NCBI GenBank assembly: GCA_017557435.1
Contig: JAFYYR010000024.1
Span: 55,243 to 119,242 of the forward strand
Origin: Pseudobutyrivibrio sp.
GTDB lineage: Bacteria; Bacillota; Clostridia; Lachnospirales; Lachnospiraceae
DNA length: 64,000 bases
Reading direction: 5' to 3'
A program made the position numbers and the translations under genes. Of the stretch, positions 1 through 64,000 are shown piece after piece. A model generated the notes under the pieces. The model was not told the DNA's origin, made no database searches, and saw only the letters and a list, made by a program, of their open reading frames with translations. Positions within the stretch are counted from its first letter, which is position 1, and every line of letters begins with the position of its first letter.

Positions 1-652
1 CATAGGTACGTCCCTTGGCATCAGTTTTAATGACAAGTTTGCTTGCTTCCTCAAGGCTATTTCCAGCGCCTGTATAATCAATACCTGCATCAGAAATAGT
101 TGTAAATGTATCAGTTAAAGCATCCTGACCGTAGTCAAGGACGTGGTTGTTAGCAAGTCCTGCAATATCAACTCCCAAATCAGTCAATATACTTACGTAA
201 CTAGGATTAACTCTAAATGTATACTGCTTGTCAGGAGCCTGCTGTCCACGCTCAGAAAAGCAGAACTCGTTGTTAATCATTGTAAAATCCGCATTCTGCA
301 TAAGCGCCTGAATCTCAGGAGATGCCACGCCAGAAATGCCTGACGCATCATATTTAGCCTGTACATGCTCGCTAAGTTCCACATCACCAGTGAACACAAT
401 GCTTGTAGTCAAGTCCTCTGGTGGGATTTCCTCTTCTGCAGGCTGTTCATCAGTACTAGGCTCAACCTCTGGCTCAGCTGCTGCATTAATGTCATTCTCC
501 TTAACGCCGCCTAGCTTGTCCTGCACCATAGCATAAAGCTGCTGCCCCTGCTCATAAAATGGACCATCGGAACCAAAGGCATACCATGCGGCCGCCAAAA
601 TAAGCACTAAAACTAAAACTGTTTTAATTAATACTGCAAAAAACTTTTTCAT
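1..652 (-). CDS. CapA family (poly-gamma-glutamate synthesis type) metallophosphatase, C-terminus missing
   Basis: The reading frame begins with ATG at 652 and stays open to the left edge, so about 217 residues are seen and the C-terminus is cut off. Residues 1-25 form a basic start plus one hydrophobic helix, a signal anchor. An acidic, Pro/Glu-rich linker follows. From about residue 75 comes the CapA fold: FTGDVEL (metal-binding Asp), INNEFCFS and LANNHVLDYG, which carries the Asn-His pair of the calcineurin-like site. The protein is probably anchored outside the membrane; the substrate is unknown. It starts two bases after the DUF4250 stop codon, so the two genes are likely cotranscribed. 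Confidence 0.85.
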   Translation of the reverse strand, partial: MKKFFAVLIKTVLVLVLILAAAWYAFGSDGPFYEQGQQLYAMVQDKLGGVKENDINAAAEPEVEPSTDEQPAEEEIPPEDLTTSIVFTGDVELSEHVQAKYDASGISGVASPEIQALMQNADFTMINNEFCFSERGQQAPDKQYTFRVNPSYVSILTDLGVDIAGLANNHVLDYGQDALTDTFTTISDAGIDYTGAGNSLEEASKLVIKTDAKGRTY

Positions 653-654
653 AA

Positions 655-831
655 TTACTTGAACCTATTCTGAGATGGATCATAGTGATAATCTATGCTG
701 GCTAAGCGTGCTATGATATCATCTCCATCCACTTCATTATCCTCTACCAACGCATCAAAACTCTTATAATAATCCCTAAGTGCTGTGTTAACCACAGAAA
801 GTAACATCACTGGGTCTTTTGGAAAATTCAT
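655..831 (-). CDS. DUF4250 domain-containing protein (58 aa)
   Basis: A short gene of 58 codons: begins MNFPKDPVMLLSVVNTALRD and ends near YDPSQNRFK. The MNxPKDPVMLLSxVNTxLRD opening and the ASIDYHYD segment match DUF4250, a small soluble family common in Clostridia, whose function is unknown. AGGAGA lies six bases before the ATG. The CapA-like gene begins two bases after its stop, so they form an operon. Confidence 0.88.
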   Translation of the reverse strand: MNFPKDPVMLLSVVNTALRDYYKSFDALVEDNEVDGDDIIARLASIDYHYDPSQNRFK

Positions 832-866
832 AATGTCTCCTAACTAAATTTCATAATAACGAGGAC

Positions 867-872
867 ATTATA
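867..872 (-). promoter_or_regulatory. Extended -10 promoter for the DUF4250-capA operon
   Basis: On the minus strand TGT-TATAAT gives a perfect -10 hexamer with the TG extension. No good -35 is seen, because that region is occupied by the upstream terminator stem. Transcription would begin near 860, about 30 bases before the DUF4250 start. Confidence 0.5.
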
Positions 873-876
873 ACAC

Positions 877-900
877 AAAAGAGGCGGTTGTTGCCGCCTC
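877..900 (-). terminator. Rho-independent terminator after the STAS gene
   Basis: GAGGCGG and CCGCCTC (881-900) form a seven-pair stem with a six-base loop. Read on the minus strand it is followed by TTTT. It lies 14 bases past the STAS stop codon and ends the four-gene operon that starts at 3060. Confidence 0.85.
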
Positions 901-914
901 CCATTTTAAACACT

Positions 915-1214
915 TTATTGAATGGTAAATATATCCGAAAAACCAGTGACTTCAAAAATCTCTTCAACCTCCTCAGAGGCATTTTTAACAATCATCTTAC
1001 CCTGGTTGTTCATTGTCTTTTGTGCTGATAAAAGAATCCTAAGTCCCGCACTGGAAATGTAATCCAAATCTTTTAAATCAAAAGTCAATTCCTTAACGCC
1101 CTCAATCTCAGAATTTATCTTTTCTTCTAACTGTTGAGCTGTGGTAGTGTCCAGTCTGCCATCCAGTTCAATTAGTAACTTCTCCCCATTTTTACCACCC
1201 CTAATATCTAACAT
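915..1214 (-). CDS. STAS-domain anti-sigma factor antagonist (SpoIIAA/RsbV type)
   Basis: A single STAS domain of about 99 residues. The DYISSAGLR loop holds the serine (about residue 54 or 55) that RsbW/SpoIIAB-type kinases phosphorylate in this family. The unphosphorylated form would bind the anti-sigma kinase and release its partner. Two ATG codons are possible. GGAGG lies seven bases from the ATG at 1214 but only one base from the ATG at 1220, so 1214 is chosen. The gene directly follows the ATPase-fold kinase gene (1228-1668), the usual partner. No sigma factor gene is nearby, so the target is unknown. Confidence 0.9.
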   Translation of the reverse strand: MLDIRGGKNGEKLLIELDGRLDTTTAQQLEEKINSEIEGVKELTFDLKDLDYISSAGLRILLSAQKTMNNQGKMIVKNASEEVEEIFEVTGFSDIFTIQ

Positions 1215-1227
1215 ATTCATACCTCCA

Positions 1228-1668
1228 CTAATTATTAATACGCTTTTCTATAGTAAGAATGTTTTTCCCATCTCTGTACTCATATTTCATATTATCCATG
1301 GATTTTTTCGCCATAAATATTCCAAGCCCACCTATTTCTCTATCCTCTGCACTTAGCGATATATCCGGGTCCTTCCTTTCAAGAGGATTGTAAGGAACTC
1401 CTCCATCCTGAAAAACTAAAGTCACCAGTCCATTATCAGCACCTAAAGAAAGACTCATCCGACCACTTCCTGAGTCAGGAATAATCTGTCCTGCCTCATC
1501 AGTCTTCCCGTAGGCATAGTGGGCAATATTTACATAAATCTCTTCCACCGCCAATGTAATTTGCATCTGCTGCTTCATACTGCAGCCCAGACTTTCAAGC
1601 TCGCCTTCCACAAAAGATATCACTTGATTCAAATTACTAATTAGGGCTTCACACTCCATTTTTTTCAT
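1228..1668 (-). CDS. RsbW/SpoIIAB-type anti-sigma kinase (HATPase domain)
   Basis: 146 residues with a GHKL ATPase fold. The N-box is EEIYVNIAHYAY, the G1 box FQDGGVPYNPL and the G2 box GGLGIFMAKK. Such proteins bind a sigma factor or other partner and phosphorylate the STAS antagonist, which is encoded just downstream. AGGAGA precedes the ATG at good spacing. It begins 14 bases after the HAD-like gene, with no terminator between, so the switch is probably cotranscribed with the two HAD genes. That genomic pairing is unusual. Confidence 0.88.
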   Translation of the reverse strand: MKKMECEALISNLNQVISFVEGELESLGCSMKQQMQITLAVEEIYVNIAHYAYGKTDEAGQIIPDSGSGRMSLSLGADNGLVTLVFQDGGVPYNPLERKDPDISLSAEDREIGGLGIFMAKKSMDNMKYEYRDGKNILTIEKRINN

Positions 1669-1682
1669 ACTTTCTCCTGTAG

Positions 1683-2180
1683 TTATATTGGCATGTTTCT
1701 AATCTGTTCAGCTCTATTTAATATTTTCTCTTTCCACTCATCGTCCTGCGCTTCTAGCTGATAGGTGTTGTATCCGTACTGCCGCCCCAGTGAACACACA
1801 ATTGACTCATCATCTATATGAAGAGAAATCCTATATTTGCTAGGCATCTTCTGAGGGAGAATGTTTTTGTTGCTGCCCTGAACTTCCCTATTATGCCTTT
1901 GGGCATTTACTATTCCATCGAACTTAACATGATAAAGTCTAAACAGTGATTTGATATATTTTTCCGAACGAAAAGATGAGGTATACACCCAAACCTCATA
2001 GCCTAATTTCTGCAGCTCATTTATAAGCTCCGGCGTCCCCAGTCTAAGGCGCTCCTTATAAATTTTGTTAAAAGGAAATGGCAGAGCCTTTTCGGTCTTG
2101 TGGGTTTTAGGCGAAACAAATAAAACCTCATCCAAATCAAAGGATATTCGCATTTTTTCACTTTGATCTGCGTTTTTCAT
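1683..2180 (-). CDS. HAD-like phosphatase, stand-alone paralogue of the neighbouring ParB-HAD protein
   Basis: 165 residues. Near the N-terminus ISFDLDEVLF carries the DxD catalytic pair of the HAD superfamily (about D15 and D17), VYTSS is the likely motif II and LHIDDES the acidic motif IV. The protein aligns over its whole length with the C-terminal half of the upstream gene (shared LPFPFN, YKExLRLG, YIKSLF, YHVK), so the pair arose by duplication. The ATG at 2180 lies one base after the upstream stop, which suggests coupled translation; an in-frame ATG at 2213 would overlap that gene by 32 bases. The substrate is unknown. Confidence 0.75.
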   Translation of the reverse strand: MKNADQSEKMRISFDLDEVLFVSPKTHKTEKALPFPFNKIYKERLRLGTPELINELQKLGYEVWVYTSSFRSEKYIKSLFRLYHVKFDGIVNAQRHNREVQGSNKNILPQKMPSKYRISLHIDDESIVCSLGRQYGYNTYQLEAQDDEWKEKILNRAEQIRNMPI

Positions 2181-2181
2181 C

Positions 2182-3060
2182 CTATTTAGCCGCCCCCACA
2201 ATATCCATAACATTCTTAGACCAGCCCTTTTTGCTTTCTATGTCGTACTCCTCAAACTCGCCAGTCTTACTGTATACCTTAAGAACCGTATCACTATCCA
2301 CATGCAATGTATGCTTATACTTTTCCTTGATAAGCTTGTCATGCCTTGCCCTAAATTCTTTGTTTCTCCGCTTTTCTGTACCAGTTACAATTCCCGTCAC
2401 CTTAACATGGTACCTGTTAAAAAGTGACTTTATATAATCTGTTGAGTAAAATTTCGAACTATATACCCAAATATCATATCCATTCTTTTCAAAGAATCTA
2501 AATAGCGCTGGTATCCCCAGTCGCAATTTTTCTTTGTAAAAACGATTAAATGGAAATGGCAGTGACTTCTCACTCTGCCCTACTCCATCATCACCTGAGA
2601 AAACAACCTCATCCAAATCCAGAGTAACCCTCTTATCATGGTTGGAATTAGCGAGAATTTCTTTGATGTCCTCCTCATGGGTGAAATTAACAATTTTGAT
2701 AGGAAGCTTTTTATAGCCTAGCCTTACAGCTGCCGCCCATCTGTGATGGCCATTTAAAATCATGTAACCATCAGGATGCATCCTCTCCACAACTATAGGA
2801 TCTAGCCCCATTATACAAAAATCGCTGGGACATCCAAAGTGTAAGAATTTCTTCTCATAATCAGAAATTATCCTATAGCTAGGTCCTATTTCCGGCTTAG
2901 AAAATTCGTCATTAGGATTAGGATGCAATTTCTTACATCCCACCTTTGTAACCAAAGCTCTTCTAAGCATTCCTGCCTTTAGAGGCATTGAAACACCGCT
3001 ATACTTTTGGATTTCACCAGCAATATAATTATCAAATTCCGACTTGCCCAAATTATTCAT
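2182..3060 (-). CDS. ParB-like N-terminal domain fused to a HAD-like phosphatase domain
   Basis: 292 residues in two parts. Residues about 85-125 resemble the ParB/Srx nucleotide-binding fold: LDPIVVERMHP, then NGHHRWAAA, the GxxRxxA-type motif. Residues about 145-290 are a HAD-like domain with LDLDEVVF (D148, D150) and LHVDSD. The N-terminal 80 residues have no recognised domain. ParB-like folds bind CTP or ATP and sometimes act as kinases; HAD domains are mostly phosphatases. A combined nucleotide or phospho-transfer role is therefore conceivable but only inferred. It heads a four-gene set with its HAD paralogue and an anti-sigma switch. Confidence 0.75.
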   Translation of the reverse strand: MNNLGKSEFDNYIAGEIQKYSGVSMPLKAGMLRRALVTKVGCKKLHPNPNDEFSKPEIGPSYRIISDYEKKFLHFGCPSDFCIMGLDPIVVERMHPDGYMILNGHHRWAAAVRLGYKKLPIKIVNFTHEEDIKEILANSNHDKRVTLDLDEVVFSGDDGVGQSEKSLPFPFNRFYKEKLRLGIPALFRFFEKNGYDIWVYSSKFYSTDYIKSLFNRYHVKVTGIVTGTEKRRNKEFRARHDKLIKEKYKHTLHVDSDTVLKVYSKTGEFEEYDIESKKGWSKNVMDIVGAAK

Positions 3061-3088
3061 ATAACCACCCCATTAATGCAATAGAATG

Positions 3089-3094
3089 ATTATA
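3089..3094 (-). promoter_or_regulatory. Possible promoter -10 for the ParB-HAD operon
   Basis: A perfect TATAAT on the minus strand, about 30 bases before the start codon at 3060. The region 17 bases upstream (ACTGAT) is a poor -35. Weak evidence, but no terminator separates this set from the histidine phosphatase gene, so some read-through is also possible. Confidence 0.35.
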
Positions 3095-3132
3095 AATGAA
3101 TAATGTGTCCAATCAGTTAATTCTGTTGCTTT

Positions 3133-3762
3133 TTACCAATTCTTCTCAAATCCTGTGGATACAAATAAATAGTCGTCCTCAGACCTGTCTGCACCTATTT
3201 CAAGCTTTGCGATAGCGCAATTATTGAAGTCCACATCCCAATAAGCAGCCCTAGGTGTTTTTTTCATGTATTCAAACATACCATGGCTGAGAGCCCCATG
3301 ACTTACAAGAAGCACCACATCATCCTGAGCAAATTCTCCATTTGCAATCTTCTTTCGAAGCATTTCCACCACTGCTCCTGCGCGAGCCACCACCTCATCA
3401 TAACGCTCACCATTTTCAGGTGGCTCATATGTGTCTGGATGGTCAAAGCATCTATCCAAAAACTCTGGGTCCACTGTCTCCATATTCTGCTGCTCGTATA
3501 TACCGAAAGACATCTCAATGAGGTTATCCTCAGTGCTAATATCATCCATTGGGATTCCTGTGGCAAGATAACCTGTTTCAATTGCTCTTTCTAGAGGACT
3601 TGAAATGATTTTTGTAACCTTTATTCCCTTTTCCTCAAGAAACTTTCTTGTCTCTGAAGCCTGAAAACGTCCCCTTTCATTGAGAGGAATATCAGAAGAG
3701 CCCTGAAGCCTCTTCTGTACATTTAAATCTGTCTGCCCATGTCGCATCAAGTAAATATCCAT
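3133..3762 (-). CDS. Histidine phosphatase family protein (phosphoglycerate mutase-like)
   Basis: 209 residues. MRHGQTD at the N-terminus is the RHG motif with the phospho-accepting His (about H8). SPLERAIET provides the conserved Arg. The late VSHGAL carries the second catalytic His. Small proteins of this kind are phosphatases on sugar phosphates, nucleotides or cofactor intermediates; nothing here fixes the substrate. It follows lrgB after 29 bases in the same direction and is probably in that operon. Confidence 0.85.
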   Translation of the reverse strand: MDIYLMRHGQTDLNVQKRLQGSSDIPLNERGRFQASETRKFLEEKGIKVTKIISSPLERAIETGYLATGIPMDDISTEDNLIEMSFGIYEQQNMETVDPEFLDRCFDHPDTYEPPENGERYDEVVARAGAVVEMLRKKIANGEFAQDDVVLLVSHGALSHGMFEYMKKTPRAAYWDVDFNNCAIAKLEIGADRSEDDYLFVSTGFEKNW

Positions 3763-3791
3763 GTCTGTCCTAACTTTCTATCTAATAATTC

Positions 3792-4484
3792 TTATAATAA
3801 TCCAGCAAAAATTGTGGCAAATAAAACTGTAAGAATACCTGCCACTGCGATTGAAAGGCTGCTCATAGCCCCTTCAATCTCGCCAATCTCCATAGCCTTG
3901 GCTGTACCGATTGCATGGCTTGCTGTACCAAGTGCCAATCCCTTAGAAATAGGCTCCTTAATTCTAAAGAGCTTGCAAATAAACTCGCCTAAAATATTTC
4001 CAATAACGCCTGTGATTACAATAACTGCAACTGTAATTGTCACGTATCCGCCAAGCTCCTCTGACACACCCATACCAATGGCTGTAGTGATTGACTTTGG
4101 AAGAAGTGTCACGTACTCCTCATGGGTAAGGCCAAGTGCCATAGACAACAGAAGTACTGTAAGAAGGCTTGTGATTACACCTGCTGTAATACCCGCCATA
4201 ACTGCCTTAGCATTATTCTTAAGAAGCTCCCACTGCTCATAGAGAGGAATAGCAAGGCTCACTGTAGCTGGAGTCAAAAGCCATGTCAAAAACTTGGCCC
4301 CCTCATTATATGTATCATAGGAAATCCCTGTACCAAACAAAAATAAAATGGTACATACAATTGATACTAAAAGTGGATTAAGAAGGCCTGTCTTAAATTT
4401 CTTCTTAAGCCAACTTCCTATTCCATAACTTACAAGGCTTACTGCAACTGCCAAATAAGAAGACTGCTGTAAAAACTCTTTCAT
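3792..4484 (-). CDS. lrgB: LrgB family membrane protein
   Basis: 230 residues with about six to seven hydrophobic helices. The segments GISYDTYNEGAKFLTWLLTPATVSLAIPLYEQ (given here only by its features: polar entry, then TPATVALAxPLY) and MGVSEELGG are typical of LrgB/CidB. LrgAB modulate murein hydrolase activity and in several bacteria take up pyruvate; either role is possible here. The ATG overlaps the lrgA stop codon by one base (TAATG). Confidence 0.9.
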   Translation of the reverse strand: MKEFLQQSSYLAVAVSLVSYGIGSWLKKKFKTGLLNPLLVSIVCTILFLFGTGISYDTYNEGAKFLTWLLTPATVSLAIPLYEQWELLKNNAKAVMAGITAGVITSLLTVLLLSMALGLTHEEYVTLLPKSITTAIGMGVSEELGGYVTITVAVIVITGVIGNILGEFICKLFRIKEPISKGLALGTASHAIGTAKAMEIGEIEGAMSSLSIAVAGILTVLFATIFAGLL

Positions 4485-4843
4485 TACTGCACCTCCTTAT
4501 TATCTTTTTTAATCATCATCTGAGATACAAGACCTGTAGCTGCCATAACAGTAAATATAGTAACAACTGTGATAATGCTAACTGGCACTAAAATTGGCTG
4601 CAACACACCCCATGATGTAACAAGACCTACACCAGCTGGAATAAACATAACTGGCATAATCTCTATTAAAAACTTTCCTGCATCCTTTACATCTTCAAGC
4701 TTTATAAGCTTTGTGAGAAGACATACAAAAAGAATTATCATTCCATAAATACTAGCTGGAACTGGGAAAGGAATAATCGCCTTTAAGAACTCTCCCAACA
4801 AGGAAATCAATAAGATAATTAGAAACTGTTTTAAATATTTCAT
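4484..4843 (-). CDS. lrgA: CidA/LrgA family holin-like membrane protein
   Basis: 119 residues with four predicted helices, starting LKQFLIILLISLLGEFLK and containing PFPVPASIYGMIILF, the family signature. It acts in the cytoplasmic membrane with LrgB, with which it shares a one-base overlap. A GGTAGG ribosome site precedes the ATG. In relatives lrgAB is often controlled by a LytSR two-component system; no such genes are in this window. Confidence 0.9.
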   Translation of the reverse strand: MKYLKQFLIILLISLLGEFLKAIIPFPVPASIYGMIILFVCLLTKLIKLEDVKDAGKFLIEIMPVMFIPAGVGLVTSWGVLQPILVPVSIITVVTIFTVMAATGLVSQMMIKKDNKEVQ

Positions 4844-4906
4844 TAGAATACCTACCTTAAATATGTTTGCAAAATATGTAAATATTCCCCCTGATTAAAC
4901 GCCTAA

Positions 4907-4935
4907 ATTGTAGCACTAACCAGGGCCATTAACAA
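4907..4935 (-). promoter_or_regulatory. Promoter for lrgAB
   Basis: On the minus strand TTGTTA (4930-4935), a 17-base spacer, and TACAAT (4907-4912) with an extended TGC before it. The start of lrgA is about 65 bases further on. Confidence 0.55.
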
Positions 4936-4974
4936 CATAGTCCACATATCTTTCACTTAGTTTTCAATTTTCTG

Positions 4975-5003
4975 TTGACGAATGGGGAAATTCATAGTAT
5001 TAT
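4975..5003 (+). promoter_or_regulatory. Promoter for tRNA-Glu
   Basis: TTGACG (4975-4980), 17 bases, TATTAT (4998-5003). The tRNA begins 29 bases after the -10 box. Confidence 0.7.
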
Positions 5004-5032
5004 TATCTTCGTTGCACGGCAACACAATATAT

Positions 5033-5104
5033 GGTTCCTTGGTCAAGCGGTTAAGACGTCGCCCTCTCACGGCGAAAACAGCGGTTCGATTCCGCTAGGA
5101 ACTG
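5033..5104 (+). tRNA. tRNA-Glu (CTC)
   Basis: The cloverleaf can be drawn fully. Acceptor GGTTCCT pairs with AGGAACT with a G-U first pair. The anticodon stem TCGCC/GGCGA holds the loop CTCTCAC, anticodon CTC. The T arm is AGCGG-TTCGATT-CCGCT. No CCA is encoded. A strong terminator follows directly. Confidence 0.93.
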
Positions 5105-5106
5105 CT

Positions 5107-5140
5107 AAAAAAAGCACCGATTCAATCGGTGCTTTTTTTT
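5107..5140 (+). terminator. Bidirectional terminator between tRNA-Glu and the S41 peptidase gene
   Basis: GCACCGAT/ATCGGTGC with a three-base loop (5114-5132), flanked by seven A on the left and eight T on the right. It can end the tRNA transcript on the plus strand and the peptidase transcript on the minus strand. Confidence 0.9.
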
Positions 5141-5155
5141 GTTGTACTTATTTAC

Positions 5156-6937
5156 TTATTTATTTGCGTAAAACTCATTCATTGCACTGCTTAGTGCCTG
5201 CAAATCATAAAAAGCTGAATAATCATTAGTTCCATCAGCATTTACTGACACCAAATTAACATCAACAGGTATTCCTCCATCTACTGAAGATCCATCTGGA
5301 TTAGAAAGTCTCATAGCAGATGAAATCTGATATACTCCGCCTTCTGCAGTGCCAAGTGGAATTACTGCACAGGCTCCGCCGCCTGACTGCTCACCTAAAA
5401 TTGCAATTCCTTCGCTTTTACATATTGCTGGTAAGAAGTTAGCGCAAGAGAATGAAAAATCACTTGTCAGAACACCAAAATTAAAGTCATAAGGCTCAAA
5501 GTCTTTATAATCAAAAACCTTATCAAAATTAATATCTGCTAAATACTGAACTGTTGTAAACTGTCCTCCAATAGCATTTTGATAAGACATCTTTGCATTA
5601 CCGGTCATGGCACAAGCCATCAAAAATACTACGTCTGCAGAGCCACCTCCATTTGAAGAAAGATCAATAACAAAATTCTTTACATTTGCTTCAGCTGCTG
5701 CATCCAAGGCTCTCTTGAAATCTCCAACAGTATCATCCGGTAGTTCACCGCCATTTTCGTAATATTCACGCCAAGCCTGTTCATCTGCCACAAAACTGTC
5801 AAAGCTAAAGAGTGCTGTATCTCCCTCAATATGGAAATACTCATCACCCCATTTATCCTGCTTCATCTGCTGCAAGCACTGCATTTTTTCATACTTACTT
5901 CCCAATGCTACAGTGTTCGAAAAACCAAAGTCCATGCTATACAAAAGCTGCTTTGCATCATCTATGGTATCTTCTGAAAAATAAGTAGCTCCCATATCGC
6001 CTAAATATGTATGTCCACCATCACTTAGATAATCATCTAGTATTACTGTGGCAGCTACGTATTCAGCTGGATCATCTGATAGAAACCACTCTCTTGCCTG
6101 CGCAGTAAATATATCATGCTGTTTAAGTGTCTCGTCGAGGCCCTTCTCTTTAATCTCTGCTCCAAGCCCCATTTGCTCTGGATATCCAAAATAGTTGTCA
6201 TATACGAAGCACATCTCATTATAGCTGTACTCAGCTAAGGATTTATCTCTTTTTCCTTCTTTAATAAAATTTGTTACGTTAGCCTGATATTGCTCAGAAG
6301 GTACCACTTTACTTGCTGTATAATCACTATTTTCATCAAGAATATAAAATTCCTTGCTATCATAGAGCATACGATACATAACTACTCCAGAGAACATATC
6401 TGATGCTGTAAGATATGGAATCCAAATATCGCCCTGACTCTCGTCCTCTATTAAATCAATTGAGTAATTATCAAAATCTATAGTCTTAGGCTCTGGGGCC
6501 TTATCAGGTGTAGCTCCATAGATTTCCACAAAAGGATAACCATCGTAATATACATTAGGAACATTATCCTGTTTTGTAATCGTGGTATTAATAAAATTAT
6601 CAAAATCCGAAGAATAAAGGGTATTTTCATCGGTATCAATAACTGCAGTTGCGCCCATTGCTGATTTGAATGTGTAGTCCCCATCGCTATTTTTCTGAAC
6701 GCTCATTTCCTTACCAGTTAAATATCTATAGTAATCTGTAAGCTTAATATATGGTGCTGAAAATCCCTTATAAAATCTTATCTGAAGAGGTTGAATATTT
6801 TCTTCTGAAAACACATGCACAATAGCAGTTTGTTCAGTATATGCATCACTGGCTTTTACAACATTTGCGTTAAAGGTAAAGCTTAAACACATTGTAAGAG
6901 CCATAAGTGACGCTAATAATTTATTTCTTTTACTCAT
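5156..6937 (-). CDS. Secreted S41 family (C-terminal-processing-like) serine peptidase
   Basis: 593 residues with a Sec signal peptide (KRNK, then a hydrophobic stretch to about residue 29 ending VVKA). The C-terminal third has the S41 core: NFVIDLSSNGGGSADVV, then SFSCANFLPA, which holds the likely nucleophile serine, and GEQSGGGACAV. No PDZ domain is visible. The N-terminal 300 residues match no domain I can name but include a substrate-like helical region. It probably cleaves exported proteins. TAAGGAG precedes the ATG. A terminator lies only 20 bases upstream, so expression depends on read-through or a promoter inside the permease gene. Confidence 0.85.
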   Translation of the reverse strand: MSKRNKLLASLMALTMCLSFTFNANVVKASDAYTEQTAIVHVFSEENIQPLQIRFYKGFSAPYIKLTDYYRYLTGKEMSVQKNSDGDYTFKSAMGATAVIDTDENTLYSSDFDNFINTTITKQDNVPNVYYDGYPFVEIYGATPDKAPEPKTIDFDNYSIDLIEDESQGDIWIPYLTASDMFSGVVMYRMLYDSKEFYILDENSDYTASKVVPSEQYQANVTNFIKEGKRDKSLAEYSYNEMCFVYDNYFGYPEQMGLGAEIKEKGLDETLKQHDIFTAQAREWFLSDDPAEYVAATVILDDYLSDGGHTYLGDMGATYFSEDTIDDAKQLLYSMDFGFSNTVALGSKYEKMQCLQQMKQDKWGDEYFHIEGDTALFSFDSFVADEQAWREYYENGGELPDDTVGDFKRALDAAAEANVKNFVIDLSSNGGGSADVVFLMACAMTGNAKMSYQNAIGGQFTTVQYLADINFDKVFDYKDFEPYDFNFGVLTSDFSFSCANFLPAICKSEGIAILGEQSGGGACAVIPLGTAEGGVYQISSAMRLSNPDGSSVDGGIPVDVNLVSVNADGTNDYSAFYDLQALSSAMNEFYANK

Positions 6938-6956
6938 AAATTCTCCTTATAAAAAT

Positions 6957-6988
6957 GAAAAGGGGCGTTCATCTATGCTCCGCCCCTC
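6957..6988 (-). terminator. Terminator after the ABC permease gene
   Basis: AGGGGCG (6961-6967) pairs with CGCCCCT (6981-6987). On the minus strand it is followed by TTTTCATTTTT. It separates the GntR-ABC operon from the S41 peptidase gene. Confidence 0.75.
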
Positions 6989-7002
6989 TAATCTGCCAAA
7001 TA

Positions 7003-7752
7003 CTATACTGAAAGTGAATTATCCATAATCCATGCTGTAATAAAGTACATAATAACTGACAATACTAAGAATATTGCCGCCATTATGAGGTTTTGAGTAG
7101 ATGATATGGTCACACTTGCTCCACCAAAAATTGCATTTATAATTACATTAACTACAACAACAATTGCAATGAAAATACCAAGTGAAGCAAATGAGTTCCA
7201 TTTCTTTCCATTAAAGAATGTAGCTGAGAGTACAATTGCAAAGAAAGCAACTGCTATAATGTATAACCAATGTGCTATCTGAACAAATGCATATGAAGCC
7301 ATAAGACCTACCGAAATCATATCCATGTCTCTATATGCCAATAATTCATTTACGAATTCAATCAGATCTGACAATCCACCATATTTTCCTAATATTAGGG
7401 TCATATCAAGCACTCCTAAAAGGAAGAAGAATGCTCCTGCCAAGAAAATAGAAACTCCATTTTCAATTACCTTAGCACCAAGAATCTTGTAGCTATTATT
7501 AGGTGTCATAAAAAGCATATATGCCTGCTTTGTATTTAAATCATTTTTCAAAAGCTTCATACTATGAACACCAATTATAACTGTGGCAACAAAAGCCATG
7601 ATGAATAAGAAAAAGCATGATATCGAAAAAACTCTTTCATTTTCTCCATAAAGTCCAATAAGAAAGAACACCTCTAAAATAGCTGTGATACAAAGCATGA
7701 TTACCTTAATGTCACGTGTTTTTCTAAGCTCATATTTAAATAGTTTTAACAT
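7003..7752 (-). CDS. ABC transporter permease
   Basis: 249 residues, mostly hydrophobic, with about six transmembrane segments and a short basic N-terminus (LFKYELRKTRD), the usual opening of ABC-2-type permeases. It starts one base after the ATPase stop codon, so it pairs with that protein. Together with the GntR/YtrA-type regulator this resembles bacterial export systems that respond to cell-wall-active compounds; the actual substrate cannot be read from sequence. Confidence 0.85.
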   Translation of the reverse strand: MLKLFKYELRKTRDIKVIMLCITAILEVFFLIGLYGENERVFSISCFFLFIMAFVATVIIGVHSMKLLKNDLNTKQAYMLFMTPNNSYKILGAKVIENGVSIFLAGAFFFLLGVLDMTLILGKYGGLSDLIEFVNELLAYRDMDMISVGLMASYAFVQIAHWLYIIAVAFFAIVLSATFFNGKKWNSFASLGIFIAIVVVVNVIINAIFGGASVTISSTQNLIMAAIFLVLSVIMYFITAWIMDNSLSV

Positions 7753-7753
7753 A

Positions 7754-8458
7754 TTACGCCTCCCTTACTCCGCCGTAAACTGCGCGGTACTTATCTGCTA
7801 GTGAAATACTGTCCATAACTCTAAGCTGTTCTACATCATACATCCCAGCAAAATGTCCATCCTGGATGAAGATTGCTCGGTCAACTAAGGCCTCAAGCTC
7901 CTCAACCAAGTGACTAGAAATAATCATAATATTGTCCTCAGATGCTGAGGTAAGAACCATTCTCATAACCTCATCTCTTGCAATAAGATCGATGCCGTTA
8001 AGTGGCTCATCAAGCATGTAAACATCTGCATTTCTACCCATTGTAACTGCAATCTTAAGCTTAGCCATCATACCTGATGAAAGAGTCTTAATCTTAAGCT
8101 TCTTATCAAGGCTCATGCCTGCAAGAAGCTCATCATATTTCTCCATTGAGAAATCCTCGAAGAAATCCTGATAATACTTACCTACATCCCCTACTGTCAT
8201 CCAATCGTAAAAGTATGGTTCAGTAGACATGTAAGCTATCTTCTTACGGCTGTCTGTGTTAACTGTCACATCGTTATATCTAACCTCTCCAGATGTAGCC
8301 TTAATAAGTCCAGCAACTGTCTTCATCCATGTAGTCTTACCACTTCCATTTGGTCCAAGTAAGGCGTATATGTGTCCTGGCTCTAAAGTCATCGAAATAT
8401 TTTCAATGGCAACTTTGCCAGGAAATTTCTTTGTAACATTGATACTTTCTAATTTCAT
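7754..8458 (-). CDS. ABC transporter ATP-binding protein
   Basis: 234 residues with all ATPase motifs: Walker A GPNGSGKTTW, signature LSSGMMAKLKIAV (LSSGM in place of LSGGQ), Walker B VYMLDEPL, and the switch SSHLVEE. A GGAGG ribosome site precedes the ATG. It is the second gene of the operon gntR-ATPase-permease and provides energy to the downstream permease. Confidence 0.93.
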   Translation of the reverse strand: MKLESINVTKKFPGKVAIENISMTLEPGHIYALLGPNGSGKTTWMKTVAGLIKATSGEVRYNDVTVNTDSRKKIAYMSTEPYFYDWMTVGDVGKYYQDFFEDFSMEKYDELLAGMSLDKKLKIKTLSSGMMAKLKIAVTMGRNADVYMLDEPLNGIDLIARDEVMRMVLTSASEDNIMIISSHLVEELEALVDRAIFIQDGHFAGMYDVEQLRVMDSISLADKYRAVYGGVREA

Positions 8459-8470
8459 AGTTTTACCTCC

Positions 8471-8836
8471 CTATAAAATGCATATGTCATTTGCTTGGTT
8501 AATCATATCGATTGCTTCTTCTTTTGATATGCCAAGCTGTTTCAAACTAACAAGAAACTTATTAAGTGTCTCATTAGCCATCTCGTCGCGGCATTCCTTA
8601 ATCCGCTCCAAGTCTTCTGTCGCGTAGGTGCCCATTCCTCTTTTAGTGTAACAAATACCCTGGGCTTCAAGCTCTGTGTATACTCGAGCTGAAGTATTTG
8701 GATTGATAGTGTACAACACAGCCAAATCCCTTCCTGATGGTAATTTCTCACCTGGGCTTATCTTCCCATTAATAATATCTAGCTTAATGGCATCCACCAC
8801 CTGTAGATAGATGGGAGCATTTGTATCGTACTTCAT
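8471..8836 (-). CDS. GntR family transcriptional regulator, YtrA subfamily
   Basis: 121 residues. The N-terminal winged helix-turn-helix reads PIYLQVVDAIKLDIINGKIS, then PGEKLPSGRDLA, typical of GntR. The C-terminal 45 residues form only a short helical tail, as in YtrA-type regulators, which usually repress an adjacent ABC transporter operon. It is the first gene of that operon. A perfect inverted repeat overlaps its promoter and is the likely autoregulatory operator. Confidence 0.92.
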   Translation of the reverse strand: MKYDTNAPIYLQVVDAIKLDIINGKISPGEKLPSGRDLAVLYTINPNTSARVYTELEAQGICYTKRGMGTYATEDLERIKECRDEMANETLNKFLVSLKQLGISKEEAIDMINQANDICIL

Positions 8837-8861
8837 AGCTCACTCCTTTTTCTAATGTATT

Positions 8862-8904
8862 AGTGTACTATAGGAATAGTACACTAGTATAATATATCTG
8901 TCAA
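8862..8904 (-). promoter_or_regulatory. Promoter and GntR operator for the ABC transporter operon
   Basis: On the minus strand TTGACA (8899-8904), 17 bases, TACTAT (8876-8881). The inverted repeat AGTGTACTAT (8862-8871), four bases, ATAGTACACT (8876-8885) overlaps the -10 box. Binding there would block RNA polymerase. The repeat is perfect over ten bases per arm and resembles YtrA-type operators. Confidence 0.85.
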
Positions 8905-8924
8905 CCACTTTTTTAAAAATTTTT

Positions 8925-8963
8925 TTAAAAAAAGAAAACACCGTAACCAAAATAGTTACGGTG
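8925..8963 (-). terminator. Terminator after xylB
   Basis: CACCGTAAC (8939-8947) pairs with GTTACGGTG (8955-8963). On the minus strand the stem is followed by TTTTCTTTTTTT. Confidence 0.9.
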
Positions 8964-8988
8964 CCCTCTTTAGCTAATCAATGTTTTA

Positions 8989-10446
8989 TTAAAAAAGTGA
9001 CTTAACTGTTGGATAAAGCTTCTTGAATTCCTGATAACGCTCTTCGTATTTACGAATAAGCTCTGGATCTGGCTCAACTGTAGTCTTAACCTTAACAAGC
9101 TTGTCGCAAGCCTCCTCAACTGATGCATACTCTCCACAACCAACAGCTGCAAGAATAGCACCACCAAGACCTGGTCCCTCTTCGTTCTCAAGGATATCAA
9201 GCTTCAAGTTCATAACTGAAGCGATAATCTGCTGCCAAAGTGGCGACTTAGCACCACCACCGCAGATCTTAGAACGCTCAATTTTGATGCCCTGGCTTCT
9301 AGCAACCTCAAGGGAATCACGAAGACCAAATGCAACACCCTCAAGTACTGCCTGAGTCATATCTTCACGTGTAGTATCCATAGACATGCCAATAAACATA
9401 GCACGTGCATCAGGATTATTGTGTGGGCTACGCTCACCCATAAGATATGGAAGGTAGAATACTCTGTTCTCACCAAGATTCTTAATACCTGCCTGCTCTG
9501 CTGGATAATCCTTAGTCTTAAGGATTTCATCCATCCACCACTTGTTACATGAAGCAGCTGAAAGCATGCAGCCCATCAAATGGTATCCGCCATCTGCATG
9601 GTCAAATGAATGAAGTGCATTTGCAGGGTCAACTGTAAAGTTCTTGCTAGAGATGAAAATAGTACCTGATGTACCAATAGAAAGATTACACTTGCCCTCA
9701 CCTACTGTACCTGTACCAACAGCTGCTGCTGCATTGTCGCCTGCACCTGCGATAATCTTAACATCATTTGTGAATCCAAGCTCTGAAGCAACCTCTGGCT
9801 TAATAGTGCCAACTACCTCGTAGCTCTCATATAACTTAGGAAGCTGTGCCTCTGAGACATGGCAAATATCCATCATCTCCTTGCTCCAGCATCTGTTCTT
9901 AACATCAAGGAGAAGCATACCGCTGGCATCTGAATAATCTGTACAGAAAGAACCAGAGAGCTTGTATGCAATATAGTCCTTTGGAAGCATAATCTTAGCA
10001 ACCTTCTTCCAAAGTTCAGGCTCATTCTCCTGCATCCAAAGAATCTTTGGAGCTGTAAATCCAGCAAATGCAATATTTGCTGTGTACTGAGAAAGCTTAT
10101 CCTTTCCAATTACAGTGTTGAGATAATCTGTCTCTTTTCCTGTACGTCCATCGTTCCAAAGAATTGCAGGACGAATAACATTGTCATCTGCATCAAGTGT
10201 TACAAGACCGTGCATCTGGCCACCAAATGAAATACCAGCCACCTTTGTCTTATCAACCTCTGAAGTAAGCTCCTTAATACCAGCTACTACCTGAGTCCAC
10301 CAGTCCTCTGGCTTCTGCTCAGACCAACCTGGATGTGGGAAGCTAAGGTCGTATTCCTTTGAAACGATTTTCTTGATATCTCCGTTGCCTTCCATAAGAA
10401 GAAGCTTAACGGCAGATGTACCAAGATCAACACCAATGTAATACAT
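8989..10446 (-). CDS. xylB: Xylulokinase (FGGY family)
   Basis: 485 residues. The FGGY kinase signatures are present: YIGVDLGTSAVK at the N-terminus (phosphate-binding loop), GQMHGLV, the PAILWNDGRT segment typical of xylulokinase, AGAGDNAAAAVGTG, and CGGGAKSPLWQQ near the C-terminus. It phosphorylates D-xylulose to feed the pentose phosphate pathway. AGGAG lies nine bases before the ATG at 10446, which is preferred over an in-frame codon at 10479. A small hairpin ACGCC-AAAA-GGCGT (10473-10486) sits just upstream of the ribosome site. The upstream gene is a fucose-isomerase-family enzyme, so the pair may convert an aldopentose to its ketose phosphate. Confidence 0.92.
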   Translation of the reverse strand: MYYIGVDLGTSAVKLLLMEGNGDIKKIVSKEYDLSFPHPGWSEQKPEDWWTQVVAGIKELTSEVDKTKVAGISFGGQMHGLVTLDADDNVIRPAILWNDGRTGKETDYLNTVIGKDKLSQYTANIAFAGFTAPKILWMQENEPELWKKVAKIMLPKDYIAYKLSGSFCTDYSDASGMLLLDVKNRCWSKEMMDICHVSEAQLPKLYESYEVVGTIKPEVASELGFTNDVKIIAGAGDNAAAAVGTGTVGEGKCNLSIGTSGTIFISSKNFTVDPANALHSFDHADGGYHLMGCMLSAASCNKWWMDEILKTKDYPAEQAGIKNLGENRVFYLPYLMGERSPHNNPDARAMFIGMSMDTTREDMTQAVLEGVAFGLRDSLEVARSQGIKIERSKICGGGAKSPLWQQIIASVMNLKLDILENEEGPGLGGAILAAVGCGEYASVEEACDKLVKVKTTVEPDPELIRKYEERYQEFKKLYPTVKSLF

Positions 10447-10511
10447 AATTCCATTCTCCTTTTCGTGTAACCACGCCAAAAGGCGTTTCTAATATATAAT
10501 TATTAATAAAT

Positions 10512-10661
10512 AAAAAATTGGCTGCCCACTTCCTTGAACGCGGTCGCGAGCAGGAAGGCTCCATACCCCCATGGGTGGGTCCCACGCCGGCGGGAGGGCC
10601 CATGGGGGATATGGAAGGTGGCCTGCGGGAGATCCGCGAAGCCAACCCCAATGGCAGCCAA
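10512..10661 (-). ncRNA. Unidentified GC-rich structured element ending in a U-tract
   Basis: A compact GC-rich block in an AT-rich gap. The outer arms TTGGCTGCC (10518-10526) and GGCAGCCAA (10653-10661) pair perfectly. Inside, 10561-10575 pairs with 10599-10614 over 15 base pairs with one bulged base, and two further hairpins lie at about 10530-10558 and 10622-10642. On the minus strand the closing stem is followed by six U (10512-10517), so the whole fold could end in a terminator. It lies between the isomerase stop and xylB. It may be a long-range terminator, a processed or small RNA, or a palindromic repeat element. It does not match tmRNA, RNase P, SRP, 6S or riboswitch consensus that I know. 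Confidence 0.5.
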
Positions 10662-10674
10662 ATCTTAATCTATA

Positions 10675-12159
10675 TTATCTCCAAGGATTCTCTGTTGGAT
10701 AACGTACGCCTGCTGGCTGGTTGTATCCGATTTCATCAACAGCAACTCCGATGTACTTGAATACCTCGTATAATGGCTTGCCATAGTGACCGAATGCAAC
10801 AGCTCCGTGATGTGGGAATCCCTTCTCGATTAACCAGTGACGATAGAAGCGTCCCATCTCAGGAATAGCGAATACACCGATTGAACCGAATGACTTTGTA
10901 CGAACATCAAGAACTTCACCCTGTGCAATGTAAGCGCGAAGCTTGTTGTCAGCTGTAGACTGAAGTCTGAAGAATGTGATGTCGCCAGGAGCGATATCGC
11001 CTTCAAGTGTTCCGTTTGTAACCTCGATAGGAAGTGCTCTAGCCATGATCTTCTGGTACTTCATCTCGCAGAATGCAAGCTTCTTAGAGCATGTATTTCC
11101 GCAGTGGAATCCCATGAATGTATCCTGAAGTGTGTAATCTGTCTTACCCTTGATTTCCTCGTTGTACATATCCTTAGGTACTGAGTTGTTGATGTCGAGG
11201 AGTGTTACGATATCCTCTGATACAACTGTACCGATGAACTCTGAAAGACATCCATAGATATCAACCTCGCATGATACAGGGATTCCTTCACCTGTAAGAC
11301 GAGAGTTAACATAGCAAGGAACGAAACCAAACTGTGTCTGGAATGCAGGCCAGCACTTGCCAGCAATTGCTACGTATTTACGATATCCCTTGTGATCTCT
11401 TACCCAATCCTTAAGTGTAAGCTCATACTGAGCAAGCTTAGCAAGAACCTCTGGCTTCTTGTTACCAGCGCCAAGCTCTTTCTCCATATCAGCAACTACC
11501 TCAGGGATACGTGGGTCACCCTCATGCTTGTTGAATGCTTCGAAAAGATCAAGCTCTGAGTTCTCCTCGATTTCAACACCAAGGTTGTAAAGCTGCTTGA
11601 TTGGTGCATTACAAGCAAGGAAGTTCATTGGTCTTGGACCAAAGCTGATAATCTTAAGATCTGAAAGTGCGATTACGGCACGAGCGATTGGCTCAAAGTC
11701 GTGAATCATATCAGCACAATCCTCAGCATCACCTACTGGATACTCTGGGATGTATGCCTTAACATTTCTAAGCTGTAAGTTGTAAGATGCATTAAGCATA
11801 CCGCAGTAAGCATCTCCTCTACCATCGAGAAGGCTGTTGCCTGACTCCTCAGCTGCTGCACAGAACATCTTAGGTCCGTCAAAGTGCTTAGCAAGAAGTG
11901 TCTCAGAAATTTCTGGACCGAAGTTTCCAAGGTATACGCAAAGTGCGTTACATCCAGCTTTCTTGATATCCTCGAGAGCCTGTACCATGTGAATCTCGCT
12001 CTCTACTATACATACAGGACACTCATAGATGTGCTCGCTACCATACTTCTTTGTGTAAGCTGCGATAAGTGCCTTTCTTCTGTCTACTGATAAGCTCTCT
12101 GGGAAGCAGTCACGTGATACTGCTACTACACCAATTTTTACATTTGGCATGTTTGTCAT
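10675..12159 (-). CDS. L-fucose/L-arabinose isomerase family protein
   Basis: 494 residues. The start VKIGVVAVSRDCFP and the C-terminal half (GKCWPAFQTQFGFVPCYVNS, GCLSEF, FHCGNTCS, HHGAVAFGHYG) fit the FucI/AraA fold, which uses Mn2+ to interconvert aldose and ketose. Length is shorter than classic FucI (about 590). A xylulokinase lies downstream, so an aldopentose whose ketose is xylulose or ribulose is a likely substrate; this is inference. AAGGAGG lies well placed before the ATG. A GC-rich structured element follows its stop codon. Confidence 0.8.
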   Translation of the reverse strand: MTNMPNVKIGVVAVSRDCFPESLSVDRRKALIAAYTKKYGSEHIYECPVCIVESEIHMVQALEDIKKAGCNALCVYLGNFGPEISETLLAKHFDGPKMFCAAAEESGNSLLDGRGDAYCGMLNASYNLQLRNVKAYIPEYPVGDAEDCADMIHDFEPIARAVIALSDLKIISFGPRPMNFLACNAPIKQLYNLGVEIEENSELDLFEAFNKHEGDPRIPEVVADMEKELGAGNKKPEVLAKLAQYELTLKDWVRDHKGYRKYVAIAGKCWPAFQTQFGFVPCYVNSRLTGEGIPVSCEVDIYGCLSEFIGTVVSEDIVTLLDINNSVPKDMYNEEIKGKTDYTLQDTFMGFHCGNTCSKKLAFCEMKYQKIMARALPIEVTNGTLEGDIAPGDITFFRLQSTADNKLRAYIAQGEVLDVRTKSFGSIGVFAIPEMGRFYRHWLIEKGFPHHGAVAFGHYGKPLYEVFKYIGVAVDEIGYNQPAGVRYPTENPWR

Positions 12160-12301
12160 TTTAATTACCCTCCTTTTACTAGCCTTCCCTCTTTCGTTTT
12201 ATATAGGAAAAGCCTCCAATACGTTTGACAATAAGCTCGCTTCTTTTTCACTTTCTAACCGGTAAATAGCGAACTTTCAGCATTTCTAACAAAATACTGT
12301 G

Positions 12302-12316
12302 ATTTGTTATACAAAT
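12302..12316. promoter_or_regulatory. Short palindrome upstream of the isomerase gene
   Basis: ATTTGT-TAT-ACAAAT is a perfect six-base inverted repeat about 145 bases before the isomerase start. It could be an operator; the promoter of this gene could not be placed with confidence in the 12160-12393 gap, which is otherwise AT-rich without further structure that I see. Confidence 0.25.
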
Positions 12317-12393
12317 ATTATCAAAATTAACGTATTAGAGACTTTTAAAAATTTACTACGTGATGTAAGTTTTTTGACTTTTATTAATTTTTG

Positions 12394-12858
12394 CTATTTC
12401 ATTTCACGGATAAGGTTAACCATCTCGATTGCACCTTGAGCACACTCGAATCCCTTATTGCCTGCCTTTGTGCCGGCACGCTCTACAGCCTGCTCGATTG
12501 TGTCAGTTGTAAGAATTCCAAACATTACAGGAATGTCAGCGTTCATTGAAACCTGTGCAACCCCCTTTGATACTTCAGCACAAACATAGTCGTAGTGAGA
12601 TGTAGCACCTCTGATTACTGCTCCAAGGCAAATAACAGCGTCATATTTTTTACTTTCAGCCATCTTCTTTGCAATAAGTGGAATCTCAAAGGCTCCAGGA
12701 ACCCATGCCACCTCAATATCATCCTCTTTTACATTCTCTCTTTTTAACCCATCAATAGCACCACCTAAAAGCTTTGATGTAATGAACTCATTAAATCTTG
12801 CTACTACAATGCCAACCTTTACTCCCTCTGATACTAGCTTTCCTTCGTAAACCTTCAT
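12394..12858 (-). CDS. ribH: 6,7-dimethyl-8-ribityllumazine synthase
   Basis: 154 residues, the usual length. Contains [38 protein letters not shown] and FGILTTDT, all family signatures; the His in TSHYDYV is the catalytic region. It joins 5-amino-6-ribitylaminouracil with dihydroxybutanone phosphate. It is the last gene of the ribD-E-BA-H operon, 19 bases after ribBA. Confidence 0.97.
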
Positions 12859-12877
12859 GATATATTCTCCTTTTTAA

Positions 12878-14098
12878 TTAAATTATTCCCTGCTTAACAT
12901 CTTCCATTTCTAAAATATGTCCCATACGAGCCTTCTTTGTTTTTAAATAGAAAACATCATATTTATTTGCCTCTATTTCAATAGGTACTCTTTTAGAAAT
13001 TTCCATTCCATAATCCGATAACTGATATACCTTGTCTGGATTATTAGTCAAAAGCTCAAGTGAGCGAATTCCCAAATCCCTAAGAATCTGAGCTCCTGTG
13101 TAGTACTCTCTCAAATCACCTGGAAATCCCAGTGCTATATTTGCATCCAAAGTATCCATACCTTCATCCTGAAGCTTGTAAGCTTTTAATTTATTTACAA
13201 GTCCAATTCCCCTGCCTTCTTGTCTCATATATAGAAGAACTCCACGGCCCTCCTTAGCGATGGTTTTCATGGCTGCATCAAACTGCTGACCGCAATCGCA
13301 TCTCATGGAACCAAAAACATCACCTGTGAGACACTCTGAATGGACACGACAAAGCACATTGTCCCCACTTCCTAAGTCACCCTTAACAAGGGCCACATGG
13401 TGCTCACCATTTATCTTATTAATGTAGCAATGCGCCATAAACTCTCCGTATCTTGTAGGCATCTTGGCAATCGCCACACACTCCACCAGCTTATCGTAGA
13501 CCTTGCGATATTCAACAAGCTGAGGAATTGTGATAAATGTTATCCCCATCTCCTTAGCAAGCTTCTTTAGGCTCTCGCCTCTCATCATAGAGCCATCCTC
13601 CGCCATAATCTCACAGCAAAGTCCACACTCTTTCAGGCCTGCCAGCTTCATTAAATCAACTGTAGCCTCTGTATGACCAGCTCTTTCTATCACACCACCA
13701 GATTTTGCCACAAGTGGAAACATGTGCCCTGGTCTTCTGAAATCAAGTGGGTTTACATCTTCTTTGACACAGCTTCTTGCTGTAATTCCTCGCTCTGCAG
13801 CAGAGATTCCTGTCGTAGTAGATACATGATCGATTGATATCGTAAATGCGGTTTCGTGATTATCTGTGTTGTGGCTAACCATGGGTGGCAGCGCCAATTT
13901 TAATGCCAGTTCTTCACTCATAGGCATGCAGATAAGGCCCTTACCTACTGAAGCCATTAGATTTACATTTTCAGTGGTGGCAAATTCAGCTGCACAGATA
14001 AAATCCCCTTCATTCTCTCTGTCCTCATCATCCATCACCATAATCACCTTGCCATCCCGCAAATCCTTGATGGCTTTTTCAATTAATTCTCTTTCCAT
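12878..14098 (-). CDS. ribBA: Bifunctional 3,4-dihydroxy-2-butanone-4-phosphate synthase / GTP cyclohydrolase II
   Basis: 406 residues in two domains. The N-terminal half has [13 protein letters not shown] and the [18 protein letters not shown] region of DHBP synthase. The C-terminal half has [15 protein letters not shown]-like [11 protein letters not shown], then MRCDCGQQ, whose three Cys bind zinc, and RQEGRGIGL of GTP cyclohydrolase II. It supplies both precursors for riboflavin. It sits between ribE and ribH in one operon. Confidence 0.97.
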
Positions 14099-14120
14099 TA
14101 CTTACCCTTTCCTAAAAGAC

Positions 14121-14789
14121 CTAAAATCCGTTTGCCATTAAAAACTCTTTTGTCAAACTCTTTGCCTTTATTTCGTCATCACTTGAAGTCTCTGTATTTG
14201 CAAAGCTTGCCAAAAATTTCTTAACATATTTTCCCAATAAATCATTTTCCAGATTAACTATATCCCCTACTTTTTTGCTACCTAGAATGGTTTCCTTTAA
14301 TGTATGTGGAATGATTGACACCTTAAAAGTGCTACTATCAACTGCTGCAACTGTAAGGCTTATTCCATCAATTGCTATGGAGCCCTTTTCCACAATTCCC
14401 TCGATTATTTCACTGCTGGCTGTTATTTCAAACCAAACAGCATTACCATCCTTTTTAATACTGCAAATAGTCCCGGTGCCATCTATATGACCACTTACAA
14501 TATGGCCTCCGAATCTTCCATCTGCACTCATTGCTCTCTCTAGATTCACAGGTTTTGTAGCAGTAAGACTTCCTAGGCTCGAGCGCGCCATGGTTTCATT
14601 CATAACATCAGCTGAAAAGGATGATGCATCAAAACTCACCACTGTCAGGCACACACCATTTACAGCAATACTGTCACCTAGATGTATATCCTCTAGAATC
14701 TTTTTACATTTAATGGAGATACGCTGCATCTTAGGGCCCTTTACAATTCCCTTAACACAGCCAAGCTCCTCCACTATTCCTGTAAACAT
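14121..14789 (-). CDS. ribE: Riboflavin synthase (alpha subunit type)
   Basis: 222 residues with the two internal lumazine-binding repeats. It opens MFTGIVEELG; the second repeat starts near GGHIVSGHIDGTG. INGVCLT-type sequences AVNGVCLTVV and AIDGISLTVAAV occur once in each half. It dismutates two lumazines to riboflavin. The start codon overlaps the ribD stop region, so translation is coupled. Confidence 0.96.
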   Translation of the reverse strand: MFTGIVEELGCVKGIVKGPKMQRISIKCKKILEDIHLGDSIAVNGVCLTVVSFDASSFSADVMNETMARSSLGSLTATKPVNLERAMSADGRFGGHIVSGHIDGTGTICSIKKDGNAVWFEITASSEIIEGIVEKGSIAIDGISLTVAAVDSSTFKVSIIPHTLKETILGSKKVGDIVNLENDLLGKYVKKFLASFANTETSSDDEIKAKSLTKEFLMANGF

Positions 14790-15886
14790 TAATAAATCAC
14801 CTCATTTTCTATTATCAAATCATTTCCCAGCCAGCTGGTACCAATAGGATTTAGCTTTATTGCATCACCTATGCTTTCTATTCCTGCACCTTCAACTGGT
14901 GTTTTGCTGCTTCCTCCGAAAATCTTTGGTGCCATGTGGATATGTATTTCATCCACGATTTTGGATTTGAGGGCGCTATAATTTATGGTTCCGCCTCCCT
15001 CAATCAGCACGCTATCAATTCCTCTGTTTGAAAGTTCCACCATCAGGGCATTCAAATCGATTCCCTGCTCAGTTTTCGGTAATCTTAAAACCAAGCAGCC
15101 CCTTTTTTCTAACTCAGCGACCTTAGCCTCATCCTTTGATGTGGTTGCAATGATAGTTTTTATACTATCTGCTGTTTGAACGATCTTTGATTCAAGTGGA
15201 GTTCGTAAATGGGAATCGCAGACAATTCTTATTGGATTAACAGCTGGCGCATCCAATCGACAATCCAACATAGGATCATCCATAATTACCGTAGATACAC
15301 CAACCATAATTCCCGACAATCTATTTCTCAGTCTATGAACATTTTTCCTTGCTTCAGCTCCAGTTATCCACTTTGACTCACCTGTCTTTGTGGCTATCTT
15401 GCCATCCGCTGTCATGGCATATTTCATCACCACAAAAGGCTTTCCAGTTGCCATATATTTATTGAAAATCTTGTTGAGATTCTTGCATTCTTTTTCTAAG
15501 AGCCCCACCTCAACTTTGATGCCGCTGGCCCTAAGTATCTCAGCTCCCTTGCCTGCAACAACTGGATTTACATCCAGGGTTCCAATAACCACTCTTTTAA
15601 TTCCATTTTCAATAATGGCCTCAGTGCAAGGTGGTGTCTTGCCGTAATGACAGCATGGTTCTAGAGTCACATACATTGTGGCCCCCTTGGCTGAGTTTCC
15701 TCTTTTCTTACAGTCCTTAAAGGCATTTCTCTCGGCGTGAAGCTGCCCAAATTTTTCATGGTAACCCTCTCCTATAATCTCCCCATCTTTTACTATTACA
15801 GCTCCCACCATTGGATTGGGATTTACAAATCCCTCACCACGCTTTGCAAGCTCTATAGCTCGTTGCATGTAACTCTTGTCTTCCAT
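14789..15886 (-). CDS. ribD: Riboflavin biosynthesis protein RibD (deaminase and reductase)
   Basis: About 365 residues. The N-terminal deaminase has HAERNAF and EPCCHYGKTPPC, the zinc ligands. The C-terminal reductase begins near MKYAMTADGKIAT and contains SKWITG and LIEGGGTINYS. It carries out the second and third steps of riboflavin synthesis. AGGAGG lies four bases before the ATG at 15886; an upstream GTG at 15910 is possible but has a weaker site. It is the first gene of the operon under the FMN riboswitch. Confidence 0.96.
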   Translation of the reverse strand: MEDKSYMQRAIELAKRGEGFVNPNPMVGAVIVKDGEIIGEGYHEKFGQLHAERNAFKDCKKRGNSAKGATMYVTLEPCCHYGKTPPCTEAIIENGIKRVVIGTLDVNPVVAGKGAEILRASGIKVEVGLLEKECKNLNKIFNKYMATGKPFVVMKYAMTADGKIATKTGESKWITGAEARKNVHRLRNRLSGIMVGVSTVIMDDPMLDCRLDAPAVNPIRIVCDSHLRTPLESKIVQTADSIKTIIATTSKDEAKVAELEKRGCLVLRLPKTEQGIDLNALMVELSNRGIDSVLIEGGGTINYSALKSKIVDEIHIHMAPKIFGGSSKTPVEGAGIESIGDAIKLNPIGTSWLGNDLIIENEVIY

Positions 15887-15924
15887 CATTCCTCCTAATC
15901 TAAATTTCACATAACTCTCTTTTA

Positions 15925-15956
15925 ATAGAAAAAGCCTTGGATTTCTCCAAGGCTTT
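15925..15956 (-). terminator. Second terminator between the FMN riboswitch and ribD
   Basis: AAAGCCTTGGA and TCCAAGGCTTT pair over 11 bases around TTTC (15931-15956). Minus-strand U-rich tail TTTTCTATT follows. It lies about 40 bases upstream of ribD and comes after another terminator at 16008-16040. Confidence 0.85.
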
Positions 15957-16007
15957 ACTTGTAGCTTCTATTTCATACTTTTCCAATAAACATCTATCCT
16001 TATAAAA

Positions 16008-16039
16008 TAAGAAAGCTCTGAGACATAAAATCTCAGAGC
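16008..16039 (-). terminator. First terminator downstream of the FMN riboswitch
   Basis: GCTCTGAGA (16015-16023) pairs with TCTCAGAGC (16031-16039) and is followed on the minus strand by TTTCTTATTTTAT. It lies about 23 bases after the aptamer and could be the riboswitch's own expression platform. Confidence 0.75.
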
Positions 16040-16062
16040 AATAAATACAAAAGTAAACTACC

Positions 16063-16169
16063 ATCTTCTTTCATCCAGACTATACTGTCGGCTTCGGAAT
16101 CACACCGAATCATGCCTTACGGCTCGTGGGCTATACCACCGGTAGGGAATCACACCCTGCCCTGAAGAT
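16063..16169 (-). promoter_or_regulatory. FMN riboswitch (RFN element)
   Basis: The reverse complement carries the RFN core in order: ATCTTCAGGGCAGGGTG, CCCTACCGGTGGT, AGCCCACGAGC, GATTCGGTGTGATTCCG, GCCGACAGTATAGTC and GGATGAAAGAAGAT. The ends ATCTTC and GAAGAT form the P1 stem. It controls ribD-ribE-ribBA-ribH, closing transcription when FMN is high. It begins about ten bases after the predicted start of transcription. Confidence 0.97.
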
Positions 16170-16187
16170 AACTATTCAATTGAAATG

Positions 16188-16216
16188 ATTGTACCCAAAC
16201 TATATATCAAAGTCAA
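16188..16216 (-). promoter_or_regulatory. Promoter of the riboflavin operon
   Basis: TTGACT (16211-16216), 17 bases, TACAAT (16188-16193) on the minus strand, directly before the riboswitch and ten bases after the AraC-type regulator's stop codon. Confidence 0.85.
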
Positions 16217-16225
16217 CAAATATGA

Positions 16226-17053
16226 TTATTTATTCTTGCGATATTCGCTAGGTAACACACCGTACTTATCCCGGAATGCATTTGAAAATGCCTTTGAATT
16301 AGGGAAACCATTGCCTAGAGCAATATCAACTATCTGACCACCTGTCTCCTCTAACTCTCTAACTGCATGCTCAAGTCTAATACCAAGTAGGTAATCCTTG
16401 AAATTGATACCTGCATGCTTTTGGAACATTCTCGAAAGGTATGAAGGAGAATAGCTAAACTGCTCCGCCATCATCTCAAGAGAAAGTGGCTCAGCATAGT
16501 GATCCTTCATATATCTGGTAATATTTGAAAGCTTCTTAAGCTGCTTATTGCTCTTTAAAATATCCTCGTTTACATTGAACTTTCTATATTTGGTAACGAG
16601 AATGTACAAAAGCTCGTAGTAAAGGCTGAGGACCTGAAGGCGATTACCCTCCTCCCCATTTTCATTAATGAGAAACATCTCCTGAAGAAGTGTAAATACT
16701 CTGTGGTCTGTCTCCCTGTCTCCATGGGAAAACCAGATGAACTGATCATCTGTAAAATAATCTGCAAATGTATCCTGTGGAATCTGTAAAACTACAGTCC
16801 GGTTAGGATTAGGTGCTGCTATACTGTGCACCTCGTTGCTGTTAACAATAACAAATTCGCCTGCACTAAGAGGGAACTTTTTCTCACGAAGAGTAAAATC
16901 AAGCTTACCCTCCCAAACTGCAAAAATCTCTATAGAGCGATGCCAATGCTTATCTCTGGTGTAATTTCCATTTGCTCCTTCGAATGAAAAAAGTTTGAAA
17001 GGTAATCCAGCATCTGTTACAACTACCTCGTGCTGATAAGCTTTTAAATCCAT
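16226..17053 (-). CDS. AraC family transcriptional regulator with cupin sensor domain
   Basis: 275 residues. The N-terminal half is a cupin-like AraC-binding domain (HWHRSIEIFAVWEG, then FVIVNSNEVHSI). The C-terminal 100 residues hold two helix-turn-helix units (LEMMAEQFSYSPSYLSRMFQ and IVDIALGNGFPNSKAFSNAF). It probably senses a sugar or related small molecule. The gene starts one base after the acetyltransferase stop and is the last gene of its operon. Confidence 0.92.
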   Translation of the reverse strand: MDLKAYQHEVVVTDAGLPFKLFSFEGANGNYTRDKHWHRSIEIFAVWEGKLDFTLREKKFPLSAGEFVIVNSNEVHSIAAPNPNRTVVLQIPQDTFADYFTDDQFIWFSHGDRETDHRVFTLLQEMFLINENGEEGNRLQVLSLYYELLYILVTKYRKFNVNEDILKSNKQLKKLSNITRYMKDHYAEPLSLEMMAEQFSYSPSYLSRMFQKHAGINFKDYLLGIRLEHAVRELEETGGQIVDIALGNGFPNSKAFSNAFRDKYGVLPSEYRKNK

Positions 17054-17054
17054 A

Positions 17055-17804
17055 CTATCCTATCTCCCTAAAATATCTACAATCTCCATCCAGCTCGAAG
17101 CCAATATGTGAAAACCCCAACTTTTCCAATAATCCCCTGCTTGCCACATTATCAGGGTCGCATCTAGCCACTAGACTAGTCAGGGAAAATCTATCCCTTG
17201 CCAATCTAATAATCTCGGTGCACACCTCATAGGCAAGTCCCTGCTTCCATCTATCAGGGGAAATACAAAAACCAAGCTCCGCCTGATTCTCTCGGTCACA
17301 GGATTCTCTAACTTCAATACCTGCTCTACCAACTAGTTTGCCAGTAGTTTTATCAAAAATCAACCACATTCCAAATCCATATAATTTATAGATATATTGG
17401 ATGTAATTCTCCTCATATTGCCTTTCCTCTTCATACTCAAAAAGAGGCTCCATATACTTCACAACACCAGGATTATCATAAAGCTCAAAAAGTGCATCTA
17501 AGTCATCCATAGAAAACTCTCTAATGATAGTCCTGTCAGTCTCGGATATAAAAAGTGGAATGCCTACGCATCTACGATATATATCCTCATATTCCTCATC
17601 ATCCACCTCATCAGGATCAATCAAAATATGGTCGCACTTAAGCATGGAAACTCCATCATGCTCAAAGGCAACAACTGGCTGCTTTCTCTCAACACACAGG
17701 TCAATAACGGCCTGGTTATCTGTTAAAATCAATGTCCCATCGGGATAATCAAACTGAAGCGACTCTACATCTGTCACTTTAACTACATCATGTAAATACT
17801 TCAA
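17055..17804 (-). CDS. GNAT family N-acetyltransferase
   Basis: 249 residues. The C-terminal 150 residues form an Acetyltransf_3-type GNAT domain: TIIREFSMDDLDALFELYDNP opens it, given here in part, and AELGFCISPDRWKQGLAYE holds the acetyl-CoA loop. The N-terminal 95 residues are acidic and unassigned. The start is TTG, with AGGAG six bases upstream and no better ATG. The gene lies between a zinc metallopeptidase and the AraC regulator, 20 bases after the first. Confidence 0.85.
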   Translation of the reverse strand: MKYLHDVVKVTDVESLQFDYPDGTLILTDNQAVIDLCVERKQPVVAFEHDGVSMLKCDHILIDPDEVDDEEYEDIYRRCVGIPLFISETDRTIIREFSMDDLDALFELYDNPGVVKYMEPLFEYEEERQYEENYIQYIYKLYGFGMWLIFDKTTGKLVGRAGIEVRESCDRENQAELGFCISPDRWKQGLAYEVCTEIIRLARDRFSLTSLVARCDPDNVASRGLLEKLGFSHIGFELDGDCRYFREIG

Positions 17805-17824
17805 ATGAATCTCCTAATAAATGA

Positions 17825-18541
17825 TTAATCGTCTCTGCTTCTGCCATTTACAATAAGTACTAATCTAAGAAGCTGCATAATAGTTGTAAACAGTGCTGCC
17901 ACATAAGTCATAGCAGCAGCCTTAAGAACTCTTGTAGCGCCTCTATGCTCCTCACCCTCAAGGATTCTATCCTGCTCTAAAATCCTAAGAGCTCTTGCAC
18001 TTGCGTCAAACTCAACTGGCAATGTAATAAGCTGGAACAATACTACAAATGTAAATAAGAAAATTCCAAGCTGTGCCAATGGTGTAGAACCAATAAGAAG
18101 TCCGATTAAAATAACTGGCCAAGAAACCCATGAACCAATATTTGCAAGTGGAACTGAAGCTGAGCGCATTCTAAGTGGAGCGTAATCCTCCTGATGCTGA
18201 ATAGCATGACCACACTCATGAGCTGCAACGCCGATAGCTGCCACGCTTGTGCGACCGTACACTGAATCAGATAGACGAAGCACCTTCTCCTTTGGAGAAT
18301 AGTGGTCTGTTAAGTTTCCTCTGATTCTCTCGATTCTAACATCATAAATTCCTGCTGCATGTAAAATATGCTCTGCCACCTGATTAGATGTGAGGCCTCT
18401 ATAATTGTGAACTCTGTTATATTTACTGTAAGTTCTATTTACATTGATTGAAGCAAGACCACTAATCACTGCTCCAATCAGAACCAGGATTATTGTCCAA
18501 TCAAAATGATAACCCATTCCATAACCATATCCGTAATACAT
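17825..18541 (-). CDS. Zinc metallopeptidase, YugP-like membrane protein
   Basis: 238 residues. A Tyr/Gly-rich N-terminus is followed by one helix, then the active site AAHECGHAIQH (H108, E109, H112). Two or three further hydrophobic helices lie in the C-terminal half (SWPVILIGLLIG, FLFTFVVLFQLITLP). This matches the neutral zinc metallopeptidase family of YugP, found in the membrane of many Firmicutes; its substrates are not known. It heads an operon with the acetyltransferase and the AraC-type regulator. Confidence 0.9.
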   Translation of the reverse strand: MYYGYGYGMGYHFDWTIILVLIGAVISGLASINVNRTYSKYNRVHNYRGLTSNQVAEHILHAAGIYDVRIERIRGNLTDHYSPKEKVLRLSDSVYGRTSVAAIGVAAHECGHAIQHQEDYAPLRMRSASVPLANIGSWVSWPVILIGLLIGSTPLAQLGIFLFTFVVLFQLITLPVEFDASARALRILEQDRILEGEEHRGATRVLKAAAMTYVAALFTTIMQLLRLVLIVNGRSRDD

Positions 18542-18642
18542 TTCTAACCTCCTACGAATCCTAAAATATCTATACCTAGTATAAATGTTATCGCAGGATT
18601 TTACTAATAAAAAATCTATAAAAAAATCCTAAAAAAAGACAT

Positions 18643-18671
18643 AAAAAAAGCTCCCGCTTTTGCGAGAGCTT
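18643..18671 (-). terminator. Terminator after the DUF6273 gene
   Basis: AAGCTCCCGC, TTTT, GCGAGAGCTT (18649-18671) forms a stem with one mismatch; minus-strand tail TTTTTTTATG follows. It overlaps the stop codon by two bases. Confidence 0.8.
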
Positions 18672-20031
18672 AGGTTACATCTATTCGACATGACATGCTG
18701 TATACCTTGCCGTTTGACTTCTTCATTCTAACACTTAAAGTGCCTGTTCCTTTTGCCACTCCAGTTATCAGTCCATTGGAGTCAACAGTGAAAATGCTGC
18801 CATCCGATGAAGTGTAGGTAATGGTATATTGCTTATCTGTACTATTTAAGTACTCCATATTCAAAGCCACCTGAGCGGTGCTACCTGCTGACAGGCTGTA
18901 GCTGGCATCATCTGGCAAAGTAATGTTTCCTATGTTGGTGCCGTTATTAGCATACTTTCTAGAGTTGTTTGCACTAGGCTTCTGTGCAGATTCTCCACCA
19001 CTTGCGTTGTCGCTAGAATTATTAGCCTGAGTATTTGCGTTATTATTGGCGTTATTATTGGCACTAGCATTATTTGCCTTGGTGTTATTGGCATTGGCAT
19101 CATTTGCCTTATTGTTATTGGCATTTGATGTATTTGCATCAGTCTTGTTTGCATTAGCATTAGTGTTTTGGGACTGGTTATTTTGAGACTGGTTGTTGCC
19201 TGTCTGTGCATTGGCATCTGCTGTAGTTGCACTCTTATTTCCAGATGCATCTGTGTCCTCTGCAGGCTTTGGCGCAGTCAGCTGAATGTACATGGCAGGT
19301 CTAATTCCTGTGCCGTTGTAATATCCCCATTTTTCAACTAACTTTGAAGTATCATTTACAAAAAGACCAAACACTGGATCATCAAATGAATTGGTTCTAA
19401 GTGGCCATGTTCCTGAGGTCTCATACTTCATGCTGTCCTTATGAGCTGTATATTCATCTGTTGATAAGAAAAAAATGTAATCTGTTGTAGTCACCTGATT
19501 GTTGTAAATGCTAAGGTTCAGAGAATTCTTAGCCCCTGTCTTAACATAGAAATCATCAAGTGTTGTATCCTTATAAAAATTCATAAGGCTAGTCTGGCTT
19601 GCTGCTGCAGTAAGCTCAGTAGGCTTAATCATTGCTCGCTCTGCATCGCTAAATGCAGTCACATAAAACACCTGATTCAGCCAGCCTCTCCAGTAGTTAT
19701 TAGCCCATGGTACGTATCCTGTATTACCACCCTGTTGCTGGATAATCTGCATATTAACAGAGCTTCTGTAATCGGAAATCGAATAAGAGTTAAGAGTCTT
19801 TCTAGACACTACAAAAGCAACGCCTGTATTCTCATCATAAGACAGAATTGTCCAGTTAATAATGCCTCCATCCAAGGAGCCAAATGCAATATTGTCTCCC
19901 TCTGCATAAGTGGCTGATGAGGACTTCTTTTTTGCATCTGCAATCAAAGAAACACCTAACAATGCTACTACCACAAACACTATTAATGATAAGGACATAA
20001 TGCCTTTTAATTTTCTAATTTGTCTTCTCAT
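18670..20031 (-). CDS. Exported DUF6273 protein with Asn/Ala-rich linker and C-terminal Ig-like domain
   Basis: 453 residues. A basic N-terminus and one hydrophobic helix (to about residue 32) act as signal or anchor. Residues about 40-245 fit DUF6273: INWTILSYDENTG, then YWRGWLNQVFYVTAFSDAE. A low-complexity segment of about 100 residues, nearly all Asn, Ala, Thr, Lys and Gln, follows. The last 80 residues resemble a bacterial Ig-like (BIG2) domain with ITGVAKGTGTLSV. The start at 20031 has AGAGGTG at good spacing; a promoter upstream of it excludes a start at 20091. Probably a surface protein; function unknown. Confidence 0.85.
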   Translation of the reverse strand: MRRQIRKLKGIMSLSLIVFVVVALLGVSLIADAKKKSSSATYAEGDNIAFGSLDGGIINWTILSYDENTGVAFVVSRKTLNSYSISDYRSSVNMQIIQQQGGNTGYVPWANNYWRGWLNQVFYVTAFSDAERAMIKPTELTAAASQTSLMNFYKDTTLDDFYVKTGAKNSLNLSIYNNQVTTTDYIFFLSTDEYTAHKDSMKYETSGTWPLRTNSFDDPVFGLFVNDTSKLVEKWGYYNGTGIRPAMYIQLTAPKPAEDTDASGNKSATTADANAQTGNNQSQNNQSQNTNANANKTDANTSNANNNKANDANANNTKANNASANNNANNNANTQANNSSDNASGGESAQKPSANNSRKYANNGTNIGNITLPDDASYSLSAGSTAQVALNMEYLNSTDKQYTITYTSSDGSIFTVDSNGLITGVAKGTGTLSVRMKKSNGKVYSMSCRIDVT

Positions 20032-20074
20032 AATGGTCACCTCTAAAAAAGGGCGCATTTCACCTCTTACCCTC

Positions 20075-20103
20075 ATAGTATATCTCGGCAATTCCTAAGT
20101 CAA
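20075..20103 (-). promoter_or_regulatory. Promoter for the DUF6273 gene
   Basis: TTGACT (20098-20103), 17 bases, TACTAT (20075-20080) on the minus strand. Confidence 0.7.
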
Positions 20104-20153
20104 ATTTATAGCTTATAATTAACAAAAATATCACTATTTTTCAAGATTGGTAA

Positions 20154-20182
20154 TTGTATCTTTTCAGATGCCTTGATATACT
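20154..20182 (+). promoter_or_regulatory. Promoter for the SprT-like gene
   Basis: TTGTAT (20154-20159), 17 bases, TATACT (20177-20182), 35 bases before the ATG at 20217. Confidence 0.6.
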
Positions 20183-20216
20183 GAAATGCAGTTTTTCATT
20201 ATTTAAGGAGTAACTC

Positions 20217-20921
20217 ATGACAAAAAAAGATATGCTAAAAATGTTGCACGATGAAGAACCGGTTTTACGTGCAGAGATTACCGCTCTTTACTCAGTTTTG
20301 GACCACAAGTTAGGCTTACACGGAGCGGAGGTACCTATTACTTTCGGAATGGACGAAAAGGTACTTGGCTCTTATATGCCACCATCTTATGATGAGGAAG
20401 AGCATTTTCAATTCTCATTATTTTTCATTGGTTTTTGCATGAATGGGCAAATATCTAAGCAGGATAGAATCAATCTTTACAAACACGAATACGCCCACTA
20501 CATGAATCGCCATATCAGCATTCCAGATAAATACAACTGGCAGCCTGGCGTACATGGTAGCGCATGGAAATATTGCTGCTCACTAATCGGCGCCATCCCA
20601 GCTGACTATTATATAGAAGATTCTAGTATCAAAAAAATAGATTATGAATCTGTTTTAGAAAGACCTAGCGTTGACCACAAGCAGGTACAAATGCTTGATA
20701 CATACCGCACACAGCGTGCTATTAAAAATATGGAAAATGCCAAAATCAAATACGAAATTGGCGACACAGTTACCCATCCAAAATTCGGTGAGGGCACTGT
20801 ACAGGAAATCGAAAAACAGCCATCCTCTGTGAGACTTCACATTTTATTTGGAGAGGAGCTAAAAGTCATCGACCAAAAATGGCTTGTTAAAACAGAATAC
20901 AAAAAAGTTTCTGAGCGCTAA
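20217..20921 (+). CDS. SprT-like putative metalloprotease with C-terminal UvrD-type tail domain
   Basis: 234 residues. YKHEYAHYMNRH carries an HExxH zinc site (H90, E91, H94), and GVHGSAWKYC follows at about residue 112, the pattern of SprT-like proteases where a later His in an HGxxW segment helps bind zinc. The C-terminal 55 residues (YEIGDTVTHPKFGEGTVQEI, later DQKWL) resemble the small domain at the C-terminus of UvrD/PcrA helicases. The combination suggests a DNA-linked protease, as for Spartan-type proteins, but this is inference. AAGGAG precedes the ATG. It is transcribed alone, with its own promoter and terminator. Confidence 0.65.
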   Translation: MTKKDMLKMLHDEEPVLRAEITALYSVLDHKLGLHGAEVPITFGMDEKVLGSYMPPSYDEEEHFQFSLFFIGFCMNGQISKQDRINLYKHEYAHYMNRHISIPDKYNWQPGVHGSAWKYCCSLIGAIPADYYIEDSSIKKIDYESVLERPSVDHKQVQMLDTYRTQRAIKNMENAKIKYEIGDTVTHPKFGEGTVQEIEKQPSSVRLHILFGEELKVIDQKWLVKTEYKKVSER

Positions 20922-20925
20922 AAAA

Positions 20926-20962
20926 AAAGGAGTTGCAGCTAATAAAGCTTCAACTCCTTTTA
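20926..20962 (+). terminator. Terminator after the SprT-like gene, possibly bidirectional
   Basis: AAAGGAGTTG (20926-20935) pairs with CAACTCCTTT (20951-20960), with an inner AGCT/AGCT pairing. Poly-A lies on the left and TTTTAT on the right, so it may also end the shikimate kinase transcript. Confidence 0.8.
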
Positions 20963-21006
20963 TAATAATAGGCATTGCCCACGATTTCCAATTAATAATT
21001 GCAATA

Positions 21007-21501
21007 TTATAACTGCTCTAATACCGCTTCAAGTGTAGCCTCAAGATCAAGTCCACCCTCATCTACAATTACGTCTGCATACTTCTCGTAAAGTGGTACT
21101 CTCTCCTCATAGAGAGCTCTAAGATCCTGACCATCCTTTAAAACTACGCCTCTTCCTTTTAAGCTGCCAAGTCTTCCATCAAGAGTATCATAGTCAAGCT
21201 TAAGATAAACTACAGTGCCAATCTCCTTAAGGTGCTCCATAGCTTCCTTACCATAGATAACACTTCCGCCTGTTGCTATAACAGTCTTAGATGTCTCAAT
21301 GCTTGCATTAACATCGTTCTCAATCTGCATGAAGCCCTCTACGCCTTCATCAGCAATTATCTCCTTCAAAAGACGATTCTCGCGCTTCTGGATTAACAAA
21401 TCTGCATCTACAAATTCGTATCCCAACTGCTTCGCCAAAACAACACCGAGAGTGCTCTTACCTACTCCAGGCATACCAATTAAAACGATGTTCTCTTTCA
21501 T
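21007..21501 (-). CDS. aroK: Shikimate kinase
   Basis: 164 residues. GMPGVGKST is the Walker A motif, FVDADLLIQ holds the shikimate-binding Asp, and ATGGSVIY the second substrate loop. KGRGVVL covers the lid arginine. It makes shikimate 3-phosphate for aromatic amino acids. It follows the GH35 gene after 67 bases in the same direction; no other aro genes lie nearby. Confidence 0.95.
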   Translation of the reverse strand: MKENIVLIGMPGVGKSTLGVVLAKQLGYEFVDADLLIQKRENRLLKEIIADEGVEGFMQIENDVNASIETSKTVIATGGSVIYGKEAMEHLKEIGTVVYLKLDYDTLDGRLGSLKGRGVVLKDGQDLRALYEERVPLYEKYADVIVDEGGLDLEATLEAVLEQL

Positions 21502-21568
21502 GTCATTACCTCTTTTACTGCATTTTGAAATGTATTATGCCATAAAAAAGAAAGGAAAAAGTCCCAAT

Positions 21569-23527
21569 CTATAGGTCTCGATACACATTTACATCGTCAT
21601 AATCACTATAAACAATGTATGCCTCTCTTCCATATATTAATGCTGCAGGAATCTGCCATGGCACTCCAATATAAAAGCTGTCTGCCACAAGCTTTCCATC
21701 AGCATATAGCTGAGCCACATCATATTTTTCTTTTATTTCAACTAGGCCTTCTGGAGATTTTGCAGTTATCTTTTTATAGGTCACTTCACTTGCCTTATTT
21801 CCCAAAGAAAAAATCTCAGGGTATGATAATTCAAATGTCACCCCAGTATCTTCCAATGTATATTCATTTATCTTCTCTACCCACTCATCAAAATAGATTT
21901 TTCCATCTACTTTCCTAAGTTCTAGAGCCCTATCCCAGGATAATGTAATAATAGTGATATCACCAGCCTTAAAGCTGTAGCTGTCCTCCTTCAAATCCAC
22001 CTCATATTCTTTTCCATCAATAGAATACTTAGGTGAAATCCCTGGAACTGCTGCAAAATAATAATTGCTGCCATCCTGACACAATAGCTTGGCTGTAGCA
22101 TAGTTAAGCACACTTTCTCCAAGGCTTATATTAAATGGAAGAATGCATGCCATATCTCCTGTGAAATCCATAGAAGGAAATGTCACTTTCCCAGTATCTA
22201 TAACTGCATCTCTAACATCCTTTAGTGTCAGTCCTCTTTGATGATGATTAATAAATACAAATCCACCATCACCATCTGTTCTCATGCAGTATCTAAGGTC
22301 TGAATCATTATCCGCATTTACGAATTGCTCTGCAGGAACATGCTCCATAGGACCAAGAATTTCTCCAAAATCATTTATAAATAAATGAAGTAAATTTAGC
22401 AGCTTATACTGGCCTCTTATCTGACCATACTCACCGATACAGGTCTGAAAATCATAGTTTAAAATAGCGTAATCATTAGGATATCCAGTGGCTTTGCTCT
22501 CATGTAATGTCGAAAGCTTTCCAATCTTGTTGGTGCCCCCATGATACATATAGTAGCCTACCAGATTGTTTCCACAGCCAAGCTTCACAAGACTGAGGCC
22601 ATAGGCGTCCATTGGGCTGACAAATGGTCTACGTATATACGAAGCAGGAAGTCCACTTCCCAGCTCACAGGTTGCAAATGGATAGTCCTCGTATGGTAGT
22701 CTCCAGCCATCATCATCCGTATCTTTTATAAGGTCCATTCCTATTGCAGCATCATTTCTGCAAGTATCAAACGCAAAATGTCTAGATGGTGGCAATGTAT
22801 TTACATGATCAAGCCAAGGGGCATCCACGTATGCTCCAAATACTGGCAAAAATTCCTTTAGTGGGAACTTTGCTCCGTAAATACTATTCCATCCTGTCAC
22901 TGTCCAGATAGGAGCATCAAAACCAATACTCTTAGCTATCTCCTTTAATTTGCCAAGATGCTCAGAATTGTCCGTCAGCTCATTTTCGATTTGGATTCCA
23001 ACAATAGGGCCACCGTCTTTGAAGAATAGTCCCTGAACCTGCTCATATATTTTTCTGTACCAGGCTTCTACTAGGCTTAAATATTCATGATTATTATCTC
23101 TAAGCTTGCAGTCCTTTTTCAAAAGCCAATCTGGAAATCCACCATTTCTTACCTCACCATGACACCATGGTCCTATTCTAAGGACAAAGCTAAGGCCATG
23201 CTTTTGGCAAAGCTCAACAAATTCTCTTAGATTTCTATCACCAGTGAAATCATATTCTCCCTCAATCTCCTCATGATAAATCCAAAAGACATAGGAAGCC
23301 ACCGTATTGATTCCACCGGCCTTCATTTTAAGAAGCTCTCGCTCCCAATTTTTATGGCAGTCTCTCACATAGTGGTACTCGCCCATAATGGCTATCCATG
23401 GTTTGCCATCCTTTTCAATGTAGCGGCTATTTACCTGGATGCTAGACCCATCTGCTCTAGTCTGGCCCAGGTTAAGGTGGTTTCTCTTTAATTCACCATT
23501 TTTATAATTTTCAAATTTGTAGATCAT
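21569..23527 (-). CDS. Beta-galactosidase, glycoside hydrolase family 35
   Basis: 652 residues, no signal peptide, so cytoplasmic. The GH35 barrel fills the first 330 residues: MGEYHYVRDCHKNWERELLK (the substrate-binding opening), IGPWCHGEVRNGG, GGPIVGIQIENEL with the acid/base Glu (about E183), and CELGSG with the likely nucleophile Glu (about E288). The rest forms beta-domains. It would release terminal galactose from imported oligosaccharides. No sugar transporter lies next to it. The gene has its own 180-base upstream gap. Confidence 0.92.
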   Translation of the reverse strand: MIYKFENYKNGELKRNHLNLGQTRADGSSIQVNSRYIEKDGKPWIAIMGEYHYVRDCHKNWERELLKMKAGGINTVASYVFWIYHEEIEGEYDFTGDRNLREFVELCQKHGLSFVLRIGPWCHGEVRNGGFPDWLLKKDCKLRDNNHEYLSLVEAWYRKIYEQVQGLFFKDGGPIVGIQIENELTDNSEHLGKLKEIAKSIGFDAPIWTVTGWNSIYGAKFPLKEFLPVFGAYVDAPWLDHVNTLPPSRHFAFDTCRNDAAIGMDLIKDTDDDGWRLPYEDYPFATCELGSGLPASYIRRPFVSPMDAYGLSLVKLGCGNNLVGYYMYHGGTNKIGKLSTLHESKATGYPNDYAILNYDFQTCIGEYGQIRGQYKLLNLLHLFINDFGEILGPMEHVPAEQFVNADNDSDLRYCMRTDGDGGFVFINHHQRGLTLKDVRDAVIDTGKVTFPSMDFTGDMACILPFNISLGESVLNYATAKLLCQDGSNYYFAAVPGISPKYSIDGKEYEVDLKEDSYSFKAGDITIITLSWDRALELRKVDGKIYFDEWVEKINEYTLEDTGVTFELSYPEIFSLGNKASEVTYKKITAKSPEGLVEIKEKYDVAQLYADGKLVADSFYIGVPWQIPAALIYGREAYIVYSDYDDVNVYRDL

Positions 23528-23669
23528 CAGTCCCCCAAAGAGTTTTACATATTAATTTTGTTAGCACATCTTACACTAACTAATATTAATTATAATGCCC
23601 AATTCTTTCAGAATCGCTCAAATTGAAATCAAAAACTGGCAAATCCACGCTTTTGCAATTATTTAAATT

Positions 23670-23690
23670 ACCACCCATAAAAAGGGTGGT
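23670..23690 (-). terminator. Weak terminator-like hairpin after nudC
   Basis: ACCACCC and GGGTGGT pair over seven bases around ATAAAAA. The minus-strand tail AATTTAAATAATT is A/T-rich but has no run of U, so termination strength is doubtful. Confidence 0.4.
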
Positions 23691-23710
23691 GGCGACTTTC
23701 TGGCTATAAA

Positions 23711-24556
23711 TTAAACTTTTGATTCTTTAAACATTTTCATCATCTCATTGGTGAGACTATATTCAAGTGGCTGCAAAACTATTTCTTCTCTAGGAACCCA
23801 CTGAGCGTATTTAAGCTCCGATTCATCCATCTTTATTTCATCATCACCATCCACATCGCAGTAAAATCCCATCAGAATATCACTGGCTATTCCCCATGGC
23901 TGTGACTTGTAGTAGCGGATATTTTTTACCTTAAGTCCTGTCTCCTCCATAACTTCTCGTTCAACTGTCTCTTCTAGAGTCTCGCCAATCTCAGTAAAGC
24001 CTGCAACTAGAGCATTATTTGAATATCCCACCCTGTACTTGGTCAGCAAAAGTCTATCTCCATTTGTGACCCCTACTATGACTGCTGGATTTATACGTGG
24101 ATAAACGACTTTCCCGCAATTTGGGCACACCTTTGCTCTCTCTGTCTCAGAATGCTTCGTCTTAGAGCCACACTTTCCGCAGTAGACAGTTCCCTCATAC
24201 CACTCTGCCAGCTGTAATGCTGTAAAAGCAGCATAAACATAATGCTTAGGAAAAAGATATTCTCTCCTAAAGGCCTTCATATCACAAAGCTCAAAACCAT
24301 CCGGATAATTTAACTCTGATATTTCATCTGCCCCATTTACCAAAAAGAATTCTTCATCATCTATAGAAAAAAGAAATACTGTAGATAACTGAATATTAAA
24401 ATCCTTTAACCTTGGATAAGTAATAGTCTTTTGTTCCTCATCTATCCTAGCTAGGAATTTACCATCTATATGAAAAAGAATGATGCTTTCGGCGCCTGCT
24501 TTTTCTCCCACCCTATAGGCGTTCACCAATTTCTTTGGTTGTATTTCCTGTATCAT
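23711..24556 (-). CDS. nudC: NAD(+) diphosphatase, Nudix family
   Basis: 281 residues. A zinc ribbon CGKCG...CPNCG sits near residue 125, followed by VYPRINPAVIV and the Nudix box GFTEIGETLEETVEREVMEE, whose Glu residues bind the metal. The zinc ribbon plus Nudix order is that of NudC, which cleaves NADH and removes NAD caps from RNA. GGAGG precedes the ATG. It follows the BaiCD-like reductase after a terminator. Confidence 0.93.
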   Translation of the reverse strand: MIQEIQPKKLVNAYRVGEKAGAESIILFHIDGKFLARIDEEQKTITYPRLKDFNIQLSTVFLFSIDDEEFFLVNGADEISELNYPDGFELCDMKAFRREYLFPKHYVYAAFTALQLAEWYEGTVYCGKCGSKTKHSETERAKVCPNCGKVVYPRINPAVIVGVTNGDRLLLTKYRVGYSNNALVAGFTEIGETLEETVEREVMEETGLKVKNIRYYKSQPWGIASDILMGFYCDVDGDDEIKMDESELKYAQWVPREEIVLQPLEYSLTNEMMKMFKESKV

Positions 24557-24634
24557 ATTTACCTCCTTAATTAAAACTTATCCTAGCATACTTGCAGTGC
24601 CTTGTGCAGGCTTTTATTTTACAAACGGTCCTTG

Positions 24635-24665
24635 CAAAAAAGCCTCCAGAATAATCTGAAGGCTT
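24635..24665 (-). terminator. Terminator after the BaiCD-like reductase gene
   Basis: AGCCT-C-CAGA and TCTG-A-AGGCT (24641-24665) pair with one mismatch; the minus-strand tail is TTTTTT. Confidence 0.8.
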
Positions 24666-24701
24666 AATATGAATCTAATTTTTATATTATTTTAGCTCGG
24701 C

Positions 24702-26672
24702 TTATAACTCAGCGGCTGCAAGATATCCAGTCTGAACTGCTGCTGCAATTCTACCAGTTGCAAGGGCATCTCCAAGGAATCTTACGTTGTCAAATGCAGC
24801 TGCTATCTCCTCATTTGCAGCCTTATTTGTAGCTACTCCAAGAGATACAACAACCTCATCGAACTCAAAGCTTACAGCTTTCTTAGTATCTGTAGTCTCA
24901 AATGCCACCTTGTTGCCATCGATTTCAACAAGTCTGTGCTTTGGATACATAGCCACGTTCTTTGGTGCAATTCTTGACATTACATCCACAAGATTCTGGA
25001 AGAAAAGACCTGGTCCAATGTCATCAGCCATTTCAAATACTGTTACATCATTGCCCTGCTCGCTTAAAAGCTCAGCAGTTTCAATACCTGTCATACCTGA
25101 ACCAACTACGCAAACCTTCTTGTTTGAAACCTTAACTGTACCATCAAGAATCTCTACTGGTGTATGTACATTCTCACCCTCTAATCCCTTAATAGACTTA
25201 GGCATTACTGGTGTTGAGCCTGTTGCCACAAATACAGCGTATGGCTTAAGCTCCTTGATAGCCTCCACAGTAGCCTCAGTGTTTAATCTGATTTCTACTC
25301 CAAGCTTTTCTAACTGACCCTTTTCATAGTCAATTAACCAAGCTGTCTTTTCCTTCTTTGGTGGCTTGCTTGCAAGATATACCTGACCACCTAAGCGTGA
25401 CTGCTTTTCAAATACAACAGGCTTAAATCCTCTGATTGCAAGGATTCTAGCTGCCTCAAGACCTGCAGGACCTGCGCCGATTACTGCTACAGTTCTGCCC
25501 TCACCATTCTTTGGCAACTCCTCAGCCTGATACTGATTTTCTTTACCAGCCTCGAAGTTTACTGAGCATCCCATTGGTCGCTCTGCGTTAGCAGACATAA
25601 GTGACTCCATGCAATATAAGCATGAGATACATTTTCTAATATCACATTCATTACCACACTTAGCCTTGTTAGCCCACTCTGGATCTGCATAAAATGCTCT
25701 AGCACTTCCTACAAAATCAAGCTTGCCATCCTTTAATAACTCTTCTGCGTACTCAGGATCTCTGATTACAGCCACACCAATTACAGGAATATTTACAGCT
25801 GCCTTTACTGATGCAGGTCCCTCAATTTTCCAGCCCTGCTCAAAACCAACTGGCTCCCATGCTGTGTTCATAGTCTCATAAATACCAGAACTTACATCAA
25901 GTGCGTCCACACCCTTGGCCTCAAGATATTTTCCAATCTCAACACCATCTGCAAGGTGAAGGCCCTCCTGAGGCTGCCCTACATATTCCATATGTTCATC
26001 AACTGAGAAACGTGCAATAACAGGGAAGTCCTTGCCAACCTCTGCTCTAACAGCATCGATAATCTCTCCGAAGAATCTCATTCTATTTTCAAAATTTCCG
26101 CCGTACTCATCTGTTCTCTTGTTTGTATATGGGCTTGAGAACTGACCAATCAAATAGCCGTGTGCGCCGTGAATCTCTACAGCATCAGCTCCTGCTTCCT
26201 TGATACGTCTAGCTGCAGAAGCAAACTTGCCAACCATTTCCTTAATCTCGTCCTTAGTCATCTCGTGTGTAGGCTGGTGAACAATCTGACACTCTGTAGC
26301 ACTTGCTGACTTCATTGACTCCACGCCATTTACCACAGCAATACCCTGTCTACCTGGGTGGTAAATCTGGACACAAAGCTTTGAACCATACTTGTGAACC
26401 TCATCTGCAAGCTTCTTAAGACCAGGAATGTACTTGTCGTCATCTACTACGATTTCTCTGTCATTTCCCAATCCTGATTTTGAATCTACTGCAGTACATT
26501 CTGTAATAACAAGACCTGTGCCGCCCTTTGCTCTTGCTCCATAAAAAGCGATGTCCTTCTCAGAAACGTATCCGCCCTCATCAGCAAGATAATTACCCAT
26601 AGCTGTCATTACAGTTCGGTTTGGTACAGTCATTGTACCAATGTTCTTACTTGAAAATAAATTCTCGTACAT
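24702..26672 (-). CDS. NADH:flavin oxidoreductase, BaiCD/2,4-dienoyl-CoA reductase type
   Basis: 656 residues. Residues about 1-370 are an old-yellow-enzyme FMN barrel (QIYHPGRQG, EIHGAHGYLIGQFSSPYTNK in part, DEYGG). CISCLYCMESL with upstream and downstream Cys binds a 4Fe-4S cluster. The C-terminal 260 residues hold FAD and NAD(P) Rossmann motifs (VIGAGPAGLEAA, VVGSGMTGIETA). Related enzymes reduce unsaturated fatty acids, bile-acid intermediates or plant phenolics in gut and rumen anaerobes. It is divergent from a PucR regulator, which likely controls it. Confidence 0.9.
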   Translation of the reverse strand: MYENLFSSKNIGTMTVPNRTVMTAMGNYLADEGGYVSEKDIAFYGARAKGGTGLVITECTAVDSKSGLGNDREIVVDDDKYIPGLKKLADEVHKYGSKLCVQIYHPGRQGIAVVNGVESMKSASATECQIVHQPTHEMTKDEIKEMVGKFASAARRIKEAGADAVEIHGAHGYLIGQFSSPYTNKRTDEYGGNFENRMRFFGEIIDAVRAEVGKDFPVIARFSVDEHMEYVGQPQEGLHLADGVEIGKYLEAKGVDALDVSSGIYETMNTAWEPVGFEQGWKIEGPASVKAAVNIPVIGVAVIRDPEYAEELLKDGKLDFVGSARAFYADPEWANKAKCGNECDIRKCISCLYCMESLMSANAERPMGCSVNFEAGKENQYQAEELPKNGEGRTVAVIGAGPAGLEAARILAIRGFKPVVFEKQSRLGGQVYLASKPPKKEKTAWLIDYEKGQLEKLGVEIRLNTEATVEAIKELKPYAVFVATGSTPVMPKSIKGLEGENVHTPVEILDGTVKVSNKKVCVVGSGMTGIETAELLSEQGNDVTVFEMADDIGPGLFFQNLVDVMSRIAPKNVAMYPKHRLVEIDGNKVAFETTDTKKAVSFEFDEVVVSLGVATNKAANEEIAAAFDNVRFLGDALATGRIAAAVQTGYLAAAEL

Positions 26673-26776
26673 ATTAAACTCCTTTTCATTTGCCAGTTAA
26701 TCTGTTACGAATTTAACAAACTAGTAATTTAATTTTAGCATCGAGAAATATTAAGTTCTTCGTTTCCTATAGTTAA

Positions 26777-26805
26777 ATAATACTGCCTCCAGACTTTTTT
26801 GTCAC
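26777..26805 (-). promoter_or_regulatory. Promoter for the BaiCD-like reductase
   Basis: GTGACA (26800-26805), 17 bases, TATTAT (26777-26782) on the minus strand, about 100 bases before the start codon; a regulator site could lie between. Confidence 0.5.
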
Positions 26806-26855
26806 AAAATCTTTTTGTCTTTTTGCTGTCTATTGTGAATATTTTTTGTTGCCTA

Positions 26856-26884
26856 CTGACAAAGCATTTCCCCCTTGTTACAAT
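26856..26884 (+). promoter_or_regulatory. Promoter for the PucR family regulator
   Basis: CTGACA (26856-26861), 17 bases, TACAAT (26879-26884), 27 bases before the ATG at 26912. It faces away from the reductase promoter in a shared 239-base gap. Confidence 0.65.
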
Positions 26885-26911
26885 ATAATTGATGTAGAAA
26901 GGAAGGATTCC

Positions 26912-28162
26912 ATGGAGTTTAAGAATAAAACAGAGGAAGAACTTTATATTGCAAATTGCACTTCTACTTTTATAAAAGAAATGAATGAAAGCAATGACAT
27001 CCAAAATCTTTTGGATGTGGGACACCGCATACTGGGTCAGCCCCTTATGCTTGTAGATATTTCCATGTGCTTTATCGCCCAGTCCGGCGGCGAATCAGTA
27101 AAGGATGAGCCATTCTGGGACTGGATTCTCACTAATGGATATGTAAAAGAGGAATACACTAATCTCATTATGGAGGACGACATTTCCACTGAGGAGAAAT
27201 TCGTCTGGGAATACGGCATGGAAAATCACCGTCAGCTTGTGGCCAAAATCATCCAGGGCCGCACCACTTTAGGCTACTTAAAACTCCTTGAATACAACCA
27301 TAAAATCACTGACATAGAAAAGGAAATACTTGGCAACCTGAGCAATCTCATTGCCATTTTAATGTCCACCAGCAGCATCAAATATAAATTTTCAAATTCG
27401 AAAGTTGAAGCATTTCTAGAATCCCTAGTAGAAAGAAAGACAACTGATGCCAGCGATATCAATGACCGCTTTTCGGCTTTGAATATCAGATTACTTGAGA
27501 GATTATTTATCATAGCTATAGAACCTGTTTCAAAGGCAGAGCTTGCTGTAGAGCAATTATATCTTTTAAAAAGAAAGCTCCACAATCTCCTTAACAGGCC
27601 AACTGTATTTATCCATCAAAATCGCTTGATAGTGCTTTTTGACACATCAGCTACTAGCTTTGAAGAGGACTACAACTACTCTCCTCTTATGGCACTTTTA
27701 AAAGAGTATAAGCTTCAGGCTGGTATCAGCACCCAGTTTACAGAGCTTTCACTTGTGGCAGATGAATATCTAAATGCACTTTCTGCCCTCACTCTGGGAA
27801 AAAGACTTGGCCTAAAGGATACTTTTATTTTCTTTTCAACGCATATCCTGGACCAGCTAATCCTTACCTACGCTGATAGTCACAATATCAATTATCTTAT
27901 CCATCCTGCCATCACTACACTGGCCAAGATAGATAAAGAAAAAAATAGTGAATATGTCATTTCCCTATTAACGTATATACGGTTTGGACAAAACCTCACC
28001 AACACTGCTAGGGAATTACATATTCACCACAACACTCTTAAATATAGAATTGCAAAAATCGTAGAGCTGACAAATATTGACTTTACCGACTACGACCTGT
28101 GTTATCACCTTTATTTATCAGGCAGAGTCTATGAATTACTTTGTAAAATAGCTTCGACCTGA
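26912..28162 (+). CDS. PucR family transcriptional regulator
   Basis: 416 residues. The C-terminal 60 residues form the PucR-type helix-turn-helix: NLTNTARELHIHHNTLKYRI. The central region (LTLGKRLGLKDTFIF) is the usual GGDEF-like linker of CdaR/PucR proteins. AAGGAAGGA precedes the ATG at 26912; an in-frame ATG at 26846 lies upstream of the promoter and is excluded. The gene is divergent from the flavin reductase and probably regulates it. Its 3' end overlaps that of the convergent radical SAM gene by 34 bases. Confidence 0.88.
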   Translation: MEFKNKTEEELYIANCTSTFIKEMNESNDIQNLLDVGHRILGQPLMLVDISMCFIAQSGGESVKDEPFWDWILTNGYVKEEYTNLIMEDDISTEEKFVWEYGMENHRQLVAKIIQGRTTLGYLKLLEYNHKITDIEKEILGNLSNLIAILMSTSSIKYKFSNSKVEAFLESLVERKTTDASDINDRFSALNIRLLERLFIIAIEPVSKAELAVEQLYLLKRKLHNLLNRPTVFIHQNRLIVLFDTSATSFEEDYNYSPLMALLKEYKLQAGISTQFTELSLVADEYLNALSALTLGKRLGLKDTFIFFSTHILDQLILTYADSHNINYLIHPAITTLAKIDKEKNSEYVISLLTYIRFGQNLTNTARELHIHHNTLKYRIAKIVELTNIDFTDYDLCYHLYLSGRVYELLCKIAST

Positions 28163-29229
28163 TCTCTCTTTTCAAACAATACGCAGCCGCCCACGTGGTC
28201 ATCCATAAGAATATCTGTGTCCTGTAACACCTTAAATAATTTGGATGAAATGGCACCCTTAAGGGAAGACTGTCTTACATTGGTATCTGAATATGGGGAG
28301 AATGGGCATGGCTCAGCTCCACCATGAGAATTAATATGGAAAAATCCTCGGCCTGCTGCAACGCATCCGCCTGATGATTTTTCATCTCCAGGAAATGAGA
28401 TAAATACCATTTCCTCATATTTTTCTCTAAGCTCGGCGATTCTATCTCTAAGCTGAATCTCCTGCTCCTCTGATAGGGCCAAATCCTTGCTCTCATCGGA
28501 AACTGGAACATACTCCACATAAATCACTGCCTTGCAGCCATAACCGCCTAGCATTGACACAAAATCATCAGAAAGCACATCATCAAAATTCTCTGTGGTA
28601 ACAGTAACTGAATTTCCAAAAATCAGATGCTTTTTCTTAAATGTCTCCATGTTTGAAATAAGCTTGTCATAGATGCCCTGGCCACGTCTGCTATCAGTAG
28701 CTTCCTTGTGACCCTCGATACTCATAATAGGCACTAGGTTGCGATGCTTATCAAACATGTCAAAATACTCGTCGCTGATAAACACACCGTTTGTAAATAT
28801 AGGAAAAAGAATCTCTCTATATGCTGAGGCAGCCTTTATAACGTCTTTACGAAGTAATGGCTCACCGCCAGCAAGTAAAATAAAGCTGATACCTAAGTCT
28901 TTTGCCTCTGCAAATACATTTCCCCACTCCTCGCCAGTCATCTGGTCCACTGGAGCGCAGTCTTTTGTGGCCTCATTCTGTCTAGAATAGCAGCCTGCAC
29001 AGTGAAGATTACAGTTACTAGTAATTGAAGCAATCAAAAATGGTGGAACATTTAATCCCTCATTTTTGTATTTTAATCTGATGTCGCTGGCTTTCTTTGC
29101 CGACTTAGCAAAGCTTGCCATAAAAATACTCTCTGCTGGGTCCTTAAATGTGGCACGAAGAGCGTCCTTCACAACTCTCTCAACACCCTTTGTCATGTAG
29201 CTTTGAATGTCAAAATTACTATCTTTCAT
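28129..29229 (-). CDS. Radical SAM protein
   Basis: 366 residues. CNLHCAGC (about residues 74-81) is the CxxxCxxC site for the SAM-cleaving 4Fe-4S cluster, followed by LAGGEPLLR, the GGEP motif. Later CVAAGRGFFHINSHGGAEPC, listed here by its Cys and His, looks like a shortened SPASM-type accessory cluster site. Such enzymes modify peptides or cofactors; no peptide substrate gene is seen here. It has a consensus promoter and convergent overlap with the PucR gene. Confidence 0.87.
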   Translation of the reverse strand: MKDSNFDIQSYMTKGVERVVKDALRATFKDPAESIFMASFAKSAKKASDIRLKYKNEGLNVPPFLIASITSNCNLHCAGCYSRQNEATKDCAPVDQMTGEEWGNVFAEAKDLGISFILLAGGEPLLRKDVIKAASAYREILFPIFTNGVFISDEYFDMFDKHRNLVPIMSIEGHKEATDSRRGQGIYDKLISNMETFKKKHLIFGNSVTVTTENFDDVLSDDFVSMLGGYGCKAVIYVEYVPVSDESKDLALSEEQEIQLRDRIAELREKYEEMVFISFPGDEKSSGGCVAAGRGFFHINSHGGAEPCPFSPYSDTNVRQSSLKGAISSKLFKVLQDTDILMDDHVGGCVLFEKRDQVEAILQSNS

Positions 29230-29246
29230 AATACCATACCCATTTC

Positions 29247-29268
29247 ATTCAATTTTATTTGATTGAAT
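29247..29268. promoter_or_regulatory. Inverted repeat in the leader of the radical SAM gene
   Basis: ATTCAAT (29247-29253), eight bases, ATTGAAT (29262-29268), perfect over seven bases per arm. It lies between the predicted transcription start and the start codon, so it may be an operator or a leader hairpin. Confidence 0.45.
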
Positions 29269-29280
29269 TGCGTAAAAGCT

Positions 29281-29308
29281 ATTATATCACCTTTATTTTT
29301 TCTGTCAA
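29281..29308 (-). promoter_or_regulatory. Consensus promoter of the radical SAM gene
   Basis: TTGACA (29303-29308), 16 bases, TATAAT (29281-29286) on the minus strand. Both hexamers are perfect matches to the housekeeping consensus. Confidence 0.85.
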
Positions 29309-29324
29309 TATCACTAACAATAAG

Positions 29325-29357
29325 CAAAAAGATCCCAGAAATAGCCCTCTAGGATCT
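29325..29357 (-). terminator. Terminator after the aldo/keto reductase gene
   Basis: AGATCC (29330-29335) pairs with GGATCT (29352-29357), with a longer loop that can pair in part; the minus-strand tail is TTTTTGC. Confidence 0.65.
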
Positions 29358-29363
29358 AATCAA

Positions 29364-30545
29364 TTACTTCTTTAAGAAAAATTTTCTTACTATATTAATA
29401 CCTATTTTATATGGCCATGGGCGAACCACCCTGTCAGCCTCTTTTATCATCTGTCTTATTGGAATATTCTGTGGACAATGCTGCTCGCACTTTCCACACT
29501 CGATACACTGAGTTGCAAAGGCTGGCTCACTTTTCAATCCTACTGTCTGTGCATATTCAAATCTAGCCTGTGACTTACTCTCAAGAGAAGTCATATTGTA
29601 GCTTCTAAATAAGGCAGGAATATCCACCCCCTTTGGACATGGCATGCAGTAGCGACATCCTGTACATCCCACTCGCTCAGTCTCACGTATAGCTTCCTTT
29701 ACCCGTTCAATTAATGCAAAATCATCCTCATCAAAAGAACCTGCTTCCGCATCAGAAGCAATCCTGCAATTCTCCGCTACCATCTCGGGAGAATTCATTC
29801 CTGAAAGCACACAGGTAACCTCCGGCTGATTCCACAGCCATCTAAGTCCAAGCTCTGCATTAGTATATCCCTTAGGTGATGCAGCTATTTCCTTTTTCGC
29901 CTTTTCAGGCAATAGATTCACAAGCTTTCCACCTCTAAGGGGCTCCATAATAACTACAGGAATTCCCTTTTCAGCTGCATACCTCAGCCCCTTTAATCCT
30001 GCCTGAGTATGCTCATCCACATAGTTGTACTGAATCTGACAAAAATCCCAATCGTAGGAATCTAATATGCCAATGAAATCCTCTGTATTGCCATGATAAG
30101 AAAAACCAATATTTCTAATCTGGCCTGATTCCTTTTTCTCTTTTATCCATTCTCTAATGCCTACCTGCTCCAGCTTATCCCACTGATTAATAGCAGTCAT
30201 GTGATGCATAAGATAATAATCTATGTAATCTGTCTTAAGACGCTTTAATTCCTCATCAAAATACTTATCAAGTGACTCTCTATTTTTTACCAGATACTGA
30301 GGAAGCTTTGTGGCTATATTAATCTTCTCTCGAATATTGTTGCGCTCTAAAATCGCACCCAGTGTAGCTTCGCTACCTGGATAAACATAAGCTGTATCGT
30401 AGTAATTCACCCCAGCCTCGTAGGCTGCCATAATTTCCTTCTCAGCCTTATCAATATCAATAGAGCCACCCTTAGTGGTAAATCTCATACACCCATATCC
30501 TAAAATGGATATAGGATTTCCATACCTATCATTCCTGTATAGCAT
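29364..30545 (-). CDS. Aldo/keto reductase with C-terminal ferredoxin-like domain
   Basis: 393 residues. The AKR barrel covers the first 280: ILGYGCMRF, YYDTAYVYPGSE with the catalytic Asp and Tyr, IATKLP, and YYLMHHM. The C-terminal 110 residues hold two Cys groups, CTGCRYCMPCPKGVD and CIECGKCEQHCPQ, that bind two 4Fe-4S clusters. This layout is common in Clostridia and suggests electrons come from ferredoxin. The substrate is unknown. It is transcribed alone and ends at a terminator. Confidence 0.92.
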   Translation of the reverse strand: MLYRNDRYGNPISILGYGCMRFTTKGGSIDIDKAEKEIMAAYEAGVNYYDTAYVYPGSEATLGAILERNNIREKINIATKLPQYLVKNRESLDKYFDEELKRLKTDYIDYYLMHHMTAINQWDKLEQVGIREWIKEKKESGQIRNIGFSYHGNTEDFIGILDSYDWDFCQIQYNYVDEHTQAGLKGLRYAAEKGIPVVIMEPLRGGKLVNLLPEKAKKEIAASPKGYTNAELGLRWLWNQPEVTCVLSGMNSPEMVAENCRIASDAEAGSFDEDDFALIERVKEAIRETERVGCTGCRYCMPCPKGVDIPALFRSYNMTSLESKSQARFEYAQTVGLKSEPAFATQCIECGKCEQHCPQNIPIRQMIKEADRVVRPWPYKIGINIVRKFFLKK

Positions 30546-30782
30546 TTATACTGTCCCTCATTAAAACTTAATTTATACTTCCATCTAAAGAACTTGTTGT
30601 CCCTGCTCGTTCTAGTTAAATCATAGACTATACCAAAAATGACAAAATTTCTAGTCAAAATGCTTTTTTTAATTCTGCAAAAGCTCTTTAATTACAGTTT
30701 AATTTTTTACAGAAACAAGATTACCATTTCATGTGTGAATATGGTCTATATATTTTCCAATAATAGGAACACATTTTATAGC
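30546..30782. other. AT-rich intergenic region without genes
   Basis: Between the aldo/keto reductase start and the lipoprotein promoter. It holds two similar short runs (TTTTGACTAG and TTTTGTCAT on the minus strand) and several possible -10 boxes for the reductase gene, none convincing. I see no open frame with a ribosome site. Confidence 0.5.
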
Positions 30783-30811
30783 TTGACATATTATTTCTAT
30801 ACAGATAATAT
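30783..30811 (+). promoter_or_regulatory. Promoter of the lipoprotein gene, with a long leader
   Basis: TTGACA (30783-30788), 17 bases, TAATAT (30806-30811). The start codon lies about 150 bases further on. The leader contains AGCTGA and TCAGCT arms (about 30831 and 30885) and a GCTTATAAGC palindrome (about 30903-30912). Confidence 0.75.
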
Positions 30812-30966
30812 TGTCGCATATATTATATTTTAGCTGAAATCTGCATTGCATGGCACCGTATATAACATATAATATTATCTCAGCTATCTATAAATATCCC
30901 TCGCTTATAAGCAGGGTTAACTAAGAAACCTATTAGGGTTTCGCTTTTAAAAGGAGAATTAAAAAT

Positions 30967-32193
30967 ATGAAAAAGATTTTTACTATGATGCTTGTCGCAG
31001 TAATAAGTATTGCAACAATGCTTGGTTGTGGGAATCGTGAATCTACTGTAGAAAGTATAAGAGATTGTTCTTCGGCAGTAAGCGAAGTGTTTTTTATAGA
31101 TGCCGTATGGGATTATAGCAATAAAAACTATTCGGATAAAATAAAAAAGTATCATTCATTAGTAGTTATCAACGATGAACAGGTATCGGATGAGCTGGCA
31201 GACAATTCTGCAACGAGTATTGGAAAAGAGTACATAGCTCTCCACCATGAAGAACTCAAGGATTATTTTGAGAAGAATAAAGATTATGCTATCGAATGTG
31301 AGGTTTCGCGTAAATATGATGAAAATCAAATCGAGGTTACAGAATGGTTCCCATCAAAATTGTCAATAGAAATGGAAGACTGTAACAGAGAGTATTCAAT
31401 TTCTAAAGTTACGATGCGTTGTTCACTTAACAACATACCAAAAGATAGACCTCTTACTGTATACTCTAGTGATATAGTTGAAAATGGCGATGACAATTGC
31501 TATTCAGATGGTTTATCATTTGCCTTCTATGGGGAACTCTTGTCCGAAGAAAAAAAAGAGACTACAAATCTTATTTCAACTGATGAGCCAGAGGAAGATA
31601 CTAGCGTAGAATCAGTGGCATACATTCCGTGGAGATACTATGGAACCATTGCAGATGTAATTGATAATGGCGATGGAACCTATAATATTACATTCACTGA
31701 TTGTGAAGAGGCTAATGAAGTGCATATTTCTCAAACTATATACGATAATCTTTCAGTTGGATGCGAATTACCATTTAAGTCATATATGAACTACAATTTT
31801 ATCTGTTACGATGACAGTGATGGTTACTATTTCTCAGAGGATGGACTTAAAAGCAATGATTGGGAAATATTCTGGATTTCAGATAAAAACAAGGCGCCTG
31901 ATGGTTCCATTAAGGTGTTCCATCACAACTATTCTTTAGGAATGGGATACGAAGAATACCTGGACTGTATTGATAAGGGTACTATAACATGTACTGTTAG
32001 TGGTGATGCTTGGATTAAGATTCGCGATAATAATAATGATGTAATCAAATATACATTTGATGAATTCTATAAAAATGACATTAATTCTAACAAAAAGTAC
32101 TTGGATACTTGGAGACATCTCTATACGATGGAAATACATTTCAATTCATCTGGAGAAATTGATAATATGCTTGAGGTAATTATTGCAGGATAG
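30967..32193 (+). CDS. Putative lipoprotein of unknown function
   Basis: 408 residues. MKKIFTMMLVAVISIATMLGC is a lipoprotein signal peptide (first 20 residues shown by features: basic start, hydrophobic core) with Cys21 as lipid site. The mature protein is acidic, rich in Asp, Glu, Tyr and Asn, with no domain I recognise. The middle (DVIDNGDGTYNITFTD) looks like a beta-strand-rich fold. AAGGAG lies before the ATG. It has its own promoter and terminator and lies next to the tRNA-derived repeats, so it may belong to the accessory region. Confidence 0.75.
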   Translation: MKKIFTMMLVAVISIATMLGCGNRESTVESIRDCSSAVSEVFFIDAVWDYSNKNYSDKIKKYHSLVVINDEQVSDELADNSATSIGKEYIALHHEELKDYFEKNKDYAIECEVSRKYDENQIEVTEWFPSKLSIEMEDCNREYSISKVTMRCSLNNIPKDRPLTVYSSDIVENGDDNCYSDGLSFAFYGELLSEEKKETTNLISTDEPEEDTSVESVAYIPWRYYGTIADVIDNGDGTYNITFTDCEEANEVHISQTIYDNLSVGCELPFKSYMNYNFICYDDSDGYYFSEDGLKSNDWEIFWISDKNKAPDGSIKVFHHNYSLGMGYEEYLDCIDKGTITCTVSGDAWIKIRDNNNDVIKYTFDEFYKNDINSNKKYLDTWRHLYTMEIHFNSSGEIDNMLEVIIAG

Positions 32194-32220
32194 GTGAAGA
32201 ATATCTATAGGATGACCATT

Positions 32221-32255
32221 AATCCCCAGAGTAGAATATCTGCTCTGGGGATTTT
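32221..32255 (+). terminator. Terminator after the lipoprotein gene
   Basis: AATCCCCAGAG (32221-32231) pairs with CTCTGGGGATT (32243-32253) over 11 bases; the tail is TTTTG. Confidence 0.92.
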
Positions 32256-32299
32256 GTTAGTTTAGGCTGAAAAACAACAATCCTAAAGACTCTCGTGCC

Positions 32300-32321
32300 G
32301 AGGCTGAGGAGGCTCGAACTC
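32300..32321 (-). repeat. Copy A of the tRNA-Lys 3' end (attachment-site-like repeat)
   Basis: 22 bases identical to 40737-40758, the T arm and acceptor 3' strand of tRNA-Lys, in the same orientation. The rest of the tRNA is absent, so this is a remnant and not a gene. The 50 bases that follow resemble those after copy B (GAAAGAAAGG, then TTGCC and CTCTGCA). Confidence 0.85.
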
Positions 32322-32404
32322 ATCTCGGTCTCAAAAAATATTGAAAGAAAGGCATTTGTTGCCTCTGCATTTATAAGTTAAACCACAGGTTAAACCTATT
32401 ATCA

Positions 32405-32707
32405 CTATATCTCTCTTCCCTGATACTGCACAGTAACAACCAAAACTCTACCATTACCTTCATCAATTCTAAATATAGCAATATAGTTATCAATAATTAA
32501 TTGTTTATATCCTTTACCTGCATATCTACCAGTTATTCTATCTTGATGAGATTCAGGCAATGTATCGAGCCCTAGTATAGCTTCTTTTATTCTATCAATC
32601 TGTCCCTTTGCATTTTCAGGAGACAGCTTTTCATAAGCAATATAAGCAAATATTTCTTCAATATCCCTATATGCTCTAGGCATTAACTCTACACTGTACT
32701 TATTCAA
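32405..32707 (-). CDS. RelE/ParE superfamily toxin
   Basis: 100 residues. It opens NKYSVELMPRAYRDIEEIFA, typical of ParE/RelE toxins, and ends with IFRIDEGNGRVLVVTVQYQGRE, where the arginine-rich strand and late Tyr/Arg fit the fold. Chosen start is TTG at 32707, with GGAGA nine bases upstream; it overlaps the antitoxin stop codon by eight bases. In-frame ATG codons further up lie inside the antitoxin gene and have no ribosome site. ParE-type toxins hit gyrase, RelE-type cut mRNA; which applies is not clear. Confidence 0.85.
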   Translation of the reverse strand: MNKYSVELMPRAYRDIEEIFAYIAYEKLSPENAKGQIDRIKEAILGLDTLPESHQDRITGRYAGKGYKQLIIDNYIAIFRIDEGNGRVLVVTVQYQGREI

Positions 32708-32963
32708 AATACTTTTTCTCCAATTCTGCAAAAGCATCCTTCGCATCTACTGTCTTGCCTGTCTCAGCAAACTCCTGCTCTGCCTCAAAAATAGCCTGAT
32801 CTATGCGATTTTCTCTTGCAAACTTCTCGTATAATTCTGCGCTCATAACCACAAGATCACTATATCCATTTTTTGTGATAAAAATAGGTTCTTTTTTTCT
32901 ATGTGCAATTTCTGATATTTCACTTGTATTTCTTAAATCTCGTATAGGCATAATTGTTGGCAT
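32700..32963 (-). CDS. Phd/YefM family antitoxin
   Basis: 87 residues. MPTIMPIRDLRNTSEISEIA is the Phd/YefM DNA-binding opening; KKEPIFITKNGYSDLVVMS is the core strand motif; an acidic helical tail for toxin binding follows. AAGGAGG precedes the ATG. It is the first gene of the pair and likely binds the palindrome in its own promoter. Confidence 0.92.
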   Translation of the reverse strand: MPTIMPIRDLRNTSEISEIAHRKKEPIFITKNGYSDLVVMSAELYEKFARENRIDQAIFEAEQEFAETGKTVDAKDAFAELEKKYFE

Positions 32964-32988
32964 AATAATTACCTCCTTATTTGCTTTA

Positions 32989-33017
32989 ATTGTAGCATAA
33001 TTATGCTGCGCTGTACA
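32989..33017 (-). promoter_or_regulatory. Promoter and operator of the Phd-RelE/ParE pair
   Basis: TGTACA (33012-33017), 17 bases, TACAAT (32989-32994) on the minus strand. The perfect 12-base palindrome GCATAATTATGC (32995-33006) fills the spacer next to the -10 box and fits antitoxin autorepression. Confidence 0.65.
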
Positions 33018-33054
33018 TGTTTTAAATTAGTTCATTATATAATTCAGATAAAAC

Positions 33055-33088
33055 AAAAAACACGTAAGCATTTGCTTACGTGTTTTTC
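33055..33088. terminator. Bidirectional terminator beside tRNA-Lys copy B
   Basis: AACACGTAAGCA (33059-33070) pairs with TGCTTACGTGTT (33073-33084), flanked by A on the left and T on the right. On the minus strand it would stop transcripts from the KAP gene. Confidence 0.85.
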
Positions 33089-33113
33089 TTGCTGAGGCTG
33101 AGGAGGCTCGAAC
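33089..33113 (-). repeat. Copy B of the tRNA-Lys 3' end (attachment-site-like repeat)
   Basis: 25 bases identical to 40732-40756: the end of tRNA-Lys plus four bases beyond its 3' end, same orientation. It lies next to a terminator hairpin, as the tRNA-Lys copy does. Together with 40732-40756 it brackets the accessory block. Confidence 0.88.
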
Positions 33114-33195
33114 GCTCACTCAGCCCTGAAAAAACTAGAAAGAAAGGATTTTGCCGTCTCTGCAAATCTTGGTCTCGACTCAGGTCTCGATACAA

Positions 33196-36100
33196 TCATT
33201 CTTTTCTACGTCTTGTGTACCATCCCTTTAGACCAGGATCAATCAATAAATCATAGCATTTGCCATAGATAGTATCATCAAATAGTAAGTTATCGTTGTT
33301 AACTACATTTTGAACAAAACAATGCGCAGCATCCTTATCTTTAAAACGATAAATATTTTTCAAATATTCAACAATAATTTCCAACTTAAAATTACTAAAT
33401 AGATATTCTAACAACTCCTTTGTTTGGGAACCATATGAATAATTTATAATACGTTCCTCAGCATGTAAGTACTCTTTTTGTTCTATGAGTTCATCAACAA
33501 ATTCATGGTTATCACGCATTATCTTCTGAGTTGGAATTCTACCACTCATATTAAAAATCCTAACATAACTCTTCCAAAGCTTTTCTCTTCTGTCTTCCTC
33601 AATCCTAAATTCTCTTTGCCCGCGTACCTTTGAACTAATATAAGTAATATAGTAGTCCTGTTCAAAAAGCTTTTCATTAATTGCATCACTATACACGTAG
33701 TTAGTTTTAAGTTTTAATATATTATTTAATGTGCATGGTTCAACTTTATCCAATGAATTGGCAAATGTAACATATGCTTCCTCTTGCTCTTTATCCAATC
33801 TATCAGATAATTCACTCTCCAAAGATGGTATCGAAACTCGTAAAAATGTTAAAAGCTTTATTATTTTATCAACATCATCATCTATTTCAAATTTCGAAAC
33901 TATCAATCCTTCAATCTCTTCCCTACGTTTTTTGCTCATAGCAGAATAAGAAAACATATTCATATCTAAATCATAAAAAGCTTCCTTTGCCAAATTGATA
34001 GGCATTGACATTATAAATTTTATTATCTCATAAGTCGCCTTAGAGTTTCTCTTATTAGAAGAAAAATACTTTGCCATTACAGCAAAACACTTCTTATATC
34101 CATATTTTTCCAAAAGCATCAGTGCATCTTCGTATTTAACAATCAAATTTAATTCCTCTTCTGTAATAGGAGACGCCTCCGAAAATAGAAAATCATATTG
34201 AACTAATAGATTTGATTGTTTTAAAATTGCTTTTCTAATTGTCTGGTACTTTTCTGTTTCGTTTTCCCTAAGATAGTCCTGATACTCTCTAATACTTTCT
34301 TTTATCTCTGACGATTCAAAATCAATAGTTTCTCTGGAGCTTGCAATCTCACCAATTATATAATCAATAAAATAACCAGCCTTATAGAGTGCACCACTTA
34401 AATTCGCTGATATTGGCCCGCTCCATTCCCTTTCTGAATATAGTGCAAAAGCATTTTCTGTAAATTCCTCACAGCACCCCAATGCCGCTACGTAGTCCGA
34501 ATCGACGATAACCTCGTTTTCTAACGCAATTCTATACTTCTCAACAAACACCTCCGGAAATTTCTTTGTCAAACAAAGCCATTCAAAAATTTTATTATTC
34601 CAAGCATCAAGCCCCATTTTATCAATCACGTTTTCATAAAAATATTGAGCCAGATGTTCATCCACCTTATTATTAGGATTCGAAACAATCATTGAATGTA
34701 CTTCATTCAAACTCTTTTCGTTTATCTCAGATTTGTCTTTCCCAAAATTCATTAATCGAATGACATTTTCACAATTCTCAATTATCTGCACTTCCTCTTC
34801 AGTAATAAAAGGATTATCCTTTTCAAACAAAAGACTATAATTAATTATTTCATCTTTAAAAGATTTACAAATCTCCTTTCTAATCTCAATCAAACAGTTT
34901 TTATCTTCAACGCTCCGAAGCAAGGCTTCTAATATTTTTTTTACCTTTTCTTTTTTATCATCACACTCTGGCATATTCGTTAAACAAGTAAGCACAAATG
35001 CCTTTGACGAAGAAATATTATTAACATCATATTTTCGATTTTCTATCAGTTCTATTACCTTACTTTCGAAAAAATTAACGACAGAGCTATATACAATTTT
35101 GTCCTCTACCACGAACTCAGGAAATGGCAAGTTCAGTTCGTTTCTCTTACTTAATGCGTCATTTATTACACTCAAATCTTTCTCGATTAATTGAACTTCA
35201 TGAATCGGCTCATTATAAACAAGACCATTATAAATCTTTAACTGCCTAGCATTGTATACTTTTGAGCCATTAGGAATATTATAAAAATAACAACGAAAAT
35301 TATGATCTAATAACTTGTTCTGAATAAATGAATCCAAAATATCCATACAGTCTTCCGATAAATCAATTTCAAGCTGGTCCGCAGTATTTCTTACCGTATG
35401 TTCTATCACATAACCATCCAGTAATAAATCTATAATTTCATCTGTTAATTTAATAAAATCTGACTCATAGTTAGTTTTAAAGTAAACCGCTGCAGCGCAC
35501 TTCTGAAATAAATCCTCATCATTCAACGAATCACATATTTTTTTTGCTCTCTTATATGTTAGCAATGCCTGATTCAATCTATTTTTAATATCACGTATAC
35601 TAGCATTTCTACCATATGTAACCCAATGCAGCCCCTTAATCGAGTTCATGGTAATCTCAGTTTCTTGATTTTTTATTAAATTTAATTCACAAAGCTCTTT
35701 CTTATAAGAACCAAGCAAACCACATATTATAGCCTCTTTATTATCACCGGTAATAGATGGAAGGCTGATAATATAATCAAATACCTTAGTATAAAAAAAA
35801 CGCTCAGAAGGATTATCTTCTGTTCCATTCAAAAGTGTTTCAGGCTTTATACAAACTATAAATGTTACGGTATTATTATTCTTATTCTCCTTCTCATTCT
35901 TTTCGATAAAATAATATCTACGCAACTCTTTTATAAAGCTCTCCACAGCATTCATATCTGAAGTTCGATCTAAGTCTTCAATTACAAATATATAATGTGT
36001 CCCTTTCTCCTTTCTATAGAACTCTTTTCTAAAAAGATCAACAATTACAGTATCATCAATTTCTCTTTTTCCCTCTTTTTTGGCAGAGGAAAAAACAATA

Positions 36101-36780
36101 TCACCACTACAAAGGACAAAAATTATTAGTCCAAGTCCTACAACAAAACAACATACTTGTATTAAATCAATTATTCCGCCGTCATTAAATACAATCTTAC
36201 AGATTGATTTTAATTGTTCATTATTTTTAATTATTTCAAACCCAACTAACGATTGGCCTATCGTTTCAACAAGCCAAGAAAGGACGCTTTTTATAATGTC
36301 CTTAAAAAAAGCAATCACTATAAAAATAACACCTAGTTTCGATAAGCAAGTATGTCGTTTATTCTCACTTACAAGAGATAGCAATCCGTAATCAGAGCTG
36401 AGTCTTCTAGAAATATACGAACCAAGATGGGAATCTTTTGAAGAAACAGCCTGATATAAGAATGATTTGTGGAGCTGTTTAGTGATATTAACAGAAGCCT
36501 TATCACCGCTATCATTAATTATATGCCACAAATTTACAGATATTATCTTTGTATTGACTGGACGTCTTCTTTTTAGTAAAGATATTAAACTTGACTTACC
36601 TGTACCAAAGTCTGCTTCTATACCTATAACATTAGCGCCTTTTTCAATAGCACATTCTAAAGAATCAACATAATCATCTAATCCTATTTTGTCATCTGCT
36701 AAATTATCAATCGGTTGATTAAGAACTACGATATTTGGACTCTTAGAAATATTTACATTTTCAGAAACACCATTCTTCAT
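33196..36780 (-). CDS. KAP family P-loop NTPase (PifA-like), large
   Basis: 1194 residues. Walker A IEADFGTGKSS is at about residues 53-64 and Walker B YIFVIEDLDR at about 263-272. Two hydrophobic segments (about 148-169 and 207-224) lie between them, the KAP hallmark that places the protein at the membrane. The remaining 900 residues are helical, charged and unassigned. The family includes F-plasmid PifA, which blocks phage T7; a phage-exclusion role here is inference. GGAGA lies six bases before the ATG at 36780, preferred over 36819. Composition is more AT-rich than core genes nearby, and it sits inside the tRNA-Lys-bracketed block. Confidence 0.85.
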   Translation of the reverse strand: MKNGVSENVNISKSPNIVVLNQPIDNLADDKIGLDDYVDSLECAIEKGANVIGIEADFGTGKSSLISLLKRRRPVNTKIISVNLWHIINDSGDKASVNITKQLHKSFLYQAVSSKDSHLGSYISRRLSSDYGLLSLVSENKRHTCLSKLGVIFIVIAFFKDIIKSVLSWLVETIGQSLVGFEIIKNNEQLKSICKIVFNDGGIIDLIQVCCFVVGLGLIIFVLCSGDIVFSSAKKEGKREIDDTVIVDLFRKEFYRKEKGTHYIFVIEDLDRTSDMNAVESFIKELRRYYFIEKNEKENKNNNTVTFIVCIKPETLLNGTEDNPSERFFYTKVFDYIISLPSITGDNKEAIICGLLGSYKKELCELNLIKNQETEITMNSIKGLHWVTYGRNASIRDIKNRLNQALLTYKRAKKICDSLNDEDLFQKCAAAVYFKTNYESDFIKLTDEIIDLLLDGYVIEHTVRNTADQLEIDLSEDCMDILDSFIQNKLLDHNFRCYFYNIPNGSKVYNARQLKIYNGLVYNEPIHEVQLIEKDLSVINDALSKRNELNLPFPEFVVEDKIVYSSVVNFFESKVIELIENRKYDVNNISSSKAFVLTCLTNMPECDDKKEKVKKILEALLRSVEDKNCLIEIRKEICKSFKDEIINYSLLFEKDNPFITEEEVQIIENCENVIRLMNFGKDKSEINEKSLNEVHSMIVSNPNNKVDEHLAQYFYENVIDKMGLDAWNNKIFEWLCLTKKFPEVFVEKYRIALENEVIVDSDYVAALGCCEEFTENAFALYSEREWSGPISANLSGALYKAGYFIDYIIGEIASSRETIDFESSEIKESIREYQDYLRENETEKYQTIRKAILKQSNLLVQYDFLFSEASPITEEELNLIVKYEDALMLLEKYGYKKCFAVMAKYFSSNKRNSKATYEIIKFIMSMPINLAKEAFYDLDMNMFSYSAMSKKRREEIEGLIVSKFEIDDDVDKIIKLLTFLRVSIPSLESELSDRLDKEQEEAYVTFANSLDKVEPCTLNNILKLKTNYVYSDAINEKLFEQDYYITYISSKVRGQREFRIEEDRREKLWKSYVRIFNMSGRIPTQKIMRDNHEFVDELIEQKEYLHAEERIINYSYGSQTKELLEYLFSNFKLEIIVEYLKNIYRFKDKDAAHCFVQNVVNNDNLLFDDTIYGKCYDLLIDPGLKGWYTRRRKE

Positions 36781-36851
36781 CAATCTTCTCCAGTTAAATA
36801 TAATTAAATCGGTTATCATTATTAGAGTGTAACACTCCTTTTTATATAATA

Positions 36852-36863
36852 TCGTATATACGA
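36852..36863. promoter_or_regulatory. Palindrome in the KAP gene promoter region
   Basis: TCGTATATACGA is a perfect 12-base palindrome about 70 bases before the KAP start, followed on the minus strand by a TATTAT -10-like box. A second dyad GAGTG-TTA-CACTC lies at 36825-36838. Possible operator; no regulator gene adjoins. Confidence 0.35.
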
Positions 36864-36948
36864 AATTTTTTATATAACAACTTTAATAATAATTACATTA
36901 AAATAGCGATTACTAGAATTATCTATCTAATAATCGCTTCAATTGTTC

Positions 36949-38115
36949 TTATTGTGCAAATTCCCACTTATAACCATAAGCAGTCTTTTTTACGCCATGA
37001 CCAGGCGTATATCTCTTGATACATACGTCACTTATAGATGTTTTACAATTTGTATTCTTAGCTTTTCCTACAGAAACTAACCACTCCGCTGCCGCCTGCT
37101 GACTTTTAAAAGTCATTAGAACTTCACCAGTTTGCAGGTCTAGCATATTAACCGGCTTGCTACACTTAGCTCTTGAAGCAGCACTTCTTTTCTTTGCAGC
37201 TTCTGGGTGTTTCCTATGATATTCTTTTAAAGAATCACTTCGCTTCTTCTCAGCCTCAGGTGAGTGTTGCGCCTCAATCAACTTATCCTTATAAATCTGG
37301 TACTGCTCAGCATTCTCAGTTCGCCACTTTTTCAAAGAAGCATTTCTTTTAGACTTACTCTCCTCAGATTGCATAGCTAGCTTATTATTCTCTCGAGCTT
37401 TAGCATACGCCTCGGGATTATTCTCCATCCAATTCTTAATGCGCTTACTCATCATTTCACGATACTTGTCATCGCTCATTGTCTGCTTGATTCTTTCAGA
37501 CCTCAGCTGCAACGAATGAGTCATTTTACCAGACTGAAATAACTCTTTTGAACGCTCTATCATCTTCTGATATCTTTCTGGATGAGCAATCATATATTCT
37601 CTAATCTTCTGATTTCTTTCTTCTGTGCTGTGATGTGTAGTGCCTCCACCACCACATACCAAATTCAGGCAAAAAGGGTCTTGTAGCAAATCTTCAGTCA
37701 CAATCCTTGCTTCAGCCTCTTCCGATTCCTTACCATTCATACATGATAAAATATAGTACCTTACGAATTGCTCTTTATGCTTGTTATATTTGTTAACAAA
37801 TTTCAAGCCAGAACCCTGATACTTCTTAATTGAACTCCATCTCTCCCTATTTACCTTGCCAATATAATACTCACAAGTCTCTATATTGATCTGTATATAA
37901 ATAAAATGATACTTCCCGTCTTCAGTTTTCAGATTTTCTCTTACCATATAAGATGGTGTTAAAACTTCATAAGGTATATCATTAATATATATAGTTTGGC
38001 CCAAATCACCCATCATCAAGTGTTGCATCTCTTCAAAAGGAATCTCACCAATAGCTTTGAATCCCAAACCATACTTTTGTGTAATCCTTATTTTTTCAGA
38101 TGTAAATACTTCCAA
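36949..38115 (-). CDS. GIY-YIG homing-endonuclease-like protein with NUMOD-type repeats
   Basis: 388 residues. HFIYIQINIETCEYYIGKVN (about 70-88) is a GIY-YIG motif, FIY...YIG, followed by KKYQGSG, as in phage Seg-type nucleases. Residues about 165-310 hold repeats of basic helices (RSERIKQTM, EESKSKRNASLKKW, EAEKKRSDSLKEYHRK), resembling NUMOD3 DNA-binding units. The C-terminal 70 residues (VNMLDLQTGEVLMTFKS, KTAYGYKW) fit a NUMOD1/IENR domain. It is free-standing; I see no intron. It lies between the KAP gene and an ion channel gene. Confidence 0.8.
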   Translation of the reverse strand: MEVFTSEKIRITQKYGLGFKAIGEIPFEEMQHLMMGDLGQTIYINDIPYEVLTPSYMVRENLKTEDGKYHFIYIQINIETCEYYIGKVNRERWSSIKKYQGSGLKFVNKYNKHKEQFVRYYILSCMNGKESEEAEARIVTEDLLQDPFCLNLVCGGGGTTHHSTEERNQKIREYMIAHPERYQKMIERSKELFQSGKMTHSLQLRSERIKQTMSDDKYREMMSKRIKNWMENNPEAYAKARENNKLAMQSEESKSKRNASLKKWRTENAEQYQIYKDKLIEAQHSPEAEKKRSDSLKEYHRKHPEAAKKRSAASRAKCSKPVNMLDLQTGEVLMTFKSQQAAAEWLVSVGKAKNTNCKTSISDVCIKRYTPGHGVKKTAYGYKWEFAQ

Positions 38116-38144
38116 AATACTCCCTTGCTAACGCTAATTAGTTA

Positions 38145-38867
38145 TTAAATATTTTTCTCTTCATTAAGTTCTTCCATAAACCCAGCTGTAATTACACCAG
38201 CTGGCATGGCCACAATTGCAATACCGATAAATGAACTAAGCATTGTAATTAATTGCCCCGCTGGAGATACAGGATAAATATCTCCGTATCCCATAGTTGT
38301 AAGTGAAATTGTCGCCCAGTATACAGCATGAAAATAATCTCCAAAAGTATCAGGTTCAACATTCAGTATTACTAGAGCTGCCACAAGAATATAAACAATT
38401 GCAATTCCTATAATTGTAAGAAATGCATCACGCTGTTTCTGAAATACTCTTATGAATATTTGAAGATTCTTAGAATATCTGGCTGCTTTAAATACTCTGA
38501 ACACTCTAAGTGTTCTTAACAATCTAAATATCTTAAGAAGTCTCCATCCACTATTCAATATAGTCAACGATGGTAGAATCGAAACTAAATCAATAATGGC
38601 CATTGGTGTGAACGGATATAGCACAAATGACTTTAATCCTCGATTAAGTTTCAAATCAGCTGTGATAAGCCTTAAAACATAATCAATTATGAATATTACT
38701 GCCGACACCTTATCAATAATATTAAATACGGTATTTGTAGTTGTGAATGCTAATGGAATAATACTGATTATGATTGTGAGTAGCATAAAGGTATCGTAAA
38801 CATCACTTAGCTTATCATCATCTTTTGAAACCTCGATAACCTCAAACAATCTTTTTCTTTTTGACAT
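38145..38867 (-). CDS. Voltage-gated-type potassium channel
   Basis: 240 residues with six hydrophobic helices. The S4-like segment has regular Arg residues (WRLLKIFRLLRTLRVFRVFK, about 108-127). The pore has TTMGYGDIYP (about 190-199), the K+ selectivity filter. It is a short KvAP-like subunit without a large C-terminal domain. It lies inside the tRNA-Lys-bracketed block and is divergent from the secreted nuclease gene, an unusual location for a channel gene. Confidence 0.9.
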   Translation of the reverse strand: MSKRKRLFEVIEVSKDDDKLSDVYDTFMLLTIIISIIPLAFTTTNTVFNIIDKVSAVIFIIDYVLRLITADLKLNRGLKSFVLYPFTPMAIIDLVSILPSLTILNSGWRLLKIFRLLRTLRVFRVFKAARYSKNLQIFIRVFQKQRDAFLTIIGIAIVYILVAALVILNVEPDTFGDYFHAVYWATISLTTMGYGDIYPVSPAGQLITMLSSFIGIAIVAMPAGVITAGFMEELNEEKNI

Positions 38868-38931
38868 AATAAACCCCGCTTTTATTTATAAGTTATGAAT
38901 GGTTCCCCAAAACGTTATATTTCACATTATT

Positions 38932-38959
38932 TTTACATTTCTATGCTAATCTGTAATAT
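38932..38959 (+). promoter_or_regulatory. Possible promoter for the secreted nuclease gene
   Basis: TTTACA (38932-38937), 16 bases, TAATAT (38954-38959). The -10 lies close to the ribosome site (GGAGGTG at about 38963), giving a very short leader. Confidence 0.35.
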
Positions 38960-38975
38960 ATCGGAGGTGAAGCTT

Positions 38976-39887
38976 ATGAGAAGTATTTTTAAGCTTAGAA
39001 TTTCACTAGTAACAATTATATCATTTTTGATTATATGCGTAACTCCTGACTTATCTTACCAAACCCAAGCAGCTGAAGCTATTCCTGCTTATTCTGGTTC
39101 ACCATTCATCGCAATCAATAATAATATACCTGCGTTTTCTGCAACTGATTTAACCAGAACAGATGCGTTTGAAGTTTATTCTGATTTGGATAAATTAGGT
39201 CGTTGTGGAGTTGCATACGCTAATATATGCAAAGAACTTATGCCTACCGAAGAACGCGGAGAAATCGGAATGGTTAAACCTTCTGGCTGGCATACTGTAA
39301 AATATAATGACTTGATAGATGGCAACTATTTATACAATCGTTGTCATTTAATCGGATATCAACTTGCTGGTGAAAATGCCAATACAAAGAATCTAATCAC
39401 TGGCACTCGTTATATGAATGTCACTGGCATGCTACCAATTGAAAATGCCGTGGCGGACTATGTTGAAAAAACCAATAACCACGTACTATATAGAGTTACA
39501 CCTATCTTTGAAGGAAATAACCTAGTAGCAACATATGTGCAAATGGAAGCATGGTCTGTAGAAGATCAAGGCAAAGGTATATGCTTCAATGTTCTTTGTT
39601 ATAATGTGCAGCCAGGTATAGCTATAAATTATGCCAACGGTGACAGTGCTGCAACAGGCGAAGCAGTTGCTACAACGCCTTCTAAAACTCAAACTTCAAA
39701 ATCAACTACAAGTGTTCAATCATCTAGCTCTACTTCTGGTAGCAATGTAACCGTATATTTGCCTGCTAGCGGCAAATGCTATCATAGTAAAAATAACTGC
39801 GGGAGAATGAATCCTTCAAAAGCCACTGCAACAACTGAATCAAATGCGCTCGCACAAGGTTATAGTAGATGCTCAAAATGTTGGTAA
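38976..39887 (+). CDS. Secreted DNA/RNA non-specific endonuclease
   Basis: 303 residues. A Sec signal peptide ends near residue 36 (TQAAEA). The nuclease domain has YNRCHLIGYQLAGEN, the His of the DRGH-like motif in the form NRCH, and KNLITGTRYMN with the metal-binding Asn. A Ser/Thr-rich linker leads to a C-terminal cysteine-rich tail CYHSKNNCGRM...YSRCSKCW, common on such proteins. It acts outside the cell, in DNA uptake or nutrition. GGAGGTG lies six bases before the ATG at 38976; an in-frame ATG at 38895 lies before the likely promoter. Confidence 0.88.
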   Translation: MRSIFKLRISLVTIISFLIICVTPDLSYQTQAAEAIPAYSGSPFIAINNNIPAFSATDLTRTDAFEVYSDLDKLGRCGVAYANICKELMPTEERGEIGMVKPSGWHTVKYNDLIDGNYLYNRCHLIGYQLAGENANTKNLITGTRYMNVTGMLPIENAVADYVEKTNNHVLYRVTPIFEGNNLVATYVQMEAWSVEDQGKGICFNVLCYNVQPGIAINYANGDSAATGEAVATTPSKTQTSKSTTSVQSSSSTSGSNVTVYLPASGKCYHSKNNCGRMNPSKATATTESNALAQGYSRCSKCW

Positions 39888-39897
39888 TTAAAACTAT

Positions 39898-39930
39898 AAC
39901 CCGTGACAAATTGTCACGGGTTACTTTCTT
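39898..39930 (+). terminator. Terminator between the nuclease gene and higA
   Basis: AACCCGTGACAA (39898-39909) pairs with TTGTCACGGGTT (39911-39922) almost without a loop, followed by ACTTTCTTTT. It may also serve higA from the other side, where ATAGTTTTAATT follows. Confidence 0.85.
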
Positions 39931-39940
39931 TTCTTCACTA

Positions 39941-40231
39941 CTACTGTTTTACTGTTCTAGGAACAAGTTCCAGCTTCAACTGCATTCCCAAACCTTCTGC
40001 TAGCCTTTTCACCATAGCAAGGCTAGGATTGCGTGTTCCATTCTCTATACGACTAATATCAGCCTGTGTAATACCTGTTTTAGCTGAAAGATCCTTCTGA
40101 GTCATATGCTGATTAATTCTAGCATCAATCATTGCCTGAATTATATCGTACTCTGCTTCAAGTGAATCATACTCCGACTTTACTTCAGGGTCTTTTAATG
40201 CTTTTTCTTTATATTCTCTATAACTGCTCAT
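39941..40231 (-). CDS. higA: XRE-family antitoxin (HigA-like)
   Basis: 96 residues. A helix-turn-helix of the Cro/CI type: MTQKDLSAKTGITQADISRI, then GTRNPSLAMVKRLAEGLG. In HigBA pairs the antitoxin follows the toxin, as here; the genes overlap by four bases (ATGA). Confidence 0.9.
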   Translation of the reverse strand: MSSYREYKEKALKDPEVKSEYDSLEAEYDIIQAMIDARINQHMTQKDLSAKTGITQADISRIENGTRNPSLAMVKRLAEGLGMQLKLELVPRTVKQ

Positions 40232-40575
40232 TTACAATACCTCCGCTCATAATCAGTTTTATACTTCTTAGCCAGTTCAATCTCTGCTTTTGGTGTCTTT
40301 TGAGTTTTCTTTACAAATCCATTTGTAAGAACAGCTTTCTGACCAACAAAGAAAAAATAGAACACTCTAGTAATATTTGAACCTTGCTTAGTCCTAAGCT
40401 CAAATATCCCATCTCCCATTGGTCCAGAATGTGGGTCCCGCAGCAACGGACCATTAGCTTCTAGCAAATCAATAGTTCTAAGTGCTTTCGCATGCATTTT
40501 TGGTTCCAATGAATCCAAAAATTCTTGGACAGGGCATCGACCTTCCTCCGTATCGTACAACTCAATCTCGTACAT
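40228..40575 (-). CDS. higB: RelE/HigB family toxin, Gp49-like
   Basis: 115 residues. It opens YEIELYDTEEGRCPVQEFLD and contains FELRTKQGSNITRVFYFF and FVKKTQKTPKAEIELAKK, the Gp49-like HigB pattern of a ribosome-dependent mRNA cleaving toxin. It is the first gene of the pair. A palindrome overlaps its promoter. The pair lies within 160 bases of the tRNA-Lys end, at the edge of the bracketed block. Confidence 0.92.
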   Translation of the reverse strand: MYEIELYDTEEGRCPVQEFLDSLEPKMHAKALRTIDLLEANGPLLRDPHSGPMGDGIFELRTKQGSNITRVFYFFFVGQKAVLTNGFVKKTQKTPKAEIELAKKYKTDYERRYCK

Positions 40576-40598
40576 TTATATAAGTCCTTCCTAAAAAT

Positions 40599-40627
40599 AT
40601 AATATGTCGTATAGAACATATTGTCAA
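40599..40627 (-). promoter_or_regulatory. Promoter and operator of higBA
   Basis: TTGACA (40622-40627), 17 bases, TATTAT (40599-40604) on the minus strand. The inverted repeat ATATGT (40602-40607), eight bases, ACATAT (40616-40621) covers the spacer, a fit for HigA autorepression. Confidence 0.85.
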
Positions 40628-40694
40628 GGTGTTCCCTTCACAACTGTTCATACATATATAATTGTACTCACAAGCATGCCCCTATATATGTACA

Positions 40695-40726
40695 CGAAAA
40701 AGCCTCCAGACAAAAGTCTGGAGGCT
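40695..40726 (-). terminator. Terminator of the six-tRNA operon
   Basis: AGCCTCCAGAC (40701-40711) pairs with GTCTGGAGGCT (40716-40726) around AAAA; minus-strand tail TTTTCG follows. It lies ten bases after the tRNA-Lys 3' end. Confidence 0.92.
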
Positions 40727-40731
40727 TTCCT

Positions 40732-40758
40732 TTGCTGAGGCTGAGGAGGCTCGAACTC
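40732..40758 (-). repeat. tRNA-Lys 3' end, parent copy of the attachment-like repeats
   Basis: 40732-40756 is identical to copy B (33089-33113); 40737-40758 is identical to copy A (32300-32321). This copy lies in the intact tRNA-Lys gene, and the bracketed block lies on its 3' side, as expected for an element integrated at a tRNA end. Confidence 0.85.
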
Positions 40759-40808
40759 CCGACAACCTGATTAAAAGTCAGGTGCTCTACCAACTGAGCT
40801 ACAACCCC
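40736..40808 (-). tRNA. tRNA-Lys (TTT)
   Basis: Acceptor GGGGTTG pairs with CAGCCTC, discriminator A, anticodon stem CTGA/TCAG with loop CTTTTAA, T arm GGGAG-TTCGAGC-CTCCT. No encoded CCA. Last gene of the six-tRNA operon; its 3' end is repeated at two distant sites. Confidence 0.95.
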
Positions 40809-40861
40809 ATATTCAATTACTAAGCGGTATCTAGCTAAAAGAAAAAGGCATAGATCCGAAA

Positions 40862-40933
40862 CTGGGCTAGCTGGATTCGAACCAGCGAATGCCAGAATCA
40901 AAATCTGGTGCCTTACCGCTTGGCGATAGCCCA
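40862..40933 (-). tRNA. tRNA-Gln (TTG)
   Basis: Acceptor TGGGCTA pairs with TAGCCCA, discriminator G. Anticodon stem CCAGA/TCTGG with loop TTTTGAT, anticodon TTG. No encoded CCA. Confidence 0.94.
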
Positions 40934-40958
40934 ACGTGCGATGTTGCTACCGCAACAG

Positions 40959-41033
40959 GGTGGGTAGAGGGGTTCGAACCCTCGACCTTCGGAACCACAA
41001 TCCGACGCGCTAACCAGCTGTGCCACACCCACC
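40959..41033 (-). tRNA. tRNA-His (GTG)
   Basis: Extra 5' G (41033) opposite C73, as in tRNA-His. Acceptor GTGGGTG pairs with TACCCAC. Anticodon stem TCGGA/TCCGA with loop TTGTGGT, anticodon GTG. Confidence 0.95.
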
Positions 41034-41057
41034 ATACTGATAAATAAACCTTATGAA

Positions 41058-41131
<74 letters not shown>

Positions 41132-41157
41132 ATATTGATATAACTTAGAAAATAAAA

Positions 41158-41228
41158 AGCGGGTGATGGGAATCGAACCCACGTATTCAGCTTGGAAGGC
41201 TGATGTTCTACCATTGAACCACACCCGC
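41158..41228 (-). tRNA. tRNA-Gly (TCC)
   Basis: Acceptor GCGGGTG pairs with CACCCGC, discriminator T. Anticodon stem TCAGC/GCTGA with loop CTTCCAA, anticodon TCC. Confidence 0.95.
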
Positions 41229-41249
41229 ATATTAATATTTATTTCTAAG

Positions 41250-41324
41250 TCGGGGTGACAGGATTCGAACCTGCGACCCCCTGGTCCCAAACCAGGTGCT
41301 CTAGCCAAACTGAGCCACACCCCG
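41250..41324 (-). tRNA. tRNA-Pro (TGG)
   Basis: Acceptor CGGGGTG pairs with CACCCCG, discriminator A. Anticodon stem CCTGG/CCAGG with loop TTTGGGA, anticodon TGG. First tRNA of the operon. Confidence 0.95.
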
Positions 41325-41378
41325 GGGTCATTGTTCGCTTGTTTTGTTTCTTTCGTATCTCTCTCGCGAACAAAAAGA

Positions 41379-41407
41379 AGTATATATTAGAACCCCACTA
41401 ATGTCAA
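41379..41407 (-). promoter_or_regulatory. Promoter of the six-tRNA operon
   Basis: TTGACA (41402-41407), 17 bases, TATACT (41379-41384) on the minus strand. A GC-containing leader with GTTCGCG and GCGAAC-like arms leads into tRNA-Pro. Confidence 0.88.
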
Positions 41408-41491
41408 CAACTTTTTCAAAATTTAATTGTTAGAATTTATAACAAAATATCTGAAATTCCGACAATTAAAAACCAGCTAATATTCACAAGC

Positions 41492-41851
41492 CTATTCCAA
41501 TATATGCGACAGACCCTGGGCGATGATTGTCACTACATGCTCATCGGAAAGGCTATAGTAAATCTGCTTACCTTCGCGGCGGCTCTTAACCAACTTATTT
41601 GTACGGAGAATCTGAAGCTGATGGGACACTGCAGACTGAGTCATACCAAGGCTCTCAGAAATGTCACATACACATAGTTCCTCTTCAAACAAAGCTACAA
41701 GGATTCGCACTCTTGTACTATCTCCAAATACCTTAAAAAGCTCAGCGAGATCATACAGAGCATCTTCGTCTGGAAGCTCCTTTAAAACCTTGTCTACCAA
41801 ATTCTTATGAATACAATGCTCCTCACAGCACTCTGCATGCTTTTCTATCAT
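41492..41851 (-). CDS. ArsR/SmtB family metal-responsive repressor
   Basis: 119 residues. The winged helix ELCVCDISESLGMTQSAVSHQ includes the ELCVCD metal-binding motif on the recognition region, used by CadC/ArsR types for soft metals. An N-terminal Cys/His-rich stretch (HAECCEEHCIH) adds further ligands, as in CadC. It directly follows the ATPase stop codon and should repress the operon until Cd, Zn, Pb or similar ions bind. Confidence 0.93.
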   Translation of the reverse strand: MIEKHAECCEEHCIHKNLVDKVLKELPDEDALYDLAELFKVFGDSTRVRILVALFEEELCVCDISESLGMTQSAVSHQLQILRTNKLVKSRREGKQIYYSLSDEHVVTIIAQGLSHILE

Positions 41852-43723
41852 TTAAACCTCCTTAACCCGCAAAGCGCGGATTGCATTTAGTACGGCTAAA
41901 ACCATTACACCTACATCTGCAAAAATCGCAAACCACATGTTAGCAATTCCCACAGCGCCAAGAACAAGACACGCCACTTTTATTCCAATGGCAAAATAAA
42001 TATTCTCATAGACTATTCTCATGCACTTTCGAGCAATTCCAATAGCCTTAGCGATCTTCTTAGGATCATCATCCATAAGGACGATATCTGCTGCCTCTAT
42101 AGCTGCATCTGAGCCTAATGCGCCCATTGCAACACCTATATCAGCTCTGGATAATACAGGCGCATCATTTATACCATCTCCAACGAATATGAGCTGCTCA
42201 TTAGATTGCTTCTCTCCTAAAAGCTCCTCAACCTTTGTAACCTTATCCGCTGGAAGAAGCTGTGAATACACCTCGTCCAATCCTAAATCTGCTGCAACCA
42301 AATCTGCAACCTGTCTGCTATCGCCTGTGAGCATAACAGTCTTTTTAACGCCAGACTTCTTTAAAGACTTTATCGCATCCTTAGAAGTAGCCTTAAGCTT
42401 ATCTGAAATAAGGATATAGCCCTTGTAATTTCCAGCAATAGCTACGTGAATAACTGTACCTGGCTCATTAACTGATTCAACAGAAAGACCCATGGCATTC
42501 ATGAGTTTTTCGTTACCTGCAGCAACCTCAATACCATCCACATTTGCCTTGATTCCTGAGCCTGCCACCTCTTGAACATCTGTTACTTTAGATGCGTCGA
42601 TAGGCTTATTATAGGCTTCTTTTAAGCTCTTTGAAATAGGATGATTTGAAAAAACCTCTGCTTTTGCTGTTTTCTCCAAAAGCTCTTCATCAGAAATATC
42701 TGTAGGAACAATCTTTGTAACCTGAAATACACCTTCTGTGAGTGTACCAGTCTTATCCATTACAACGTATTTAGCCTTAGATAATAAATCTAAATAATTT
42801 GACCCCTTAACAAGCACACCTGCATGGCTTGCTCCGCCTATTCCGGCAAAGAATGTAAGCGGGATACTTATAACAAGTGCGCATGGGCAGCTGATTACAA
42901 GGAATGTGAGGGCTCTATATACCCACTGTGTCCAAAGAGGATTCATTCCCAGAATCAATCTGACAACTGGTGGAAGCACTGCTAGTGCCAAAGCTGAATA
43001 GCATACAACTGGAGTGTATACTCTTGCAAATTTTGAAATAAAGTTCTCAGGCTTTGATTTCTTAGATGATGCATTCTCCACCAAATCCAAAATCTTTGAA
43101 GCTGTAGATTCGCCAAATTCCTTGGTGGTACGGATAGTAAGTACACCAGACATATTGATACATCCAGAGATGACTTCGTCACCGATTTTAGCGCTTCTAG
43201 GCACGCTCTCACCTGTAAGAGCCGCTGTATCAAGATTAGCGCTACCGTCTACAACAACACCATCAATAGGTATCTTCTCACCTGGCTGAACAACTATCTC
43301 GCTACCAATTTCAACCTCATCAGGATCCACCTGCACCAGTTCACCATTCTGCTTAAGATTAGCGTAGTCAGGTCTGATATCCATGAGTGCAGAAATGTTT
43401 CTTCTACTCTTACCAATTGCATACGACTGAAACAGCTCACCAATCTGATAGAAAAGCATAACTGCAACGCCCTCGGTGTATTCTCCTAATGCCATAGCAC
43501 CAATTGTGGCCACTGCCATAAGGAAATTTTCATCAAAGACCTGCTTATTCTTGATGCCCTTAAAAGCCTTTTTTAAAATGTCATAGCCTATAACTAAATA
43601 AGGGATCAAAAACAGTGCAAATCTGAGGATGCTGCCCTCCTCCAAAGGGATAAGTAACAGGGCCACCATTAAGACTGCTGCAATTATAATTCTTACCAAA
43701 ACCTTCTTCTGTTTCTTATTCAT
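41852..43723 (-). CDS. Heavy-metal translocating P-type ATPase (CadA/ZntA type)
   Basis: 623 residues. Motifs: TGES (actuator), SCPCALVIS (CPC metal site in the membrane), DKTGTLTEG with the phosphorylated Asp, SNHPIS (HP locus) and GDGINDAPVL. It lacks the usual N-terminal metal-binding domain; that domain is instead a separate gene just upstream. Acts in the cytoplasmic membrane to export divalent metals such as Cd, Zn or Pb. It starts 15 bases after the small metallochaperone gene. Confidence 0.95.
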   Translation of the reverse strand: MNKKQKKVLVRIIIAAVLMVALLLIPLEEGSILRFALFLIPYLVIGYDILKKAFKGIKNKQVFDENFLMAVATIGAMALGEYTEGVAVMLFYQIGELFQSYAIGKSRRNISALMDIRPDYANLKQNGELVQVDPDEVEIGSEIVVQPGEKIPIDGVVVDGSANLDTAALTGESVPRSAKIGDEVISGCINMSGVLTIRTTKEFGESTASKILDLVENASSKKSKPENFISKFARVYTPVVCYSALALAVLPPVVRLILGMNPLWTQWVYRALTFLVISCPCALVISIPLTFFAGIGGASHAGVLVKGSNYLDLLSKAKYVVMDKTGTLTEGVFQVTKIVPTDISDEELLEKTAKAEVFSNHPISKSLKEAYNKPIDASKVTDVQEVAGSGIKANVDGIEVAAGNEKLMNAMGLSVESVNEPGTVIHVAIAGNYKGYILISDKLKATSKDAIKSLKKSGVKKTVMLTGDSRQVADLVAADLGLDEVYSQLLPADKVTKVEELLGEKQSNEQLIFVGDGINDAPVLSRADIGVAMGALGSDAAIEAADIVLMDDDPKKIAKAIGIARKCMRIVYENIYFAIGIKVACLVLGAVGIANMWFAIFADVGVMVLAVLNAIRALRVKEV

Positions 43724-43738
43724 TCGTATACCACCTTT

Positions 43739-43957
43739 TTATAAAAATATCTCGCAGTCGTCTTCGACCTTCTTGCAGTTCTTAAGAACCTCCACCATAA
43801 CAGCCTTTACGTCGGCGCCTTCTTCGAACTCTACGCTCATTTTAAGTGCCATAAAGTTTACGCTGGCATCAGCAACACCTGCTGTGTTCTTTGCTGCCTC
43901 TTCCATCTTATTAGCGCAATTTGCGCAATCAACATCAATCTTATAAGTCTTCTTCAT
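43739..43957 (-). CDS. Stand-alone heavy-metal-associated (HMA) domain protein
   Basis: 72 residues. MKKTYKIDVDCANCANKME contains CxxC (CANC), the metal site of HMA domains; the rest fits the same ferredoxin-like fold. An acidic tail (EDDCEIFL) adds another Cys. The ATG at 43957 has AGGAGGAG upstream, preferred over an in-frame codon at 43984. It is first in the operon and likely hands metal to the ATPase that lacks this domain. Confidence 0.92.
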   Translation of the reverse strand: MKKTYKIDVDCANCANKMEEAAKNTAGVADASVNFMALKMSVEFEEGADVKAVMVEVLKNCKKVEDDCEIFL

Positions 43958-43977
43958 TTTGTATCTCCTCCTAAATT

Positions 43978-43999
43978 TGAACATTTGAAAGATTGTTCA
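43978..43999. promoter_or_regulatory. Probable ArsR/SmtB operator of the metal-efflux operon
   Basis: TGAACA (43978-43983), ten bases, TGTTCA (43994-43999), a perfect dyad between the predicted -10 and the first gene, matching the pattern of ArsR/SmtB family sites. Confidence 0.65.
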
Positions 44000-44011
44000 T
44001 ATGTTGATATA

Positions 44012-44040
44012 AATATAAACCCGTCAACAGATTTTGTCAA
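44012..44040 (-). promoter_or_regulatory. Promoter of the metal-efflux operon
   Basis: TTGACA (44035-44040), 17 bases, TATATT (44012-44017) on the minus strand. The -35 lies within the terminator hairpin of the upstream gene. Confidence 0.6.
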
Positions 44041-44046
44041 CGGGTT
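44018..44046 (-). terminator. Terminator after the SGNH hydrolase gene
   Basis: AACCCGT (44018-44024) pairs with ACGGGTT (44040-44046), with an inner ACA/TGT pairing; minus-strand tail TTTATATTTAT follows. Confidence 0.65.
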
Positions 44047-44054
44047 CAAATAAA

Positions 44055-44777
44055 TTATTTCATTGCGTCTTTAATAGAATCGTAAACTATATCAGAAATC
44101 AGTGTGTACCCTTCGGCTTTAAAATGAATACCGTCTGTGTACAAATCTTCTTTCCCAAGTGTCTGGGAGTGTAAGTCTATAAGTGTGGCACCTGTTTCAT
44201 TTGCCACTTCTTCAATGATTTCGCCAAGCTCTCCATTTACAAGGTGAGCCTGAACGTTGTACTCTGCCTCGCTTTTCCCATCAATTGCAAAGCAATATGG
44301 GCTACGCATCAAATAGACCTTTGGCTGAGTGTCCAATGCCTGATAGCTTTTTACCAAATCTGTAAGGCCCGACTTGTAGGCTTGTGGATTCCAGTTTTGT
44401 GTTTTAGTGTCATTTGTACCAAGCATTAAAACCACCACATCTGGCTTTGATTTAAGGGATTCAGCATACTGCTCTGACTCCACATATGGTAAATCTCCTG
44501 CCGCAGAAGCAGTGGCGTTTCTAAGTCCAAAATTTGACACTAAATAAGATGTACCAAGCCTTGTCTGAAGCTGTGAAGGATAACTATCGATTTCTCTTGT
44601 TTTTAGCACTCCGCTTCCATATGTAAGACTGTCACCAGCACAGGTAATTCTAACTCTTGTGTCCTCTCCGCCAAACATACCTGCATTAAACAAAACCGCA
44701 AAAAGTAAAACTATCGCAACTAGTAATACAACCATCTTTCTTTCAAATAAGCCTCTCACAATTTTTTTTATGTCCAT
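44055..44777 (-). CDS. SGNH/GDSL hydrolase, membrane anchored
   Basis: 240 residues. One N-terminal helix (about 14-34) anchors it; the rest is outside. CAGDSLTYGSG is block I with the catalytic Ser, LMLGTNDTKTQ is block III (GxND), and DGIHFKAEG carries the catalytic Asp and His. Such enzymes cut esters on sugars, lipids or wall polymers. It follows thiN after 21 bases and ends the translation/kinase gene run. Confidence 0.9.
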   Translation of the reverse strand: MDIKKIVRGLFERKMVVLLVAIVLLFAVLFNAGMFGGEDTRVRITCAGDSLTYGSGVLKTREIDSYPSQLQTRLGTSYLVSNFGLRNATASAAGDLPYVESEQYAESLKSKPDVVVLMLGTNDTKTQNWNPQAYKSGLTDLVKSYQALDTQPKVYLMRSPYCFAIDGKSEAEYNVQAHLVNGELGEIIEEVANETGATLIDLHSQTLGKEDLYTDGIHFKAEGYTLISDIVYDSIKDAMK

Positions 44778-44798
44778 ATTAACTCACAAGCTGAAAAA

Positions 44799-45461
44799 CT
44801 AGTCACGTGACTCGATTACAATCAGCATACCCTCTTCTATTGTAATTTTCCCCTCTTTATCAACAAGCTCGTTGCTGACTGTAAGGGTGCTAAATCCTTC
44901 AATATCACCGTTATTTACTGGATATTTGAAGCCTTTCATATTAAGACCTTTGACTGGCGCCATATAAGGAAATACGGATACGTATTTTCCAAACTGATAG
45001 CCCTCTTCCACCACATAAGTTTCACCTGGATTAATCATCTGAATCGAATTATGTGAATCTAACATAGTAACAATTCTGCCAGCCTTCAAGCCCTTTGCAA
45101 CAAGACTAATGTTGCCAAGAACATGATCCAGTCTTGTGCCTGTGGCGCCAAGAAGATATATCTCGTCCTCCTCAGTGGTCTTTTCGATAGCTATATCCAG
45201 CGCCGCTTCTGCATCAGTATCATCCTTTACAGGATTTAACCGTATCACCTGCACTCCTGCCGCCTCAGCCCTATCAGCCACACCACTGCCTGCCGAATCA
45301 AAATCGCCCACCAGCAAATCAGGCTTAATTCCAATGCGCTCACAGGCCTCATAACCTCTGTCGCAGGCAATTATAAATAAGGAGGACTCATCAAAGTCCT
45401 CAATGAATCCTCCTGTAAACTTTTCATCAACATTACCACCAGCAATTATAACTACTATCAC
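44799..45461 (-). CDS. thiN: Thiamine diphosphokinase
   Basis: 220 residues. The N-terminal half has IIAGG, IACDRGYEAC, LLVGDFDS and KDDTDAEAALD, the pyrophosphokinase motifs; LGATGTRLDHVLGN is the second core. It converts thiamine to thiamine diphosphate. The GTG start overlaps the rpe stop codon by four bases. Confidence 0.93.
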   Translation of the reverse strand: MIVVIIAGGNVDEKFTGGFIEDFDESSLFIIACDRGYEACERIGIKPDLLVGDFDSAGSGVADRAEAAGVQVIRLNPVKDDTDAEAALDIAIEKTTEEDEIYLLGATGTRLDHVLGNISLVAKGLKAGRIVTMLDSHNSIQMINPGETYVVEEGYQFGKYVSVFPYMAPVKGLNMKGFKYPVNNGDIEGFSTLTVSNELVDKEGKITIEEGMLIVIESRD

Positions 45462-46111
45462 TGCATCTTCTCCAATAATCTTTCAGCATTTGCTTTTACG
45501 TCGCCATTAAACACAGCTGAACCGGCCACAATAATGTTGGCTCCAGCATCTAAAACATCGTCGATAGTGTTGTTGTTGATTCCGCCATCAACCTCAATAT
45601 CAATCTTTAATTTTTTCTGACGAGCCAAAACAGATAACTCTCTGACCTTATCCAATGTGTATGGAATCATGCTCTGTCCACCAAAGCCTGGATTGACGGT
45701 CATGATAAGAACCATATCAACCTTTTCAAGAACGTGCATGATTTCAGTAAGGGGTGTGGCTGGATTAATAGCAACACCTGCCATCACGCCACAGCTCTTA
45801 ATCAAATCGATTGTAGCATCTAAATGCTTACAGGCCTCGGCGTGAACAGTGATAATATCTGCTCCTGCGCCGGCAAATTCCTTTACATATCTTTCTGGGT
45901 CCACAATCATAAGGTGGACATCGAAAAGTCTGTCTGTATATTTGCGGATTGTGCGAAGAACTGGCAACCCGAAGCTAATACTTGGCACAAAAACTCCGTC
46001 CATAACATCAAAATGTACGTACTGGGCACCGGCTTCATCTATAAGCTCAAGCTGCTCCTTAAGAATTCCAAAATCTGCAGATAAAATTGATGGTGCTAAA
46101 CACTTTTCCAT
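45458..46111 (-). CDS. rpe: Ribulose-phosphate 3-epimerase
   Basis: 217 residues. LAPSILSADFG at the start, VHFDVMDGVFVPSISFG with the metal His and Asp, DVHLMI, VNPGFGGQ and IEVDGGIN are the family signatures. It interconverts ribulose-5-phosphate and xylulose-5-phosphate. It lies between rsgA and thiN, the usual Firmicutes order. Confidence 0.96.
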   Translation of the reverse strand: MEKCLAPSILSADFGILKEQLELIDEAGAQYVHFDVMDGVFVPSISFGLPVLRTIRKYTDRLFDVHLMIVDPERYVKEFAGAGADIITVHAEACKHLDATIDLIKSCGVMAGVAINPATPLTEIMHVLEKVDMVLIMTVNPGFGGQSMIPYTLDKVRELSVLARQKKLKIDIEVDGGINNNTIDDVLDAGANIIVAGSAVFNGDVKANAERLLEKMQ

Positions 46112-46120
46112 GTTTCTCTC

Positions 46121-47005
46121 CTATCGATATTTATTGTTTTGTTGCTCAACCATCTCTGAATAAATTTGTAGATAGTTCTCATAGCGACTGGCTGCGATTT
46201 CTCCTACTTCTACAGCCGCCTTAACCCCGCAATCTGGTTCCTTATGATGAGCACATCCTGTGAATCTGCAATTCGATGCAGGCTCTATAAACTCTGGGAA
46301 AAGACTGTATAAATCCACTGGCTCCACCTTCGGAACAAACAATGAAGAAAATCCTGGTGTGTCCATAATGTAAGTGTCATCACCAAGATATAAAAGCTCC
46401 GAATGTCTTGTGGTGTGCTTTCCTCGGCCAATCTTCTCTGATACTTCGCCAGTCTCCATGACCTGCCCCTGGGTGAGGATGTTGACTATAGAGCTCTTTC
46501 CAACACCAGATGGACCTGCCACAGTGGAAGTCTTTCCTTTTAATATCTCACGAATAGCATCGATACCTTCTTCATGCTTGGCTGATGTGAATATCAGCTT
46601 ATAGCCTGCAGGCTCGTAAGTCTTTCGCATCTGCTCTTTGAAGCCTTCATCTGCCAAATCATCTTTGTTAAAGCAAATAATGATAGGAAGCTCCTGCTCC
46701 TCCATCATACATAAAAATCTATCAAGAAGATTGAGATTAGGCTCAGGGCTTTTAGTAGCAAAAATGAGCAATGCCTGATCTACATTCGCCACGGCAGGTC
46801 TGATGAGCTCAGACTTACGTGGCAAAATGCTAATCACATTGCCCGTCTTTTCCTCTTCAGAAATGACATCGATTTCAACGTCATCGCCTACGAGGGGCTT
46901 TATTTTATCTTTTCTGAAGGCACCCTTTGCCTTACATTCGTATACACCGGATTCTACCTGTACGTAGTAGAATCCAGCGATACCTTTAATAATTTTTCCT
47001 GTCAT
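46121..47005 (-). CDS. rsgA: Small ribosomal subunit biogenesis GTPase RsgA
   Basis: 294 residues. N-terminal OB fold, then a circularly permuted GTPase: CFNKDDL (G4) precedes TVAGPSGVGKSSIVN (G1) and DTPGF (G3). The C-terminal zinc site CRFTGCAHHKEPDCGV follows. It helps late 30S assembly. It starts three bases after prkC without a clear ribosome site, so translation is probably coupled. Confidence 0.96.
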   Translation of the reverse strand: MTGKIIKGIAGFYYVQVESGVYECKAKGAFRKDKIKPLVGDDVEIDVISEEEKTGNVISILPRKSELIRPAVANVDQALLIFATKSPEPNLNLLDRFLCMMEEQELPIIICFNKDDLADEGFKEQMRKTYEPAGYKLIFTSAKHEEGIDAIREILKGKTSTVAGPSGVGKSSIVNILTQGQVMETGEVSEKIGRGKHTTRHSELLYLGDDTYIMDTPGFSSLFVPKVEPVDLYSLFPEFIEPASNCRFTGCAHHKEPDCGVKAAVEVGEIAASRYENYLQIYSEMVEQQNNKYR

Positions 47006-47008
47006 AAA

Positions 47009-48877
47009 TTAATTATTTGGTGTTCCCTTCACAGCCTGAGTAGAAGTCTCAGTAGCGTTTGGATTTGGCTTCATAGTTCCATCACCTGAAAGATAGAGAG
47101 GTGTGTAAGTAAGAGTAACTGTAAGAGTATCTACCTTAACCTCTGAAATATTTATAGCACCATTCTTTGGTATTGTTCCTGACTTACCAAGCTCAGCGAT
47201 TTCATATGTACACTCACCGTCATATGGATTCTGAATGCTGTAGCTGTATGTGACTTCTTCTTTGCCCTTGCTGATTACAAGTGTGATTGTAGAATTTGGA
47301 GCCACCATCTCGCCTGCATCAACAGACTGACTAACAACTGAACCACTAGGTACTTCATCTGAAAATTCCTGTGTAGTGCTTGTAACAACAATGCCCTTAT
47401 CATCAAGAAGCTTTGTGGCCTCAGCCTGTGTTAAACCGATTACGCTTGGAACTGATACAGTAGCATCTTCTGAATCTGCACCGCTGTTGCCTGACTGTGA
47501 TGAGCTTGAATCTGACTTTCCAGCACTTTCAGCTCCTGCCACTGTAAGGCGAAGAGTATCATTAAGAGCAAACTCCTCTCCCTCTGGAACAGACTGACTT
47601 GTGATAATACCAGAAGCAACATCATTATTTTCTTCTGTTGAAACAACTACGTTTTTATCTGTGAGACCCAAGTCTTCAAGCTTCTGTAAAGCCTCTTCGT
47701 ACTGAGTTCCAACAACGTTAATCATTGTGACCTTCTTTGAGCCAAAGCTAAAGAGACCAGCGATATTTCCAAAAATAGCAACAACAATTGCAACGATTGC
47801 TATTGCTGCTACGATGCCTGAGATAGTGAGGATGCGATCCATCTTTGAATCCCCTTCCTCGTCCTCATCATCGTAATCGTCATCATAATATTCATCATCA
47901 TAGTACTCGTCGTCATAGTACTCGTCTTCGTAATCGTCGTTAAATGTAAGAGCCTCAGCTGCACGCTTTGTAAGACTCTCCTCCTGCTCAGGTGTAACCT
48001 TGTGCATAACACGTGTCTGACCAAGGTCTGACTCTATGATAGTAACGAAATCCTCATTAGGGCTAACGAGAGCCTTCTTCAAATCCATGAGCATATCTGA
48101 AATAGTGGCATAACGTCTGTCTGCCTTCTTCATTGTAGCCTTAAGAATAATCTTCTCAAGTGAAATAGGAAGGTCTGGTGCGTATGCGCTAGGTGCAACC
48201 ATTTCCTCCTGAAGATGCTGAATAGCAATAGCTACAGTGTTGTCACCATCGAATGGCACACGACCTGTAACCATTTCATACATAACGATACCAAGTGAAT
48301 AAATATCACTCTTTCCATCTACGAAACCATTTCTAGCCTGCTCTGGTGATGAATAGTGAACTGAGCCCATAACATCTGCATGAATAGTGTTTGAGCTTGC
48401 AGCTCTTGCAATACCAAAATCAGTAACCTTAACCTTTCCCTCTGTAGAAATGATAATGTTCTGTGGCTTGATATCACGATGGATGATGCCCTTCTGATGA
48501 GCGGCCTCGATACCACGTCCCACCTGAATGGCAATAGAAATAGCCTCCTTGAAATTAAGCTGTCCCTTCTTTTCGATATAAGTCTTAAGAGTGATGCCTT
48601 CAACGTACTCCATAACGATAAAGTACATGCCGTTCTCAGAACCTACATCATATATATTAACGATATTTGGATGCTCTAAGCCAGCTGCTGACTGAGCCTC
48701 TGTTCTAAACTTAGCAACAAATGTAGCATCCTCGGAAAATTCCTGCTTTAAAATTTTGATTGCTACTTCACGGCCAAGGATGTGATCCTTTGCGCGATAA
48801 ACATCAGACATTCCGCCTGAACCAACCTTATCAATTATCTCATATCTATCTGCTATAAATACGCCCTGTGTAATCAT
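47009..48877 (-). CDS. prkC: PASTA-domain serine/threonine kinase (PrkC/Stk1 type)
   Basis: 622 residues. The kinase domain (1-270) has GSGGMSDVYRA, HRDIKPQN and DFGIAR. A very acidic juxtamembrane stretch with repeated DEYYD units (about residues 313-345) precedes one helix (about 350-375). Outside are two PASTA domains (INVVGTQYEEA, VPSVIGLTQAEA) and a C-terminal beta-domain. It senses muropeptides or lipid II and phosphorylates division and wall proteins. AAGGAG precedes the ATG. The partner phosphatase gene is just upstream. Confidence 0.95.
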   Translation of the reverse strand: MITQGVFIADRYEIIDKVGSGGMSDVYRAKDHILGREVAIKILKQEFSEDATFVAKFRTEAQSAAGLEHPNIVNIYDVGSENGMYFIVMEYVEGITLKTYIEKKGQLNFKEAISIAIQVGRGIEAAHQKGIIHRDIKPQNIIISTEGKVKVTDFGIARAASSNTIHADVMGSVHYSSPEQARNGFVDGKSDIYSLGIVMYEMVTGRVPFDGDNTVAIAIQHLQEEMVAPSAYAPDLPISLEKIILKATMKKADRRYATISDMLMDLKKALVSPNEDFVTIIESDLGQTRVMHKVTPEQEESLTKRAAEALTFNDDYEDEYYDDEYYDDEYYDDDYDDEDEEGDSKMDRILTISGIVAAIAIVAIVVAIFGNIAGLFSFGSKKVTMINVVGTQYEEALQKLEDLGLTDKNVVVSTEENNDVASGIITSQSVPEGEEFALNDTLRLTVAGAESAGKSDSSSSQSGNSGADSEDATVSVPSVIGLTQAEATKLLDDKGIVVTSTTQEFSDEVPSGSVVSQSVDAGEMVAPNSTITLVISKGKEEVTYSYSIQNPYDGECTYEIAELGKSGTIPKNGAINISEVKVDTLTVTLTYTPLYLSGDGTMKPNPNATETSTQAVKGTPNN

Positions 48878-48899
48878 GTATTCTCCTTCTAATTGTCAT

Positions 48900-49619
48900 C
48901 TATTCTATAACAATAACTGAAATATTATCTTTACCACCGTTGTCATTTGCAAGCTGAACTAATTTATTAGCTCGACCTTCCAAGCTATCAGCCGATTTGA
49001 TGATTGAATAAATATCTTTGTCTTCAACCATATTTGTAAGACCGTCCGAGCAAAGTAATACCTTTTCATTACCCTTAAGGATTACGTCAAAATAATCTGC
49101 GCTAATGCCTTCTTCGGCACCGACAGCTCTGGTAATCATGTTTTTGCGCTTATCAGTGCGAGCATCATCCTCGTCCAATTCGCCAGTGCGAACGAGCTCT
49201 GCAACCACAGAATGATCCTTGGTAATCTGCAAAAGCTTTGTAGCGGTAGCAACATAAAGACGGCTATCACCAACATTTGCAACATAAAGATGTCCATCTA
49301 CAAAAGTGGCAACGACCAGAGTTGTACCCATACCAGCCTTTGCTGGATCGCTTTTTGACTCTTTATAAATTATTTGATTAGCTGATTGAATTACCTGCTC
49401 AAGAATTTTGACAGGCTCTGATTCTTTGGATGCTAAAATGCCATCTACAACAGTCTCGACACATTTGGCAGAGGCATAATCACCTGCAAGCTCTCCACCC
49501 ATTCCGTCGGCAACTATATATAGATTAGGCAAATTGCCAACTCCACTGTCACTGGCATAAACTGTGTCCTGATTGACTTTACGCTCTATGCCAACATCAG
49601 TTATCTTGTAACTTATCAT
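48900..49619 (-). CDS. prpC: PP2C-family protein phosphatase (Stp1/PrpC type)
   Basis: 239 residues. RKVNQDTVYA, VADGMGGELAGD, GTTLVVA, NVGDSRLY and GGKDNISVIV are the PP2C metal-site motifs. It reverses phosphorylation by the PASTA kinase encoded next. Its start overlaps the rlmN stop codon (TAATGA). Confidence 0.95.
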   Translation of the reverse strand: MISYKITDVGIERKVNQDTVYASDSGVGNLPNLYIVADGMGGELAGDYASAKCVETVVDGILASKESEPVKILEQVIQSANQIIYKESKSDPAKAGMGTTLVVATFVDGHLYVANVGDSRLYVATATKLLQITKDHSVVAELVRTGELDEDDARTDKRKNMITRAVGAEEGISADYFDVILKGNEKVLLCSDGLTNMVEDKDIYSIIKSADSLEGRANKLVQLANDNGGKDNISVIVIE

Positions 49620-50683
49620 TAATTAGTCCCTTTCAAGGCATCTGAATGCCTCTTTCTAAGTTGTCCACAGGCCCCGTCTATATCGCGGCCCATTTCCCTT
49701 CTAATAGTAGCATTATTGACATATTTTTCAATCTTTTTTTGGAAGGCGTAAGCTCTGTCCATGCTAGGACTAACGAAATCACGCTCCTTAATTGGATTGA
49801 CCGGAATAAGATTAACATGACAATTTAAATGACCGATAAGCTGACCTAATTCAGCTGCATCTTCATCTCTGTCATTCACTCCTCCTACGAGGGAATATTC
49901 GAATGTAATACGACGACCTGTCTTCTCAAAATAATACTGACAGGCATCTATTAATTCGTGAATTTCATATTTATTTGCTATTGGCATAAGCTCCGCACGC
50001 TTCTGCTGATTTGGCGCATGAAGAGAAATGGCAAGTGTGATTGTCAAATCCTCCTCTGCCAGCTGCTTGATACGTGGAACGATGCCGCAGGTACTTACAG
50101 TAATATTTCTCTGTGAAATGTTAAGTCCATTTTCATCTGAAAGAAGACGAACGAACTTTACGATGTTATCGTAGTTGTCCATTGGCTCGCCAGTGCCCAT
50201 AACTACAAGGTTAGATACACGCTCGCCAGTGTCTCTTTGAATCATGTAAATCTGTCCAAGCATTTCTGCTGGAGTAAGATTTCTCACCCATCCGTCAAGG
50301 GTAGATGCGCAAAAACGGCAGCCCATTTTGCAACCTACCTGAGAACTGATGCACACAGAGTTACCGTGCTTATAGCTCATCCAAACGCTCTCTACCATCT
50401 GACCATCGCAAAGCTCAAAAAGATACTTTCTAGTACCATCGATTTTTGAAATCTGCAAATCGATTTGCTTTAATGGGCGATAGTTGCAATTAGCTTCCAG
50501 CTTTTCCTTTAATGACTTAGGGATGTTTTTCATCTCGTCATAATTGAGAGCAAGATGCTGATGCATCCACTCATAAAGCTGCTTTGCGCGAAACTTTGGC
50601 TCGCCAAGCTCATTTGTAACAAAATCTGTAAGCTCTGTTAAATTTAACGACCTAAGGTCTACTAATTCTTTTTCATTACACAT
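49619..50683 (-). CDS. rlmN: 23S rRNA (adenine2503-C2)-methyltransferase RlmN
   Basis: 354 residues. SSQVGCKMGCRFCAS has the radical SAM CxxxCxxC cluster; GTGEPMDNYDN and SLHAPN follow; a late Cys (CGQLRKRH, GACG) is the catalytic residue. It methylates A2503 in 23S rRNA and A37 in some tRNAs. The start overlaps rsmB by 22 bases. Confidence 0.97.
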   Translation of the reverse strand: MCNEKELVDLRSLNLTELTDFVTNELGEPKFRAKQLYEWMHQHLALNYDEMKNIPKSLKEKLEANCNYRPLKQIDLQISKIDGTRKYLFELCDGQMVESVWMSYKHGNSVCISSQVGCKMGCRFCASTLDGWVRNLTPAEMLGQIYMIQRDTGERVSNLVVMGTGEPMDNYDNIVKFVRLLSDENGLNISQRNITVSTCGIVPRIKQLAEEDLTITLAISLHAPNQQKRAELMPIANKYEIHELIDACQYYFEKTGRRITFEYSLVGGVNDRDEDAAELGQLIGHLNCHVNLIPVNPIKERDFVSPSMDRAYAFQKKIEKYVNNATIRREMGRDIDGACGQLRKRHSDALKGTN

Positions 50684-51933
50684 ATAAAAAAACCATCGTG
50701 TTTATCATCAGGATACAGCTGCGTCATCTTTTCGATTGTAAACTCCGAATGTGATGACAGGAAGTTTTCTACCTGATTTTCATTTTCATCTTTATTAATA
50801 GTACATGTGATGTAGCAAAGTTTTCCACCGTCCTTTACATATTGGCACACGTTATCAAGAATCTTAGCCTGTAAATCCACAAGCTCAGCTAATGATTCTT
50901 CTGTTTGATTGTATTTAATGTCTGGCTTCTTTCTGATGATGCCAAGACCTGAGCATGGTAAATCCGCAATTACAATATCGTATTTACGAATTGATTCTTC
51001 ATCAAGAATAGTCGCATCCCACTGCTGAGCTGTAACGTTAGTAGCGCCAGTTCTGCTGATATTCTTCTGAATGAGAGCAACCTTTTGCTCTGTTAAATCT
51101 CGGGCTACAACAGTGCCCTCTCCAGCAAGCTCTCCGCAGTGAAGTGCCTTGCCACCAGGTGCTGCGCATACATCAAGAATCTTCTGACCCTGCTCAACCC
51201 CTGCAGCATAAGGAACAAGCTGCGAAGAATAATCCTGCACATAGAATAGTCCCTCATTAAACTCAGGAATGGCTGTTAACGAGTCATAATTCGAAATATA
51301 ACAAGCGCTCTCAACAGTATCGCATATACGAACTGTGATACCCTGCTTTTCTAGAGCTGCTTTAAGCTCTTCTCTTGTAGTCTTTGAAAGATTAACTCTT
51401 ATACAAAGCTCCTCCTGACTGAGGAAGCCTGACAGAACCTCCTCTGTCAACTCTTTACCATAATCCGCAGTCCACTTATCCACAATCCACTTTGGCATAG
51501 AGTACTTAACTGATAAATCCTTGAATTCCACCTTACCTTTTTCTCTGGAAATGCTACGCAATACGCCATTAACAAATCCTGAGAGACCTGCAAAGCCACG
51601 CTTCTTAGCAAGCTTTACATATTCGTTACAGGTAGCAGAATCTGGAACTGCATCCATATAATAAATCTCATAAACTCCAAGTCGCATAATAGTGCGAATC
51701 AGAGGTTTCATCTTTTTAACCTTTGTTTTTGAATAACTATCAATGATGAAATCCAACTGAAGCTTTCGCTCCACCGTGCCATTTACAAGGCGATTTAAAA
51801 AGGCTCGCTCGTTCTTTTCAAGATAACCATACTTATCCAAAACTGCCTTAAGATAAATATGAGAGAACTGCCCATTCTCAAGGATTTCCATGACAGTTTC
51901 CATGGCAATTTCTCTTAAATTAATCCCTGCCAT
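50662..51933 (-). CDS. rsmB: 16S rRNA (cytosine967-C5)-methyltransferase RsmB
   Basis: 423 residues. The N-terminal NusB-like RNA-binding domain is followed by the methyltransferase: DVCAAPGGKALH (SAM loop), ADLPCSGLG with one catalytic Cys, and YITCTIN with the second. It modifies C967 of 16S rRNA. It overlaps fmt by 14 bases and rlmN by 22. Confidence 0.95.
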   Translation of the reverse strand: MAGINLREIAMETVMEILENGQFSHIYLKAVLDKYGYLEKNERAFLNRLVNGTVERKLQLDFIIDSYSKTKVKKMKPLIRTIMRLGVYEIYYMDAVPDSATCNEYVKLAKKRGFAGLSGFVNGVLRSISREKGKVEFKDLSVKYSMPKWIVDKWTADYGKELTEEVLSGFLSQEELCIRVNLSKTTREELKAALEKQGITVRICDTVESACYISNYDSLTAIPEFNEGLFYVQDYSSQLVPYAAGVEQGQKILDVCAAPGGKALHCGELAGEGTVVARDLTEQKVALIQKNISRTGATNVTAQQWDATILDEESIRKYDIVIADLPCSGLGIIRKKPDIKYNQTEESLAELVDLQAKILDNVCQYVKDGGKLCYITCTINKDENENQVENFLSSHSEFTIEKMTQLYPDDKHDGFFICVMKKN

Positions 51934-52855
51934 TTACAAACCTCTTACCTGTTTCTAAGCTATAGCCTCTAAGGAAATCACCTGCTGCCATACGCTTCTT
52001 GCCCTCAAGCTGAAGTTCACTAACTTCAAGTGCCTGTGTGCCACAAGCAACAATGAATCCATTTTTATTTACATCGATAATAGTGCCTGCTTCACCAGAC
52101 TTATCTACAACTGTAGCTTTCCAGAACTTCATCTGCTTTCCATCAATAAATGAAAATGCTGATGGCCATGGATTAAGTCCACGAATGAGACGCTCTATTT
52201 CCTCTGCTGGCTTTGTCCAGTCGATATTTCCCATATCCTTAGAAATCATGCCTACGTGTGTAGCCTGCGATTCATCCTGTGGAATAGGTGTAATCTCGCC
52301 TCTATCAAGAGCTTCGATTGTCTTAACAGCAAGCTGTCCACCGTCGATAGCAAGCTTATCGAAAAGGCTTCCACCTGTCTCGTCTGCTGCAAGCTCCACT
52401 TCAGATTTGAGAAGCATATCGCCATCATCAAGACCTGGTCCCATAAGCATAGTAGTGTTTCCTGATACCTTTTCGCCGTTGATAACAGCCCACTGAATTG
52501 GCGCAGCACCACGGTACTTTGGAAGAAGTGAACCGTGAACATTTACGCAGCCAAGGCGTGGCATATCAAGAATTACCTTTGGTAAAATTTGTCCGAATGC
52601 AGCTACAACAAAAACATCTGCTTCGTATTTACGAAGGTACTCCACAGACTCCTCCGCGCGAATCTTCACTGGCTGATAAACTGGAATGTCGTGCTCCATA
52701 GCAAACTCCTTAACTGGAGTAGGCTGAAGCTTTCCGCTACGTCCCTTTGGCTTATCTGGCTGGCTGACTGCAAGGATAACCTCGTGGCCAGCTTCATATA
52801 TTGCTTTTAAAGTCTCCACCGCAAAATCCGGTGTACCCATGAAAACGACTTTCAT
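51920..52855 (-). CDS. fmt: Methionyl-tRNA formyltransferase
   Basis: 311 residues. MGTPDFAVETL at the start; VNVHGSLLPKYRGAAPIQWA, listed by its catalytic Asn-His (VNVHGS); GLDDGDML with the catalytic Asp. It formylates initiator Met-tRNA. It lies between def and rsmB in an operon that serves N-terminal formyl-methionine handling. Confidence 0.97.
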   Translation of the reverse strand: MKVVFMGTPDFAVETLKAIYEAGHEVILAVSQPDKPKGRSGKLQPTPVKEFAMEHDIPVYQPVKIRAEESVEYLRKYEADVFVVAAFGQILPKVILDMPRLGCVNVHGSLLPKYRGAAPIQWAVINGEKVSGNTTMLMGPGLDDGDMLLKSEVELAADETGGSLFDKLAIDGGQLAVKTIEALDRGEITPIPQDESQATHVGMISKDMGNIDWTKPAEEIERLIRGLNPWPSAFSFIDGKQMKFWKATVVDKSGEAGTIIDVNKNGFIVACGTQALEVSELQLEGKKRMAAGDFLRGYSLETGKRFVNGRD

Positions 52856-52863
52856 TAATTGAA

Positions 52864-53358
52864 TTACTCCTCTTCGCCTTCGATTTCTTCCATCAAATCT
52901 TCCACATTATAAAGCTCTCCCTCTACCTTTTCTGTGTAGATGTGGCCATCAAGGTGATCAATCTCGTGGAGAAGTGCTCGAGCCATAAGCTCCTCACCCT
53001 CTACAATGATTTCTTCCATGTTTTCGTTGAGAGCCTTAACCTTTGCGTAATTAGGGCGAGTAACAATACCTGTCTTTCCTGGAACTGAAAGGCAGCCTTC
53101 GTTGCCTGTCTGCTCGCCAGAAGTCTCAATTACTTCTGGGTTGATAAGAGTAACAGGACCCTCTCCTATATCGATAACACAGATGCGGCGAAGCACACCT
53201 ACCTGTGGTGCAGCAAGACCAACGCCGTCTGCATCATACATTGTGTCATACATATCATCAATTAATGTTCTAAGCTTTGGAGTAAGCTCCTTTACAGGCT
53301 TGCAAACCTTTAAAAGTACATCATCCTTGCCCCATTCTCTAATTTCTAAAATTGCCAT
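52864..53358 (-). CDS. def: Peptide deformylase
   Basis: 164 residues. GVGLAAPQVG, EGCLSVPG and HEIDHLDG are the three peptide deformylase motifs with the metal-binding Cys and two His. It removes the formyl group from new proteins. The C-terminal tail is unusually acidic (EEIEGEEE). It lies between priA and fmt. Confidence 0.97.
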   Translation of the reverse strand: MAILEIREWGKDDVLLKVCKPVKELTPKLRTLIDDMYDTMYDADGVGLAAPQVGVLRRICVIDIGEGPVTLINPEVIETSGEQTGNEGCLSVPGKTGIVTRPNYAKVKALNENMEEIIVEGEELMARALLHEIDHLDGHIYTEKVEGELYNVEDLMEEIEGEEE

Positions 53359-53371
53359 TTTTTACCTCTTT

Positions 53372-55603
53372 CTAAAGTGTATTAATTGGGTCGAAATCAA
53401 ACCATGTGCTGGTGTTTCGATATTGCTTTTGTTCTAGTAAAAATTTATCTATTTCATCCTTGATGCCAACCAGCTCATCGTAATCATCTGCTCGAAGATA
53501 GATGACTCGGCGGTAAACATCCTTCAGCTTGCCGATGTAGGCATCCTCAGGTCCCATTATAACAATTTCTGGTGCCTTTCGTCTAATCAGCTCCGCTAAA
53601 ATATCTGCCTGAGCAATTGCATCCTTCTGCTTGTCGCAGCTCACCTGAATTCCCAGCATGTGAGAGCATGGAGGGTAAGATAAAAGCCTGCGGTATGCAA
53701 ACTCCTGCTGATAAAAGCTGTGGTAATCCTGATTAGCCGAGGATACTACTGCATAATTCTCCGGCTGATATGTCTGGATAACTGCAATGCCTGGCTCCAC
53801 TCCTCTTCCTGCTCGGCCAACTGCCTGAGTGAGAAGCTGGAAGGTGCGCTCTCCACTGTGGAAATCCGACTCATTAAGAGAAATATCTGCTGCTATGATT
53901 CCAACCAGTGTAACATTGGCGAAATCATGGCCTTTAACAATCATCTGTGTGCCGATAAGCACATCAGCTTCATGAGCGGCAAATGCCGAAAGAATCTCCT
54001 CGTGGCCATTCTTTCCAGAAGTGGTATCTGCATCCATACGAAGAACCCTCGCCTGTGGGAAAGCCTCCTTAACAAGCTCCTCCAAGCGCTGGGTACCCGC
54101 CTTAAAGCTGCCGATATATTTGCTTCCGCAGCTAGGGCAGACCTTTGTAGCCCTGGTGGTAAATCCGCAGTAGTGACACTTCATGATGCCACCATTGTGA
54201 AGGTGCAGGGCAACATCGCAATGTGGACATTTTAACACATGACCACATGCCCTACAAGAAACGAAGCCCATAAGACCTCTTCTATTTAAGAACAGCATAA
54301 TTTGCTGATGCTTGTTTAATCTATCTGCCATCAGCTCCTGCAAGCGACGGCTAAGCATAGAACGATTGCCTGCCTGAAGCTCTGCGCGAAGATCGACTAT
54401 CTCGCACTTTGCCATATCCTGCCCCATAGCTCTGTTGTGAAGAGTGATTAGCTGATACTCTCCGCTCTCAGCACGGCTATAGGCCTCTAAGCTTGGTGTG
54501 GCAGAACCTAGAATAACAGTAGCCCCCGCCAGCTTTGCACGATAAACCGCAGTCTCCCTTGCATGATATCTAGGAATAACTTCTGATTTGTAGCTAGGCT
54601 CATGTTCCTCGTCGATAATAATAAGACCAAGATTTGCAAAAGGTGTAAACAAGGCCGAGCGAGGCCCTACCATAATGCTAATCTCTCCTGATTTTGCACG
54701 CTCGAACTGGTCGAAACGCTCACCTGGAGACATGCGACTGTTTAGAATGCTAACCTTGTCACCAAAGCGTGTATAAAAGCGCATTACAGTCTGGTAAGTA
54801 AGAGCAATCTCTGGAATCAACACGATGACCTGCTGCCCCATCTCGATCACATGCTCCATAACATCCATGTAGACTTCTGTCTTTCCTGAACCAGTGACAC
54901 CATGGATGAGATATGTCTTGCGACGGCCAGTGTCGATATCTGCCTTAATCTGCTCCGCTGCGGCTTCCTGCTCCTCATTTAAGATGATATTTTTTTTGTT
55001 AGCTTCTTTATTAAGATGTGGATTGCGGAAGCTTCTCACCGATTCAATGTGGATAATCCCCTTCTTTTCCATATCACGAATATTAGCAGTAGGCACCTGC
55101 AGCTTTTTTGTGGCAAGCTCCCAATCAAGAGTGTCCACCTCCAGCAATTCTCGTAACAAACGCTCCTTGCCCAAAGCATGATTCTTTTTAGCAAGAAGCT
55201 CATTCAGCTCTATCTTTGCCTGCTCAAAAGAGATTGCAAGAGAGATTTCCTTCTTCATCTTCTCATTCTCTTTTTTCTTGATAGGAATAACAGTCTTCAG
55301 AGCCTGATTCATGGTGCTACCGTAATTACGTTTTAAAAACGCAGCCAAAGAAATAAGCTGAGACTCTATGGCGATGCTATCTTTTACAACTCTCGCAATA
55401 GGCTTCAGCTTCGTAACATCAAACTCAGGCTGGTTATGTATATCTACAACATAGCCTGTGATAGCGCGATTTCCCTGTCCAAAGGGAATCACCACCTGAA
55501 CCCCTTCTGTAACCTGCATTTCAAGCTGGTCTGGCACTATATATTCAAATGTTTTATCCAATCTCTCGTGAGAGATATCAATAATAACGTCTGCGTATTT
55601 CAT
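53372..55603 (-). CDS. priA: Primosomal protein N' (replication restart helicase PriA)
   Basis: 743 residues. Helicase motifs GVTGSGKTEVY (Walker A), IIIDEEHEPSYK (DEEH box) and RAGRG. Two zinc-binding groups CRACGHVLKCPHC and CHYCGFTTRATKVCPSCG lie in between. It restarts stalled forks. The start MKYADVIID at 55603 is chosen because an upstream in-frame ATG at 55702 lies in the divergent pyrB start. There is no ribosome site before 55603, and a -10 box ends only eight bases upstream, so the mRNA may be leaderless. Confidence 0.93.
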   Translation of the reverse strand: MKYADVIIDISHERLDKTFEYIVPDQLEMQVTEGVQVVIPFGQGNRAITGYVVDIHNQPEFDVTKLKPIARVVKDSIAIESQLISLAAFLKRNYGSTMNQALKTVIPIKKKENEKMKKEISLAISFEQAKIELNELLAKKNHALGKERLLRELLEVDTLDWELATKKLQVPTANIRDMEKKGIIHIESVRSFRNPHLNKEANKKNIILNEEQEAAAEQIKADIDTGRRKTYLIHGVTGSGKTEVYMDVMEHVIEMGQQVIVLIPEIALTYQTVMRFYTRFGDKVSILNSRMSPGERFDQFERAKSGEISIMVGPRSALFTPFANLGLIIIDEEHEPSYKSEVIPRYHARETAVYRAKLAGATVILGSATPSLEAYSRAESGEYQLITLHNRAMGQDMAKCEIVDLRAELQAGNRSMLSRRLQELMADRLNKHQQIMLFLNRRGLMGFVSCRACGHVLKCPHCDVALHLHNGGIMKCHYCGFTTRATKVCPSCGSKYIGSFKAGTQRLEELVKEAFPQARVLRMDADTTSGKNGHEEILSAFAAHEADVLIGTQMIVKGHDFANVTLVGIIAADISLNESDFHSGERTFQLLTQAVGRAGRGVEPGIAVIQTYQPENYAVVSSANQDYHSFYQQEFAYRRLLSYPPCSHMLGIQVSCDKQKDAIAQADILAELIRRKAPEIVIMGPEDAYIGKLKDVYRRVIYLRADDYDELVGIKDEIDKFLLEQKQYRNTSTWFDFDPINTL

Positions 55604-55610
55604 GACAACA

Positions 55611-55616
55611 ATTTTA
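55611..55616 (-). promoter_or_regulatory. Extended -10 promoter of priA
   Basis: TGC-TAAAAT on the minus strand. Transcription would start near 55604, at or next to the ATG at 55603. Confidence 0.5.
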
Positions 55617-55646
55617 GCATAAAAGGGTTTCTTTTTGTATTCAATA

Positions 55647-55655
55647 TGGTAAAAT
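55647..55655 (+). promoter_or_regulatory. Extended -10 promoter of pyrBI
   Basis: TGG-TAAAAT (55647-55655). The leader contains GAATTG and CAATTC arms (about 55657-55682), a possible hairpin before the GGGAGG ribosome site. Confidence 0.5.
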
Positions 55656-55701
55656 GAATTGATTTTGAACATCAACAATTCATTTTCAGGGAGGATATCC
55701 A

Positions 55702-56616
55702 ATGCGTCATCTAATGAGCCCTCTGGACTTTACCAGAGAGGAATTGGAGCAGCTTATGGACCTGGCGGACGATATTAAAAATCATCCAGACTCGTACTCC
55801 GAGAAATGCCACGGCAAAAAGCTAGCTACCTGTTTCTACGAACCAAGCACCCGTACAAGACTATCTTTTGAAGCTGCCATGTTAAATCTTGGTGGTTCAG
55901 TACTTGGTTTTTCATCCGCTGATTCTTCTTCAGCAGCAAAAGGCGAAAGTGTTTCTGATACTATTCGTGTAATTTCTTCTTACGCAGACATCTGCGCTAT
56001 GCGTCATCCTAAAGAAGGCGCTCCATTAGTCGCTTCTCAGCGATCTCTTATTCCCGTTATTAATGCCGGTGATGGTGGTCATCAACATCCCACACAAACA
56101 CTTACAGATTTATTTACCATTCGTTCTTTACGAGGCGAAATCAAAGATCTCACAATCGGACTTTGTGGAGATTTAAAATTCGGCCGTACAGTTCATTCGC
56201 TTATCAATGCACTTGTGCGCTATCCGGGAATAAAATTTGTACTTATCTCACCAGAGGAGCTTCGTGTTCCAGAGTATATCCGCGAGGATGTGCTTGAGCG
56301 AAACGGCTACGAATATAAAGAGGTGGATTCCTTAGATGATGTTATGGGTGAGCTGGACATTCTGTATATGACACGTGTCCAGAAGGAACGTTTCTTCAAC
56401 GAAGAGGATTACATCCGTTTGAAGGACTTCTTCATTCTCACACCTGATAAAATGCGTTTAGCTAAAAAAGATATGATGGTACTTCATCCACTTCCACGTG
56501 TTAACGAAATCTCTGTAGATGTAGACGAAGACCCTAGAGCTATGTACTTTACTCAGGCTAAGTACGGAGTGTTTATCCGAATGGCCTTGATTCTGACACT
56601 GCTTGAATTAGTTTAA
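55702..56616 (+). CDS. pyrB: Aspartate carbamoyltransferase catalytic chain
   Basis: 304 residues. [15 protein letters not shown] is the carbamoyl-phosphate site, [11 protein letters not shown] and [11 protein letters not shown] the aspartate-side motifs, and HPLPRVNEI near the C-terminus. It commits carbamoyl phosphate to pyrimidine synthesis. GGGAGG precedes the ATG. pyrI follows after 13 bases; other pyr genes are absent from the window. Confidence 0.97.
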
Positions 56617-56629
56617 AGGAGGAATCAAA

Positions 56630-57067
56630 ATGCTTAATATAAGTGGAATTCATCAGGGATTCGTACTCGACCATATCAAAGCTGGCGAATCTATGACAAT
56701 ATACAACGACCTTCAGCTTGGCAATCTTGGCTGCGACTGCACAGTTGCCATGATTATGAATGCCAAGTCAAATAAGATGGGCCGCAAGGACATCATCAAG
56801 ATTGAGTGCCCTATCGAGAGAGTTGATTTAGATATTCTTGGCTTTATCGACCACAACATCACCTGTAACATTATTAAAGATGATGCCATTGTGGAAAAGC
56901 GCAAGCTTGCTCTTCCAAAGGAAATCAAGAATGTAATCTCCTGCAAGAATCCTCGTTGCATCAGCACCGTGGAACAGGAATTAGATCAAATCTTCGTACT
57001 CACCGACGAAGAAAACGAAGTGTATCGTTGCAAATATTGCGAAGAGAAATATACTGGAAAAAAATAA
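56630..57067 (+). CDS. pyrI: Aspartate carbamoyltransferase regulatory chain
   Basis: 145 residues. The N-terminal allosteric domain has IHQGFVLDHIKAG; the C-terminal zinc domain has CKNPRCI and CKYCEEKY, the four Cys ligands. It binds nucleotides and forms the holoenzyme with PyrB. AAAGGAGG precedes the ATG. Confidence 0.96.
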   Translation: MLNISGIHQGFVLDHIKAGESMTIYNDLQLGNLGCDCTVAMIMNAKSNKMGRKDIIKIECPIERVDLDILGFIDHNITCNIIKDDAIVEKRKLALPKEIKNVISCKNPRCISTVEQELDQIFVLTDEENEVYRCKYCEEKYTGKK

Positions 57068-57075
57068 AAATAAAT

Positions 57076-57113
57076 AAATCCCCAGTAGGCATCAAGCACT
57101 AACTGGGGATTTT
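57076..57113 (+). terminator. Terminator of pyrBI, bidirectional
   Basis: AAATCCCCAGT (57076-57086) pairs with ACTGGGGATTT (57102-57112), with T on the right and, for the minus strand, ATTTATTTTT. It also ends the lipoprotein transcript that stops at 57122. Confidence 0.9.
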
Positions 57114-57121
57114 TCATTTTA

Positions 57122-58033
57122 TTATAGAGCCCAAGGGAATTCAAATGTTTCCCCAGCGCTTACTAAGTCATTAGTTGATTCTGTAACTGTGAAAGTTGCT
57201 CCATCGTTTCCGTAAGTGATTGTACCCTTTAAAGTATCATCATCAGAAACGAAATCGTATCCATCACCATTCTTTTCAGCATAGCCCATCCATGATGAAA
57301 GTCTGTAGATTTCTATTTCCACGCCTACTGAACCAGATTCCATTCCTTCGTAGATGTAAAGAGCGCTGTAGACATCATTTGTGTCCTGATTATCAACATA
57401 AGCGCCGTACTCACTACGTGTTGGAATAGCTACTGTCTCGCCTTTTGACTCACCGTAGATAGAAGCGAGAATGTAACATCTGTTCTTGAGAATCTCGGCA
57501 AGCTCCATGTTGTAAATCTGTGGCTGGATTGAGCCGCCTTCGTACATGATTGTCATACCTGATGCCGCTGTTTCTTTGATGCCATTCCACTTTCTCTGCT
57601 CTGCAAGAACTTCTTCCTTCTTTGACTCTTCAAACTCATTGCTGATTCGTCTCCAAAGACTATTAAGCTCCGCATCCCAAACCTGTGCTCCAAGGCTTGC
57701 AACTGCAGTCATCTCTACCTGAGTTTCTGCTGAAATATCGCTGTACATAGCTTCAAGTGTCGCAACCTGCTCTAATTCTTCCTTGAGGGATACTCCCTGT
57801 TTTGGAATAGCATTGACCTTAGCTACTATTTCCTGTGCAAGAGCATCATAATCGATTTCTTCAGAATCATCTGCCACATCTTCGTTAGTATCATTTTCAG
57901 AATCAACAACGTCGCTTGATACGCCAGATTCTGCCTGACCACTTTCTGTGTTGTCTGTGCTTGTGGCATTAGCACCGCATGCTGTCAAAGCTAAAGACAA
58001 CACCATTGTCATCATTATAAATTTCTTTTTCAT
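57122..58033 (-). CDS. Lipoprotein with LprI-like (DUF1311) domain
   Basis: 303 residues. A lipoprotein signal ends LALTAC (Cys19). An acidic linker with many Asp, Glu and Ser follows. Residues about 90-195 fit the LprI/DUF1311 helical domain, including DAELNSLWRRI and LAEQRKWNGIKE. The last 90 residues look beta-rich. LprI from Mycobacterium inhibits lysozyme; the gene here follows a GH25 lysozyme gene after 23 bases, so control of a wall hydrolase is conceivable but inferred. Confidence 0.82.
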   Translation of the reverse strand: MKKKFIMMTMVLSLALTACGANATSTDNTESGQAESGVSSDVVDSENDTNEDVADDSEEIDYDALAQEIVAKVNAIPKQGVSLKEELEQVATLEAMYSDISAETQVEMTAVASLGAQVWDAELNSLWRRISNEFEESKKEEVLAEQRKWNGIKETAASGMTIMYEGGSIQPQIYNMELAEILKNRCYILASIYGESKGETVAIPTRSEYGAYVDNQDTNDVYSALYIYEGMESGSVGVEIEIYRLSSWMGYAEKNGDGYDFVSDDDTLKGTITYGNDGATFTVTESTNDLVSAGETFEFPWAL

Positions 58034-58056
58034 TACTTATTCCCTTTATTGTTTAT

Positions 58057-59688
58057 TTAGTTTGCAGCTGGAACTGCTGGAGCTGTTGCAACAACTGCAC
58101 CAAGCTCGTTTGTCTGGTAATACTTATCGCCAACCTGTACTAACTGGTTGATTACAAGCTTACCATCTGCACCAAAGAGGTACTGAACCTTATCAATCTT
58201 TACCGCCTGATTGAATACAATCTTGCCGTCCTTTGCTGCGTAGTAAATACCATCCTTTGCCTGAATAACTCCAGTTGCCATTGCACCATTCTCACCGAAG
58301 TAGTAAACTCCATCGCCAATAGTCTGCATTCCTGTGAGCATCTTTCCATCTGCTCCAAAGTAGAATGTAGCACCATCAACCTTTACAAGACCAATCTGCA
58401 TCTGTCCATTGTTGTTGAAGTAGTAAACAGCACCGTCGATAGCTGTAAGACCGCTTACACGATGTGCATCTGCTGGATCTAAGTAATATGTGCCAGTAGC
58501 ATCTGTCCACCAACCTCTGTAAAGCTTACCATTGTCGTTTGGATTGAACATGTATGTAAGCTTGTTAAGCTCTACCCAACCAAGCTGCATGAAGCCCTGC
58601 TCGTTGAAGTAGTATGTATCCTTATCGATAACATTAAGACCTGTAACCATATGGCCATCCACTGGGTCTAAGTAACGAACGCCAAGCTCGTCTGCCCACC
58701 AGCCTGTGTAAAGCTTACCATTCTCAGCTGGGTTGAAGAGGAATGTGTTGCCACCGAGCTCTAACCAACCTGTCTGAAGCTGTGCAGCCTCGTTGAAGTA
58801 GTAAACACCATTATCGATAGTGTTAAGACCAGTAACTGCATTTGCTGCTCCAGGTAAGAAATAGTAAGCACCTGTCTCGTCAGCAAACCATCCTGTAGTA
58901 ACAAGACCTGTAAGTGGGTCTGTATGATATTTAACTCCTGCAATATCTACCCAACCAAACTGTCTACGATAGTTGTTGTAGAAGAATACATTGCCCTGTC
59001 CAAGGCCAAGTAAACCAACCTGTGGAATGAATGCAGTGTAATCCTTTGCTGCAATATTCATATCACAACGACCATTTACACCAGGAACTGCTCCGCCTGA
59101 TGAGTACTGCCAAATAGCCCAACCTGCAATATCATTGTGGTCAGCGTACTGTGCAATCCACTTATCATACATAAGAGCTGATGTAAAATGAGCCTTATAG
59201 AAATTTGTGTATGTATAAAGAATTGGAGTGTAACCAGCCTGAGCGATAATTGAGCAGAATGTATTTGCCAGCTGTGTACATGTGTTGGCATCTAATCCCT
59301 TTTGAACCTTATCCTCAATATCGAAAGCTACAGGGAAGTTGATGTTATAACCTTCTATCCACTGTAAAACAAGCTGTGCTTCCTGCGCTGCTGCCTCTAC
59401 TGTTGTAGCATAAGAATAAATGTATACACCAGTACGAATGCCAGCTGCCTGTGCACCCTGCACATTTGCTGCGAAATATGGATCAACGCCGCTCTTTGTG
59501 CTACCTACTTTAATGAAAGTGTAGCTGATGCCTGACTGAGCAACTGCTGCCCAATTGATGGCACCCTGATATTTTGAAACATCAATACCTTGCTCGCCAG
59601 CGGCACTTGCAGTAAGTGGCACTGAAAGAGTCATCACTGCTGCAAGAACCAAAGCAGCACATGCTTTTAAAAAACGATTCAACCTCAC
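58057..59688 (-). CDS. Secreted GH25 lysozyme with C-terminal cell-wall-binding repeats
   Basis: 543 residues. Signal peptide ends SVPLTASAA. The GH25 domain has GIDVSKYQGAINW and FDIED, the catalytic acidic residues. The remaining 300 residues are about a dozen cell-wall-binding repeats of the type TGWxxxxGxYYFxxxG, which bind teichoic-acid choline or similar. It cuts peptidoglycan, probably during wall turnover. The start is GTG at 59688, with GGAGG nine bases upstream; in-frame codons further up lie in the DUF6472 gene. Confidence 0.92.
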   Translation of the reverse strand: MRLNRFLKACAALVLAAVMTLSVPLTASAAGEQGIDVSKYQGAINWAAVAQSGISYTFIKVGSTKSGVDPYFAANVQGAQAAGIRTGVYIYSYATTVEAAAQEAQLVLQWIEGYNINFPVAFDIEDKVQKGLDANTCTQLANTFCSIIAQAGYTPILYTYTNFYKAHFTSALMYDKWIAQYADHNDIAGWAIWQYSSGGAVPGVNGRCDMNIAAKDYTAFIPQVGLLGLGQGNVFFYNNYRRQFGWVDIAGVKYHTDPLTGLVTTGWFADETGAYYFLPGAANAVTGLNTIDNGVYYFNEAAQLQTGWLELGGNTFLFNPAENGKLYTGWWADELGVRYLDPVDGHMVTGLNVIDKDTYYFNEQGFMQLGWVELNKLTYMFNPNDNGKLYRGWWTDATGTYYLDPADAHRVSGLTAIDGAVYYFNNNGQMQIGLVKVDGATFYFGADGKMLTGMQTIGDGVYYFGENGAMATGVIQAKDGIYYAAKDGKIVFNQAVKIDKVQYLFGADGKLVINQLVQVGDKYYQTNELGAVVATAPAVPAAN

Positions 59689-59743
59689 CTTATTTAACCT
59701 CCATATAATAATCTGAGTTAATTCTAACATATAAATATTGTAA

Positions 59744-59938
59744 TTACATCTGGTGTCTAACCACCTTGTATTCATCACCGTTAACAAAATATGGACACTC
59801 ACTGTAGTGACCTGTCACCAGGCGCACGTAATCGTCCTCGTCCATATCCATCTCACAATAATACTGCTCGTCCTCTTCGTCCCAGACAAAGTTGTTACAG
59901 TATTCGCAGGCTGTAGAGCCCTTTACACCACCAGCCAT
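59744..59938 (-). CDS. DUF6472 family protein (64 aa)
   Basis: 64 residues with CEYCNNFVWDEEDEQYYCE and YSECPYFV, four Cys that suggest a small zinc-binding fold, and the family's ending EYKVVRHQM. Function unknown; common in Clostridia. GGAGG lies nine bases before the ATG. It overlaps the small membrane protein gene upstream by 16 bases. Confidence 0.85.
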   Translation of the reverse strand: MAGGVKGSTACEYCNNFVWDEEDEQYYCEMDMDEDDYVRLVTGHYSECPYFVNGDEYKVVRHQM

Positions 59939-60102
59939 CTGATAAATCCTCCTATTAACACTGCAAAGAGAATTGTGCCAAGCATGATAGCGTACTGATA
60001 ACCTTCATGCTCCTTTCCCCACTTGGTATTTGTGATACCGATATAGAGAAATAATCCTGATAAAATTGCAACTACGTTTATTAACATATTTGCTGTATCC
60101 AT
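59923..60102 (-). CDS. Small two-helix membrane protein (59 aa)
   Basis: A frame of 59 codons: starts MDTANMLINVVAILSGLFLY, a first helix, then a charged loop (TKWGKEHEGYQ), then YAIMLGTILFAVLIGGFIRW, a second helix, ending WLVV. The ATG comes one base after the stop of the small multidrug export gene and its stop overlaps the DUF6472 start. AGGAG lies 12 bases upstream, somewhat far. The unbroken frame, hydrophobic pattern and tight packing support a real gene. No family recognised. Confidence 0.6.
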   Translation of the reverse strand: MDTANMLINVVAILSGLFLYIGITNTKWGKEHEGYQYAIMLGTILFAVLIGGFIRWLVV

Positions 60103-60103
60103 A

Positions 60104-60595
60104 CTAAACTGCCACTCCTATATAAGCTCCAAGACCTAATGTACAAAGTAAACCGATGATACAACCAGCCAATGCTATACCACATACAACTGCAAGAATT
60201 GTAGATTTGAAATCCATATCAAGAATAGATGCAGCAAGTGTACCTGTCCATCCGCCTGTACCTGGAAGTGGAATACCAACAAAAAGCATAAGAGCTACAA
60301 AAAGACCGCGTCCCGCCTTCTCCTGCAACTTCTTTCCACCCTTCTCCCCCTTTTCAAGGCAGAATGTAAAGAAACCTCCGATAACTGGCTTATCCTTACC
60401 CCACTCTAAAACCTTGCGTGCAAAGAAATAGATGATTGGCATTGGAAGCATATTTCCAATTGCAATAAGAATGTAAGCTGTTAATAAATTAAATGTAGGG
60501 TCATTTGCCTTAATAAAATATGCAGCTGGAATAGCACCTCTAAGCTCTACAAGTGGCACCATTGAAATAAAAAATACGTAAAAATAGTTCTTCAT
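60104..60595 (-). CDS. COG2426 family small multidrug export protein
   Basis: 163 residues with about four helices. It opens FISMVPLVELRGAIPAAYF, then NMLPMPIIYFFARKVL, and contains GIPLPGTGGWTGTLAAS, the signature of the family (DedA-like reentrant motif). Despite its name, the transported substrate is not established. It starts on the hisC stop codon. Confidence 0.88.
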   Translation of the reverse strand: MKNYFYVFFISMVPLVELRGAIPAAYFIKANDPTFNLLTAYILIAIGNMLPMPIIYFFARKVLEWGKDKPVIGGFFTFCLEKGEKGGKKLQEKAGRGLFVALMLFVGIPLPGTGGWTGTLAASILDMDFKSTILAVVCGIALAGCIIGLLCTLGLGAYIGVAV

Positions 60596-61650
60596 TAGAT
60601 AATCTCCTTTAGTGTATTAATCAGCGTCTGCATTTCCTCATCTGTACCAATACTAATACGGAGATAATCTGCAATTCGCTCTGGCTTTGAGAAATGACGG
60701 ACAAAGATGCCCCTCTTCTTAAGCTCCTCAAAAATATGTACCGCATTTACGGATTCGTGCTTTGCAAAAATAAAATTGCTCTTTGAATCCGGGAAGGTAA
60801 ATCCCAACTCTTTTAGCTTTTCTTTTGTCCACTCTCTTGTGGCTATGACAGCATCAACCTTTTCCCTGAAGTATTTATCATCAGAGATAGATGCAACGCC
60901 TGCCGCCAAAGTGATTGTATCCATTGTGTATGAGTTGAAAGAAAATTTGCAATCAGACAAATATTTAATCAACTCAGGTGAACCGATGGCATAACCTATG
61001 CGGTTGCCAGCCATGGCTCTAGACTTTGAAAATGTCCTTACTACTAAAACATTATCATATTTATCAGTTAAATCGATGCAGGATTTTGAACCAAAGTCCA
61101 CGTATGCCTCATCGATAATAACTACGCATTCAGGGTGAGCCGCAACAATCTTTTCAAAGAATTCTACTGACTCAGCTACACCTGTTGGTGCATTTGGATT
61201 TGGAATTACGATTCCTCCGCATGGCTCATCGTAATCTGAAGCCACCAGCTTGAACTGTTCATCCAAAGGCTTTTGTACGTATGGAATTCTGAATAAATCT
61301 GCCCAAACATCATAGAAAGAATAAGTGATATCCGGGAACAATACTGGCTTATCAGAATTAAAAAATGTAAGGAAGCTCATAGCTAATACATCGTCTGAGC
61401 CTACTCCCACAAATACTCTTGAAGCATCCTTTCCATGATAATCTGCAATAGCCTGTACCAGATTAACACATGCTGGATCCGGATATTTTCTAAGAGAATC
61501 CATACTGACATCAGATATAGCTTTACCCACCAAAGGACTTGGTGGGTATGGATTTTCATTTGTATTTAACTTAATGATGTCTTTAATTTTTGGCTGTTCG
61601 CCTGGAGTGTAAGGTACTACCTTACGGACACTGCCCCTCCAACTAGTCAT
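60595..61650 (-). CDS. hisC: Histidinol-phosphate aminotransferase
   Basis: 351 residues. KLNTNENPYPPSP is the N-terminal motif; GSDDVL, IPNPNAPTG, IIDEAYVDF and TFSKSRAMAGNRIGY (with the PLP Lys) follow. It acts in histidine synthesis. GGAGG precedes the ATG. It lies alone, without other his genes, between the L,D-transpeptidase and the small membrane proteins. Confidence 0.93.
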   Translation of the reverse strand: MTSWRGSVRKVVPYTPGEQPKIKDIIKLNTNENPYPPSPLVGKAISDVSMDSLRKYPDPACVNLVQAIADYHGKDASRVFVGVGSDDVLAMSFLTFFNSDKPVLFPDITYSFYDVWADLFRIPYVQKPLDEQFKLVASDYDEPCGGIVIPNPNAPTGVAESVEFFEKIVAAHPECVVIIDEAYVDFGSKSCIDLTDKYDNVLVVRTFSKSRAMAGNRIGYAIGSPELIKYLSDCKFSFNSYTMDTITLAAGVASISDDKYFREKVDAVIATREWTKEKLKELGFTFPDSKSNFIFAKHESVNAVHIFEELKKRGIFVRHFSKPERIADYLRISIGTDEEMQTLINTLKEII

Positions 61651-61664
61651 AACAATTCCTCCTC

Positions 61665-63368
61665 TTATGGTACGATTGTACCTTCCGGAACCTCCACGTT
61701 TGCTGGCTGTTCCATTGCTGCCTGTGCCTTTAATGTTGCAAGTGTAAGCTCTGCATTAACTAAATCCTCGTAGTTTGTAACGAGAGCCTTCTGCTCATCA
61801 TTGAGTGAGTCGTACTTCTGTCTTGCAAGTGCAATTTTATACTCCGAATCAAGTGTAACAGTCTCAATATCTGCGATAAGATTCATCGCATCAATCTGTG
61901 GATTCTGAAGACGATAATTCTCTGCTTCAGTGTCGCCAGTGTAGAAAACAATAACTGGCCATCCAGCTTCAACTATATCAAAAATCTCTCCTGCTTTTGA
62001 AAGAGGAAGATTTACACAACCGTGGCTACCACTAGTCTTGTAAATAGCTCCACCGAACTTTGAACGCCATGTGGCATCATGAAGACCTTCGCCCAAATTG
62101 AATGGCATCCAGAACTTAACATGAGACTCGTAATTATCTCCCTTAAGTGTGGCATCCTTCTGCTTGTAAGCGATAGGATAAACTCCTGTGTGAGTGCCAT
62201 GTCCCTTTGAAACATTTCCTGATACACAATCTGTATCAAGAACCATCACGCCTTCTTTATATACATATACATGCTGAGTTGTAAGATTAACCTCTACGTA
62301 TGAATTGCCGTAGTCGTTAGCACCATGGCTGGTACCGCGATAAAGGTAAGTGAAATCTCTTGTGACGTCCTGTCCACCTTCGAAGTCAGCGATAATTGCA
62401 TCGATTTCCCCTTCGTATGCAATTCTCCAACCGAATGAACCAGCAGGAACTGTGATTTCCTCGCCCTCAGTAGTGATAAAGTCCTTCTTTTTGCCATAGG
62501 TGTTATATTTTTCACCCATAGAATCAACGAATGCACCAATAGCATCTCTATCGAAATAAACCTTGAAATTGTCATCCCAATTGAAGAAACTAGCTTTAAC
62601 CTCAACAGGAATTTCTTCTGTGAGACCCTCGCCTAAATCATAATGAATATCGATATCCATATATTTATTAAGCTTTTCCTTGGCTGCTTTGATATTTGCA
62701 TCGTCTGCCTTGACTGATGGCTTGTGATAGCAAGTACCGTCTGCAAGACTAATCTTAGTCTGAAGATTCTCTACTGCGTAGATAATAGCTTCCTCAACGC
62801 CCTGCTCATCTATTCTATCTCCGTAAACCTCGTCGATAATAACGAACTCATTGCCGTCGTATGTAATAGTGGCATCCTCAGATTCTTTTGTAGATTTCTG
62901 ATTGCTGAAATCAAGGCTTGCTGCAACCTGCTTAACCTTTGCTGAATCGTAAGAATTACCAGTCTGTGTGTAATATTCTGCTGGAACGATTAAACGTGCA
63001 AACCAATTGAAACCTGTCTGGCTGTCAAGAAGTGCCTGAACCTGCTCTACTGGGTAGTTAACATCTACGCCAAGATCAGCAGCGCTAACTTCATTAATAA
63101 CCTCGCCATTGCCATCGATAAATTTGATGTTGTATTTATCTGCATTTGAAAGGATTTTCTCGTATGCACTTTCTGCATTCATAAATGAAGCACCAACGCC
63201 ATTTACCTTACTTCTAAGATAGAAATGACTGCTAAAAAAAATGCTTCCTGCTAAATACACAAATAAAACAATGCCTGTGATTATTTCTATACGAAGCATT
63301 GTTTTCTTATCTAAATTAAAATTATGAGCTTTATGCTGAGCTTTTGTGTTCTTTCTTACTCCACTCAT
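61665..63368 (-). CDS. Membrane-anchored L,D-transpeptidase with PG-binding domain
   Basis: 567 residues. One helix (about 25-46) anchors the protein. Residues about 50-330 match the substrate-binding region found in such Firmicutes proteins. The YkuD domain (about 355-475) has KTSGSHGCVNLPL with the catalytic His and Cys. The last 80 residues form a helical tail (ARQKYDSLNDEQKALVTNYE, listed by its start). It crosslinks peptidoglycan. GAGGA lies eight bases before the ATG at 63368; a TTG at 63374 is less well placed. Confidence 0.9.
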   Translation of the reverse strand: MSGVRKNTKAQHKAHNFNLDKKTMLRIEIITGIVLFVYLAGSIFFSSHFYLRSKVNGVGASFMNAESAYEKILSNADKYNIKFIDGNGEVINEVSAADLGVDVNYPVEQVQALLDSQTGFNWFARLIVPAEYYTQTGNSYDSAKVKQVAASLDFSNQKSTKESEDATITYDGNEFVIIDEVYGDRIDEQGVEEAIIYAVENLQTKISLADGTCYHKPSVKADDANIKAAKEKLNKYMDIDIHYDLGEGLTEEIPVEVKASFFNWDDNFKVYFDRDAIGAFVDSMGEKYNTYGKKKDFITTEGEEITVPAGSFGWRIAYEGEIDAIIADFEGGQDVTRDFTYLYRGTSHGANDYGNSYVEVNLTTQHVYVYKEGVMVLDTDCVSGNVSKGHGTHTGVYPIAYKQKDATLKGDNYESHVKFWMPFNLGEGLHDATWRSKFGGAIYKTSGSHGCVNLPLSKAGEIFDIVEAGWPVIVFYTGDTEAENYRLQNPQIDAMNLIADIETVTLDSEYKIALARQKYDSLNDEQKALVTNYEDLVNAELTLATLKAQAAMEQPANVEVPEGTIVP

Positions 63369-63411
63369 TTTCAAATTCCTCTAAAAAAATATACAACTGT
63401 CCGTTAGATAG

Positions 63412-63458
63412 TTTACAGGAAAATCTAATGTAAAAAATACTAAAGATTTCCCTGTAAA
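63412..63458. other. Hairpin between hslO and the L,D-transpeptidase gene
   Basis: TTTACAGG (63412-63419) pairs with CCTGTAAA (63451-63458), then, after one mismatch, AAATCT with AGATTT. No U-run follows on the minus strand, so it is not a clear terminator; it may be a weak one or a leader element. Confidence 0.4.
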
Positions 63459-63471
63459 AATTTTTCTATCA

Positions 63472-64000
63472 TTAATTTTTCCTAAAGCTCTTCACTTCAT
63501 CGATTGTAAATTCGTAAGCTTCATTGCAGAACTGACATCTTACTTCAACAGGCTTTCCGTCTGAAATAATGTCGTCCATATCCTCCTTACCGAGAGATGC
63601 AAGACTCTTGATTACTCTTTCGCGAGAGCAATCACACTTGTAACCTGCAGGATATGTTTCCTTGATATCGATATCAAGACCTGCTAAAACTGTCTCAAGC
63701 ATCTGCTCCGGAGTCTTTCCAGATGAAAGCATATCTGTAACAGAAGGAAGAGTCTTAAGATTCTCCTCTAACTGAGCAATAACCTCTTCTGATGTAAATG
63801 GCATAAGTTGAACGATAAATCCACCAGCGCAATTTACTGTGTTGTCCTTATTCATAAGAACTCCAAGACCTACTGATGATGGAATCTGCTCTGAAACAGC
63901 ATAGTAATATGTAAGATCCTCTGCGATTTCACCAGTCTGAAGCTCTACCGTACCAACATATGGCTCCTTAAGACCCATATCCTTGATGACACGCATGATA
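63472..64000 (-). CDS. hslO: Hsp33 redox-regulated chaperone, N-terminus beyond the window
   Basis: About 176 residues of the C-terminal part are seen; the frame stays open to the right edge. VNCAGGFIVQLMP and MLSSGKTPEQML are in the core, and YKCDCSRERV with VRCQFCNEAYEF gives the CxC and CxxC zinc-binding redox switch. It is a chaperone that becomes active when these Cys are oxidised. It lies upstream of the L,D-transpeptidase. Confidence 0.93.
   Translation of the reverse strand, partial: IMRVIKDMGLKEPYVGTVELQTGEIAEDLTYYYAVSEQIPSSVGLGVLMNKDNTVNCAGGFIVQLMPFTSEEVIAQLEENLKTLPSVTDMLSSGKTPEQMLETVLAGLDIDIKETYPAGYKCDCSRERVIKSLASLGKEDMDDIISDGKPVEVRCQFCNEAYEFTIDEVKSFRKN

Follow-up and report, generated by a model that had tools for sequence, protein, structure and literature searches.

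When a tRNA-Lys gene is followed by copies of its own 3' end, with accessory genes between them and no integrase nearby, what kind of element does the locus represent, and how might its parts have come together? In the window, i.e., the whole 64,000-nucleotide stretch of a Pseudobutyrivibrio genome analyzed here, two such copies can be recognized, a nearer one (B) of 25 nt and a farther one (A) of 22 nt. Both match the tRNA end exactly and lie in the same orientation, as a first-pass annotation of the locus had recorded; its remark that B runs past the gene likewise holds, the 25-nt identity taking in two bases beyond the tRNA. By simple arithmetic, a 25-nt repeat arises by chance in 64 kb with a probability of the order of 1e-6. 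A query with the tRNA-Lys 3' end against the assembly (2.84 Mb, 96% complete) returned six places, namely the tRNA, B, A and three at 82–85%; no further copy beyond the tRNA, B and A is present in the 2.84-Mb assembly. The likeness of A and B is wider than the annotation saw, since a right end of about 90 nt lies upstream of both cores; together with the hairpin after B, this shared sequence indicates that the repeat exceeds the tRNA end.

Units of the window and of related genomes

Read along the tRNA strand, the order within a unit is tRNA core, terminator hairpin, cargo and conserved right end (Table 1). The hairpin after the tRNA core was not flagged by the terminator scan that caught the one after B. 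The annotation had listed a KAP NTPase, a GIY-YIG nuclease, an ion channel, a secreted nuclease and HigBA within 7.6 kb. HigB, HigA, the ion channel and the non-specific endonuclease are clear, whereas the other two are weakly supported: neither a Pfam match for the 1207-aa protein nor a GIY-YIG family match in Pfam for its neighbor was obtained, although Walker-like motifs read by eye in the former fit KAP. The Phd-ParE pair and the decayed third right end were absent from that list.

Table 1. Features of the tRNA-Lys locus in window coordinates, with places of a recombinase gene in other fetched stretches (L numbers)
Feature	Position	Strand	Basis
tRNA-Lys(ttt), landing gene	40734-40809	minus	ARAGORN
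Core copy 1, from T-loop of tRNA-Lys to 2 bases past its 3' end	40732-40756	minus	
Terminator-like hairpin right after tRNA core, left end of unit 1	40698-40728	minus	read from sequence
HigB-like toxin (Gp49, PF05973)	40228-40575	minus	Pfam
HigA-like antitoxin (HTH_3)	39941-40231	minus	Pfam
DNA/RNA non-specific endonuclease (PF13930)	38970-39887	plus	Pfam
Ion channel (PF00520)	38145-38867	minus	Pfam
GIY-YIG/homing-endonuclease-like protein	36949-38115	minus	weak, PADLOC HEase 2.8e-4
1207-aa P-loop protein, KAP/PifA-like	33196-36819	minus	weak, PADLOC PifA 2.5e-5
Right end B; arm repeats of TCGAGACC type, 12-bp period, at 33171-33190	33114-33208	minus	
Core copy 2 (B), 25 nt, equal to tRNA end	33089-33113	minus	
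Terminator hairpin after core B, left end of unit 2	33055-33088	minus	terminator scan
Phd/YefM antitoxin (PF02604), between A and B	32700-32963	minus	Pfam
ParE toxin (PF05016), between A and B	32405-32746	minus	Pfam
Right end A; arm repeats of GGTTTAAC type, 12-bp period, at 32377-32396	32320-32413	minus	
Core copy 3 (A), 22 nt identical	32300-32321	minus	
408-aa protein, cargo of third unit	30967-32193	plus	no Pfam match at 0.001
Decayed right end of third unit, core lost	30587-30648	minus	model R1, 22.5 bits, E 2.7e-4
342-aa Xer-like recombinase gene	L123:4991-6019, L129:4878-5909, L135, L136, L137, L138		

Judged by its sequence, the locus comprises three or more units in tandem and does not fit the single 7.6-kb island proposed in the annotation. 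Compared with G013, the nearest relative fetched, the window holds two extra stretches, at about 33.2–39.9 kb and at 30585–32295. The second ends in the decayed right end, which borders on the sequence common to the window and G013 (ending at 30584) and marks a third unit; its 408-aa gene has no counterpart at the same place in G013. Beside the tRNA both genomes carry HigBA; in G013 it is a separate cassette, complete at 0.9 kb and closed by a right end of its own. The first unit of the window lacks the HigBA right end. Hence, the 7.6-kb piece is probably a fusion in which the start of a HigBA cassette is joined to the end of another. The palindrome GTGACAATTTGTCAC has one exact place in the genome, at 39903–39917 on the junction of HigBA and the nuclease, and also occurs beside some cassette left ends in relatives.

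That elements integrate here at the tRNA 3' end, as the annotation had suggested, is supported by G019 and G007, in which a Phd-ParE cassette, the one that follows B in the window, stands directly at the tRNA, with strong homology from 85 nt inside the unit. The empty site proposed as a check was thereby recovered in part: the unoccupied layout is seen in both genomes, but the alignment is gapped from the terminator to the start of the toxin–antitoxin (TA) genes, and a strictly empty tRNA-Lys site was identified in none of the relative stretches.

Regions downstream of tRNA-Lys were fetched from 18 genomes of the same genus and later from a few more. Extra cores with at most 3 mismatches occur in 12 of the 21 stretches bearing tRNA-Lys, the window counted, and the other 9 have none at that threshold; in one of the 12, G016, the copy is without the conserved right end. 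Two contigs (G023 and G024) have a core with a right end and lack the tRNA; in a further one, G017, the right flank of the core diverges. The Phd-ParE pair is kept in stretches of G005 and G028 that have no extra core; such persistence of cassette genes suggests that cores may decay. In stretch L051 (G011), the variant CTCAACC is common to all three cores, pointing by its sequence to local exchange or to donors of the same lineage.

The cargo across the arrays, which often consists of TA genes and for which Pfam was run on representatives of the relatives' ORFs, includes Phd-ParE, HigBA, DUF3791/DUF3990, Bro-N, DUF3800 and zinc-ribbon proteins, together with RhuM (PADLOC PDC-S05) accompanied by a GyrI-like protein, HD-CE with an HSP90-like ATPase and, in the window, the block of KAP-like, GIY-YIG-like, ion channel and nuclease genes. 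In arrays with at least two cores, 40 of the counted ORFs (those in a family or of at least 100 aa) share the strand of the tRNA and 2 lie opposite. Following the array in many relatives is a conserved block headed by shikimate kinase.

The shared right end, cassette order and transfer

Despite their differing cargo, 19 right ends can be aligned over about 90 nt plus the core. In 15 of them a pair of 8-bp direct repeats (GGTTTAAC or TCGAGACC) is spaced at a period of 12 bp, and in all 15 detections on the tRNA strand these arms lie 77 or 78 bp before the core; the full pair is missing from four right ends (L042, L044, the second of L051 and L123). When 20,000 random 45-mers were drawn from the window, 104 had an exact repeat of 12-bp period as their best one. 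Looser arm matches on the opposite strand number three, two being the same repeats read backwards; the match in L125, 1.4 kb from a core, was judged to be chance. Folding of the aligned right ends with RNAalifold yielded no conserved structure (consensus −0.81 kcal/mol, 3 pairs, no two-sided changes), and an attC-like hairpin site was rejected on that ground.

A strict pattern for this right end, which within the window matches A and misses B, was found in five stretches of genome_contigs and in none of viral_contigs. Four of the five belong to Pseudobutyrivibrio or 'Butyrivibrio fibrisolvens 16/4' records; the fifth, from Kiritimatiellaceae, has no tRNA and was judged to be chance. Across 250 genomes of the family, the right-end model matched in 6, among them that of the window; the other five matches (6e-5 to 5e-4) come from outside the genus, do not lie at a tRNA and were likewise judged to be chance. 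In 29 genomes of the genus, 35 matches were listed. Of these, 19 are strong, spread over 13 genomes and nearly all identical with the rows used to build the model; among the weak ones, 9 are of a tRNA-Gly type and 2 lie near tRNA-Lys (the decayed right end of the window and one in G005), and five others (17.7–20.2 bits) have no recognizable tRNA core and were attributed to chance.

The nine tRNA-Gly-type matches score 18–23 bits with the model built on tRNA-Lys ends. In eight, the core equals the 3' end of tRNA-Gly(GCC); in the ninth, from G006, it is not clearly recognizable. The tRNA-Gly itself is present on 4 of the 8 stretches fetched. The spacing from a CTTTCTnT motif to TTCRAG is 25–26 nt at tRNA-Gly and, by eye, the same at tRNA-Lys; repeats of about 12 bp lie upstream at both, less exact at tRNA-Gly (6–7 of 8 positions), and in L183 the best repeat lies elsewhere. 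Given these low scores, the link between the two kinds of site rests on layout as much as on score.

The cassettes also change slots. An array-against-array BLAST gave 43 matches, not independent of one another, that join different slots. Of these, 16 begin no more than 5 nt from a core on both sides of the comparison, a zone with about 1% of the array bases, and 13 end at a core in both genomes (in a wider zone, −5 to +32). In all, 28 of the 43 do one or the other, the slot changes breaking at the core, and 15 do neither. HigBA precedes ParE in G013, whereas in G019 ParE precedes a unit that has kept higA and lacks both higB and the distal core. The Bro-N cassette is first in G006, G009 and G012 and second in G011 and G016; that with DUF3791 is first in G002, G003, G005, G015 and G018 and third in G011. 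The presence of the same cassettes in different order in relatives points to modular swapping by an enzyme encoded elsewhere.

Between G013 and G019, the ParE cassette is 96.9% identical and the HigA part 97.3%, against 80.6% for the Xer gene over about 550 nt and 69–76% for the flanking chromosome. Cassettes at 97% against 81% for that part of Xer seem to move between species. Fifteen cassette pairs were compared, 5 of them without an Xer value; in nine of the ten comparisons with one, the cassette is more similar than this host gene. The exception is Bro-N in G009 and G011 (80.4% against 82.0% for Xer), a pair that leaves transfer unsupported. Decay, which the annotation had offered as one way to account for the absent integrase, is therefore insufficient by itself, given that the same right end recurs with varied cargo and that cassettes are more alike across species than the host gene.

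The search for a mover and the competing explanations

The annotation had seen no integrase, and a local profile of 42 integrases, run on frames of at least 50 aa, agrees with it: a tyrosine recombinase was found neither in the window nor in 22 relative stretches, and no recombinase or relaxase is among the Pfam matches of nine scanned window proteins. In G005, a mobilizable element of about 12.4 kb extends from tRNA-Gly; beside the tRNA it encodes a 491-aa tyrosine integrase, and further on VapE, a DnaG-type zinc finger and a MobA/MobL relaxase. Its own right end has a degenerate core, and an intact Gly core is found on a second right end 118 bp outside. G021 has a shorter tRNA-Gly unit without an integrase match, and G013 and G004 have tRNA-Gly units with integrase remnants, that of G013 being a stop-bearing piece of 40 residues of the 491-aa integrase. 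Loci of the relatives of this integrase mostly hold tRNA genes, chiefly Gly and Leu with some Arg (23 of 28 scanned loci in the genus, out of 30 fetched, and 6 of 8 outside it). None of the 28 or the 8 holds tRNA-Lys, and thus the type of the helper can be inferred and its Lys-specific form is missing. A helper of this kind, i.e., the ~490-aa integrase of the tRNA-Gly mobilizable elements in a Lys-specific version, is the likely one. The 491-aa protein had no match on plasmids (1e-40) or phages (1e-20).

Other recombination genes were encountered in these genomes. In the window genome, stretch L092 (G000:C5) encodes a tyrosine integrase of about 460 aa, 27% identical to the 491-aa one, whose end lies some 100 bp away from a tRNA-Arg(acg) gene within a tRNA cluster. 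L204 (G009:C24), read by eye, presents an integrase, repeats of about 12 bp, a terminator, a tRNA-Gly core and then the right end of another element, which looks like tandem accretion at tRNA-Gly. A gene for a 342-aa Xer-like recombinase recurs at 97–98% identity at six places in six genomes (Table 1), with mostly unrelated flanks, divergence setting in at the ORF ends or no more than about 80 bp from them; from this it looks like a one-gene mobile unit. Upstream of the tRNA-Lys core of G017 (L123:10522-15397), genes resembling Tn7-type TnsA/TnsB/TnsC/TniQ were read from the sequence.

The explanation that we consider probable is that the locus consists of tandem integrase-less cassettes at the 3' end of tRNA-Lys that are moved in trans by an integrase. 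Each cassette would comprise a presumed attP, made up of the right end with its pair of arm repeats and, behind it, the 3' portion of tRNA-Lys; a terminator would follow, and then cargo genes that mostly point the same way as the tRNA. A tyrosine integrase supplied in trans would act on the core of the cassette and recombine it with the end of the tRNA gene or with a core copy already in place; this would restore an intact tRNA, and the 3' end that is displaced would serve as the following core. Circular intermediates, a crossover inside the core, binding of the trans-acting integrase to the arms and selection through the TA or defense cargo would be parts of this mechanism. The unoccupied layout of G019 and G007, the similarity at tRNA-Gly and the integrase-bearing element there favor the proposal, as far as sequence comparison goes.

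Alternatively, the cassettes could have come long ago with ordinary islands and be shuffled now as right ends, cores and terminators, which together offer about 150 bp of similarity, undergo homologous recombination. The likeness among right ends and among cores would suffice for pairing, no tyrosine recombinase was found at the locus and the first unit of the window is fusion-like; yet, such pairing leaves unexplained the same right end at a fixed arm distance on unrelated cargo, the 16 matches that start at a core in both genomes and the similar layout beside an integrase-bearing element, and we regard it as unlikely. Movement by the host's own Xer recombinase, as in pdif modules, which that enzyme mobilizes, appears highly improbable: G013 and G011 hold arrays and have a single PF00589 match each among the matches listed, that of G013 being 91% identical to the Xer gene of the window genome, but the core is by eye a tRNA end without inverted Xer arms and the integrase-bearing relatives use a different, longer integrase. 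There is just as slim a chance that one decayed 7.6-kb genomic island with chance debris, suggested by the 25-nt repeats that bracket the block, would account for three units, recurrent right ends and the separate occurrence of HigBA and ParE in relatives. The probability that the 342-aa recombinase is the mover is close to negligible, for although it lies 1.1 kb from a core in G017, and the right flank of that core copy aligns with cassettes, the five other copies at 97–98% identity have no core (at most 4 mismatches) in the fetched stretch.

Returning to cassettes moved in trans, a wider reading, possible and put forward tentatively, is that tRNA genes in Pseudobutyrivibrio act as integron-like capture platforms, where cassettes from a circulating pool of TA and defense-type genes are collected and reordered by helper integrases not kept on site, with the arm types serving as helper addresses. 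The cassette class would then be defined by one right end, exchangeable arm sites of 12-bp period and its own terminator. The arm types are GGTTTAAC and TCGAGACC at tRNA-Lys, AGGTGwyCCC at tRNA-Gly and GGGTTCCC at one end whose core is unclear.

If the movement in trans is real, small TA and defense-type genes spread between related species as single cassettes by a route other than integrons, and the cassettes have a defined DNA end that is open to searches and tests. The locus would then be a concrete case of integrase-less elements with intact ends that have moved recently, beyond mere remnants, and the array model would predict the class of integrase to test.

Comparison with known systems

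Integron gene cassettes form arrays of small units that mostly lie on one strand, have their recombination site at one end and include TA cargo, traits that the units described here share. Unlike in integrons, the site is a tRNA end and the units carry a terminator; the right ends hold no conserved attC hairpin, and beside the array, the place of integrase and attI in integrons, no tyrosine recombinase was found. The integrase and relaxase proper to integrative mobilizable elements (IMEs) that insert at tRNAs are both present in the tRNA-Gly element of G005 and were not found in the array.

Ccr recombinases are of the serine type. The ssrA islands of Dehalococcoides, as described in the cited passages, are numerous and tandem, and 20-bp copies of the RNA gene's 3' end bound them, with a conserved 15-bp motif beside the repeat; 15 of them lack an integration module, and their integrase was compared with Ccr recombinases (PMC3146451). 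The tandem units bounded by 3'-end copies of an RNA gene, some devoid of an integrase, are alike; in contrast, the related integrases here are of the tyrosine type, and the RNA gene and the cargo are others.

For streptococci, the cited sections describe cis-mobilizable elements (CIMEs) in accretion that have kept attL and attR, lost integrase and transfer genes and lie in tandem at the 3' end of the target, with 215 at tRNA-Lys(CTT) in S. agalactiae and classical sizes of 1.2–13 kb (PMC5704250, PMC7563491). Integrase-less tandem units at the 3' end of a target gene are common to both. Copies of the attachment site flank units 1 and 2 of the window, the third having lost its distal core, and no integrase or transfer genes are seen in the window by the tyrosine profile and the Pfam scan of nine proteins. 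As for parentage by deletion from an ICE or IME, the layout of the right end resembles that of the tRNA-Gly IME and decayed integrase pieces lie at tRNA-Gly in G013 and G004, but there is no parent at tRNA-Lys. Set against those CIMEs as described there, the stretches examined here have no integrase-bearing element at tRNA-Lys, and several units are below 1 kb with a single TA pair and are reordered across species. In Ca. Methylopumilus, an additive flexible genomic island with tRNA-Lys repeats is described (PMC10872708), from another bacterial group and, in the cited part, with no conserved cassette end or mechanism given.

An earlier description naming Pseudobutyrivibrio was not among the 10 of 466 literature matches listed, which shows absence from print weakly. 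What appears to set these arrays apart from the known kinds is the combination of very small cassettes, a conserved end with exchangeable arms, apparent recent transfer and reordering, and no integrase on site.
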